This document shows, in pieces, positions 1 to 41,758 of a DNA stretch of 41,758 bases (position 1 is its first letter; the number at the start of each line of letters is the position of its first letter). Both the position numbers and the translations under genes were made by a program. This stretch comes from Sedimentisphaerales bacterium (lineage in GTDB: Bacteria > Planctomycetota > Phycisphaerae > Sedimentisphaerales > Anaerobacaceae), in contig JAFGRL010000074.1 in NCBI GenBank assembly GCA_016935195.1, forward strand, positions 1-41,758. The letters run 5' to 3'. The notes beneath the pieces were generated by a model. It did no database searches and had not been told where the DNA came from. It worked only from the letters and a program-made list of their open reading frames with translations.

Positions 1-348
1 GTAAAATCCAAAAAGCCAGCCCCAGAGGACAAAGTGGATGAGACTGCCAAGGCAGCAAAATTCAACTAAGAAGAATCTGAAAGAAACTACTGCAGCAACA
101 AAAACAAGAGATGTCGTATTTTCACGGTCGAAGAATAACTTCCAGCTATCCAGAAGCGCCGAACGATAAAAGCCGATAATTGGTTCTGGTTTTTCAGGCT
201 GCAGCTTAACTTTCCTGGGCTTTTCGAAGTCTTTGGAGGGGATGATGAAATGCTGGTCGCAGGTCGTACAATGGGCCTGTTCTCCGATATGCTTTCTGTC
301 AAAAGCGATTAAGGCACCGCAGTTTGGACAATAGAATTGTATTGTCAT
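1..348 (-). CDS. Zinc-ribbon membrane protein, partial (C-terminus outside window)
   Basis: An open frame starts with ATG at 348 on the minus strand and runs off the left edge without a stop, giving about 116 residues. The N-terminus has a zinc ribbon, CPNC at residues 7-10 and CTTC at residues 27-30, followed by a Pro/Lys-rich linker and then a strongly hydrophobic stretch from about residue 77 that looks like membrane helices. The start lies 3 bases after the pilT stop, so the two are probably co-transcribed and translationally coupled. Zinc ribbon plus membrane segments is a common design of planctomycete proteins of unknown function. No function can be assigned from the visible part. Confidence 0.7.
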   Translation of the reverse strand, partial: MTIQFYCPNCGALIAFDRKHIGEQAHCTTCDQHFIIPSKDFEKPRKVKLQPEKPEPIIGFYRSALLDSWKLFFDRENTTSLVFVAAVVSFRFFLVEFCCLGSLIHFVLWGWLFGFY

Positions 349-351
349 TCG

Positions 352-1488
352 TTAGACCTGCTTCATAGCGTCAACGAAGCAGTTTATGTTGTTGGCCCAC
401 TTTTTTGCCTCTAAAAGGTCTATCTCGTCGGCCTTAACAAGCATGGCCAGGTGTTTTTCCATTGTTATCATTTTCTCAGTGGGTCTGTTTTTTGTCTTGG
501 TCTGAAGCTGGGAGTACATCTGCTCTATCTTGCCGGTTCGAATGAGATTGGCACAGGCATAGTTGTTGTTCAAGACCTCCATAGCTACGACTCTGCCCGT
601 TCCGTCTTTTTTAGGTATGAGCTTCTGGCTTATGATGTAAGCCAGGCCGAGTGATAGCTGATTTCGTACTTCGCTTTGTCTGCCAGCAGGGAAGTAATCG
701 AGTATTCGCGTTACTGTGCCGGCAACATCTCTTGTGTGCAGCGTAGAGAAGACGAGGTGTCCGGTTTCAGCTGCCATAAGCGTCATAGCAATTGTCTCGG
801 GGTCTCTCATTTCACCGACGAATATTATGTCCGGGTCCTCACGAAGCATTGACCTTAGGCCATCCACAAAGGATTTTACATCACGACCTATCTCACGCTG
901 CGAGACTATAGAATGTTTCTGCGGGAAGACATACTCTATTGGATCTTCTACCGTGATTATTCGGCAGGCCCTGGTTTGGCTTATCTGGTTTATCAGCGAG
1001 GCTATTGTTGTGGATTTGCCGGCTCCGGTTATTCCGGTGAGCAAAACCAGGCCATGCTTTCGCTGAATGACATCTTCCCAGGCAGTGTTAGGAAATCCGA
1101 TATCTTCGAGTAACGGAATATCCATCGACAATGCTCGAATTGCGGCACATATACCATCGTTTTCCTTAAAAATGTTGATTCGAAACTGTATTGAGCCGAG
1201 ACGATAGGAGCAGTCAACACTGTGCTGGGCCTGGAATTTCTCGAGGTTCTCATCACTTAAGAGCGGATAAATCAAATGCTTTGCCATCTCTTCGGTAACG
1301 GTTATGCCTTTGAGTTTTACGAGGTTGCCGTCGATGCGGTATGTCGGAGGCGCGCCGATTTTGATGTGAAGGTCCGATACACGCATTGCACCTCGCTGTT
1401 CAAAGTACTCAAGCATATCGGTAATACTCAGCGTCCCAGCCTCTTCTGTGGGGTATACCTTTGTGGTGGCCTGATATCCGTTGGACAT
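352..1488 (-). CDS. pilT: Type IV pilus twitching-motility ATPase PilT-like
   Basis: The 378-residue protein belongs to the GspE/PilT secretion ATPase family, which powers pilus retraction at the inner membrane by ATP hydrolysis. It has the PilT N-terminal PAS-like domain (about residues 20-120), a Walker A motif GITGAGKS at 152-159, the Asp box TVEDPIEY near 179-186, a Walker B DIIFVGE at 220-226 and the His box TGHLVFSTLHT near 242-252. Length is close to that of E. coli and Pseudomonas PilT. The ATG is preceded by an AAAGGA ribosome site. No pilin or PilB gene is in view, so a role in retraction rather than another use of the ATPase is inferred. A zinc-ribbon membrane protein follows directly. 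Confidence 0.9.
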   Translation of the reverse strand: MSNGYQATTKVYPTEEAGTLSITDMLEYFEQRGAMRVSDLHIKIGAPPTYRIDGNLVKLKGITVTEEMAKHLIYPLLSDENLEKFQAQHSVDCSYRLGSIQFRINIFKENDGICAAIRALSMDIPLLEDIGFPNTAWEDVIQRKHGLVLLTGITGAGKSTTIASLINQISQTRACRIITVEDPIEYVFPQKHSIVSQREIGRDVKSFVDGLRSMLREDPDIIFVGEMRDPETIAMTLMAAETGHLVFSTLHTRDVAGTVTRILDYFPAGRQSEVRNQLSLGLAYIISQKLIPKKDGTGRVVAMEVLNNNYACANLIRTGKIEQMYSQLQTKTKNRPTEKMITMEKHLAMLVKADEIDLLEAKKWANNINCFVDAMKQV

Positions 1489-1558
1489 GTTTATCCTTTC
1501 GAACTTATTGGTTTTGACAGTAACCTAATGTAACCAGCTTGTCTTAAGTGCAGGTTGT

Positions 1559-1587
1559 ATTATACACACAAATCAATTGGGAAGCAA
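1559..1587 (-). promoter_or_regulatory. Sigma-70-type promoter for pilT
   Basis: On the minus strand TTGCTT (1587-1582) and a perfect TATAAT (1564-1559) are separated by 17 bases. The predicted transcript starts near 1552 and gives a leader of about 64 bases before the pilT ATG. Confidence 0.6.
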
Positions 1588-1697
1588 ACGGCAAGATGAA
1601 TCACAATGTTATATCTTCGTATTTAATTCTTCGACCTTTCACGTTCCCAGGTATTGTCAAAATCCTGAGTTTTTTAAGAATCCCACCTTATTTTGCT

Positions 1698-1775
1698 CAA
1701 ACTGACCGGCGGCCAGTTTGAGAATGCAAAAACAAAGACGTAAAATGCAAAATTGCCGAATCCGCCTGCGGCGGA
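1698..1775. repeat. Two short palindromes in a 559-base gene-free stretch
   Basis: The gap 1489-2047 between divergent pilT and folC has no convincing gene. It holds CAAACTG/CAGTTTG arms (1698-1704 and 1714-1720, 9-base GC-rich loop) and, 40 bases on, TCCGCC-TGC-GGCGGA (1761-1775). Both GC-rich palindromes sit in otherwise AT-rich DNA, which suggests a dispersed REP-like intergenic repeat rather than a terminator, since no T-tract follows either. The rest of the gap is AT-rich, with promoters at each end. Confidence 0.4.
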
Positions 1776-2009
1776 TGACTGGTTTTATTGAACTTTTTGT
1801 GTTACAGAACATATTGTTAAATAAATAGTTACGTCATTTTTTAACCATAAATCGGTCAATATATAAGCTAAACTGATTGCAAGTTTGTATTATCTTATGA
1901 TAAATACTGTTTTTTTGCAGTTGGCAATAATATATTTTTTTTAACTTCTTTATTGAGCGGAAGTTATGTAAATATGTCGTATTCAGCCGGCCTTTTGGAT
2001 ATATCTGTA

Positions 2010-2038
2010 TTGACGTTTAAGTTATAGAATGGTATATT
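2010..2038 (+). promoter_or_regulatory. Sigma-70-type promoter for folC, almost no leader
   Basis: TTGACG (2010-2015), a 17-base spacer, then TATATT (2033-2038). The folC ATG is at 2048, so transcription would begin within a few bases of the start codon. No Shine-Dalgarno sequence is visible between them, consistent with a leaderless or nearly leaderless mRNA. Confidence 0.55.
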
Positions 2039-2047
2039 ACATTACTT

Positions 2048-3481
2048 ATGGCTAAATCATCAAAGTCCAGTTCCGGTTTGCGCACAAAAAGAAGTACTTC
2101 CCGCGTTGGCAGAGTCAAATCTGCCAGGCATTTTCGCAGATATAAAGACGCGATTGAGTATCTGTGCCAGAGGACTGACTACGAACGTCAGCAGTATTTG
2201 GGCTATAACGTCAAGACGTTCAACCTAAGCAGGATGAAAAAGCTGCTATCTCTGCTGGGCAATCCACACGACAAAATTGATACAGTCCACATAGGTGGTA
2301 CAAAAGGTAAGGGCTCAACGGCAGCAATGCTGGCCAAAATGCTCGAATCGAACGGCTACAAGGTCGGCCTATATACATCGCCACACCTGGTTAATCTCCA
2401 TGAGCGGATAATGGTGGACTCAGCAATGATTACCGACTCGCACATGCTTGGGCTTATGAATAGGGTATATGCTCCTGTCGAAAAGGTGGCAAAGACTGAA
2501 CACCCGACCTTTTTTGAGATAATGACTGCACTTGCTTTTATGTACTTTGCGGACGTCAAGACCGATATTGCCATAATTGAAACGGGCCTGGGCGGCAGAC
2601 TGGATAGTACTAATGTGATAAAACCCATAGTTGTGGGCATAACCAGCCTAAGCATCGACCACCAGCAGCAATTGGGAAATACAATTGACAGTATTGCAAA
2701 AGAAAAAGCAGGTATTTTTAAGCGTGGCGTCCCGGCTGTAACGGTCCAGCAGGAGCCGGAAGCGATGCGTGTATTAGGCTCTGCAGCCGGTGCAGTTAAA
2801 GCATCTTTGTGTGTAACCGGCAGGGATATTGATTTTTCTTACCGTTTCGAAACATCACGTGAATGTGGTCCACACAACAGAGTTTGCCTGACGACACCAA
2901 CCAGTAAATTTGAGCATTTACGCGTACCTTTGCACGGAAAGCACCAGGCAATTAACTGTGGGCTGGCGCTTGCACTTCTGGACAAGCTCAAATTGGCTGG
3001 TTTCCAGATAGATAACGATAAAGCAATAGCAGGTTTAGATAAGGTATCCCTGGCCGGGCGAATGGAAATGATATGTGACGACCCTCGCATAATGATAGAC
3101 GCCGCTCACAATGCAGCGAGCATAAAAGCCTTGATTCATGCTATAGGTCAGAACATACCTTATGACTCTATGGTCGTGATATTTGGCTGTAATAGCGACA
3201 AAGATGTCAAGGGGATGTTGGAGCAGTTGCGGTATGGTGCAGATAAGGCAATTTTTACCAGAAGCAATTCACCGAAGGCTATGCCGCCGAGTGAGCTGGC
3301 AGATATGTACTCGCAGATATCCGGCAAGATGTGTCAGACGGCTTCGAGCCTTGGCGAAGCGCTTCGGCTGGCAGCAAGTGCGGTTGACAAAGAGGATTTA
3401 ATCTGCATTACCGGCAGTTTCTACCTTATTGGACAGGCCAAGGTGCGTTTTGGGTCGCAGCAAGTAGTACTATCCGCATAG
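2048..3481 (+). CDS. folC: Folylpolyglutamate synthase / dihydrofolate synthase
   Basis: The 477-residue Mur-ligase-family protein adds glutamate to dihydropteroate and folates in the cytoplasm using ATP. Family marks are the P-loop GTKGKGS at 84-90, the TSPHL motif near 110, the TGLGGRLD(A/S)TN signature near 178-189, and the C-terminal ligase domain with DAAHN near 351. The first 25-30 residues are a basic Lys/Arg/Ser-rich extension before the usual FolC N-terminus. No later Met lies before the conserved region, so the upstream ATG is kept, supported by the promoter just upstream. The gene stands alone between divergent pilT and a degraded region. Whether it is mono- or bifunctional cannot be told from sequence. 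Confidence 0.9.
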   Translation: MAKSSKSSSGLRTKRSTSRVGRVKSARHFRRYKDAIEYLCQRTDYERQQYLGYNVKTFNLSRMKKLLSLLGNPHDKIDTVHIGGTKGKGSTAAMLAKMLESNGYKVGLYTSPHLVNLHERIMVDSAMITDSHMLGLMNRVYAPVEKVAKTEHPTFFEIMTALAFMYFADVKTDIAIIETGLGGRLDSTNVIKPIVVGITSLSIDHQQQLGNTIDSIAKEKAGIFKRGVPAVTVQQEPEAMRVLGSAAGAVKASLCVTGRDIDFSYRFETSRECGPHNRVCLTTPTSKFEHLRVPLHGKHQAINCGLALALLDKLKLAGFQIDNDKAIAGLDKVSLAGRMEMICDDPRIMIDAAHNAASIKALIHAIGQNIPYDSMVVIFGCNSDKDVKGMLEQLRYGADKAIFTRSNSPKAMPPSELADMYSQISGKMCQTASSLGEALRLAASAVDKEDLICITGSFYLIGQAKVRFGSQQVVLSA

Positions 3482-3563
3482 TTTGAACTTGTGGGGCATT
3501 ATAACCTCTCGCTGAGCGCCATAGGTATTGTGTTGTATATTATTATGTTAGAGATCAATCGAA

Positions 3564-3824
3564 ATGAAAACAGAATCCACGGAAAAAAGAAATATCGTGG
3601 AAGAACAAGGTGACGGAACACCTATCTGCATAAGATGCTTCAAGCCCATTAATCCTCTCCATTAGTATTGTCCTCATTGCGGTAAGGCTACCGGGCAGTT
3701 CACACATTACCTACCCTTTTTAAACATTCCCTGGCAGGTGAGTGTCTGGGGCCGAATATGGCATCAGGTCTGGTCTCGTAATGTATTGAATTGGACTCGA
3801 CTTTCGCGGTCTGACTTGATATAA
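3564..3824 (+). pseudogene. Zinc-ribbon protein ORF interrupted by an in-frame TAG
   Basis: From ATG 3564 the frame reads 33 codons to a TAG at 3663-3665, then continues open for 52 more codons to TAA at 3822-3824. The coding character carries across the stop: CIRC (residues 22-25) lies before it and YCPHCGKATGQ directly after, together forming one CX2C-CX2C zinc ribbon, followed by a Trp-rich segment. This looks like a small planctomycete zinc-ribbon protein inactivated by a nonsense change, perhaps also lacking its C-terminal membrane part. TAG is used as a normal stop elsewhere in the window (yjbQ ends GAA TAG), so recoding is unlikely. A sequencing error is the main alternative. Confidence 0.5.
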
Positions 3825-3932
3825 GAATGATAAAAGGTGCAGTTTCTAAAATTGTTAATGATGTAGTGCCTGTCTGTTTGCAGGAAAAAAAGACAGACAG
3901 TTTAATTAAGGTTGAACAAAGGAGTCGAGGTG

Positions 3933-5286
3933 ATGGAGCAGGTCAGCCGGTTGCGCATAACATTAATCTGTCTATTTTTCGCAGGGTTGTGTTTCGGGGG
4001 CGGCTACAGCGGAGGGACGGGAGAGCCGAGGAGCCCATTTCGTATTGCCACTGCGGTGGATTTGAATTCGATTGGCGAAGACATAAATGACTGGGATAAG
4101 CACTTTGTTCTGGTTGAGGACATCAACCTTCTGGGCTATGAGGGAGAGAAGTTCAATATAATCGGCACATCGGTGGATAGGTTCAAGGGGGTTTTGACGG
4201 CAACAATCATATAATCAGCAACTTCAACTACTCGGCTGATGATGTGGATTATGTCGGGTTATTCGGGTACGTCGATGATGTTGGCAGGGTACTTGATATT
4301 ACGATCGAAGATGCGGATGTAAATTCAGTGCAGGGCAGCTATGTCGGATGTGTTGCAGGTTACAATCTCGGCCGGATAAGCAACTGTCACGTTTCGGGTA
4401 AGGTTTCGGCCGGCAGTTACGTCGGAGGAATGATTGGTCGCAATCAGGGAGGGGCCGTTTTGATGTGTAGTGCGGATGTCAACGTTGTCGGAGAGATTTA
4501 TCAGATTGGTGGATTGATAGGTCGAAGCGAAAGCGGTGGGGTATATAACTGTTATGCAACAGGAAGTGTTCAAGGCTCTGACGCTGTAGGAGGCCTTATC
4601 GGTGACCATCGTTACGGAGATGTCAATAATTGTTTTGCCGATACGAGTGTCGTTACCCTGAGCAGTTCAGCAGGGGGCTTTTGGGTAAAAATTATTCGGG
4701 GTTGGTCCTGAATTGTTACGCTCTCGGCGATGTCAATGGCACGAATAAGTTAGGTGGTCTGGCAGGATATAACACAGGGGATGTAACAAATTGTTACCCT
4801 GCCTGTGAGGTTGGCGGGACGTCGGATAGAGGCGGTCTTGCCGGGTATAGTTCGTTTAGTTCGGTGTATTCCGGCTGCTTTTGGGATTCTCAGATAGCCG
4901 GTTCGATAAGCGGGATTGGCAATATTGCCCCTGATCCGCCGGGTGTAGCGGGAAAGAGTACTTCCGAGATGATGTCATTGACGACTTTTATTTCTGCGGG
5001 CTGGGACTTTGTGGCCGAGGATGACAACGGGCGCCAAGATATATGGAGACTTTGTAAAGATGGCGTGAGCTACCCAGGATTGTATTTTGAGTTCCTGGCA
5101 GCAGATTTTTTATGCCCCGATGGAGTTGATTTTATCGACTTTGCTTTCTTTGCGGATTACTGGCTCAAAGAGGGCTGCAGTGCCGTAAATGATTGTAGCC
5201 GGAGCGATATTGATTTCTCCGGCCGGGTGGATGAGAGCGATTTGGCAGAGTTTTCAGACTGTTGGCTTTTACAAAGTTCAAAGTGA
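3933..5286 (+). pseudogene. Secreted GLUG-repeat protein with dockerin-like tail, two frameshifts
   Basis: Three consecutive reading frames (3933-about 4190, about 4190-4675, about 4675-5286) join into one protein if one base is restored at each of two G5 runs (4187-4191, and 4674-4678 near GGGGGCTTTT). ATG 3933 has an AAAGGAG site 8 bases upstream. Residues 1-25 look like a signal peptide. The middle holds about six to eight GLUG-type repeats of the form GGL(I/A)G-x-N-x-G-x-V-x-NCYA, typical of cell-surface or adhesin proteins. The end (about 5110-5280) has two Asp-rich, dockerin-like segments with DFIDFAFFADYW and DIDFSGRVDESDL, the usual C-terminal anchor module of phycisphaeral exported proteins. 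As sequenced it cannot make the full protein. Confidence 0.7.
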
Positions 5287-5296
5287 TATCATAAAA

Positions 5297-5641
5297 TCAG
5301 AAATCCTTGTATTCGTCTCTTGCAGGCACGAAGACCTCGACGTATTCGGTTTCCTCTAAAGCTATTGTTCCGTGTTTTACATACGGGCTGAAAACGTACG
5401 AGTCGCCGGCGGCTGCTTCGAACTGGTCTTCGGGCTTTTCAGCTAAAAATTTCGCCTTGCCCTTTACGATATAGCCGATTTGTGTTGCTCGGTGATTGTG
5501 CAGTGGTATTTTTGCTCCCTGTTTCAGCAGGAAGTGACATAACATTGCTTCATTGTTATAGGATAAAGTTTTTCGCACAACGCCGGTTGGGTTTTCGACC
5601 GATTTTGCCTGGTTTAAATGCCTGCCCTTCATTTGCAGCAA
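5297..5641 (-). CDS. Small single-domain cupin protein
   Basis: The 114-residue protein is one cupin barrel. The first metal motif is H-x-H with a following Gln, PLHNHRATQIGYIVKGKAKF (residues 47-66); the second cupin motif is GDSYVFSPYVKHGTIAL (about 80-96), with a conserved His. Such short cupins bind a metal and a small carboxylate or sugar and act as isomerases, lyases or sensors; the exact reaction is not predictable. It is last in an apparent five-gene minus-strand operon, 8 bases after the hydroxyacid dehydrogenase stop, so a role in handling a sugar-acid intermediate is inferred. It converges on the GLUG pseudogene with a 10-base gap. Confidence 0.8.
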   Translation of the reverse strand: MLQMKGRHLNQAKSVENPTGVVRKTLSYNNEAMLCHFLLKQGAKIPLHNHRATQIGYIVKGKAKFLAEKPEDQFEAAAGDSYVFSPYVKHGTIALEETEYVEVFVPARDEYKDF

Positions 5642-5649
5642 CTCCTTTT

Positions 5650-6597
5650 TTATACAACAATATTTCTTGGCTGCCCTTCGATAAAGGCCTTGATGTTTGC
5701 AGCGGTTTCATCGACAAGTCTTTGTCTTGCCTGTACTGTGGACCAGGCTGAATGAGGTGTTACAATTATGTTTTTTGCACTCAAGAGGATATTACCCTCC
5801 TTCGGCGGCTCTTTTGTAAGCACGTCAACACCTGCACCGGCTAATCGGCCCGAGTTAAGAGCATCAGCAAGGGCCTGCTCATCGACAATGCCGCCTCGAG
5901 CGGTATTTATCAGTATGGCCGTTTTTTTCATCTTTGAGATAGCCTTTTCTTCGATAAGATTTTTCGTTTTCTCAGTTAACGGACAGTGTATCGTGATAAC
6001 ATCAGAGTTTCGCAGAAGGACATCAAGGTCTGATTTTTTATATTGACTATTTTTTATTTCGGAAATGTCATAGGCCAAAACTTTCATACCGAATCCTTCG
6101 GCGATTTTTGCGACACCTCTGCCGATTACGCCGAAGCCGATAATCCCTATGGTTTTGCCTGCAAGCTCAAATGTCGGGTAAGTGAGCAGTGTAAAAGACG
6201 AGGCCTGCTGCCATTTTCCTGCTGCAACGTCGGTATGATATTGATAAGCTTTAGTCGCCAGATTTAGAATTAGCCCAAAGGTGTGCTGAGGGACAGTTGT
6301 TGCGGCGTAGCCGGTAACATTACATACCCTGATATTTTTATTCCCGGCGGCCTGGATATCGACATTATTGTAACCTGTTGCAATAACGGCTATCAATTTC
6401 AGGTTGTTTAATTCTTCCAGTATGTGTTTGGTTATCAGCACTTTGTTGACTATCACAATATCGGCATCGACTGCACGCTCTAAGGTCTGCTCTATAGTGG
6501 AATTGTCATAGCCTATATATTCGCCCAAACATTGCAAAGGCGAAAAGTCAATGTCATTTAATGTAACCGTTGTTTCGTCGAGAAAAACTATCTTCAT
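5650..6597 (-). CDS. NAD-dependent D-2-hydroxyacid dehydrogenase
   Basis: A 315-residue cytoplasmic member of the D-isomer 2-hydroxyacid dehydrogenase family (glycerate/hydroxypyruvate or D-lactate type), which interconverts a 2-oxoacid and a D-2-hydroxyacid with NAD(H). The Rossmann motif GIIGFGVIGRG is near residues 151-161. Catalytic Arg lies in NTARGGIVDE, the Glu in TKEPP, and the His in VTPHSAW. An upstream in-frame ATG at 6609 exists, but GGAG sits 6 bases before ATG 6597, and MKIVFLDE matches the family N-terminus, so 6597 is preferred. It lies between the RraA-like aldolase and the cupin in one operon, consistent with reduction or oxidation of an aldolase product. Substrate is not identifiable. 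Confidence 0.88.
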   Translation of the reverse strand: MKIVFLDETTVTLNDIDFSPLQCLGEYIGYDNSTIEQTLERAVDADIVIVNKVLITKHILEELNNLKLIAVIATGYNNVDIQAAGNKNIRVCNVTGYAATTVPQHTFGLILNLATKAYQYHTDVAAGKWQQASSFTLLTYPTFELAGKTIGIIGFGVIGRGVAKIAEGFGMKVLAYDISEIKNSQYKKSDLDVLLRNSDVITIHCPLTEKTKNLIEEKAISKMKKTAILINTARGGIVDEQALADALNSGRLAGAGVDVLTKEPPKEGNILLSAKNIIVTPHSAWSTVQARQRLVDETAANIKAFIEGQPRNIVV

Positions 6598-6618
6598 ACA
6601 ATTCTCCATAGTGTCTAA

Positions 6619-7344
6619 TTATCGGTTTTCGAAAAGCTGCCTGCATTTTTCATAGTGTTCTTTGAACATTCTTGTTACAAATTTGCGTTTTTCGGCGAGT
6701 GTTTTATTCGTGCGTCGCCAAAACAGATGCACCCTGGTCTCGACATCACGAGCCCTTGTGCAGACTTCCACGATATGTTTGTGGTAGATTTCAGGCACGA
6801 TGACGATGCCGTCCCTGTCGCCGTGGATAAGGTCTGCTGTGGTAAAGGAAACGCCGGAGATAATTATTGGTTCCTTCGAGATTTTATAATTAGTACCCAC
6901 GTGGTTTGCAACGGTCCCGCAGCCAAACACCGTATATCCAACTTTGTTGATGTTTTCTATATCTCTTGCGCCGCCATCAGTGATTAGGCCGGAGCTGCCG
7001 CTTGCCTTTAGGATTTTTGCCATTCCGTCGCCGAGCATACATTCGTGTTTAGGTCGAGAGCCTATTGCCTTTACAACCACAACAACCGGCAGTTTTGATT
7101 CTTTTATCATCTCGTAAGCCTTCCAGAGGTCGTTGGCATCGCCTTTATTTCCGGGCGTGCTGGTATCTGCAACCAAAGTAAGTGCCGCGCCGACCATTGG
7201 CTCTGAGATTTCGGTAAGCAGCTTTATGTCACTTCCGGTGTAGTACTTTTCGGGTTCCTTACAGCCCATAGCACCCATAGCTTCTGCGACAAGCGGCGTC
7301 TCGAATTCACGCATCTGTTCGATCAGAGCTAATTCCACAGACAT
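6619..7344 (-). CDS. RraA-like family protein (HMG/CHA-type aldolase-like)
   Basis: The 241-residue protein has the RraA / 4-hydroxy-4-methyl-2-oxoglutarate aldolase fold. The active-site signature GLITDGGARD and the metal/substrate segment GDRDGIVIVP are both present, with the family's Gly-rich GDGMAKILKA just before. Members with the intact GG-x-RD motif cleave oxaloacetate-like or hydroxy-oxo diacids to pyruvate with a divalent metal, while E. coli RraA itself regulates RNase E. Given the neighbours (dehydrogenase, cupin, glycosidase-like proteins), an aldolase or decarboxylase in sugar-acid breakdown is more likely than an RNase regulator. The C-terminal 35 residues form a basic helical extension. 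It starts 21 bases downstream of the preceding TIM-barrel/HEAT gene. Confidence 0.82.
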   Translation of the reverse strand: MSVELALIEQMREFETPLVAEAMGAMGCKEPEKYYTGSDIKLLTEISEPMVGAALTLVADTSTPGNKGDANDLWKAYEMIKESKLPVVVVVKAIGSRPKHECMLGDGMAKILKASGSSGLITDGGARDIENINKVGYTVFGCGTVANHVGTNYKISKEPIIISGVSFTTADLIHGDRDGIVIVPEIYHKHIVEVCTRARDVETRVHLFWRRTNKTLAEKRKFVTRMFKEHYEKCRQLFENR

Positions 7345-7365
7345 TTAACTTGGTCCCTTCAATAT

Positions 7366-9552
7366 TTATATCTTACCGGCCTTGTTTAACCAATCAGGCC
7401 TTTTCTTGAAAGCCTGTTCGTTTTCCTTTTCAGTTATTTCTGAAAAGGTGTTGTTGTTCTGGCGAATATACAAGACTTTCCAGGCCTGCTCTGCCAGCCG
7501 GCGGTCGCTTTTTTGGTCCATAAATTTCTCAAGTACAGCTTCGCCTTCTTGCCCCATAGCCAGCAAGGCATTGCCGACCGAACGATAGCCCCAATCGGCG
7601 TCAACTCGGTTGCAGCCGTCACCGAGTTTGTCAAAGAGCGTTTCCAAAGCTGTGAGTATTTGGGGTCGAAGAGGTCGGATGTCATCTCTATTTTGTGAAG
7701 CGATTTGTCCCAGTGAGACCGCTGCGCGGTCGGAAACCACAGGGTCCTCGTGCTTTGTGGCTTCGATTAGAACTTCAACGGCCTGAGGAGAATTGTGAAT
7801 ATTACCTAATGCCATCGCCGCCGCATACCGAACGTACCGTTCCGAATCTTTCAGGCCGGCAGTAAATGTTTCAATCAAATCGATATTAGCCATAGTCACC
7901 AGAGCACGCATGACAACCGTTCGGACCGTAGGGTTGGTGCTGTTGTTGACTGCTTCAACCAGCTCAGCCTGTGGAGCCGGCCGGACGCTTGGCAGAGTCT
8001 GAACCACAATCTCACACAACGGGTGAGTAGCATATTTATCTACTGTTGCCAGAAGTTTTGCAGTGCTTTGCCGGCCGCTTATATCCCTTAGTGCTAATGC
8101 GGCAACACAGCGGACACAATTTTCAGAATCTTCAAGTCCCCTCTCGATAATCGGTACAGCATTGGGGTCCTTTGTTTTGCCCAACGATTTTAGCGCCATT
8201 CGACGGATAAGCAGGTTCGAATGGGACGCTAACGGAGCAATATCAGCAACCTCTGCCTTGGACTTGCCATAGATAATCTGGGAGAGGGCTTTCATTTTCA
8301 TAAGTTCATTTCCATCTTTGAGAACTGACAGAGGCTGATCGGGAATGTTCCAATAGTCCAGATACATCTCATCCGGACCAAGTGCAATAATTGTGCGTGT
8401 GCGGTCCTGGACCTCTTTCCACATTGGCGCAAACGGTGAGGAAGTGATAAGCGAGACACCCGTCTTAGTCTTGCGACTCATCCAGAGCAGATCCTTTATA
8501 GTTTTCATTTGACCATCTGAGCTGCAATAACCATAGGCCTCAAGCTCATCGACTATTCCCTGTTGCACCCAGGTTTCGAGGTCCATATAGATATGGCCGA
8601 AGGTAAGCATTATGTCCGATACATTCCAAGGCTGGGGATAGTGAGGCTGAAAGGAGCTGATGACAACGCCAAGTTTAACACCAAGCGGGGCAAGCTGCTG
8701 TTTCAATTCAGCCAGAAATTGTGTTACATATTCACCCCGCAAACGATACCAGTCGAATCGGCTGGCGCCGCGATTAAATGGTTCGGTTCGAATGTCAATG
8801 CCGTATCGTTTTTTGAAATCTTTAACGACTGGTTCGTTGTAACCAAATTCGTCCTGGAAACGAGTGCTGAAATTCTCATTATACGTAAGAAATGTCACCC
8901 CATCATAGCCTGCATCTTTGGTGTGCTTGATGTAAAGATCAATTACTGTTTTCCTCGCCTGGTGATAAGCGAACTCGACCGGCCCATTTTGTTTGAGGAT
9001 GCCATACTTGTCGGTCGGCACCCATTCAGGATGCTTTAGACGGAATTTTGCCTCAGAATTATGCGGGTAATCATTAAAACATGGTGAGTCAGCCGGGCCG
9101 CCAAAATCAGCCAGCGAGCCGACACCCCAAATTTCCATGCCACGCTTATGCGCTGTCTTGACAGCCAGTTTATCAGGTTCGAGCCTCTTGTATAGCTGCC
9201 GGTCCCACTGCCAAAAGCTGTAGTATTTGCAGTTCTCCTGGCGATCATGCATCGTCTCCAGCCAGGCTGCTTCCTGCAAGCCTCGCCAATATATTCGCCG
9301 AATCCCCAATGCCTTGAGCAAATCGAACGAAGCTTCCATAGATGCTTTCGAGTCAATAGGCAACCACTCGCTCAGCCAATCGTTGTCACCTGTGCTGATG
9401 TAGCAATCAATTATCTGCTCAGGCAAAGTGATTGGCTTTTGGGCGGCAGCTATTATCTGTCGGGTGCTCCATAGGCACATCAGTCCAACTATTAGAGTCA
9501 ACCTAATTATTCGGAGAGTAGTGTTTCGGATTAACATTTTGCTAATCTTCAT
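7366..9552 (-). CDS. Secreted TIM-barrel (glycoside-hydrolase-like) protein with HEAT repeats, copy A
   Basis: A 728-residue exported protein. Residues 1-36 form a signal peptide with a hydrophobic core and an Ala-rich end. About residues 45-400 resemble the GHL10/alpha-amylase-like TIM-barrel group: IRRIYWRG early, MEIWGVG, then DGVTFLTYNENF with an acidic cluster, and LGVVISSFQPHYPQPW. About 430-690 are tandem HEAT repeats (units near ALKSLGKTKDPNAVPIIERG, AALALRDISG, AAAMALGNIH). Glycosidase activity is plausible but unproven; catalytic acids cannot be fixed without alignment. AAAGGAG lies 5 bases before the ATG. It is the tandem paralogue of the next gene upstream and belongs to the same minus-strand operon as the RraA-like, dehydrogenase and cupin genes. 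Confidence 0.75.
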   Translation of the reverse strand: MKISKMLIRNTTLRIIRLTLIVGLMCLWSTRQIIAAAQKPITLPEQIIDCYISTGDNDWLSEWLPIDSKASMEASFDLLKALGIRRIYWRGLQEAAWLETMHDRQENCKYYSFWQWDRQLYKRLEPDKLAVKTAHKRGMEIWGVGSLADFGGPADSPCFNDYPHNSEAKFRLKHPEWVPTDKYGILKQNGPVEFAYHQARKTVIDLYIKHTKDAGYDGVTFLTYNENFSTRFQDEFGYNEPVVKDFKKRYGIDIRTEPFNRGASRFDWYRLRGEYVTQFLAELKQQLAPLGVKLGVVISSFQPHYPQPWNVSDIMLTFGHIYMDLETWVQQGIVDELEAYGYCSSDGQMKTIKDLLWMSRKTKTGVSLITSSPFAPMWKEVQDRTRTIIALGPDEMYLDYWNIPDQPLSVLKDGNELMKMKALSQIIYGKSKAEVADIAPLASHSNLLIRRMALKSLGKTKDPNAVPIIERGLEDSENCVRCVAALALRDISGRQSTAKLLATVDKYATHPLCEIVVQTLPSVRPAPQAELVEAVNNSTNPTVRTVVMRALVTMANIDLIETFTAGLKDSERYVRYAAAMALGNIHNSPQAVEVLIEATKHEDPVVSDRAAVSLGQIASQNRDDIRPLRPQILTALETLFDKLGDGCNRVDADWGYRSVGNALLAMGQEGEAVLEKFMDQKSDRRLAEQAWKVLYIRQNNNTFSEITEKENEQAFKKRPDWLNKAGKI

Positions 9553-9614
9553 TTTGTCTCCTTTCTAAATAAATTTTTCCAGATTTCTTACTTTAAGGTC
9601 AAACACGACAGCGT

Positions 9615-11831
9615 TTAGATCTTCTCTACAGTTTTATTTAGCCAGGCAGGCCTTTTCTTAAATGCTTCTTCGTTTTCCTTTTCAGTTACCGGGCAGAACC
9701 AGCCGGGTTTTTGGCGGATGTATAGGGCCTTCCAGGCCTGCTCGGCTAACTTGAAATCTTTCGTCTGATTCATAAACCTCTCGAGTACAGCTTTGCCATC
9801 GGCCCCCATAGCAACCAGGGCGTTTCCTGCCGGCCGATAACCCCATTCAGCGTCTGTGCGCTTACACCCATCGGCAAACTCGGCAAAGAGTTTGTCCAAC
9901 GCGGCTATCATTGCAGTTTTTAATGGTTGAATCTCTTTTTCATTGCGAGAAGCAATAACACCGAGCATTGCGGCAGCTTTATCACTTATTACAGGATTTG
10001 CATGCTCGGTAGCTTTTATCAGAGCCTTTGCTGCCTCAGGGCTTTTTCTTATATTGCCCAGGCCTTCGGCGGCGTAATAACCAACACACTGGCTGGAATC
10101 GTCAAGTGCCTTTTCAAACACAGGGATAAGCTCTTCTGTTGCCATACCGGCTAAAGTCCATATCGCAACCTTTCTTACCATTGGGTTGGAGCAGGCTTTA
10201 GCTTTGTTTATAAGAAGCTGCCGTGGAGCCGGCTTTATAGCCAATAGCGATGAGTGAGCAAGTTCAGCTAAGGGATGGTAGCTGTATTTATCGAGGGTCT
10301 CAAGTATCCTTTCGGCACTTCCTGATCCATGGACGTATCGCAGTGCACCTGCAGCGACACATCTTACACTGTTTTCGTCATCAGCCAGACCTTTTTCTAT
10401 AATCGGTACTGCGTTTGTATCACCGATTTTGCCAAGTGCTTTAAGTGCGAGCCGACGCACAATGATATTCTTGTCTCCGGCCAGCGGTGCAACATCCTTC
10501 ACCTCTGCCTTTGTTTTGCCAAGTACTATTTGTGATAAGACTTTCATCTGCATAAGCTCATCAGAGCTCTTCAATGCAGCTAAAGACTGCTCTGGGATGT
10601 TGCTGCTGTCCAGGTATTCCTCATCATTATGAAGGGTAACAATGGTGTGGGCACCTTTTTCGTGAACTAACTGCCATTGCTTGTCATAAGGGCTGGCTGA
10701 TGTGGTAAAACCTACTTGAATTCCAGTACCCCGAGCTATCCAGAGCATATCCTCAATGCTCTTGACCTGAAGAGGGCGGCTGCAATTGCCATACACCTCA
10801 AATTCATCTACGAGTTTTTGCTGTACCCAGCTTTCAAGGTCCATATAGATTCGGCCAGCTGAAAGTATTACCGTCGGCACATCCCAGGGTTGTAGATAGT
10901 TGTTTGGTTGTGGGTAGTGAGGCTGGATTGGATTGATAACCACGCCAAGTTTGATGCCGTATTGATTGAGCTGTTGTTTTAGTTCGGCCAGAAACTTGGT
11001 AACATATTCACCGCGCAGACGATACCAGTCGAAGCGGCTGGCGAAACGGGTAAACGGCTCGGTGCAGATGTCGATACCGTATCGTTTTTTGAACTCTTTT
11101 ACAATTGGTTCATTGTAGCCGAACTCATCTCCAAATCGCATATTGAAATTTTCGGAATATGTCATAAACGTTGCACCATCGTAGCCGGCGTGCTTTATGT
11201 GTTTGACGTGAAGGTCAACGAGAGCTTTTCTTGCCTCGGGATAAGCCAGCTCGATTGGCCCTGCCTGCTTGAGCACGCCGCGTTTATCCACGGGTATCCA
11301 TTCAGGATGCTCAAGACGCAAGCGGGCCTCCCAGGCCATGGGAAAGCTGTTTTCGAAACCGGCCTCGGCCGCACCGCCCCAGTCGAAAAGTTTAGTTATG
11401 CCCCATATTTCCATCCCACGCTTATGGGCTGCCTGGACAGCGAACCGGTCAGGGTCATATTTTTTATATATCTGATGGTGCCAAGTATAAAAGGAGTTCA
11501 CCCTGCAGTTGGCCGGGCGGGCTTCGGCAATATCCTCGCAGATTGCCGAGCGCAAACCCCGCCAGTAGATGCGCTTTATACCTAAGGATTTGAGCAGATC
11601 GAATGAGGCCTCGATGGAAGCCTTCGAGTCAACCGGAAGCCACTGGCCGAGGAAATAGTTGTCGCCGGTACTGATGTAACAGTAAACCGCAGGTGTAGTG
11701 GGGGGATTGATTTCTGGCTCTTTAGCTGTACCGGCAGATAGCCGGGCTGATGTGCATAATGATATCATGACGAAAACAACTGGTATCACTTCAATGGTAT
11801 TGCTTTTAGTTAATATACTTTTGATTGTCAT
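9615..11831 (-). CDS. Secreted TIM-barrel (glycoside-hydrolase-like) protein with HEAT repeats, copy B
   Basis: The 738-residue protein is a close full-length paralogue of the downstream gene; the two align through the whole barrel and HEAT region with long shared stretches such as SFDLLK(A/S)LGI(R/K)RIYWRG and SRFDWYRLRGEYVT. It has an N-terminal signal peptide (about residues 1-35), the TIM-barrel part (about 48-410) and a HEAT-repeat C-terminus (about 440-700). An AGGAGGT site lies 6 bases before the ATG. It appears to be the first gene of the operon that runs to the cupin at 5297, with gaps of 62, 21, 21 and 8 bases. It diverges from the methyltransferase at 11968. A role in extracellular or periplasmic glycan handling is inferred. 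Confidence 0.75.
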   Translation of the reverse strand: MTIKSILTKSNTIEVIPVVFVMISLCTSARLSAGTAKEPEINPPTTPAVYCYISTGDNYFLGQWLPVDSKASIEASFDLLKSLGIKRIYWRGLRSAICEDIAEARPANCRVNSFYTWHHQIYKKYDPDRFAVQAAHKRGMEIWGITKLFDWGGAAEAGFENSFPMAWEARLRLEHPEWIPVDKRGVLKQAGPIELAYPEARKALVDLHVKHIKHAGYDGATFMTYSENFNMRFGDEFGYNEPIVKEFKKRYGIDICTEPFTRFASRFDWYRLRGEYVTKFLAELKQQLNQYGIKLGVVINPIQPHYPQPNNYLQPWDVPTVILSAGRIYMDLESWVQQKLVDEFEVYGNCSRPLQVKSIEDMLWIARGTGIQVGFTTSASPYDKQWQLVHEKGAHTIVTLHNDEEYLDSSNIPEQSLAALKSSDELMQMKVLSQIVLGKTKAEVKDVAPLAGDKNIIVRRLALKALGKIGDTNAVPIIEKGLADDENSVRCVAAGALRYVHGSGSAERILETLDKYSYHPLAELAHSSLLAIKPAPRQLLINKAKACSNPMVRKVAIWTLAGMATEELIPVFEKALDDSSQCVGYYAAEGLGNIRKSPEAAKALIKATEHANPVISDKAAAMLGVIASRNEKEIQPLKTAMIAALDKLFAEFADGCKRTDAEWGYRPAGNALVAMGADGKAVLERFMNQTKDFKLAEQAWKALYIRQKPGWFCPVTEKENEEAFKKRPAWLNKTVEKI

Positions 11832-11899
11832 AATCGTACCTCCTGATAAAGCTAATATTTATAGCTGCTGCTTGTATGGATTTTACCAAACCTTTTTAC

Positions 11900-11928
11900 T
11901 TTACCAGATGCAGGTATTATTTTACAGT
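11900..11928 (+). promoter_or_regulatory. Possible promoter for the MtaA-like gene
   Basis: TTTACC (11900-11905), 17-base spacer, TACAGT (11923-11928), 39 bases before the ATG. The same -10 hexamer is seen upstream of ahbD. The match to consensus is moderate. Confidence 0.35.
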
Positions 11929-11967
11929 TACCGGCGAACTTTCCAAGTTTTATTAAGGAGAAAAATA

Positions 11968-12957
11968 ATGTCGGCAAGTTTGTTTCTTGATGCGGTTATG
12001 GGCAAACCTACCCCTGAGCCTGTAGTCGGGTCCGGAACTTCCATAGTTACCGAGGAGCTAATGGACATAACCGGTGTATCCTTTCCTGAAGCTCATCAGG
12101 ACTCCGAACTTATGGCGAAGCTTGCTATCGGGGGCTACACGGTTCTTGGTTATGACAATGTTATGCCGTTGTTTTCTGTCTGTCATGATTCTGTTGCTTT
12201 AGGCTGTCCGGTAAACTGGGGGGACCGCAGACATATGCCCGACTGCCGAAATCCGATTTGGAAGACAGACGAAGATGTGAAGTTCACCAAAGATTTTCTA
12301 AAACACCCTTCAGCACAGGTCCCTCTTGGGGCTATATCAATTCTCAAGAAACAACTTGGTGACGACTGTGCGGTATGTGGAAAGGTGTTCGGCCCATGGA
12401 CACTCGGCTATCATCTTTTTGGTATTGAGGATTTTCTTATCAATACGCTGCTTGAGCCTGATATGATTCGCAGGGCCATCGATAAACTCAAACAGGTAAC
12501 GGTTTGGTACGCCGAGGCACAGATTGAAGCCGGCGCAGACTGTCTGCTTCTTGCCGACCACGCTACGCGTGACCTTTGCAGCCCGGAGGCGTATCGTGAT
12601 TTTCTGATGGACGTTCATAAAGAACTTGTGGAACGAATAAATTGTCCCCTGATTTTACATATCTGCGGTGATACGACTGACAGGGTAAAGTATATTCGCA
12701 AATCAAGGATTGATTGTTTCCACTGGGACACGAAGTGCGGCTCATCAAAAGATATGCGCCAGCTTGCCGGTGATAAGCTCTCTCTTATGGGCGGCGTCTC
12801 CAATATCGAGATCCTTCACGAAGGTGGGCCGGAAGAGGTAAAAAAACAGACACAGGCTGCCGCTGATGCCGGCATAAATATAGTCGGTCCGGAATGTGCT
12901 GTTCCCCTTGACGTCAGGGTAGAAAACCTAAAGGCAATATCCGAACAGTTAAAATAA
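11968..12957 (+). CDS. Uroporphyrinogen decarboxylase-family (MtaA/CmuA-like) methyltransferase
   Basis: A 329-residue member of the URO-D superfamily, but of the corrinoid-dependent methyltransferase branch rather than HemE. Zinc ligands typical of MtaA-type enzymes are visible: His and Cys in LILHICGDT and a third Cys in GPECAVP, followed by the family's VENLKAI ending. HemE instead lacks this His-x-Cys...Cys set. Such proteins move a methyl group from a methylated corrinoid protein to a thiol or other acceptor, so a methylated compound may be demethylated here. The ATG at 11968 has AAGGAG 7 bases upstream; the frame is open further upstream but that part overlaps the divergent gene and is not conserved-looking. 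No corrinoid protein gene is nearby. Confidence 0.8.
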   Translation: MSASLFLDAVMGKPTPEPVVGSGTSIVTEELMDITGVSFPEAHQDSELMAKLAIGGYTVLGYDNVMPLFSVCHDSVALGCPVNWGDRRHMPDCRNPIWKTDEDVKFTKDFLKHPSAQVPLGAISILKKQLGDDCAVCGKVFGPWTLGYHLFGIEDFLINTLLEPDMIRRAIDKLKQVTVWYAEAQIEAGADCLLLADHATRDLCSPEAYRDFLMDVHKELVERINCPLILHICGDTTDRVKYIRKSRIDCFHWDTKCGSSKDMRQLAGDKLSLMGGVSNIEILHEGGPEEVKKQTQAAADAGINIVGPECAVPLDVRVENLKAISEQLK

Positions 12958-13029
12958 CCTTTAGAACTTCTTAGGTATCACCTTAGCTGTTTATGATAAA
13001 TAGCTCACTGGTTACAATATCCCAGCAGG

Positions 13030-14652
13030 TCAGTGCTCAGCTTTTGTTTCGACGCGAACCCGCTGGGTAAGGCTCTGCTCTATTTCTCCGACTCTGTAAT
13101 GACAGTCAATCCAAAGTGGCGGTTCTAAAGTTCCGGAGGCTACTTTTACATCAACCAGAGGGGTTACTGCAAATTTAATCTCGAAATACCCACCGGCTTT
13201 AGGCAAAATTAACTCCTGTTCCTCGGGCATCTTATAGCTGCCTTGGTTACAACGGAGCTTTGAGTTAAGTTTTACCGGTCCGCTGAATGGAGGAACAGCC
13301 AATTTGTAAACAAGATTGAACTGCTCATTCTTTTTAGGTTTTATATCCATCGGTGCCGCAAAGGCCGAATGCACGTCCTGGTGCAGGCGCACAGACTCGA
13401 GCGGCACAGCGGTTTGTTGATATTGTTTATCTGGTCGCCCGCCGGTTTTAGACACTTCGAAATGGTCTATTACATTACCGTCGATATCAATGGCTTTGAA
13501 AGTTAGTGTGTCTGACTTTATATGAAATAAGCAGAAGTGGTGGATTTTCTTAGCTGCCATATGGTAATAAGTTGGCTGAACGTTATACAGTGGAGCTCCG
13601 CCACCACCGGTTGTAATATGTGTCGTAAATCCGCTGGGTTTTTTGGTCCGCATTATAATCGGCCTGAATCTTTCGTATTGATGTGAATGACCTGTCAAAA
13701 CAAAGTCCATTCCTGTCATAGTCATAATTGGCACAGCATCGGGATAGCCCCACATCGACCAGTGACCCCCGAAATTCAGTGCCGGTTCGTGCCAGCTTAC
13801 GAAGTTCCAGGTCCTGCGTTTCCTACTCATATCCGCGCAAATCAAATTCAACACATAAGTTTCGGCTTTGGTTGGAAAGGACTTGGGCAGTTTAACCTTC
13901 TGATGTGGTTCGATATACTGGTCCGCACAGAAATAATGAACCGGCCCAAAGTCAAAGCTATAATTTGCATTCTCACCCGGCGGCACAAGGAATTTCTCGA
14001 AGAAGCCATTGCTGCCTGTATCGTGATTGCCTTTGACGGCATAGACCGGTACGGATTCGGCCAGACCTTTTAAGGGGTCAAAGAATTGTGGTTTCCATTG
14101 TTCATATTGATTTCCATTTGCTATAAGGTCGCCGGTATGAACTACGAAGTCGACATTCTCGTTCATAATCTTTTCGGCAATTTTCCGATGCCTGTCAGCA
14201 TAGGTTCGAGTGTCTCCATAAACAGCAAAGGTAACTTCGTTGTCATCATTATCCTGCGTATGGAATTTATATGTTTTGGTTTTTACATCGGCGCCGGAAA
14301 CAAAATAGGTGTAAGTCTGTCCCGGCTGTAAATCTTCGAGCCAGACTTTGTGAACAAACGTTTGTTTTTCGATGGTTTTGCCTTGGGTCTGTTCGGCCTT
14401 GTACTCAATTTGCTCGGGTGTGGTCTTTAGCGTTTTATAGCCTTTTTTGGTATTGTTAGCTTTGGCATATGATATCTGCCCCTGTCCTGTCTGGTTAGTC
14501 TCCCACATCAGAGCTGCTCGTTGTTGCTCGACTCTCAATAAAAACGGGCCTTTTGTTATCTTGGAAGAGCTGCAGCTTTGGCAAAAAGTGACAAAAATTA
14601 TTGCAACCAGCCATAAAAATATCGATACTATTTTTAGTTTCTGCTTAGACAT
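13030..14652 (-). CDS. Purple acid phosphatase-like metallophosphoesterase, exported
   Basis: A 540-residue exported protein. Residues 1-30 are a hydrophobic signal followed by Cys-Ser-Ser-Ser, suggesting a lipoprotein although the lipobox is not canonical. About residues 35-120 form a fibronectin-III-like N-terminal domain as in purple acid phosphatases, then comes the calcineurin-like domain with the metal motifs GDTR, HTGDLIANG, GNHD, SWHEPA and TGHSHQYERF in order. A C-terminal beta-rich part (about 415-540) resembles an extra domain. It should hydrolyse phosphate esters outside the cytoplasm. AAGGAGG lies 5 bases before ATG 14652, so this is preferred to the ATG at 14688. It follows the LysE gene by 39 bases and ends the asd-truA operon. 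Confidence 0.85.
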   Translation of the reverse strand: MSKQKLKIVSIFLWLVAIIFVTFCQSCSSSKITKGPFLLRVEQQRAALMWETNQTGQGQISYAKANNTKKGYKTLKTTPEQIEYKAEQTQGKTIEKQTFVHKVWLEDLQPGQTYTYFVSGADVKTKTYKFHTQDNDDNEVTFAVYGDTRTYADRHRKIAEKIMNENVDFVVHTGDLIANGNQYEQWKPQFFDPLKGLAESVPVYAVKGNHDTGSNGFFEKFLVPPGENANYSFDFGPVHYFCADQYIEPHQKVKLPKSFPTKAETYVLNLICADMSRKRRTWNFVSWHEPALNFGGHWSMWGYPDAVPIMTMTGMDFVLTGHSHQYERFRPIIMRTKKPSGFTTHITTGGGGAPLYNVQPTYYHMAAKKIHHFCLFHIKSDTLTFKAIDIDGNVIDHFEVSKTGGRPDKQYQQTAVPLESVRLHQDVHSAFAAPMDIKPKKNEQFNLVYKLAVPPFSGPVKLNSKLRCNQGSYKMPEEQELILPKAGGYFEIKFAVTPLVDVKVASGTLEPPLWIDCHYRVGEIEQSLTQRVRVETKAEH

Positions 14653-14691
14653 TTGCCCTCCTTTTTGTTTGTTTTGTAGATTGTTCATAAT

Positions 14692-15324
14692 TTAACGTAA
14701 GAACCTGATAAGTCCGTAAAACGAGTTATAAATGAAAATAACTCCGAAGGCAAGTAAAGCTGCCGAGCAAATCCCGAGAATTATTCTTTGAACCTTTTGA
14801 CTGAATAGTTTCGTACCCTTGAAACTTGCCCACGACAGGGCATAGAGCCAGAGACAATCTGTCAACCAGTGAACCAGGGCAAATATTGCAAAGGCCCAGA
14901 TTCCAAACTCTCTTGCGCCAGTTGCCAGCGCCAGGCCTATAGTGGACCACCACAGCAGAAAGTAGGGATTTGCAATAGAGAGGACCGCACCTGCCCGGAT
15001 GGGTTTTTTGCTCAGGCCCTTCGGCTCGGGAGTTTCCTGGTTCCTTAAATTACCAGCCATTTGTATTGCCATAATAATCAGGATTGTCCCACCTGCTAAG
15101 CCGATAATTATCTGCACGAGCGGCGATTTAAAAATTATTCCCATTCCCAGCATAATCAGAATCATCAAAGGAAATTCCACCAGGACATGGCCGAGGGCAA
15201 GGGCAAGACCTGCATACCGGCTGCGGCTGCCAAGGACAATGGCTGTTGCGGTAACCGGCCCGGGCTGCATTGCTCCTGAAAATGATATGACAAAAACCTG
15301 AATGAAGAAAAGCAGTTGGGTCAT
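14692..15324 (-). CDS. LysE-family translocator (amino acid exporter)
   Basis: The 210-residue integral membrane protein has about six hydrophobic helices and the LysE/RhtB signature near the N-terminus, SGAMQPGPVTATAI (residues 15-28). A further family mark is the AIQMAGNLR segment and the ANPYFLLWWSTIG helix. The family exports amino acids or related small molecules across the inner membrane by proton exchange; the substrate here is unknown. Its ATG begins at the base right after the yjbQ TAG stop, so translation is directly coupled. Placement behind asd might suggest an aspartate-family amino acid, but this is weak. Confidence 0.85.
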   Translation of the reverse strand: MTQLLFFIQVFVISFSGAMQPGPVTATAIVLGSRSRYAGLALALGHVLVEFPLMILIMLGMGIIFKSPLVQIIIGLAGGTILIIMAIQMAGNLRNQETPEPKGLSKKPIRAGAVLSIANPYFLLWWSTIGLALATGAREFGIWAFAIFALVHWLTDCLWLYALSWASFKGTKLFSQKVQRIILGICSAALLAFGVIFIYNSFYGLIRFLR

Positions 15325-15741
15325 CTATTCACCGATGATTTTCACAAGGACTCTCTTTTGTCTTTTGCCGTCGAATTCACCGTAGAATATCTGTTCCCAC
15401 GGCCCAAAATCAAGCTGGCCATCGGTAACGGCCACAACTACTTCCCTGCCCATTACGGTCCGCTTTAGATGTGCGTCGGCGTTGTCTTCATAGCCGTTAT
15501 GGCGGTACTGCGAGTAAGGCTTTTCCGGTGCCAGTTTCTCTAACCAGGCCTCGAAATCGTGATGCAGGCCGGACTCGTCGTCATTGATGAAAACACTGGC
15601 GGTAATGTGCATAGCATTAACCAAAACAAAACCTTCTTTAACGCCGCTTTCTTCGAGGCACTGTTGAATCTGCGGTGTGATGTTAATAAAGTCCCGCCGA
15701 TGCGGTGTGTTAAACCAAAGCTCTTTTCTGTAACTTTTCAT
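15325..15741 (-). CDS. yjbQ: YjbQ family protein (UPF0047, secondary thiamine-phosphate synthase type)
   Basis: The 138-residue protein matches the YjbQ/UPF0047 family. It has the conserved [17 protein letters not shown] segment (about residues 43-59), [20 protein letters not shown], and the [14 protein letters not shown] signature near the C-terminus. Some members have weak thiamine-phosphate synthase activity in vitro, but the cellular role is not settled. The true start is the ATG at 15741, which overlaps the glycosyltransferase stop in ATGA; the longer open frame to 15885 is only the antisense-free overlap with that gene. It is followed without any gap by the LysE gene. Confidence 0.88.
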
Positions 15742-16925
15742 AATGCTTCTTCCTCCAGAAGTTTTCGATAGACTTCTTCGATAGTATCGGTCATTTTTTC
15801 GGGTGCGAATTTTTCTTTTACAGATTCTCGGCCTTGAGCGCCAAGTTTTTCTCGTAATTCTTTGTTCTCTATCAATTCTGCGCATGCATTTGTCAATTGT
15901 TCGACATTCTTTGGCTCTATGAGCCGGCCGGTGTTTTCATTCACCACTTCTCTTGCACCGTCAACGTCAAATGACACAGCGGGCCTGCCGCAGAGCATTG
16001 CCTGCGGCAAAGTCCTCGCAAGGCCTTCTCTTAGTGAACAGTGGACGAGAATATCCGAGGAGGCAATCGCCAGGGGTATTTGGCTCGGTGGGAAAAGGCC
16101 TGCAAACTTTATTTTTTCTGTAAGGCCTATTTCCTGAACAAGTTTTTTATAGTAGTTCGCCAAATTTCCATTTCCTACAAATAGCCAGACGGCATTATCA
16201 AATCGCTTTGAGAGGTCTCTGGCTGATTCAATGATGTAATCGTGCCCTTTGAGCATAAATAGTCTGGCAACGGTAATCAGCACGACGGCATCCTGGCTGA
16301 TTGCATATTTCCGGCGGAATTTTATTATCTCGTCCCGCAAAAAAGATTTTAGAAAATCATCTTCTTCGATAGCTGAATAAGCCGTTACAAATTTATCCGT
16401 TCTGCCTATTCCTGCTGCCAGAGCCTGGTCTGTCATTGCGTCGGCTACGCTGATAAAAAAATCCGTTCTTTTGGCAGCGGACTTTTCGATTGCGATGTAG
16501 AATTTGTTCAGAAGCTGATTCTGATACTGGTGGAAAGCGAGGCCATGGATTGTGTGAACGATTCTCGTATTGCGTATTGCGTATTGCGTATTGCGTAAGC
16601 TGTGGGCCGCGAATCTGCCTAATACCCCGGCCTTTGCCGAATGTGTATGGACTATGTCAGGCTTTATGCGTCTTAGGTGTTCTTTGATTTGAAAGTAACT
16701 TACAGAATCGTAAAGTGGGCAGACAGGGCGTCTTAGTTTATCAACGACAATTGTCTCATATTGTTGGTTTTTGGTTTGTTCAAATAATTCGCCTTCCGGC
16801 CCAATAGCCGGCCCGGTGATTAACGTAACATCATGTCCCCGTTCTGCCAGTAGTTTGCAGGTAATTAAAGTATTTTCCTGCGCCCCGCCTAAAATCAGCC
16901 TTGTTATTATATGTACAATTTTCAA
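15738..16925 (-). CDS. Glycosyltransferase family 4
   Basis: A 395-residue GT-B fold retaining glycosyltransferase. The N-domain has the GGAQ loop ([11 protein letters not shown], near residues 9-19) and the HTHSAKAG segment; the C-domain has the donor-binding E-x7-E type region around [21 protein letters not shown] (about 292-312), which binds a nucleotide sugar. It likely extends an envelope polysaccharide. The start is TTG at 16925, overlapping the truA TGA stop; the stop overlaps yjbQ (ATGA). Between GRFAAHSL and IVHTIHG an extra [11 protein letters not shown] segment is encoded by a heptanucleotide tandem repeat, absent from the usual family layout, so the gene could be phase variable. 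Confidence 0.88.
16566..16597. repeat. Heptanucleotide tandem repeat CGTATTG x4.6 inside the GT4 gene
   Basis: Four perfect copies of CGTATTG (16566-16593) plus CGTA. The unit is 7 bases, so gain or loss of one unit shifts the frame; the current copy number leaves the gene open. On the coding strand the unit reads CAATACG and encodes Arg-Asn-Thr-Gln-Tyr-Ala-Ile over three units. Confidence 0.9.
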
Positions 16926-17740
16926 TATTTAATCCACACCAGGCACAAACCTGCTGCTGGCGCTATTGGGCCTGCGGCAGTTCGGTCTTTTGCCTCAATG
17001 ATTTGTTTTATCTTTTCAGGTTCAAGTTTTCCTTTGCCTACTTCGATTAGGGTGCCGACAATGTTCCTGACCATATTATATAAAAAGGCATTTCCTTCAA
17101 CGTTTACGTATATCCAATCACTATCGTATTGCGTCCCTTCGATCTCACCCGGAGCAAACCTCTGTATATCTGCGGTAGGTTTTTGCCTCTTTTTTTCGCA
17201 CGACGCATTTACATCACACTGGAAAATCGTTCTAACTGAATTCTGGCGTTTGTCAGCGGCTGAGGCAAAGGATTTGAAATCCTTTTTGCCGACCAGCATT
17301 TTTGCAGCCCGGTCCATAGCAACCGTGTCGAGCTCGGCGGGTATATACCAGCAGTGCCTTATTTGCAAAGCCGGACGGGTCGGGCCGGTGAAGATTGTAT
17401 AGCGGTACAATTTGCGTGTAGCTGCGCCGATAATGTCAAATCCGTTTGGCATTTCGACTGCTTCGGTGATGACGATATCGGCTGGTAATCTGTCCGTAAT
17501 TGCCTTGGCGAGATTTTCTGTTGGTATGGGCGAATCGATTTGGGCAAGCGCAACTTGTCCCAATGCGCTTACGCCGGCATCGGTTCTGCTGGCGCCAAAG
17601 ACCTGGACTTTGCAACCGATGAGATTTTGGATTACATCGGAGAGTGTGCCCTGTATGGTTTTTTGTCCCGGCTGGATTTGCCAGCCGTGATAGTCACTTC
17701 CGTCGTATTGAATTATCAGTTTGATATTGCGAACGGTCAT
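16922..17740 (-). CDS. truA: tRNA pseudouridine(38-40) synthase
   Basis: The 272-residue cytoplasmic enzyme converts uridines 38-40 of the tRNA anticodon arm to pseudouridine. The catalytic Asp54 lies in the family signature ASRTDAGVSA (50-59). QYDGSDYHGW at 11-20 and FLYNMVRNIVGTL, both TruA marks, are also present. Length is that of E. coli TruA. It overlaps the following glycosyltransferase by a shared TTGA, so the two are co-translated. Upstream lies a 198-base inverted-repeat element that separates it from asd; whether transcription reads through from asd is not clear. Confidence 0.95.
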   Translation of the reverse strand: MTVRNIKLIIQYDGSDYHGWQIQPGQKTIQGTLSDVIQNLIGCKVQVFGASRTDAGVSALGQVALAQIDSPIPTENLAKAITDRLPADIVITEAVEMPNGFDIIGAATRKLYRYTIFTGPTRPALQIRHCWYIPAELDTVAMDRAAKMLVGKKDFKSFASAADKRQNSVRTIFQCDVNASCEKKRQKPTADIQRFAPGEIEGTQYDSDWIYVNVEGNAFLYNMVRNIVGTLIEVGKGKLEPEKIKQIIEAKDRTAAGPIAPAAGLCLVWIKY

Positions 17741-17746
17741 AATCTT

Positions 17747-17944
17747 AAGAATCCAGGAGTCAGGGGTCAGGGGGTCAGGGTTCAGGATAATGTATCAAGG
17801 GTTAGGAACCACAATAGAGCGACAATAAGCATATTTTGTAAACAGCAAGGACAAATTGATGGGCTTTTTGCCAAACAATCAAATCCTGAAACTTCCTCGC
17901 CGGTAGCCTCATGCTGACTCCTGACTTCTGAATTATGGATTCTT
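17747..17944. repeat. Inverted-repeat intergenic element filling the truA-asd gap
   Basis: The gap has AAGAATCC (17747-17754) at one end and its exact inverse GGATTCTT (17937-17944) at the other. Inside both ends are related arms of GTCAG heptads: AGGAGTCAGGGGTCAGGGGG on the left and CTGACTCCTGACTTCTGAAT in inverse orientation on the right. The left arm is a degenerate 7-base repeat (GAGTCAG, GGGTCAG, GGGGTCAG, GGTTCAG). The 100-base centre codes for nothing recognisable. The edges fall 6 bases from the truA start and 1 base from the asd stop. It resembles a MITE-like or STRR-type dispersed repeat. Confidence 0.55.
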
Positions 17945-17945
17945 C

Positions 17946-18947
17946 TTATAATAGTTTCTCGGCGATCTGGACAGCGTTGAGGGCTGCTCCTTTTCGAAGC
18001 TGGTCTCCGGCTACCCAGATATTGATGCCGCGGTTATCAGTTATGGATTCATCCTGTCGGATTCTGCCAACAAAAATCTCGTCCTTACCCGAGGCATCGA
18101 CAGGCATAGGAAAACGATTGTTTTCCCTGTCATCAATTAACGCAACGCCCGGCGCTGTACTTAACAGGTCCCTGACCTGCTCGGCCGTAATTGGGTCGGC
18201 AAATTCAAGATTTATGCTTTCACAATGGGCCCTGAAGACCGGCACGCGAATACAGGTACAGGTGATAGCAATATCGGCACAATCGAATATCTTTCTGGTC
18301 TCATTAACCATTTTCCTCTCTTCAAAGTTGTATCCGTTTGGGCCGAGAGCTGAATTGTGATTGAAGACATTAAAGGCTATCTGATATGGAAAGGCCTTGC
18401 AGGTTGGTTCTTTGCCGTCGAGGATTTCCCGCGTCTGATTTTCCAGCTCCAGCATTGCCGGATAGCCTGCTCCACTTGCAGCCTGATATGTGCTGATGAC
18501 CATCCTTTTGACAGTATTTGCCCTGTGCAGAGGCCAGACAGGGACAATGCCGATTATCGTCGAGCAGTTAGGATTGGCGATGATGCCTTTGTGCTGCTTA
18601 ATCTTTTCCGGGTTTATTTCAGGAATGACCAGCGGCACTTCCGGGTCCATTCGAAAAGCCGATGAGTTGTCCACAACCACAGCCCCGGCCTTAACTGCCG
18701 CGGGCGCAAAGTCTTTACTTCGAGCGCCGCCGGCGCTAAATAATGCTATATCAACACCAGCGAAGCTGTCTTTGGTCAGCTCCTCGACGGAGTATTGTTT
18801 TTTTCTGAAGTTGATTTTTTTGCCGGCCGACCGGCTGCTGGCAAGGACTTTCAGGGAGCTGAAAGGAAACTCCCGTTCATCCAGGATTTTTAGAAACTCC
18901 TGTCCTACCGCACCGGTTACACCGGCAATTGCCAGATTACAGCCCAT
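17946..18947 (-). CDS. asd: Aspartate-semialdehyde dehydrogenase
   Basis: The 333-residue cytoplasmic enzyme reduces aspartyl phosphate to aspartate semialdehyde with NADPH, feeding lysine/diaminopimelate, threonine and methionine synthesis. The NADP-binding GVTGAVGQE is at residues 9-17, the nucleophile is Cys128 in NPNCST, and the substrate-binding RVPVFRAHCE carries the catalytic His. GAAxSRSAGK-like ASSRSAGKK is at 36-44. Length matches the bacterial family. It is preceded by the terminator of the upstream coaB operon, so it likely starts its own transcript running through truA and beyond. Confidence 0.95.
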   Translation of the reverse strand: MGCNLAIAGVTGAVGQEFLKILDEREFPFSSLKVLASSRSAGKKINFRKKQYSVEELTKDSFAGVDIALFSAGGARSKDFAPAAVKAGAVVVDNSSAFRMDPEVPLVIPEINPEKIKQHKGIIANPNCSTIIGIVPVWPLHRANTVKRMVISTYQAASGAGYPAMLELENQTREILDGKEPTCKAFPYQIAFNVFNHNSALGPNGYNFEERKMVNETRKIFDCADIAITCTCIRVPVFRAHCESINLEFADPITAEQVRDLLSTAPGVALIDDRENNRFPMPVDASGKDEIFVGRIRQDESITDNRGINIWVAGDQLRKGAALNAVQIAEKLL

Positions 18948-18983
18948 AATTCAGATTCCCTGATAAATTAAAGCCAAGACAGC

Positions 18984-19008
18984 AAAAGCAGCCTTTCTTA
19001 GGCTGCCC
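18984..19008 (-). terminator. Rho-independent terminator of the tpiA-coaB operon
   Basis: Read on the minus strand: GCAGCC (19006-19001), a 7-base loop, GGCTGC (18993-18988), then TTTT (18987-18984). It lies 118 bases after the coaB stop and before asd. The plus-strand reading lacks a T-tract. Confidence 0.7.
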
Positions 19009-19123
19009 CTTAAGTTTCCAAATAAACTGTTATGAAAAAATCATAACATTAACCGACCCAAAATGCAAGAGGTATTCTGTTATGTCCGGGCTGCATAAAA
19101 TCTCTTTTGGCCGATTCAAAACG

Positions 19124-19789
19124 TCAGGGGAGTATTTTTGGTTCCAGCAATTTAATAATTTTTCCGGCGATTGTAGTTTTTGCAGCAGGGGGCAGCTTTT
19201 GCCATTTGGAATCCTTCATCCTGATTTGAACCGATGTCTTGTCTGCACTTATTGCTGCCGGATAGTTAGCTATTATCATATCAAGATTTTTTTCTTTCAA
19301 TTTTCCATCGGCGTTTGCCCTTAAGTTTCTATCTTCCAGGGCAAAACCCACAATGAACCGGCCTGGCCGGCGGTTTTTAGTTCGTGATTTGTAGTCCTTA
19401 GATTTATTTGCCCCTGCCCATTTTAGAATGTCAGTTGTGGGTTTGAGCTTTATATTCAAATCAGCCCTGGCCTTTTTGATTTTTGTCTTAGAAATCTTCA
19501 CGGGTGTATAATCGGAGACAGCGGCAGCCATAATCAGGCAATCGCATTTCCAAAAATAACACCGAACTGCCTTAAACATCTCTCCGGCAGTCTGAACTTT
19601 GACAATTTTAGCCTGATTCGGCGTCCGAGCTTGACTGGGCCCTGTGATAAGAGTAACCTTATGGCCGGCCCGCAAGGCTGCGCGTCCAAGGGCATAGCCC
19701 ATCTTGCCGCTGCTCGCATTGGAAATAAAACGAACAGGATCGATATATTCCCTTGTTCCTCCTGCGGTGATTAAAAAGTGCCTTTTCAT
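19124..19789 (-). CDS. coaB: Phosphopantothenate-cysteine ligase (CoaB half, separate gene)
   Basis: The 221-residue protein matches only the C-terminal CoaB half of the usual CoaBC (Dfp) fusion. It starts directly at the family's opening ITAGGTREYIDPVRFI, has SNASSGKMGYALG, the AAVSDYTP motif and LKPTTDIL, and ends with FALED and the later nucleotide-binding part. It joins 4'-phosphopantothenate and cysteine using CTP in coenzyme A synthesis. It is 36 bases downstream of coaC, in the same reading frame but separated by two in-frame stops and with its own ATG, so this is a split gene pair rather than one frameshift. It is the last gene before the operon terminator. Confidence 0.9.
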   Translation of the reverse strand: MKRHFLITAGGTREYIDPVRFISNASSGKMGYALGRAALRAGHKVTLITGPSQARTPNQAKIVKVQTAGEMFKAVRCYFWKCDCLIMAAAVSDYTPVKISKTKIKKARADLNIKLKPTTDILKWAGANKSKDYKSRTKNRRPGRFIVGFALEDRNLRANADGKLKEKNLDMIIANYPAAISADKTSVQIRMKDSKWQKLPPAAKTTIAGKIIKLLEPKILP

Positions 19790-19825
19790 AAAATTGCAAG
19801 ATAAAGAGACTTAAGATTTGAATGT

Positions 19826-20413
19826 TTACTTGTGCTTTTTGATTTTCCGTGCTGTTTGTAAAATCGCCTCTAAAATAACATCCGGCTCCGACATCCTGCC
19901 TGTGGCGTGAATTCCGCTGGCAAGCCGTCCGGTCACCGGACCAACCAATTGATAACCTATCTCTTTTACCTTGGCAACGTTTTGCTGAACAGCGGGATTG
20001 TTCCACATTTGATTATTCATTGCCGGAGCAAGAAGTTTTGGTTTTTCCCATCCTGCGCACAAAATGGTGCTCAACAGGTCGTCGCAGATGCCGTTTGCAA
20101 TTTTTCCGATGATATTGGCTGTGGCCGGCGACACTACAATGACATCAGACCAGTCCACCAAATCTATATGAACAATTTCCTCCCTTTGCCTTTCCTGCCA
20201 TAAACTGACATATACCGCCGAGAGCGTAACTGCCTCTAAAGTCTTTGGGCCGATAAGCTGACAGGCACTTTCGGTCATTACCGTTTTGACTGAAACTGAC
20301 CTGGTTGTCAATTTACTTGCAAGTTCGACTGCCTTGTAAGCAGCAACCGAGCCGGTTATACCCAGTAAGAGATGAAGGTTTTCAATACGAGAGTTTTGCA
20401 CTTCCGTCCTCAA
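19826..20413 (-). CDS. coaC: Phosphopantothenoylcysteine decarboxylase (CoaC half, separate gene)
   Basis: A flavoprotein of the HFCD family, 195 residues. It has the FMN-binding GITGSVAAYKA (18-28), the catalytic His82 in VHIDL, the SPATAN loop and the PAMNNQMWNNP motif with Asn133. In the substrate clamp, where Dfp proteins carry LACG, this one reads RLASGIHATGRM: the reductive Cys is Ser166 (codon AGC, 19916-19918). E. coli Dfp needs this Cys (Cys158) for the final reduction, so activity should be tested, although Ser may be normal in some lineages. The first codon is TTG at 20413; GTG at 20401 with GAGG upstream is an equally good start. It follows rpoZ by 5 bases. Confidence 0.88.
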   Translation of the reverse strand: MRTEVQNSRIENLHLLLGITGSVAAYKAVELASKLTTRSVSVKTVMTESACQLIGPKTLEAVTLSAVYVSLWQERQREEIVHIDLVDWSDVIVVSPATANIIGKIANGICDDLLSTILCAGWEKPKLLAPAMNNQMWNNPAVQQNVAKVKEIGYQLVGPVTGRLASGIHATGRMSEPDVILEAILQTARKIKKHK

Positions 20414-20418
20414 TTAAG

Positions 20419-20643
20419 CTACTGCTGTTGGGGATTATCAATGCTGTCTTTATATTCCGGTGCAATTTTATCCTGTATGATTTCTTCTGTGACAATCTCA
20501 AGTTGTGTCATGCCTTTAGTGTTCTTTATCAGCGGCCGTGAACCTTCCATCAGTTCACTCATACGCTTCTGAACCAAAGCTGCTAACTTAAATCTTCCTC
20601 CAACCTTATTAATGAGCTCAGTGCTTTTAAGCTTATTTATCAT
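20419..20643 (-). CDS. rpoZ: RNA polymerase omega subunit
   Basis: A 74-residue protein with the omega signature LINKVGGRFKLAALVQKR at residues 10-27, matching the DKVGNRFxLVxLAAxRARQL pattern of RpoZ, then a short acidic, Gln-rich tail. It helps RNA polymerase assembly. ATG 20643 is chosen over the longer frame to 20673 because GGAG sits 8 bases upstream and the family motif then begins at the expected distance. The gmk-rpoZ-coaBC order is widely conserved in bacteria and supports the call for such a small gene. Confidence 0.85.
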   Translation of the reverse strand: MINKLKSTELINKVGGRFKLAALVQKRMSELMEGSRPLIKNTKGMTQLEIVTEEIIQDKIAPEYKDSIDNPQQQ

Positions 20644-20694
20644 GCTAAATCTCCAACCGTACTTTAATTGCAACTTTCCTGATATGACAAGTCA

Positions 20695-21255
20695 TCACGA
20701 CTGTTCGATTATCCGTATCACCTCACTAACAGCCCTGTCAACGTCCTCATTGATAACCATATGCTCATAATATTGCCACGCAGCGGCGATTTCTCTGTCA
20801 GCCTGGCTTAACCTTTTTTCAGCCACCGTATTTTCCTCCCTGCCCCGCAGATTCATTCTCTCTGCGAGCTCTTTTTTCGTTGGCGGCAAAATAAAAATCA
20901 TCACGGCATCTGGATATATTGTCTTAGCCTGCTTTGCACCCTGAACGTCGATTTCCAGTATAACTGTCTTGTCGTCCTGCAGAGCCTCATCCACGGCGGT
21001 CTTTGGGGTACCGTAAAGATTCCCGAATACTTCTGCATACTCCAGAAGCTCCGCTTTGTCTATCATATTTCTAAACTGCTGCTTTGATACAAACCAGTAG
21101 TCCTTTCCATCTTCTTCAGTATCTGACTTTTGCCTGGTTGTAACCGAGACACTACGGTAAAGACCTTCGAGTTTCCTAACAAGCTCTGTGCATATAGTGC
21201 TTTTGCCCACTCCAGATGGGCCGCTTATTATAACCACTTTAGGCTTGTCTGGCAT
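20695..21255 (-). CDS. gmk: Guanylate kinase
   Basis: The 186-residue enzyme phosphorylates GMP to GDP using ATP. The P-loop is GPSGVGKS near residues 11-18; VTTRQKSDTEEDGKDYWFV is the GMP-binding region (SVTTR-x-PR in most members; here the Pro-Arg is Gln-Lys), and EYAEVFGNLYGTP and EIDVQGAKQ follow as in the family. The start could be ATG 21255 or GTG 21267; neither has a strong ribosome site, and ATG is preferred. It lies between yicC and rpoZ, a conserved arrangement. Confidence 0.95.
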   Translation of the reverse strand: MPDKPKVVIISGPSGVGKSTICTELVRKLEGLYRSVSVTTRQKSDTEEDGKDYWFVSKQQFRNMIDKAELLEYAEVFGNLYGTPKTAVDEALQDDKTVILEIDVQGAKQAKTIYPDAVMIFILPPTKKELAERMNLRGREENTVAEKRLSQADREIAAAWQYYEHMVINEDVDRAVSEVIRIIEQS

Positions 21256-21332
21256 CTTGTCTCTCACATCTTGTTACAGCAGGCCTGGGGCGCACAGCAA
21301 CAATCCTAAGGAAGGATTCTCACAGTACGCTT

Positions 21333-22217
21333 CTACTCTATATTTTGAACCTGCTCCTTGATTCGGTCTATCCGGCACTTCATATCAAGAACAGACCGGG
21401 CAATCTCGGCATCACCTGCCTTACTGGCAAGGGTGTTGGCTTCTCTGAGCATTTCCTGGCTGATAAACTCCAATCTTCGTCCCGCCTGGCCGTTGCCCTT
21501 GCAGGCGTCGACAAATTGCTGAAGATGTGAGCCGAGCCTGGCGATTTCCTCGGATATATCGGATCTTTCGGCAAAAACCGCCACTTCTCTGGCAAGAGTA
21601 TCTTCATCCAACTTCAGTTTTGCCTCTGCAAGCAGTGCATCGACTCTCTTTCTAAGTTTCTTCCGGTAGTCCTTAAGAACGTTTAGGCTCCGAGCTTTTA
21701 TAAGCTCGAGATTCTGATGTATCTGCTCACACTGTTTTTGTAAATCATCGGCCAGCACAGCTCCTTCAGCAACTCGCATCTGTTTAACGTTGGCCATAGC
21801 CTCAACAGTCAATGCAAAAACCGTCTGCCTTATCTTCTCGGCCTGCTTATTCCTCGGCATCACAGGGGCTAAGACGCCCGGTAGAGACAATAGAGCAGTT
21901 ATATCTACAGGATAGTGTACATTCGCTGAGTCCATGATGTTCGAGAGGCGTTTCAAAATACTGCCCAATACCTTTTGATCTATATCAAAGAGGACCTCTA
22001 CATCTGCGTTTTTGAGCCTGAGAACATAATTTATCGTTCCACGCACAAGCTCTTCTCGCAACAGTTTCTCAACATTCGCTTCAAGAAATGCTGCCATCTC
22101 CGGAAGTTTTATACTGGCCTTGAAGTATCTGTTATTAAGCGCCCTAATCTCAACTGTATAAATAACATCCTGCAACTGGCCTTCAGCAAGACCATATCCG
22201 GTCATACTTCTTATCAT
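21333..22217 (-). CDS. yicC: YicC/YloC-family endoribonuclease
   Basis: A 294-residue protein with the diagnostic N-terminus MIRSMTGYG and the C-terminal signature FISQEMLREANTLASKAGD, followed by MKCRIDRIKEQVQNIE, which ends YicC proteins almost invariably. Family members are metal-dependent endoribonucleases; E. coli YicC helps degrade the small RNA RyhB. The middle (about 150-215) is a long charged helix. Position directly before gmk is conserved. The AAGG ribosome site lies about 9 bases upstream of the ATG. Confidence 0.93.
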   Translation of the reverse strand: MIRSMTGYGLAEGQLQDVIYTVEIRALNNRYFKASIKLPEMAAFLEANVEKLLREELVRGTINYVLRLKNADVEVLFDIDQKVLGSILKRLSNIMDSANVHYPVDITALLSLPGVLAPVMPRNKQAEKIRQTVFALTVEAMANVKQMRVAEGAVLADDLQKQCEQIHQNLELIKARSLNVLKDYRKKLRKRVDALLAEAKLKLDEDTLAREVAVFAERSDISEEIARLGSHLQQFVDACKGNGQAGRRLEFISQEMLREANTLASKAGDAEIARSVLDMKCRIDRIKEQVQNIE

Positions 22218-22282
22218 TGCCCAACACCTTAAAGCTCACTTGTTCCCAAATACAAAAAAAACACATCGAAGTTATATCTGAT

Positions 22283-22675
22283 TTACCCCCCTTGGTTAAC
22301 GTCTGTGGTCTCTGCCAAACCACTATCGGTTATAGGAATAGCCGGTTGCTGCCGACGTTCCGGCGCTGTGGGAACGGCCGGTTGAGACTGGGGCTGCTGC
22401 CCGAAACGGCTGGCAGTAGGCATGTAAAATCTGGCCATCAAAACAGCTAAAATCAGGAATATCCCTACCAGAGCTATAGTTACCCAGGTTAAAAAGTCGC
22501 CCGTTTTTGAACCTAATATGCCGCTGGCCATACCCCCTCCGAAAGCCGAGCTAAGACCACCGCCTCTGCCTTTCTGAAGCAATATGATAAAAACGAGTGC
22601 CAGGCTGCAAATAATAAATAAAACGGCGACTATATTCATAACAAAAGTCACCGCCAGAAAAGATAAGTTGTTCAT
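22283..22675 (-). CDS. secG: Preprotein translocase subunit SecG
   Basis: A 130-residue inner-membrane protein with two helices (about 8-33 and 62-84) separated by the SecG loop LQKGRGGGLSSAFGGG (33-48), the most conserved part of the family. SecG assists SecYE during protein export. After the second helix comes a Pro/Gln-rich cytoplasmic or periplasmic tail of about 45 residues, longer than in E. coli SecG (110 residues). It lies 65 bases after tpiA, an order seen in many bacteria. Confidence 0.92.
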   Translation of the reverse strand: MNNLSFLAVTFVMNIVAVLFIICSLALVFIILLQKGRGGGLSSAFGGGMASGILGSKTGDFLTWVTIALVGIFLILAVLMARFYMPTASRFGQQPQSQPAVPTAPERRQQPAIPITDSGLAETTDVNQGG

Positions 22676-22740
22676 ATGTTTCCCTTTTTCTTATTTTTGC
22701 AAGTGTACTGAGTGCTTTGTTCACTTAGAAATTATGTTTT

Positions 22741-23502
22741 TTACGCCGCAGCACAAATTATAGCTAAAAAATCTTCTGCTTTCAGACTTGCGCCTCCCAC
22801 GAGCAAGCCGTCAATATCCGGCTGGGCCATCAACTGTGCCGCATTGGCAGGCTTAGCAGAACCGCCATACTGAATTCTTATCTGCTGAGCCAGCTCTTTT
22901 TCATATATCCGGCCAACCAACTCCCGAATCATGGCGTGCACCTCTTGTGCCTGCTGTGGCGTTGCGGTATGACCTGTTCCTATAGCCCAAACCGGCTCAT
23001 AGGCAATAGTAACTGCCGAGATCATCTGGTCATTCAAACCGGCCAATCCAGCGTTTATCTGCCGGCTGATAACCTCCTGAGTTTGTGAAGTCTCTCTTTG
23101 TTCGAGCAGCTCTCCCACGCAAAGAATCGGCAAAAGACCTCCATTTATGGCAGCGACGACCTTGTTATTCACAAGCTCATCGTCTTCACCGATAACGTGT
23201 CGTCTTTCCGAATGGCCGCAAAGACAATAGCTGCAGCCGATATCCTTAAGCATTGCAGGGCTGATTTCGCCGGTAAAAGCACCTTTTTGCTCATAAAAAA
23301 TATCCTGTGCCCCAAGGGAAATATCTGATGAGCTAAGCGCCTTGGAAGCTGCCTGAAGATATACAAATGGTGGAAATAACGCCACATCGACATTGTGTCC
23401 TGCAATGTTACTGCAACCAGAAACAATCTCCTTGACGAGCGCCACACTACTGTGGCTGTCGGTATTCATCTTCCAATTACCTGCTACAAATGGCTTTTTC
23501 AT
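22741..23502 (-). CDS. tpiA: Triosephosphate isomerase
   Basis: The 253-residue glycolytic enzyme interconverts dihydroxyacetone phosphate and glyceraldehyde 3-phosphate. Catalytic residues are Lys11 in GNWKMN, His97 in CGHSERR and the Glu of the signature AYEPVWAIGTG (about 167-177). The phosphate loop is QYGGSAKPANA. GGAG lies 7 bases upstream of the ATG, and a strong promoter is just above. It opens the tpiA-secG-yicC-gmk-rpoZ-coaC-coaB run. Confidence 0.97.
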   Translation of the reverse strand: MKKPFVAGNWKMNTDSHSSVALVKEIVSGCSNIAGHNVDVALFPPFVYLQAASKALSSSDISLGAQDIFYEQKGAFTGEISPAMLKDIGCSYCLCGHSERRHVIGEDDELVNNKVVAAINGGLLPILCVGELLEQRETSQTQEVISRQINAGLAGLNDQMISAVTIAYEPVWAIGTGHTATPQQAQEVHAMIRELVGRIYEKELAQQIRIQYGGSAKPANAAQLMAQPDIDGLLVGGASLKAEDFLAIICAAA

Positions 23503-23528
23503 ACGGGTTCTCCATAATTCATAAATCC

Positions 23529-23557
23529 AGAATAATCCCTGAGTACAAATCTGTCAA
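23529..23557 (-). promoter_or_regulatory. Strong promoter for the tpiA operon
   Basis: On the minus strand a perfect TTGACA (23557-23552), 17-base spacer, then TATTCT (23534-23529). The predicted start is near 23522, about 20 bases before the tpiA ATG. Confidence 0.7.
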
Positions 23558-23572
23558 GCAAGTTTATGGCCA

Positions 23573-23601
23573 TTGACAAATTATCGGATTGAACCTAAAC
23601 T
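23573..23601 (+). promoter_or_regulatory. Promoter for kdsB-pyrG, back to back with the tpiA promoter
   Basis: A perfect TTGACA (23573-23578), 17-base spacer, TAAACT (23596-23601). Its -35 is only 15 bases from the -35 of the tpiA promoter. If used, transcription starts near 23608, which rules out a kdsB start at TTG 23573 and supports GTG 23675. Confidence 0.55.
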
Positions 23602-23674
23602 GCGAATTTGTAATTTATTTAGTTTGGTCTGCAAATATAAAAATTCTTGGCTGGCACAAAGGTCTGGCAAAAAA

Positions 23675-24418
23675 GTGGAAGTTTTGGCCTGCATACCCGC
23701 ACGTTACGGTTCTACCAGATTCACCGGTAAAGTTCTCGCCAAAGATACGGGCAAATTCCTTATACAGCATACTTACGAGAGTGCGAGCCTGGCGAAGTTA
23801 CCTGAGCAGGTCCTGATAGCTGCTGATGACGAGCGGATTTTAGATGCCGCAAAGACATTTGGCGCCAAGTGCGTCTTAACTTCGGCTGAGCACAAAAGCG
23901 GCACTGACAGAATTGCCGAGGCTGTTGCTAATATTGACGCAGAGATTATAGTGAACCTTCAGGCCGACGAGCCGGAAATTGATCCAGGAAATATTGACTT
24001 TCTGGTTAATCTCTTGATGGTCAGACAGGATTTTGCAATGGCAACATTATCAACGGATTTTCAAAACCAGCAGCAGGTTTTCGACCCGAATGTTGTCAAG
24101 GTGATGGCCGACTGCAATAACAGAGCAATCTATTTTTCAAGGTCTGTTATTCCGTATGATAGACAATCCGGTTGCATAGGGTCTCTGGAGCAATACCAGC
24201 GGCATATCGGCATTTATGCATATCGAAAGGATTTTTTAGTGAAGTTCGCTGCGCTTGCCGAAGGCAGGCTGGAGAAAATAGAGAAACTGGAGCAATTGCG
24301 TGCAATCGAGAACGGATATCCCATCCTTGTGGGAAAGGTTGAACATTATAGTGATGGTATTGACACGCCAGAGCAATACGCCGAGTTTGTAAGAAGGTAC
24401 ACCGAACAAAACGAATGA
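23675..24418 (+). CDS. kdsB: 3-deoxy-manno-octulosonate cytidylyltransferase
   Basis: The 247-residue enzyme activates KDO with CTP for lipopolysaccharide synthesis, which points to a KDO-containing envelope. The nucleotide-binding motif CIPARYGSTRFTGK lies near the N-terminus (most relatives have FPGK), with LQADEPEIDP (NxQGDEP in relatives) and HIGIYAYRKDFL downstream. The frame is open upstream to TTG 23573, but the family N-terminus and the promoter position favour GTG 23675, a start without a strong ribosome site. Pairing with pyrG, which makes the CTP substrate, is a conserved arrangement; pyrG begins 13 bases later. Confidence 0.9.
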   Translation: MEVLACIPARYGSTRFTGKVLAKDTGKFLIQHTYESASLAKLPEQVLIAADDERILDAAKTFGAKCVLTSAEHKSGTDRIAEAVANIDAEIIVNLQADEPEIDPGNIDFLVNLLMVRQDFAMATLSTDFQNQQQVFDPNVVKVMADCNNRAIYFSRSVIPYDRQSGCIGSLEQYQRHIGIYAYRKDFLVKFAALAEGRLEKIEKLEQLRAIENGYPILVGKVEHYSDGIDTPEQYAEFVRRYTEQNE

Positions 24419-24430
24419 AAGAACGAAATA

Positions 24431-26206
24431 ATGGCAAAAGATGATAATTTATTGTCTGCAATCAGTAAGATCTCGACGGACAGCGAGTTTTTCTCACCCG
24501 TTCCCGACGGTTACAAAAGTGGCAGGACGCGTTATTGCTTCGTAGTCGGGACGGTGATGAGTGGTTTGGGCAAGGGGATATTTTCATCGTGCGCAGCAAA
24601 ATTGATGCAGGATAAAAATTTAAGAGTCTCGCCAATAAAGCTTGAGGGTTATCTGAACGTGGATTCAGGTACGCTCAATCCATACCGGCATGGTGAAGTT
24701 TTTGTCTTAGATGACGGAATGGAATGTGATATGGACCTTGGCACTTATGAGCGAATGCTTAACCAAGATCTGAATAAAGATAATTTTACAACAAGTGGCC
24801 AGATATTCAGCTCGGTTCTCCATAAGGAACGTCACGGAGATTATCTCGGCAGGGATGTGCAAATGATACCTCACGTTACCGGCGAGGTTAAACTGAAGCT
24901 TCGCAGTCTGGCTCTTAAAACCAATGCAGATATCGTTTTTGTTGAAATCGGCGGTACCGCAGGAGATTTGGAAAATGCCTATTACATTGAGGCAATGAGA
25001 GAATTGGCATACGAGGAAGGGCCAAACAGCAGCTGCTTTGTGGCTTTGACTTATATTTTAGAGCCTAAAACGCTCGGCGAACAGAAGTCAAAAGCAGCCC
25101 AATTGGGCATCAAGCAGCTTATGCAGTTAGGTATTCAACCCGATATTATCGCCTGTAGAGCAGCCCGGGAAGTCTCAGAAAAGGTCAGGCAGAAAATCAG
25201 CATCTACAGCAATGTTCCTTTGGAGCGAGTATTTAGTATGCCTGACTCTGCCAGTATATATACGATACCAGCTTCGATGAGGGACTGCGGGATTGATTTT
25301 GCGATATTGAAGCTTCTTAAAATTGAAGACAGGATAAATTTGCGCCAGGAAAGAAAGGCATGGGCGAAATGGTGTGAATTCATCGATAAAATTGAGCTTC
25401 CTAAAAAAAAGATAACCATAGGCATAACAGGCAAATATACCTCTGTCCGAGACAGCTATGCCTCGATAATCAATGCTCTGGAACATGCCGGGATAGCTTT
25501 GTCTGCCGATGTCCGGATAAAGTGGATTGAAACAACCGATATTACAGACGCAAATGTTAGCCGGATCTTAAGCGATGTTGACGGGATTATAGTTCCGGGT
25601 GGATTTGGTACTCGGGGGTCTGAGGGAAAGATAGCCTGTATAGAATACGCAAGAGTCAACGATTTGCCTTATTTAGGACTCTGCTTCGGCTTTCAGTTAG
25701 CAGGTATAGAATTTGCCCGTAACGTATGTGGGCTGACAAAGGCGAACAGCACCGAAATCGAGCCGAGTTGTCCTGAGCCTGTGATAGATATTTTGCCGGA
25801 GCAAAAGAAGCTGGAAGGACTTGGCGGAAACATGAGGCTTGGCGGCAGGGAGATAGAGCTAAAACCGGACACTATTACCTGGGAGCTTTTTGGCAAAGCT
25901 AAAAAAGTCAGGATGCGATTCAGGCATCGCTACGAGGTTAATCCAGAGTACATCGAACTTCTGGAAAACTCCGGTATGGTATTTTCCGGAAAAGCTCCGG
26001 CTCATCCCATAATGCAGATTCTGGAGTTGCCTGAGCATCCGTTCTTTATAGCAACCCAGGCACATCCCTGTCTGACTTCTCGTCCCTTGAGGCCGGAGCC
26101 GATGTTTGTTGCTCTGGTTGCTGCCGCGATGAAAAAACGTTACAATGATGACAAGTTGTCAAATCCCATTGAAGCAGCCGCTAAGGTTTGTAGTGCTATT
26201 AACTGA
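24431..26206 (+). CDS. pyrG: CTP synthase, divergent
   Basis: At 591 residues this is longer than typical PyrG (about 540), with an extra N-terminal segment of about 32 residues. The synthetase part has the P-loop SGLGKGI (44-50), YLNVDSGTLNPYRHGEVFV (74-92) and GGTAGDLEN; the C-terminal glutamine amidotransferase part has the nucleophile Cys418 in LGLCFGFQ. Several normally fixed residues differ: KTKPTQ of the nucleotide site reads KSKAAQ (219-224), KLDPY reads KLEGY, and the triad segment QFHPE reads QAHPC, so the Glu partner of His545 is Cys547. It should still amidate UTP to CTP; glutamine use may be altered. Placement after kdsB fits the function. Confidence 0.88.
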   Translation: MAKDDNLLSAISKISTDSEFFSPVPDGYKSGRTRYCFVVGTVMSGLGKGIFSSCAAKLMQDKNLRVSPIKLEGYLNVDSGTLNPYRHGEVFVLDDGMECDMDLGTYERMLNQDLNKDNFTTSGQIFSSVLHKERHGDYLGRDVQMIPHVTGEVKLKLRSLALKTNADIVFVEIGGTAGDLENAYYIEAMRELAYEEGPNSSCFVALTYILEPKTLGEQKSKAAQLGIKQLMQLGIQPDIIACRAAREVSEKVRQKISIYSNVPLERVFSMPDSASIYTIPASMRDCGIDFAILKLLKIEDRINLRQERKAWAKWCEFIDKIELPKKKITIGITGKYTSVRDSYASIINALEHAGIALSADVRIKWIETTDITDANVSRILSDVDGIIVPGGFGTRGSEGKIACIEYARVNDLPYLGLCFGFQLAGIEFARNVCGLTKANSTEIEPSCPEPVIDILPEQKKLEGLGGNMRLGGREIELKPDTITWELFGKAKKVRMRFRHRYEVNPEYIELLENSGMVFSGKAPAHPIMQILELPEHPFFIATQAHPCLTSRPLRPEPMFVALVAAAMKKRYNDDKLSNPIEAAAKVCSAIN

Positions 26207-26252
26207 TGTTGGCCTTTTACAAAGGCAAAGGCACAGGGCCAGGCTGTTCTCC

Positions 26253-26666
26253 TCAAGGAGTCCCTGGGACAACTTTTTTTAACTTTTCCTCGAGCTGACT
26301 GATTTGCTGCCGGAGCATATTATTTTTCTCTTGAAGTTCCTTTAGCTGTTCTTCGAGAGTTTTTAACTGTTGCTTTAGTTCGGAGTTTTCCTGAACAACG
26401 CCGGCCAGGACATTGTTGAAATAGTCTTCCATATTTCTCCGAAACCGCTCTTGTAGGACCTCATTTTCCTGCCGACACTTTTCAACCAGCTCCATTTGTC
26501 TTTTGATTTCATGTTGTCTCTGGGCTAATTCATCTTTTAGACGCATGTTCTCAGCAGATATGACTCTGCTTTTCTTTGAGGTACCGGGCTCCTGACAGCC
26601 TGCGATTGTTCCAATAACCACAATTAACGTCATCGCAACAAGTGCCTTACAGCCTGTTTTGTTCAT
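26253..26666 (-). CDS. Small coiled-coil lipoprotein
   Basis: A 137-residue protein with a signal peptide ending in a good lipobox, GTIAGC, so Cys near residue 24 is the likely lipidated residue. Most of the rest (about 35-133) is a Glu/Gln/Lys/Leu-rich coiled coil with heptads such as LKQQLKTLEEQLKELQEK. No enzyme motif is present. It is probably an envelope-anchored structural or scaffolding lipoprotein of unknown function. ATG 26666 has AAGGA upstream and is preferred to the TTG two codons earlier. It converges on pyrG and diverges from ahcY. Confidence 0.8.
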   Translation of the reverse strand: MNKTGCKALVAMTLIVVIGTIAGCQEPGTSKKSRVISAENMRLKDELAQRQHEIKRQMELVEKCRQENEVLQERFRRNMEDYFNNVLAGVVQENSELKQQLKTLEEQLKELQEKNNMLRQQISQLEEKLKKVVPGTP

Positions 26667-26772
26667 CTTCAATTCCTTTCAAACTTGTCTTAATTTTCGT
26701 AAAATCGCTTATCCTTTCTTATAACTATATCGTAGCGAGATTCCTTGTCAATCAATCATATTGCAAATAATG

Positions 26773-26881
26773 GGACAGCTGATGGGATACGCTTTTCCCC
26801 TGTCCATTCCAAAGCAAAATAAACAAAGGTTGCAAAACCAAAGCGGTGTGGCTATACTCCTATAGTTCTTTGGAGATTTTT
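26773..26881 (+). promoter_or_regulatory. Structured 5' leader of ahcY with attenuator-like hairpin
   Basis: Two hairpins precede ahcY. The first, 26773-26805, pairs GGACAG with CTGTCC and GGGA with TCCC. The second, 26838-26873, pairs CCAAAG with CTTTGG and CTATA with TATAG, and is followed by AGATTTTT (26874-26881), directly before the GAAAGGG ribosome site. The second resembles an intrinsic terminator, so a leader control of ahcY is possible. It does not match the SAH riboswitch consensus as I know it. A weak promoter-like TTGTCA (26745) lies upstream. Confidence 0.35.
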
Positions 26882-26895
26882 GAAAGGGTTTTTCA

Positions 26896-28155
26896 ATGAA
26901 ATACGATGTTGCTGATTTATCCTTAGCTGGGCAAGGTAAAAAGCGGATTCTCTGGGCAGATAATGATATGCCGGTCTTAGCGGCAATTCGGGCCAGATTC
27001 GCAAAGAGCAGGCCATTGAAGGCCAAGAAGGTTTCGGCGTGTCTGCATATTACTGCAGAGACCGCCAATTTAGCCAGGACATTAAAGGCTGGCGGAGCGG
27101 ATGTAGTTCTGTGTGCTTCTAATCCACTTAGTACACAGGATGATGTTGCTGCATCGTTAGTGAAGGATTTCAAGATACCTGTTTTTGCAATCTGCGGTGA
27201 AAATCGCAGTACTTATTACAAGCATATCAATGCGGCAATTGACCATAAGCCGGTGATAACGTTTGATGACGGCGCCGATTTGGTCAACGAACTGCACATG
27301 GGAAGAAAAAAAGACTCTCACAGAATCATTGCAAGTATGGAGGAAACTACAACCGGTGTTATTCGTCTGCGTGCTATGGCAAATTCAGGCAAGTTGAAGT
27401 TTCCGGTGATTGCGGTAAACGATGCGGCGAGCAAGCACCTTTTTGACAATCGCTACGGCACCGGCCAATCGACTGTAGATGGAATAATAAGAGCGACAGA
27501 TTTTCTTATGGCCGGCAAGAAAGTTGTAGTTGCCGGTTACGGCTGGTGCGGACGTGGGTTTGCGATGCGTGCCAGAGGGATGGGTGCGATAGTTATCGTA
27601 ACGGAAATCGACCCGATTAAGTCTCTGGAAGCAGCTATGGATGGTTTTGGAGTAATGCCGATGGCCCAGGCAGCAAAGATTGGTGAGCTGTTTGTAACCC
27701 TTACAGGAAATAAGAACGTTATCCGGGCTGAGCATTTTCGAGTGATGAAGGACAGGGCCGTTGTTGCAAACAGCGGGCATTTCAACGTTGAGATAGATAT
27801 ACCGGCATTAAAGAAACTCAGCAGGAAAGTTAAACGAAATGTCCGGCACCAGGTTGATGAGTATGTTCTGAAGAATAATAAGAGAATTTATCTTTTAGCT
27901 GATGGCAGGTTAATCAACCTTGCCGCTGCTGAAGGACATCCTGCAAGTGTTATGGACATGAGTTTTTCAACCCAGGCTTTAGAGGCTGAATACGTGTTGA
28001 GAAAAAGTACCAGTCTTGCCGCGGCGGTCCATGATGTACCAATTGATATAGAACAGCGAGTATGCCGGCTTAAACTTAAGTCTATGGCAATATCTATAGA
28101 CAAGCTCACACCTGAACAGATTGATTACCTTGCCAGCAGCGGTGAAGGTACCTAA
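26896..28155 (+). CDS. ahcY: S-adenosylhomocysteine hydrolase
   Basis: The 419-residue cytoplasmic enzyme splits S-adenosylhomocysteine into adenosine and homocysteine, removing the inhibitor left by methyltransferases. The NAD-binding signature VVVAGYGWCGRGFAMRARG lies near 210-228; substrate residues are in HITAETANL (51-59), EETTTGVIRL (150-159) and NSGHFNVEID. The C-terminal residues that close the NAD site are not of the longest (eukaryote-like) type, and length matches the shorter bacterial/archaeal group. A GAAAGGG site sits 7 bases before the ATG. It is followed at once by a large membrane protein gene. Confidence 0.95.
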   Translation: MKYDVADLSLAGQGKKRILWADNDMPVLAAIRARFAKSRPLKAKKVSACLHITAETANLARTLKAGGADVVLCASNPLSTQDDVAASLVKDFKIPVFAICGENRSTYYKHINAAIDHKPVITFDDGADLVNELHMGRKKDSHRIIASMEETTTGVIRLRAMANSGKLKFPVIAVNDAASKHLFDNRYGTGQSTVDGIIRATDFLMAGKKVVVAGYGWCGRGFAMRARGMGAIVIVTEIDPIKSLEAAMDGFGVMPMAQAAKIGELFVTLTGNKNVIRAEHFRVMKDRAVVANSGHFNVEIDIPALKKLSRKVKRNVRHQVDEYVLKNNKRIYLLADGRLINLAAAEGHPASVMDMSFSTQALEAEYVLRKSTSLAAAVHDVPIDIEQRVCRLKLKSMAISIDKLTPEQIDYLASSGEGT

Positions 28156-30081
28156 TTGCCTGTATTTTTTGGCATTTTTCGTAATCAGGCAAGCAGGGTG
28201 GAAAGTGTGGAACTGGTAAACGATAAACAAAATGGCAAGGTCAAGCCGGCTTCAAAGTCATTTATGACTGCCGGTCCAGCGCTGCACTACAGCCACAAGA
28301 ATGTACAGAGATGCTGGCTGCTTGGTGTGTTGGTATTTGGTTTAACGTGTATTTTCTGGTCAAAGATACAGACCGGTTCATTCCTGTCATTTGACCTTCA
28401 TACCTTAATATCTCCGACCCTTTGGCTTTTAGGTCGATTCACTACACAAGGTGTGAGCATATTTGAATACCCCTCGCAGATTCTCGTTCTGGGATTACTT
28501 ATGGGGATATTGGCAATTGTTCCGGTCCTTATATCACAGTTGATGAGTTTTGCTTACAGCATTCCTTTCATATTGGAGTTGATTGTCTTGGCGAACCTAC
28601 CGGGCTTTGGTGTAAGCGTTCTTTTAAGCTGTGTGGCAGTGGCTTGCCGACCGCTTCGATTCCGCTCTCGTTTTATCGCCATAGTGCTGTGTACGGCGCC
28701 CCAGCTTCTATATTTTGGATTATTTAGCGGCTTGAAAGGAATCGAACCTATCAAGTTGGGATTTTCTTTTACCCCATGGATTTGCGCATGGTTAGCCGGC
28801 CTTGGCATAGCCGGATTTGTTTTGGGTGTTGGTCATTTTACGCGATACCGGCCGGGGCTTGTGTGGTCGGCGACATTAGTTGTGCTGCTTTTTTCGGTAT
28901 TTTTATTTGAAGCTAAAGTTGGTTTTGATGAATTAGACTATCAACTGTATGTAGCGAGAAATGATCCGGAACAGATAAATGAATTTCGTGACCATAATAT
29001 AACCAACGCACTGGATAAAACGATTATGAACCCCGATGTTAGGCGATACCTGTCGAGCTTTTTCTATCCGAGTGAGCCGATAGCATTGCGGGCGGAGCTA
29101 AAGAAAGAGATTCAGAACCAGCTACAACAAGGCCGCTGGCCAGGCTGGTTTATAGTTCCGAAGGAGCTTAGATATCAGGAGAAAAAACAACAGCTTTTCA
29201 CACAATATGATTTATTTATAGAACGCCGGCCCAGGAGTTCCCGCATGCCGATAGCTCTATATTATAAAGCTATTCTGAGTGAATTCAGACCCGATGTCGA
29301 ACTGCTTGGGGAGAAAGAAATTCTGTACTTTTATATTGACTATCCCAACGAGGAGTCCCGGAGTGTCTGGTACCGGCTTTACAGTGAATTTGGTGACAGT
29401 CCTGAAGCATTGGAGGCGAGATGGCGAATTGCGTACCACTGGGCGGGACAGGGCCGATTTGAACAGGCCCGGATGCTTTTGAATCAAGCCGGAATCAAGC
29501 TTGCTGAACGGCTTGAGGCAATTAAAAAGGATGAGCAGAAAACCGAAAAACTCTTTAGTGCGTTTCGTTCACCGGCCGCATCAACTATGACGTCCTTTAA
29601 GCTGGCCGAGCTCCAGCGAAGAATAGGCCAATTGCAAAATCTTATAAGCCGGCAGAACAGCGGCAGTTCGGATGCAAGCAAAAACTGCCTGTCGAGTTTT
29701 GTCAAACTCAACTCACACGCACTTGATTACAATGAACAATTAAATAAGCTGCTTAGTAATATGAGCAATGATGCCCCCTTGCGCGACAATGTTCTTTTAG
29801 CCCAGATTAAACTTATTGCCGATGAGCATCGTCGAGCAGAAAGATTAAGTGAACTGCACAAACAATTCACAAACAGCGACGGCGGCATACAGGCTTTATA
29901 CGAGCTTGGGCTTCTAAAAATAAATCTTTGGCACCAAAAGAGCGAGGCAGATCCCCAGCAGAAGAAGAAATTGCTTGCTCAAACAAGGGCAATTCTGACA
30001 AGTTTTATCAGCCTGTACCCTGACAGTATTTATACTGAGCAGGTCAAAAAGAATCTAGATAACCTGCCGAGCGTCAAGTAA
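28156..30081 (+). CDS. Large membrane protein with TPR-like C-terminus, function unknown
   Basis: I do not recognise this 641-residue protein. Residues about 50-255 hold five or six hydrophobic helices (for example near 52-70, 107-128, 135-160, 180-195 and 209-228), with two loops. The remaining 380 residues are soluble, helical and rich in Glu, Gln and Arg, with TPR-like units such as SPEALEARWRIAYHWAGQGR and ALYELGLLKINL. This suggests a membrane-anchored scaffold facing cytoplasm or periplasm. The reading frame opens at TTG 28156 right after the ahcY stop; GTG 28198, GTG 28207 or ATG 28264 are alternatives, and the ribosome site is unclear. Co-transcription with ahcY is likely. Confidence 0.7.
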   Translation: MPVFFGIFRNQASRVESVELVNDKQNGKVKPASKSFMTAGPALHYSHKNVQRCWLLGVLVFGLTCIFWSKIQTGSFLSFDLHTLISPTLWLLGRFTTQGVSIFEYPSQILVLGLLMGILAIVPVLISQLMSFAYSIPFILELIVLANLPGFGVSVLLSCVAVACRPLRFRSRFIAIVLCTAPQLLYFGLFSGLKGIEPIKLGFSFTPWICAWLAGLGIAGFVLGVGHFTRYRPGLVWSATLVVLLFSVFLFEAKVGFDELDYQLYVARNDPEQINEFRDHNITNALDKTIMNPDVRRYLSSFFYPSEPIALRAELKKEIQNQLQQGRWPGWFIVPKELRYQEKKQQLFTQYDLFIERRPRSSRMPIALYYKAILSEFRPDVELLGEKEILYFYIDYPNEESRSVWYRLYSEFGDSPEALEARWRIAYHWAGQGRFEQARMLLNQAGIKLAERLEAIKKDEQKTEKLFSAFRSPAASTMTSFKLAELQRRIGQLQNLISRQNSGSSDASKNCLSSFVKLNSHALDYNEQLNKLLSNMSNDAPLRDNVLLAQIKLIADEHRRAERLSELHKQFTNSDGGIQALYELGLLKINLWHQKSEADPQQKKKLLAQTRAILTSFISLYPDSIYTEQVKKNLDNLPSVK

Positions 30082-30175
30082 TAAATAAGCCATTATTGAT
30101 GTCAAGACTGTTAAAGTGGCATAAGTGGAGTAAGTATAAATTGATTATGTGCTTTGAGAAAAAAGATGAGAAACG

Positions 30176-30256
30176 GTGTATAAAAGGTTGTTTATCTTAT
30201 TTGTTGTGTCTGGCTTGGTCAGCAGTGCCTCGGCAAAAGCTACTGATGGGTCGTAA
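30176..30256 (+). pseudogene. Possible signal-peptide remnant of a decayed exported-protein gene
   Basis: In the 389-base gap 30082-30470, a GTG-started frame encodes a basic start, a hydrophobic core (LFILFVVSGLV) and an Ala-x-Ala end (SSASA), then stops after 26 codons. It looks like an isolated signal peptide with no mature protein. Chance is a real alternative. The gap also holds a perfect hairpin AACCTGCGGT-AAA-ACCGCAGGTT (30296-30318), without a T-tract on the plus strand, and the cimA promoter. Confidence 0.25.
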
Positions 30257-30394
30257 GAAACATCTGTCGTTTGCTCATAACCATTTAGAGAGTAAAACCT
30301 GCGGTAAAACCGCAGGTTGATTATAGGTTGCCGGCTTGTGGTTGTAATGGTATCGGTCAATTGAGCCTTGACGGAGCACTATGGGTCTTTACAC

Positions 30395-30423
30395 TTTACA
30401 TTGCAAGGGCGGGGGGGTATAAA
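30395..30423 (+). promoter_or_regulatory. Promoter for cimA
   Basis: TTTACA (30395-30400), 17-base spacer containing a G-run, TATAAA (30418-30423). The predicted start is near 30430, about 40 bases before the GTG start of cimA. Confidence 0.6.
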
Positions 30424-30470
30424 ATATGATGTGGTTGACTGTTAGAAATTGTTTTATTGGGTAAGTAGCT

Positions 30471-32033
30471 GTGAAAGAAATAACTCTTTATGACACTACA
30501 CTTCGCGACGGGATGCAGGCTGAGGGTGTCAGCTTTTCATTAGAAGACAAGCTGGCTATTGCAAGATGCCTTGATGAGATGGGCCTGGATTATATTGAGG
30601 GCGGTTATGCCGCCAGCAATCCGAAGGAAATGCAGTTTTTTGCGGAAGTTAAAAAACTGCACCTGAAAAAGTCCAAAGTTGTGGCATTCGGAAATACCCG
30701 CAGGGCGGATGTAAAGGCATCGGACGATGTCTCACTTAATTCAATAGTTGCCTGCAAAACGCCGACGGCGACATTGGTTGGCAAAAGCTGGGACCTTCAC
30801 GTAAAGAAGGTGCTGCGGTGTTCGATGGATGAGAACTTAAAGATTTGCGCCGATTCCGTGCGGTATTTGAAAAGAAGGGGCATTGAGACGATTTTCGATG
30901 CAGAGCATTTTTTCGATGGATACAAAAACAGGCCTGATTATGCGATGAAGGTTTTGAGAGCCGCTGCTGAGGCCGGAGCGGATATATTGGTTCTATGTGA
31001 TACAAACGGAGGGTCTCTGCCGAATGAAATAAGTGAGATAACCAAAATTGTCTGTGAGCAGTTTAGTTCTCTGGTTATTGGTATTCACGCGCATAATGAC
31101 TGCGATTGTGCAGCGGCAAACAGCCTGGGAGCAGTTAAGGCTGGCGCTCGACAGGTTCAAGGGACAATAAACGGCATCGGAGAGCGATGTGGCAATGCGA
31201 ATTTGTGTACGGTGATTCCGAACCTCTCGTTAAAAATGGGCCTTGGGGTTATCAGCGCCGGCAAGCTCAAGACGCTCACAGAGGTTTCGCGGTTCGTTTT
31301 CGAGATTGCTAATCTTGCGCCGGTGATGAATATGCCGTACGTTGGTGGAAGTGCCTTTGCGCACAAAGGTGGGCTGCATGTTGATGGGCTGCGCAAAGAC
31401 AGTCACACTTACGAACATATCAGCCCTGAAGTTGTAGGCAACGAAAGGAGATTTCTTATATCCGAGCTTAGCGGCAGGTCAACCATTCTGGCCAAGCTTG
31501 AGAGGACCAGATTGGCCAAAGACAAAAAACTGGCCAAAAAGGTGCTGCAGAAAGTTCAGGAGCTCGAGAATGAAGGCTACCAGTTCGAGGCGGCTGACGG
31601 CAGCTTCGAGTTATTGGTTAAGAAAATTTTGGGGCTTTATAAGCCAGCGTTCGAGTTGATAAAGTATCATATAGATGTTGAAAAGGGAGCTGCCGACAAT
31701 CTGATTACAGAAGCAACGGTTAAACTTAAAGTTGGCGATGACATTGAGCACGTTGTCGGAGAGGGTGACGGGCCCGTAAATGCACTTGATGCTGCACTGC
31801 GCAAATCGTTGGAGAATTTCTACCCAGCTATAAAGGACGTGTCTCTTATCGATTATAAGGTTCGTGTGGTCAATGCCCGGGCTGGAACTGCTGCCCGAGT
31901 CAGGGTAATAATTAAGTCGCGAGATAAGAACTCTATATGGGGGACAGTTGGAGTTTCCGAGAATATAATCGAAGCAAGCTGGCTGGCTCTTGTTGACAGC
32001 GTGGAATACAAGCTGCAAAGGTCTGTGCGGTAA
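30471..32033 (+). CDS. cimA: (R)-citramalate synthase
   Basis: The 520-residue enzyme condenses acetyl-CoA and pyruvate to citramalate, the first step of the threonine-independent route to 2-oxobutyrate and isoleucine. The N-terminal HMGL-like TIM barrel has the LYDTTLRDGMQAEGVSFS signature (residues 4-21), the metal His pair in GIHAHNDCDCAAANSL and GTINGIGERCGNANL. The C-terminal third is a LeuA-type dimer/allosteric domain. The DGMQAEG variant and the FFDGY segment favour CimA over 2-isopropylmalate synthase (GEQ) or homocitrate synthase. The start is GTG. It is transcribed alone and converges on the peptidase gene. Confidence 0.92.
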   Translation: MKEITLYDTTLRDGMQAEGVSFSLEDKLAIARCLDEMGLDYIEGGYAASNPKEMQFFAEVKKLHLKKSKVVAFGNTRRADVKASDDVSLNSIVACKTPTATLVGKSWDLHVKKVLRCSMDENLKICADSVRYLKRRGIETIFDAEHFFDGYKNRPDYAMKVLRAAAEAGADILVLCDTNGGSLPNEISEITKIVCEQFSSLVIGIHAHNDCDCAAANSLGAVKAGARQVQGTINGIGERCGNANLCTVIPNLSLKMGLGVISAGKLKTLTEVSRFVFEIANLAPVMNMPYVGGSAFAHKGGLHVDGLRKDSHTYEHISPEVVGNERRFLISELSGRSTILAKLERTRLAKDKKLAKKVLQKVQELENEGYQFEAADGSFELLVKKILGLYKPAFELIKYHIDVEKGAADNLITEATVKLKVGDDIEHVVGEGDGPVNALDAALRKSLENFYPAIKDVSLIDYKVRVVNARAGTAARVRVIIKSRDKNSIWGTVGVSENIIEASWLALVDSVEYKLQRSVR

Positions 32034-32107
32034 ATCAGAGCTATTGTGCTTGATTTAGCGAATCATCCCACATGCCGAATGCCGATACGGGCTTTAAGCG
32101 TGAACAA

Positions 32108-33196
32108 TTACCTTCGCAGAACATTTAATGAATTAGACTTCGGACACTGACGAGTTAGTATTTCACAGCCGCTGTCGGTAACCAGAATGTCATCTTCTAT
32201 TCGAACACCAATTTTTTTATGTATGTAAACTCCTGGCTCGATAGTAATAATCTGGCCGGTCTTTAGCCTGCCCTCGGCTTTGGGTGAAATCATCGGCAAT
32301 TCATGTACCTCCAATCCCAGCCCGTGTCCTGTTCCATGGCCATACACCGGCAAATTGGAATCTTTAATAACTGCTCTGGCAGCTTCATCGATTTGTCTAA
32401 TATCTACACCAGCTTTAACCTTACCTATAGCTGCTGCCTGGGCAAGTTCGGCCGTTCTATAAATTCTTTTGAAACGATTTGTTACTGTGCCTGTCGAAAA
32501 GCATCGTGTGATATCACAGCAATAACCTTGAAACCTCACACCAAAGTCGATAAGGATTGTGTCAGCCTTTCTAAGTTTGCGCAGACCAGGCTGATAATGA
32601 GGGTATGATGCACTGCCTCCAAAAGCAACAATGGTATCAAAACTTATCCGGCCGCCAAGCCTGCGTATTTCGAGCTCAAGAATACCGGCAAGTTCACTCT
32701 CGGTAACGCCCGTCCTTATTTTCTTAATGGTCTGATTAAAGGCCTTTGCCGCAATTTTCGCTGCGCCTCTGACAGCAGCAACTTCTTCGGCCCCTTTGCA
32801 ACTGCGCAATCGTTCAACAATACCCGAAACACCTCTTACCGACACATCAAGATGCTTTCGCAATGCCCTATAATCTTTCAGGCTGATACTGCTCTCTACC
32901 TCCACTTTACTGATAGACTTTAGCTGGAGCATCAATTTACCAACAGCTTCAACCATCGGCCTTTTTCGCTCTATAAGCTTACAATCAGGACATTCGCCGC
33001 GTGCCTGCTCAATGTATCTGCTGTCGGTAATAAGATACACCCTGTTTTTTGAGACCACCGCCCAGCTATCATCGCCCAAAAAGCCTGTTGTATAGGTTAC
33101 ATTGGCAGGTCTGGCCAGGATAAGACAGTTTACCTTCCTCTTGGCCATCTGTGCCCGTAGCGCCCTAAGGCGTTTTTGTATTGCTTCTTTTTTCAT
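32108..33196 (-). CDS. Xaa-Pro aminopeptidase family protein (M24)
   Basis: The 362-residue protein has the creatinase-like N-terminal domain (about 1-125) and a pita-bread metallopeptidase domain. All five metal ligands are visible: the two Asp in IDFGVRFQGYCCDITR, His in GHGTGHGLGLEVHE, Glu in ITIEPGVY and Glu in VRIEDDILV. It should remove N-terminal residues preceding proline or cleave X-Pro dipeptides in the cytoplasm. The size and domain layout fit the PepQ/YpdF group more than the 440-residue E. coli PepP. It is monocistronic, with its own promoter upstream. Confidence 0.9.
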   Translation of the reverse strand: MKKEAIQKRLRALRAQMAKRKVNCLILARPANVTYTTGFLGDDSWAVVSKNRVYLITDSRYIEQARGECPDCKLIERKRPMVEAVGKLMLQLKSISKVEVESSISLKDYRALRKHLDVSVRGVSGIVERLRSCKGAEEVAAVRGAAKIAAKAFNQTIKKIRTGVTESELAGILELEIRRLGGRISFDTIVAFGGSASYPHYQPGLRKLRKADTILIDFGVRFQGYCCDITRCFSTGTVTNRFKRIYRTAELAQAAAIGKVKAGVDIRQIDEAARAVIKDSNLPVYGHGTGHGLGLEVHELPMISPKAEGRLKTGQIITIEPGVYIHKKIGVRIEDDILVTDSGCEILTRQCPKSNSLNVLRR

Positions 33197-33219
33197 CGCA
33201 AAATCCCTGCTACAAAACC

Positions 33220-33249
33220 ATTATCTGTACAGATACTATTCATAGACAA
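33220..33249 (-). promoter_or_regulatory. Promoter for the Xaa-Pro peptidase gene
   Basis: On the minus strand TTGTCT (33249-33244), 18-base spacer, GATAAT (33225-33220), 23 bases before the ATG. An AGGG ribosome site lies between. Confidence 0.5.
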
Positions 33250-33286
33250 CTTTCAGAAAAAAATAAAGTATTTTTATCCCAACTGT

Positions 33287-33315
33287 TTGGCTGTTTTTAC
33301 TCTGTTTCTTATACT
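33287..33315 (+). promoter_or_regulatory. Promoter of the candidate RNA gene
   Basis: TTGGCT (33287-33292), 17-base spacer, TATACT (33310-33315). It points at the GC-rich block that ends in the terminator at 33432-33455, and has no plausible protein gene between. Confidence 0.55.
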
Positions 33316-33321
33316 TTTATT

Positions 33322-33455
33322 GGAAAAGAACTGGCTGAGGGGGAAACCGAAGACGACACCGCCGACCTTTGAAGTGGCTGCTCGCAGAATGGCTTTAGCC
33401 GGCGAAATGGCCACTGCAACTTACCTAAAAGGACGGCGACTGCCGTCTTTTTTTT
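33322..33455 (+). ncRNA. Candidate structured non-coding RNA, about 134 nt
   Basis: A GC-rich block in an AT-rich 348-base gap is bounded by a promoter and a perfect intrinsic terminator. Its core folds into a long stem: TTG/AAGTGGC (33369-33378) pairs with GCCACT/CAA (33410-33419), enclosing GGC-TTTA-GCC (33391-33400) and a CTG/CAG mini-hairpin. CGCCGACCTTT (33360-33370) can also pair with AAAGGACGGCG (33428-33438), 10 of 11 positions, and would break the terminator stem. That mutually exclusive fold is typical of riboswitch or attenuator RNAs. It does not match any RNA class I know. A 107-codon frame crosses it but has no plausible start or composition. Confidence 0.5.
33432..33455 (+). terminator. 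Rho-independent terminator of the candidate RNA
   Basis: GACGGC (33432-33437), loop GACT, GCCGTC (33442-33447), then eight T (33448-33455). It is a near-ideal plus-strand terminator, lying between the candidate RNA and the rhomboid gene. Confidence 0.85.
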
Positions 33456-33460
33456 ATATC

Positions 33461-33489
33461 TTGCTGAGTCTTGCATTTCTCATTAAAAT
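33461..33489 (+). promoter_or_regulatory. Promoter for the rhomboid gene
   Basis: TTGCTG (33461-33466), 17-base spacer, TAAAAT (33484-33489), starting just 6 bases after the terminator T-run. It suggests that the rhomboid gene does not depend on read-through from the RNA. Confidence 0.45.
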
Positions 33490-33544
33490 GCTCGCCTGAG
33501 TTATTTGCATGCATAAATAATGTTAATTTCCAGATTCGTTTATT

Positions 33545-34723
33545 ATGATACTGCCCATTCGCACAAATATCAGACCTCGACGGACACCTTATGCTAACTA
33601 CGCCCTGATAATAATAAATGTAATCATCTTTCTCTTCACATTCTTACCACATGTCAATCCCTACACGGGTGCTCTCGAACCGCTTCGTCCCGCTGCCAGG
33701 AAGTTTATGCTTAACCCGCAAAACATACAGCTTTTTCAACTTGTAAGCTATGCCTTTCTGCACGGCGGAATCTGGCACATCATCGGTAATATGTACTTTC
33801 TCTACATCTTTGGCAGTAATGTAAATGATAAGCTCGGCCACATTGGCTACGTATGCTTTTATTTGGCCGGGGCCATTGCAAGCGGCTTAGGCCATACATT
33901 AATGAACAACATTCCTGTCCTCGGTGCCAGCGGCGCCGTTGCAGCCGTAACAGGTGCATATCTGGCTTTGTTCCCGCAGACGTTAATAACTGTTTTTTAC
34001 TGGTTTTTTATCTTTGGAACTATGGATATTCCCGCCCTGTACCTTATTGTCTTTAAGATGATTTTCATTGATAACATAATTGCCCGATATGTTCCCAATG
34101 ATGTTGCTTTTGATGCCCACCTCGCAGGCTATGCATTTGGAATAGCCGCCTCGCTTGTCCTGCTTGCGACGGGCCTGCTCTCGGCCAACAGCTTTGATTT
34201 ATGGGCTATGATAAAACAGTGGAATCGCAGGCGGCGTTATCGCGATACCGTCTCGACAGGCTACGATCCTTTTACTGCTGCTCAGGCCAAGCACATAAAA
34301 GTGAAGGAAGTTAAAAAAACTGATAAACAGCGACAACATGATGAAAAAATCCGGCAGCTTCGACATCAGATTTCACAGCGCTGTGCCCAACACAATCTGC
34401 CGGCAGCAGCCCAGCTCTATCTGGAACTTATCGACATCGACACAACCCAGATTCTGCCTCGCCAATACTTGCTGGATATCGCCAATCAGCTCGCCAGCGA
34501 AAACAGACACCCCGAAGCCGCCCAGGCATATGAGGATTTCATCTCTCACTACGGCAACTACGAATATATCGAGCAGGTCCAGCTAATGTTAGGCATAATC
34601 TACTCTCGTTACCTGCAGCAGGCAGAGCCGGCCATAAAGCACCTAAAGGCCGCAGCAGGAAAACTCTCCGACCCTGCTCAGCTAAAGATGTGCAGCGACG
34701 AACTCACAGTCCTCCGGCAATAA
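33545..34723 (+). CDS. Rhomboid-family intramembrane serine protease with TPR-like tail
   Basis: A 392-residue membrane protein. Residues about 18-215 form six or so helices with the rhomboid marks: HGGIWHIIGNMYFL (73-86), catalytic Ser129 in GASGA and catalytic His192 in AHLAGYAFG. It should cleave substrate transmembrane helices in the inner membrane. After the last helix comes a basic linker (RRRRYRD) and a helical, TPR-like domain (about 265-392), with repeats such as NLPAAAQLYLELI and HPEAAQAYEDFISHY, probably cytoplasmic and used to bind partners. No strong ribosome site is visible before the ATG. Function of the tail is unknown. Confidence 0.9.
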   Translation: MILPIRTNIRPRRTPYANYALIIINVIIFLFTFLPHVNPYTGALEPLRPAARKFMLNPQNIQLFQLVSYAFLHGGIWHIIGNMYFLYIFGSNVNDKLGHIGYVCFYLAGAIASGLGHTLMNNIPVLGASGAVAAVTGAYLALFPQTLITVFYWFFIFGTMDIPALYLIVFKMIFIDNIIARYVPNDVAFDAHLAGYAFGIAASLVLLATGLLSANSFDLWAMIKQWNRRRRYRDTVSTGYDPFTAAQAKHIKVKEVKKTDKQRQHDEKIRQLRHQISQRCAQHNLPAAAQLYLELIDIDTTQILPRQYLLDIANQLASENRHPEAAQAYEDFISHYGNYEYIEQVQLMLGIIYSRYLQQAEPAIKHLKAAAGKLSDPAQLKMCSDELTVLRQ

Positions 34724-34785
34724 CCACACCGATACCAGCAAAAACCTTAAATTAACCAACTCGAGGCCTTTTTGAACCGTCCGTT

Positions 34786-34892
34786 TGTCAGCCTGAGCGA
34801 GGCCTGAGCTTGTCGAAGGGCCAGGCCGAGTGGGGGAATCTGTTTCAATAGACCCCTCGACTGCGCACCTTGGGCACCAGCTCGGGCTGACA
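34786..34892. repeat. Inverted-repeat intergenic element
   Basis: TGTCAGCCTGAGC (34786-34798) and GCTCGGGCTGACA (34880-34892) are inverse copies matching at 12 of 13 positions. Between them lie further related pieces, GCCTGAGCTTGTCGAAGGGC and CAGGCCGAG. The block is GC-rich and non-coding, sitting between the rhomboid and ahbD genes, like a dispersed REP-type repeat. Confidence 0.5.
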
Positions 34893-34932
34893 GGGGCGGA
34901 GAATGTCCGCGCGTTTATGGAATCTATAAAAA

Positions 34933-34961
34933 TTGACCATTGCCGTGTAATAAGGTACAGT
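34933..34961 (+). promoter_or_regulatory. Promoter for ahbD-ahbAB, almost no leader
   Basis: TTGACC (34933-34938), 17-base spacer, TACAGT (34956-34961). The ATG at 34973 is only 11 bases further, so the transcript would begin within a few bases of the start codon, as for folC. Confidence 0.5.
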
Positions 34962-34972
34962 TATTTTCACTT

Positions 34973-36040
34973 ATGGTCAGGAAAGTCGAAAAACCAAAAC
35001 TCATAGCGTTTGAGGTTACTCGCAGGTGCAGGTATAGCTGTCAGCACTGCCGGGCTGATGCAGGCCTTGAGCAAATGGATGGAGAATTAACCACCGAGGA
35101 GTGTAAAAAGATACTTGCATCTGTAGCAGATTTTTGCAAGTGCGTTATTATCTTTACCGGCGGCGAGCCGATGGAGCGAGATGATATTTATGAACTTATT
35201 AGGTACTGCCGGGAATTGAAGCTGCGTCCTGTGCTGGCGACCTGCGGCTATCCGATTAACTACGATTCAATAACGAAGCTTAAGGATGCGGGGATACTGG
35301 CATTGTCATTTTCGCTTGATGGGGCATCGGCGGAGACGCATGATAGATTCAGGCGGACGCCGGGAGCATTTAACAAAGCTATTGCTGCAACAAAGGCAGC
35401 CCGGCGTGCAGATATGCGTTTTCAGATTAATACGACCATAAGTAAAATAAACATTAATGAAGTCGCCGCGATAGCGAAGTTGGCGCAGGAACTTGGTGCT
35501 TATTGCTTTAATCCTTTCATACTTGTACCAACCGGGCGAGGTGAGAAGCTGAGCGATCAAATTCTCGATCCGGTGGAGTATGAAGCTTTGCTGAATGATT
35601 TGCTAAGATTGAAGCTAAAATCTCAGATTGAGGTCCGTGTTACCTGCGGCCCACAGTTTGCAAGAGTTGTGGAACAATCTTCGGCCGAAAAGCGGTTTGG
35701 GAATATCGAGGGCTGTATGGGCGGGACAGGATTTGGTTTTATCAGCTATAAGGCTGATGTGCAGACGTGCGGCTTTTTGAATATTTCGGCGGGTAATCTG
35801 GTTGAAAATGGTTTCGACTTTGGCAAGATATGGAGAGATTCTGATTTTCTAAAAGAGATACGTGATTTGCCATCTTACACAGGCAAGTGTAAAATCTGCA
35901 GATTTCTAAACATTTGTAAAGGCTGTCGAGCAAGGGCATATACAATCAGCGGCGACTATTTAGGTTCTGACCCTGTATGTGCTTATGAGCCTGAAGCAGG
36001 AAAATATGAGTCTGACGAAATTTCAAAGAAAACTTTGTGA
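34973..36040 (+). CDS. ahbD: Radical SAM heme synthase AhbD
   Basis: The 355-residue enzyme should convert Fe-coproporphyrin III to heme b by oxidative decarboxylation of two propionates, the last step of the siroheme-dependent route. The SAM-cluster Cys motif CRYSCQHC is at residues 19-26, TGGEPMERDD follows, and the C-terminal SPASM-like region has CKICRFLNICKGCRARAY then DPVC, the pattern of AhbD. AhbC differs at this point (WFD-x-C-KGN), and that partner is at 39389. ATG 34973 is chosen over TTG 34940 because it lies just downstream of the promoter and gives the family N-terminus. It overlaps ahbAB by 35 bases. Confidence 0.85.
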   Translation: MVRKVEKPKLIAFEVTRRCRYSCQHCRADAGLEQMDGELTTEECKKILASVADFCKCVIIFTGGEPMERDDIYELIRYCRELKLRPVLATCGYPINYDSITKLKDAGILALSFSLDGASAETHDRFRRTPGAFNKAIAATKAARRADMRFQINTTISKININEVAAIAKLAQELGAYCFNPFILVPTGRGEKLSDQILDPVEYEALLNDLLRLKLKSQIEVRVTCGPQFARVVEQSSAEKRFGNIEGCMGGTGFGFISYKADVQTCGFLNISAGNLVENGFDFGKIWRDSDFLKEIRDLPSYTGKCKICRFLNICKGCRARAYTISGDYLGSDPVCAYEPEAGKYESDEISKKTL

Positions 36041-36989
36041 TGTGCTTCAGCAAGGTCTGCCAATCTGCTCAAGGCCCTTTGCGGAGTTAGGAAAGATTCT
36101 TGAAAGCTCAGAAACCCAGGTTTTGGAAGAAGTCAGACTCTTACGCCAGGATGGTTTCATACGGCGGATAGGCGCATTTGTGGATTATCGCCAATTAGGT
36201 ATATACGGCACATTAGTTGCGGCACATATAGAGCAGGGCAGTTTTGAGAAGGTCGTTGATAAAGTCAACTCACTTGCCGGGGTTTCGCACAATTATCTAA
36301 GAGACCATTATTACAATCTTTGGTTTACACTGTTAGCTAAAAGCGTCGAAGATATTAAATCTCAACTGGAAGAATTCTCTATCCAGTTTGGCACTAATTT
36401 CAAGAACCTGCCGACGGAGCACATTTTCAAGCTTGATGTTCGTTTTTATACCGACGACTGTGCCCCTACTACATCGCAGGCAGTGGAAGTTAAGCAGATA
36501 TATGAAGGTGACGTAGTTAGATTAAAAGAGATAGAAAAGCAGGTTTTGTCGAACTTACAACAAGGCCTGAAAGTAATTGCAGAACCCTTTCACGCACTCA
36601 TCGAAAAGATAAGCGACCAGCAGGTCCTGCAGAATATCAGTCATTTGGTTGACAAGGGCGTTATTAAGCGTGTTGGTGCTGTTGTCAATCATTACAAACT
36701 TGGATTTGTGGCCAATGTTTTGTTTTGCTGTCAGGTTAACAGGGACAGAGCTAAACAAGCAGGTCAAAGGCTTGCTAAATTCAGGATTGTAAGCCATTGT
36801 TATCAGAGGAAAACGGAAACAGATTGGCCTTACAATCTTTACGCAATGATGCATGCCAAGAATATGGGCCAGATTCAACAGATAATAGATGATTTTGTCA
36901 ACGCAGAGAAAATAAATTCTTTTGAGATACTGCCGACAGCCCGAGAGCTTCGAAAGGAACCGGCAAAGTTTTTATTTCTGATTGATTGA
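36006..36989 (+). CDS. ahbAB: Siroheme decarboxylase, fused AhbA-AhbB
   Basis: The 327-residue protein is two Lrp/AsnC-like siroheme decarboxylase subunits in one chain. The first half (about 1-155) has GLPICSRPFAELG, DGFIRRIGAFVDYRQLG and SHNYLRDHYYNLWFTL, the AhbA pattern. The second half (about 165-327) has GLKVIAEPFHALIEK, GVIKRVGAVVNHYKLGF and SHCYQRKTETDWPYNLYAM, the AhbB pattern. In most organisms these are separate proteins of about 150-160 residues that form a heterodimer; here they are fused. It removes two acetate carboxyls from siroheme to give 12,18-didecarboxysiroheme. AGGAAAAT precedes ATG 36006, inside the end of ahbD. Confidence 0.88.
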   Translation: MSLTKFQRKLCDVLQQGLPICSRPFAELGKILESSETQVLEEVRLLRQDGFIRRIGAFVDYRQLGIYGTLVAAHIEQGSFEKVVDKVNSLAGVSHNYLRDHYYNLWFTLLAKSVEDIKSQLEEFSIQFGTNFKNLPTEHIFKLDVRFYTDDCAPTTSQAVEVKQIYEGDVVRLKEIEKQVLSNLQQGLKVIAEPFHALIEKISDQQVLQNISHLVDKGVIKRVGAVVNHYKLGFVANVLFCCQVNRDRAKQAGQRLAKFRIVSHCYQRKTETDWPYNLYAMMHAKNMGQIQQIIDDFVNAEKINSFEILPTARELRKEPAKFLFLID

Positions 36990-36997
36990 ATTTTTTC

Positions 36998-37026
36998 TTG
37001 TGGTCGCTTTTATTGTCTTGTATATT
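36998..37026 (+). promoter_or_regulatory. Promoter for the ptsN-like gene
   Basis: TTGTGG (36998-37003), 17-base spacer, TATATT (37021-37026), 52 bases before the ATG. Confidence 0.45.
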
Positions 37027-37078
37027 AACGGGTTTGTAATTTTTAAAGCCTGTTGCCTTCAGTAACTTAGATATTATT

Positions 37079-37531
37079 ATGCTGCTTACTCAAATATTGA
37101 AGCCGACTTATGTTAAAGTTCCTTTAGTAGGCAAGGACAAGTCTTCGGTAATAACGGAGCTGGTCGATTTGCTTGACGCTAACGGCTCATTGCTGGATAA
37201 GGATGCTGCTTTAACTGCGGTTATGCTGCGCGAACAAACGCGCAGCACTGGGATCGGCTCCGGAATCGCCATACCCCACGGCAAGTGCCAGGCTGTAAAG
37301 GAACTTGTAATGGCCTTAGGAACTACTAACGAGCCTATCGATTTTGCCAGCGTGGACGGCAGGCCGGTAAAGATAGTCATTCTGTTAATCTCGCCCAGCG
37401 ACCAGACAGGGCCGCATATCCAGGCTTTGGCCACAATTAGCAGACTTATGCTGGATGAGCAATTCAAACAAGGACTTGAGCAGGCAAATAGCCCCGAAGA
37501 AGCATATCAACTGATAAGCAGCAAAGAATAG
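37079..37531 (+). CDS. ptsN: PTS EIIA-like nitrogen-regulatory protein
   Basis: The 150-residue protein is a fructose/mannitol-type PTS EIIA domain. The phosphorylated residue is His67 in GIAIPHGK; TGIGSG before it and KIVILLISPSDQTGPHIQALATISRL after it are family hallmarks. As it stands alone without EIIB or EIIC, it is more likely a regulatory EIIA (PtsN type), modulating other proteins by phosphorylation state, than a sugar transporter part. No EI or HPr gene is in the window. It lies between the two heme units with its own promoter. No clear ribosome site precedes the ATG. Confidence 0.85.
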   Translation: MLLTQILKPTYVKVPLVGKDKSSVITELVDLLDANGSLLDKDAALTAVMLREQTRSTGIGSGIAIPHGKCQAVKELVMALGTTNEPIDFASVDGRPVKIVILLISPSDQTGPHIQALATISRLMLDEQFKQGLEQANSPEEAYQLISSKE

Positions 37532-37839
37532 TGGTCTCATGTTTCGTATTGTCTCGTGCGAAGTAACTCAGCAGTATGCCCAACTCGAACAGTAAATAGC
37601 GTGCAAAATCGGGAAAATCGCAAATTTATAAGATTCATAATATCAAGGAATTATGTAAAATGCTAAAATGAATTTTTTAGTGATTCTCACGAGCCGATTT
37701 AGATGATCGTTTGAATTCAATTGAGGATTCTACCTCAACTTTATCACCCCAATACATAAACCAGTAATAGTTGTGATTGTTCAGCACACCATCGCTAATA
37801 AAATGATTGCGTGATATGTGAATAGGTTTTAGAGTGTGA

Positions 37840-38310
37840 AAAAGCTCCATTTTTTTCGAGCGGGCGGTTTCAGCAGGGGGCCAGCCTAAGCAAATCTGTA
37901 ACTTTATAACCCAGAGCCTGTTAAAACTTGCCAACGAAAAGAATTGCACCATAGTCCAGTTAGGCATCCCTTCTGAAAAACTTGTTGAGATGGACAAAAT
38001 GATTCAAGCCGGCAAGCTAAGCGCCGGGACAGCCGATACCATTATTCCTTTAATTGCCCAAAGCCCCAACCGACAGCTCGAAGCCATCGCCGCCGAGCAC
38101 AACCTCATCCAGCAAAGTGATGCCGAGCAATTGGAGGTACTCATAGACCAGGTTCTCACTGAAAATCCCAAAGCGGTTGAAGATGTAGCCGGCGATGGTA
38201 AGAAAAGCAAAAAAGCCTTAAACTTTTTGCTCGGCCAGGTAATGCAAAAAACCAAAGGAAGGGCAAATCCAAAGGTCGCCTCTGAAATCCTCTCTAAAAA
38301 GCTGAGTTGA
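37840..38310 (+). pseudogene. gatB: 3' remnant of gatB (Asp-tRNA(Asn)/Glu-tRNA(Gln) amidotransferase subunit B)
   Basis: The open frame from about 37840 gives 156 residues matching only the GatB C-terminus: the helical middle part (FFERAVSAGGQPKQI, then SLLKLANEKN) and the tRNA-binding YqeY domain (ENPKAVEDV, LNFLLGQVMQKTKGRANPK, ending EILSKKLS). The catalytic cradle domain of about 300 residues is missing, and the frame is closed by TGA at 37837. A start at ATG 37990 would give a 106-residue fragment. The homology begins abruptly near 37850, so this is a truncated copy; a full gatB should be elsewhere. The 308 bases before it (37532-37839) hold no gene I can support. Confidence 0.7.
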
Positions 38311-38393
38311 CCATATGCCAGCACTGTATTTCATCAATTTCGTGACCATCGCTGATTGGGATTGCTTTGCTTAGGGTGACAGGCTTTAAGATG

Positions 38394-39374
38394 TCATTTT
38401 GACTTTTGCATTTGTTTGGCTGCTTCTTTAGCAAAATACGTGATTATAATATCGGCACCGGCGCGTTTGATTGAGTAAAGCATCTCCAGCATTGCTGATT
38501 CTCTATCTAACAATCCCGCCTGTGCGGCGGAATTTAGCATCATATATTCGCCGGATACATTATAGGCGGCGATGGAACAATCGAAACGCTGTCGCGCCCG
38601 ACATATTATGTCGAGATAAGAAAGTGCAGGTTTTACCATAACGATGTCGGCACCTTCGGCTATATCGGCTGCGATTTCAGCTAACGCCTGGCGAGCGTTA
38701 GGCGGGTCCATCTGATAACTTTTACGGTCGCCAAAAGCTGGTGCTGAATCCACTGCATCCCTGAAAGGGCCGTAAAATGCAGAGGCGTACTTGGCAGAAT
38801 ATGACATAATTGCTACATCCTTAAAGCCGTTTTCCTCAAGCACTTCGCGAATGTACTTTACTCTGCCATCCATCATATCCGATGGTGCAGCGATGTCGGC
38901 ACCGGCCTGAGCGTGAGACAAAGCTACTTTAGCTAAAAGTTCACATGTATAATCGTTGTCAATCCTGCCATCTTTTACCACGCCACAATGGCCGCTCGAT
39001 GTATAGGCACATAGACAGACATCGGTAATGACCAGAAGCTCCGGCAGAGCCTTGGTTATTGCGCGAAGAGCCTGCTGAACCGCACCATCCTCGGCCCAGG
39101 CCTCCGAGCCAATATTATCCTTCTTGGCGGGCATACCAAATAGTAATATGGCTGGTATACCTAAAGCAGCTACCTCAGATGCCTCATCAACTACAGTATC
39201 CGGCGAAAAACGAAAGCATCCTGCCATCGACTCGATTGGCTCTTTTACATTTTCGCCGCTTCGAACGAATAATGGGAAAACCAGGTCATTTACACTCAAG
39301 GTAGTTTCGCGAACCAGCCTTCGCATCGAATCATTTTTGCGCAGCCTTCGTAACCTAATCTCTGGAAAAGCCAT
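38394..39374 (-). CDS. hemB: Delta-aminolevulinic acid dehydratase (porphobilinogen synthase)
   Basis: The 326-residue enzyme joins two 5-aminolevulinates to porphobilinogen. The zinc Cys triad is [13 protein letters not shown] (Cys120, Cys122, Cys130), so it is the Zn-dependent type. The Schiff-base lysines are in [17 protein letters not shown] (Lys195) and [10 protein letters not shown] (Lys248). ATG 39374 has GGGAG 7 bases upstream and begins [12 protein letters not shown] as relatives do; ATG 39392, which overlaps the ahbC stop in ATGA, adds six residues and is the alternative. It is the last gene of the minus-strand heme operon and feeds the pathway whose later steps surround it. Confidence 0.95.
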
Positions 39375-39388
39375 CTCATAACTCCCAT

Positions 39389-40564
39389 TCATCTTTCTAA
39401 ATGAGCAAAACTGCTCTGTTGTAATGATATTTCATCATCTCTCAGATAGCAGCTCGGCTCATTTACCCAGTTTTTATCCCTTGCATCAAGGGCCAAAAAC
39501 CTGTAATTGCCTTTGCACAAATCAAACCATTTACACCTGCTACATCTTTTCGCCCTGAATTTAGTCTTGTTACGCAGTTTCTGCAGCACCGGCTCATTGG
39601 GATTGTCCCATATTTGTCTAAAAGAATTAACCTTTATGTTACCAAGTGAATAATTAAGCAGGAACTGGTCCGGGTGCACACTGCCGGCCCAGCTTATACA
39701 GGCTATTTTTTCTCCTGTTCTGTTTCCGCCGTTAGCAAGCAGCAATTCCCGCACTTGCTGATAACGTTTATTTTTTTCCGAGGCCATCTTAATAAGAAGA
39801 TAAGGCCCGTCACAGTGATTGCCAACTGTCAGAACCTCATCAACCAAATCCTGCCCGACAAGTTCTCCAGTCTTTTCTATGATAACATCCATTGCCCGCC
39901 GGGTCTCGCTCGCCCCAAGGGACAGCCCGGAAAGTTTACTTGCCCTGCCTGTTCGAATCAAATGGTAAAAGCAAATCCTTCGCACGCCTATGTTTTTGGC
40001 TATATCAAATACATCTGGTATCTGCTCAGAATTTGCCCGCGTTATGGTAAACCGCAGCCCTGTTTTGATACCGACATCTCTACAGTTCTCGATTGCCCTG
40101 ACGGCAGCTTTGAAACTTCCCTTCGAGGTCCTGAACTCATCGTGAAACTGCTCTTGTCCATCAATAGAAACACCAACGTAACTTGTCCCTGCATCGGCTA
40201 ATCTATTAGCGGTATCTTTATCAATCAGCGTTCCATTTGTTGAAAGTACCACTCTGATGCCCAGCCGCCTTGCCTGTGCTATTAGTTCAAGCAGGTCCTC
40301 CCGCAATAATGGCTCACCTCCACTGAGTAATATAACAGGACAGTTATAATCCGAAAGCTGACAAAGCAGTTCTTTCGCTTGATTTGTGTTAAGTTCGTCG
40401 CCTTGACCGCCAAGTCCCGAACTGCTGTAACAATGTGCGCAGTTCAAATTACATCTTGCGGTACAATTATAGACCACAACCGGCCCTGTATCGTTTTCTG
40501 AGCCATATCGCAGTTGGTCTGATTGACCTGCTACACCGAAATATAGTTTTGTAACATTTATCAT
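39389..40564 (-). CDS. ahbC: 12,18-didecarboxysiroheme deacetylase AhbC (radical SAM)
   Basis: The 391-residue radical SAM enzyme removes the two acetyl side chains of didecarboxysiroheme, giving Fe-coproporphyrin III. The cluster motif is CNLNCAHC (Cys38, 42, 45), preceded by the AhbC-type [33 protein letters not shown] and [10 protein letters not shown] follow. The C-terminal auxiliary-cluster region is [16 protein letters not shown] and then [10 protein letters not shown], which matches AhbC rather than AhbD. The start ATG overlaps the hemD stop (ATGA), and the stop region abuts hemB, so all three are coupled. Together with AhbAB and AhbD the set is complete. Confidence 0.9.
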
Positions 40565-41758
40565 TTACAGCTTGCCTGAATAGTTCTAATCAAACCTTTG
40601 ATAGTATGCTCCTTTGCCGTAGCATCCACTTTAACTTTTAATTCTTTTAGCTGTTCAGAAGTAACAGGGCCTATAGATGCAACCTTGGCATTACTTGAAT
40701 TAACAAGATTTTTTGAAACCTGTTCAAAAAAACTCCTCGCCGACGATGGGCTGGCAAACGTAATCCAGTCGATCTTACCATCGGCTATCATTTTCTCAAG
40801 CCATTTAAATTCACTTCTCTGTGGTAAAACATCATACAAAGCTATTTCATCAACCTCCGCCGATGCATGAGAGAGCATTTCCCTCAACTGGCCTGAAGCT
40901 TTTTTTGAACGTAAAAGAAGAACCTTTTTTCCATTAAGATTTGCAGAACCTATAAGTCCTTTGCCAAGTTCACTGCTGGTGTAAACGTTTGGCACAAAGT
41001 CGCAGATTATGCCGAACTTCTCTAACTTTTCTGCCGTTTCACTGCCTATACATGCAACCCTCGTCCTGCCAATTGCCCTTGCATCTTTATTAAGGCTTTT
41101 GAGTGCTTCAAAGAAAATTTTTACACCATTTGCACTTGTAAAAATGAGCCAGTCATATTCATTGATTCGACCTATCGCTTGCAAAAATGCGCTTTTTTCG
41201 GTTAACGGCTTGATTCTTATTGTCGCTGCCTGTATGGGGGCACCACCTTCGGCCGCAATCTTCGCCGCAAACTCGGCGTTTCCCTTGATGTCCCGCGTTA
41301 CAACAATATTTTTTCCAAAAAGAGGCTTTCTCGAAAACCAATTGAAACCTGACTCACCACCGGCCCCTGTTCCAATTATTACAACTGCCGGCGGTTCAAT
41401 CTTTTCCTTTTTGCATTTATCACTTATTGACGCCAGAGGCGACTGAATAACTTTCTGGCTCGGTAGCGTGGCATTGGCAACCACAGCTGCGGGCATCTCA
41501 GCATCCATACCGTTTGACAAGAGCTGCTCAACGATAGCTTCAAGATTTCCAACCGACATATAGAAAACGATTGAGCCTTTGAATTTGGCCAACCATGGCC
41601 AATCAATATTGCTGTGTGCTTTCGCATCAGCCTCTCTGCCCGTTACGAAAACCACCTGTGAACTAAACTGTCTGTCGGTAAGCATGATGCCGCTGTATTC
41701 TGCTGCTGCGATACCGGCCGTTACACCCGGTACAATTTCAAAATCAATCTTTGCTTCA
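40561..41758 (-). CDS. cobA-hemD: Uroporphyrinogen-III methyltransferase / synthase fusion, partial (N-terminus outside window)
   Basis: The frame is open to the right edge, giving at least 398 residues. The visible N-part is the C-terminal portion of a CobA-type SAM-dependent uroporphyrinogen-III methyltransferase: VPGVTAGIAAAEYSGI, VFVTGREAD, FYMSVGNLEAIVEQL and PAAVVANATLPSQKV. After a linker (about 41330) comes a uroporphyrinogen-III synthase (HemD) domain of about 250 residues with IVVTRDIKGNAEFAA, WLIFTSANGVKIFFE and ITFASPSSARSFFE. It closes and isomerises hydroxymethylbilane to uroporphyrinogen III, then methylates it to precorrin-2. The ATG at 41685 is internal, as conserved sequence continues upstream. 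The stop overlaps ahbC. Confidence 0.92.
   Translation of the reverse strand, partial: EAKIDFEIVPGVTAGIAAAEYSGIMLTDRQFSSQVVFVTGREADAKAHSNIDWPWLAKFKGSIVFYMSVGNLEAIVEQLLSNGMDAEMPAAVVANATLPSQKVIQSPLASISDKCKKEKIEPPAVVIIGTGAGGESGFNWFSRKPLFGKNIVVTRDIKGNAEFAAKIAAEGGAPIQAATIRIKPLTEKSAFLQAIGRINEYDWLIFTSANGVKIFFEALKSLNKDARAIGRTRVACIGSETAEKLEKFGIICDFVPNVYTSSELGKGLIGSANLNGKKVLLLRSKKASGQLREMLSHASAEVDEIALYDVLPQRSEFKWLEKMIADGKIDWITFASPSSARSFFEQVSKNLVNSSNAKVASIGPVTSEQLKELKVKVDATAKEHTIKGLIRTIQASCK

Follow-up and report, generated by a model that had tools for sequence, protein, structure and literature searches.

Between two protein-coding genes in the DNA of a Sedimentisphaerales bacterium lies a GC-rich block (33287-33455) with a promoter and a terminator of its own, and the question raised by this locus is whether the block is a control element of the gene downstream or an RNA gene in its own right. 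A sequence-only reading had seen in it an on/off switch of the kind known from transcription-attenuating riboswitches, with a stand-alone regulatory RNA as the alternative. The window analysed here is the whole stretch of 41,758 nucleotides (contig JAFGRL010000074.1), to which coordinates refer unless another contig is named. Its features at this locus, with the candidate RNA named RNA1, are as follows.

32108-33196, minus strand: M24 (prolidase-type) peptidase gene, the divergent upstream neighbour (PF00557, E = 4e-63; PF01321, E = 3e-20)
33257-33275, plus strand: A/T element AAAAAAATAAAGTATTTTT, directly 5′ of the RNA1 promoter (AAAAAATAAAGTCTTTTTT in relatives)
33287-33315, plus strand: RNA1 promoter, sigma70-like, TTGGCT-17-TATACT, 9 of 12 consensus positions
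33316-33455, plus strand: RNA1 small RNA gene, found with a covariance model built without the window, its end placed at the T run
33333-33348, plus strand: conserved G-rich 5′ head GGCTGAGGGGGAAACC (GGCUGGGGGGGAAACC in relatives)
33349-33423, plus strand: centre unlike that of any relative, the family core GAUGUUUUCCGCAGGGGAGAAAAAC being absent and a lineage-specific hairpin standing in its place
33360-33370, plus strand: CGCCGACCTTT, candidate anti-terminator strand, complementary at 10 of 11 positions to AAAGGACGGCG at 33428-33438
33369-33378/33410-33419, plus strand: the lineage-specific hairpin, 9 of 10 positions paired, as read from the sequence
33427-33455, plus strand: intrinsic terminator AAAAGGACGGCGACTGCCGTCTTTTTTTT, stem 33427-33452 followed by the T run
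33461-33489, plus strand: rhomboid promoter TTGCTG-17-TAAAAT, as read from the sequence (TTGTC-N17-TACAAT in relatives)
33545-34723, plus strand: rhomboid-family membrane protease gene (PF01694, E = 2.9e-26)

The non-coding block measures 140 nt, with the start of RNA1 estimated near 33322, and a gap of 89 nt separates its end from the rhomboid gene, which is read in the same direction. Most of what had been described here was borne out: the block has its own promoter and a strong terminator, and both the core stem and the pairing of 33360-33370 with the terminator arm exist. The scanned region held three promoter-like sites where 1.2 would be expected, and the RNA1 promoter is convincing mainly because relatives keep it (TTTGGC..TATATT/TATACT). 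The separate promoter proposed for the rhomboid gene is likewise kept, in relatives with and without RNA1. The A/T element was present in most family loci examined, including those without RNA1, and may act as an UP element. Segment GAAGACGACACCGCCGACCTTT at 33349-33370 resembles the entire terminator hairpin (about 17 of 22 positions) and is possibly a decayed second copy of it; a clearly duplicated terminator was seen in G013 (L051). The RNA had been called undescribed, and a search of the block against Rfam agreed, with no matches at the gathering threshold and only chance-level ones at a permissive threshold. A conserved small peptide (ATG TTT TCC GCA ...) was considered and rejected, as stops and length vary and second codon positions are substituted freely, as judged by eye. 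RNA1 is not 6S RNA, for it does not match RF00013 and a canonical 6S RNA lies elsewhere in the genome (C170, 60 bits).

BLAST matches were found in just 4 of 60 relatives, confined to the promoter plus head or to the terminator. Because these were so few and partial, regions upstream of the rhomboid gene, which has homologues in 143 of the 161 genomes of the order Sedimentisphaerales, were gathered across that order. A covariance model, R1, was built from 23 relatives with the window sequence excluded. Its match to the block scored 39.7 bits (E = 5.2e-10 for the window, E = 3.5e-8 genome-wide) and is the only strong copy in this genome. Taken as a whole, the block is clearly conserved. Of the family's 89 genomes, 48 had a strong match (E ≤ 1e-4), one copy in each; 44 of these 48 place RNA1 on the strand of the rhomboid gene and 53-274 nt ahead of it, and in the remaining 4 the two are on different contigs. 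All genomes compared are drafts or MAGs, and the strands and start sites of the RNAs were deduced. Judged from this conservation, the block is a real, previously unlisted RNA gene conserved in one planctomycete family.

A typical RNA1 locus runs from the A/T element through a TTTGGC..TATATT promoter, the head GGCUGGGGGGGAAACC, the core GAUGUUUUCCGCANGGGAGAAAAAC and a terminator (GGACGGC..GCCGUCC-U7) to the TTGTC-N17-TACAAT promoter of the rhomboid gene. The core, GAUGUUUUCCGCAGGGGAGAAAAAC, is its most conserved stretch. At six loci (L012, L015, L021, L024, L036, L045) strong extra hairpins are inserted between head and core. RNA1 has been lost from genus g13 while the rhomboid promoter has been kept; the deletion there and in G020 is clean (L009, L016, L018, L027, L028, L020), with the A/T element AAAAAATAAAG..TTTTTT and the rhomboid promoter remaining. 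In G096 RNA1 adjoins a pectate-lyase-like gene, and there is no rhomboid gene downstream.

To judge the riboswitch reading, in which CGCCGACCTTT would capture the 5′ arm of the terminator and so allow read-through into the rhomboid gene, the fold of RNA1 was examined for signs of selection. The full transcript was more stable than its shuffles (z = -2.2). Without the terminator z fell to +0.05, and the terminator is therefore the sole exceptionally stable structure. In relatives, 94% of terminator cells are paired, with changes on both sides. When helices were tested against a null that preserved the tree and the changes in each column, the terminator (p = 0.001) and the hairpin just 5′ of it (p = 0.006) were significant and a third helix weakly so (p = 0.014); the other RNA1 helices tested were not. 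An APC-corrected, tree-simulated covariation scan of RNA1 returned no significant pairs, the terminator included, and must for that reason be low in power. Predicted folds of the body vary between members, and none is conserved beyond the terminator.

The anti-terminator fared differently from the terminator. In the window its pairing is locally unusual (p = 0.01), and the minimum-energy fold of the full transcript includes it. Among 43 members, however, unusual complementarity to the terminator 5′ arm was seen in only 4 at p < 0.05, about the number expected by chance; of the two alternative stems in which covariation had been sought, the terminator thus bears the mark of selection and the anti-terminator is not conserved. 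Nor is there a conserved aptamer-like fold, the body without its terminator folding like shuffled sequence. The rhomboid gene has, judged from its sequence, a conserved promoter of its own between the terminator and the gene; RNA1 occurs without a rhomboid gene downstream (G096), and the gene and its promoter persist where RNA1 has been deleted (g13). The riboswitch reading appears largely refuted by this comparison, and we regard it as very improbable. With body folds that vary and an anti-terminator that is not conserved, RNA1 resembles a stand-alone small RNA whose conserved features are linear motifs. Its survival apart from the rhomboid gene in G096 and its deletion in g13 argue in the same direction, as do its own promoter and terminator, so that the alternative offered by the sequence-only reading is the one that stood.

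The core GAUGUUUUCCGCAGGGGAGAAAAAC was followed up, and this led to a second small RNA. When the family genomes were scanned for near-complements of this core, one site recurred besides RNA1 itself, CCCTCCGGAAAACATC, in most genomes; the other matches were scattered singles only. This site belongs to RNA2, which lies often, though not always, directly after secA. It consists of two conserved promoter-like boxes, TAAAGT-N15-GCCGATAA, a short A-rich leader, the core UUUUCUCCCCUCCGGAAAACA and a covarying terminator. The core, 21 nt long and invariant across the order, resembles an anti-Shine-Dalgarno sequence. A model of RNA2 found it in 192 of the 397 genomes of the class Phycisphaerae in 1-5 copies, up to 5 in some families, and almost never outside the class in a phylum-wide sample; it has no Rfam match. 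In other orders the core reads CUUCUUUCCCCUCCGGAAAGCACC, and the terminator arm varies while CCCCUCCGG is constant. Examples of RNA2 loci are L241, L254, L242, L245 and L330-L346. The window genome holds one copy, found by the RNA2 model search, which has an odd base in the otherwise invariant terminator arm (GGAAAATATC):

C138:13782-13858, plus strand: RNA2 of the window genome

The flagellar sigma28 promoter has the consensus TAAAGTTT-N11-GCCGATAA. In the order studied the RNA2 boxes resemble such a promoter with a spacer 2 bases longer, and a FliA-type sigma factor is encoded in the window genome. About 60-70 nt 5′ of the TAAAGT box, many genomes (L233, L240, L276-L314) share a conserved sequence, roughly GCGTAAN(2-5)TTATAGRAC, which could serve to bind an activator or as a divergent promoter. 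The RNA2 locus is not an rRNA leader, as a boxA-like sequence (CTCTTTAAC) might suggest, for no rRNA or tRNA lies nearby. Outside the family, a search of the order with R1 gave a single match below 1e-4 (G126), and this was the antisense strand of RNA2; a search across the class left the picture unchanged.

Reverse-complemented, the RNA1 core matches the core of RNA2, UUUUCUCCCCUCCGGAAAACA, and runs on into the 5′ arm of the terminator there; the match covers about 24 nt and contains one conserved mismatch. Like the two families and the synteny of RNA1, this complementarity was computed directly from the genomes. For 28 of 34 genomes, the duplex computed between RNA1 and that genome's own RNA2 core had a better energy than dinucleotide shuffles at p ≤ 0.05, and for 23 this held at p ≤ 0.01; the tests were run per genome, and the genomes are related. 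The pairing was not significant in the window genome and 5 others of the 34 examined. Extended pairings reached -48 kcal/mol. The base opposite the invariant hinge C of RNA2 was C in 25, T in 6 and A in 2 of 33 RNA1 cores, and never G, which indicates that the RNA1 core was not newly copied from the opposite strand of RNA2. The 5′ head carries a second, weaker RNA2-complementary site in some relatives, and in part of genus g6 (L050, L054) the head replaces the core as the RNA2 site. When cognate and non-cognate RNA1-RNA2 pairs were compared across 18 genera, cognate pairs were not significantly better (962 of 5000 permutations). The complementarity is hence a property of conserved cores, with coevolution not demonstrated; co-variation with RNA1 has little scope where the RNA2 core is invariant. 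Upstream of the rhomboid gene, the sister family f7 has a different conserved RNA, with the pyrimidine-rich motif AAUCUCCUCUCCUGUCUUUUCCUUGCAYGGAYGC and a terminator (L092, L095, L103, L105, L106, L108, L113, L060, L077, L090), and this RNA has no complementarity to RNA2.

These data suggest that RNA1 is a stand-alone, trans-acting small RNA and, in typical members, probably an antisense sponge of RNA2. In favour of the sponge, the complement of the core recurs only as RNA2 and the pairing beats shuffles in most genomes. What follows on transcription, on the direction and consequence of pairing and on the mRNAs targeted by RNA2 is inferred. RNA1, of about 135 nt, would start at its own sigma70-type promoter and stop at its intrinsic terminator. 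RNA2, of about 80 nt and found class-wide, would expose a C-rich UUUUCUCCCCUCC directly before its terminator hairpin, a sequence that looks made to cover Shine-Dalgarno sequences. The RNA1 core GAUGUUUUCCGCAGGGGAGAAAAAC would pair along UUUUCUCCCCUCC and invade the terminator of RNA2 at its 5′ arm (GGAAAACAUC), and RNA2 would thereby be kept from its mRNAs or sent to decay. A leader with GGAGGGGAG would be a candidate for repression by RNA2, relieved by RNA1. Against the sponge stand the non-significant pairing in the window genome (p = 0.44), the 5 other genomes that fail and the want of a cognate advantage.

The last of these points also favours a reading in which RNA1 base-pairs with mRNAs and its complementarity to RNA2 is a by-product, either of the same Shine-Dalgarno-like sequences or of ancestry shared with the antisense strand of RNA2. 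The RNA1 core does resemble an mRNA site (GGGGAGAAAA), and RNA1 and RNA2 are separate transcription units. However, the 24-nt complementarity reaches into the RNA2 terminator arm, beyond what mimicry of an mRNA would give, and RNA2 is the only recurrent near-complement across the family; we consider this reading unlikely. The lack of a conserved RNA1 fold beyond the terminator also counts against the sponge, as does the possibility that CsrA binds the GGA motifs instead. RNA1 would then be a protein-binding RNA of the CsrB/RsmZ type, and G-rich motifs with GGGGA do occur in both conserved RNA1 stretches, with CsrA encoded by 136 of the order's 161 genomes and present three times in the window genome. 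Yet ANGGA is not conserved in hairpin loops, one motif is lost in the window copy, and CsrA is equally common where RNA1 has been lost. Protein binding of this kind seems improbable, and a CsrA sponge was rejected, CsrA being nearly universal in the order and not tracking RNA1.

The antisense sponge of RNA2 remains the preferred reading for the family, and the copy in the window requires separate treatment. It is a divergent family member, in which promoter, head and terminator have been kept and the core has been replaced by the lineage-specific hairpin. A search for TTTTCCGNAGGGGAG with up to 2 mismatches gave no match at the window locus, and the family core GAUGUUUUCCGCANGGGAGAAAA is absent from the window RNA1. 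Pairing of this RNA with the core of its own RNA2 gave the p of 0.44 cited above, and p = 0.09 when a longer RNA2 5′ end was included. With the core lost and the pairing not significant, sponge function is a claim about the family that does not extend to this genome, where the function would have been degraded or replaced. Quite possibly, at somewhat under even confidence, RNA1 is here a decaying or rewired copy whose functional core has gone, which is compatible with a sponge at the level of the family. The missing core, a score at the weak end of the family (39.7 bits against up to 130.7), the pairing result and the altered arm of its own RNA2 all point that way; the intact promoter, head and terminator argue against it, as does a CAGAAU segment that forms pairs with the 5′-terminal AUUCUG of its own RNA2.

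A wider scheme can be put forward more tentatively. Phycisphaerae may use RNA2, with its class-wide, near-invariant C-rich anti-Shine-Dalgarno core and, in the order studied, its sigma28-like boxes, as a global post-transcriptional regulator; one family may have evolved a rhomboid-adjacent sponge that invades the RNA2 terminator with a conserved hinge mismatch, and this sponge may have been disarmed or rewired in the window lineage. If true, comparative genomics alone would have revealed a regulator that spans the class, its targeting core essentially invariant, together with an antagonist peculiar to one family, and RNA-based control of translation in planctomycetes would become directly testable, through RNA1-RNA2 chimeras and de-repressed mRNAs. 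The locus also illustrates that a riboswitch-like picture drawn from a single sequence can dissolve on comparison with relatives.

A literature search found no base-pairing small RNAs described in Planctomycetota and no counterpart of RNA1-RNA2. With transcription-attenuating riboswitches (the cis-regulatory class of Rfam) RNA1 shares an intrinsic terminator about 90 nt upstream of a same-strand gene; unlike them, it has no Rfam match and no conserved aptamer or anti-terminator, and a separate promoter serves the gene. Like 6S RNA (RF00013) it is single-copy, stand-alone and of similar size, but it does not match that model. The small RNA RoxS has a C-rich region of anti-Shine-Dalgarno type. 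In Bacillus subtilis RoxS is sequestered by RosA, as was shown experimentally (PMC8216469). RosA resembles RNA1 in being a stand-alone small RNA whose small-RNA partner bears a C-rich region; it belongs to a different phylum and was established by experiment, whereas RNA1 comes from sequence comparison. In Caulobacter crescentus, the separately encoded sponge CrfA pairs with the anti-Shine-Dalgarno 10-mer core of the sibling small RNAs SisA-D and neutralises them (PMC12559287). Both there and, as proposed, in RNA1-RNA2, a separately encoded RNA acts on the conserved anti-Shine-Dalgarno core of another small RNA. RNA1-RNA2 differs in belonging to Planctomycetota rather than Alphaproteobacteria, in its longer complementarity into the terminator arm, in its conserved hinge mismatch, in being known from genome sequence alone and in having a window copy without the core; the likeness proposed to CrfA is one of mode of action.
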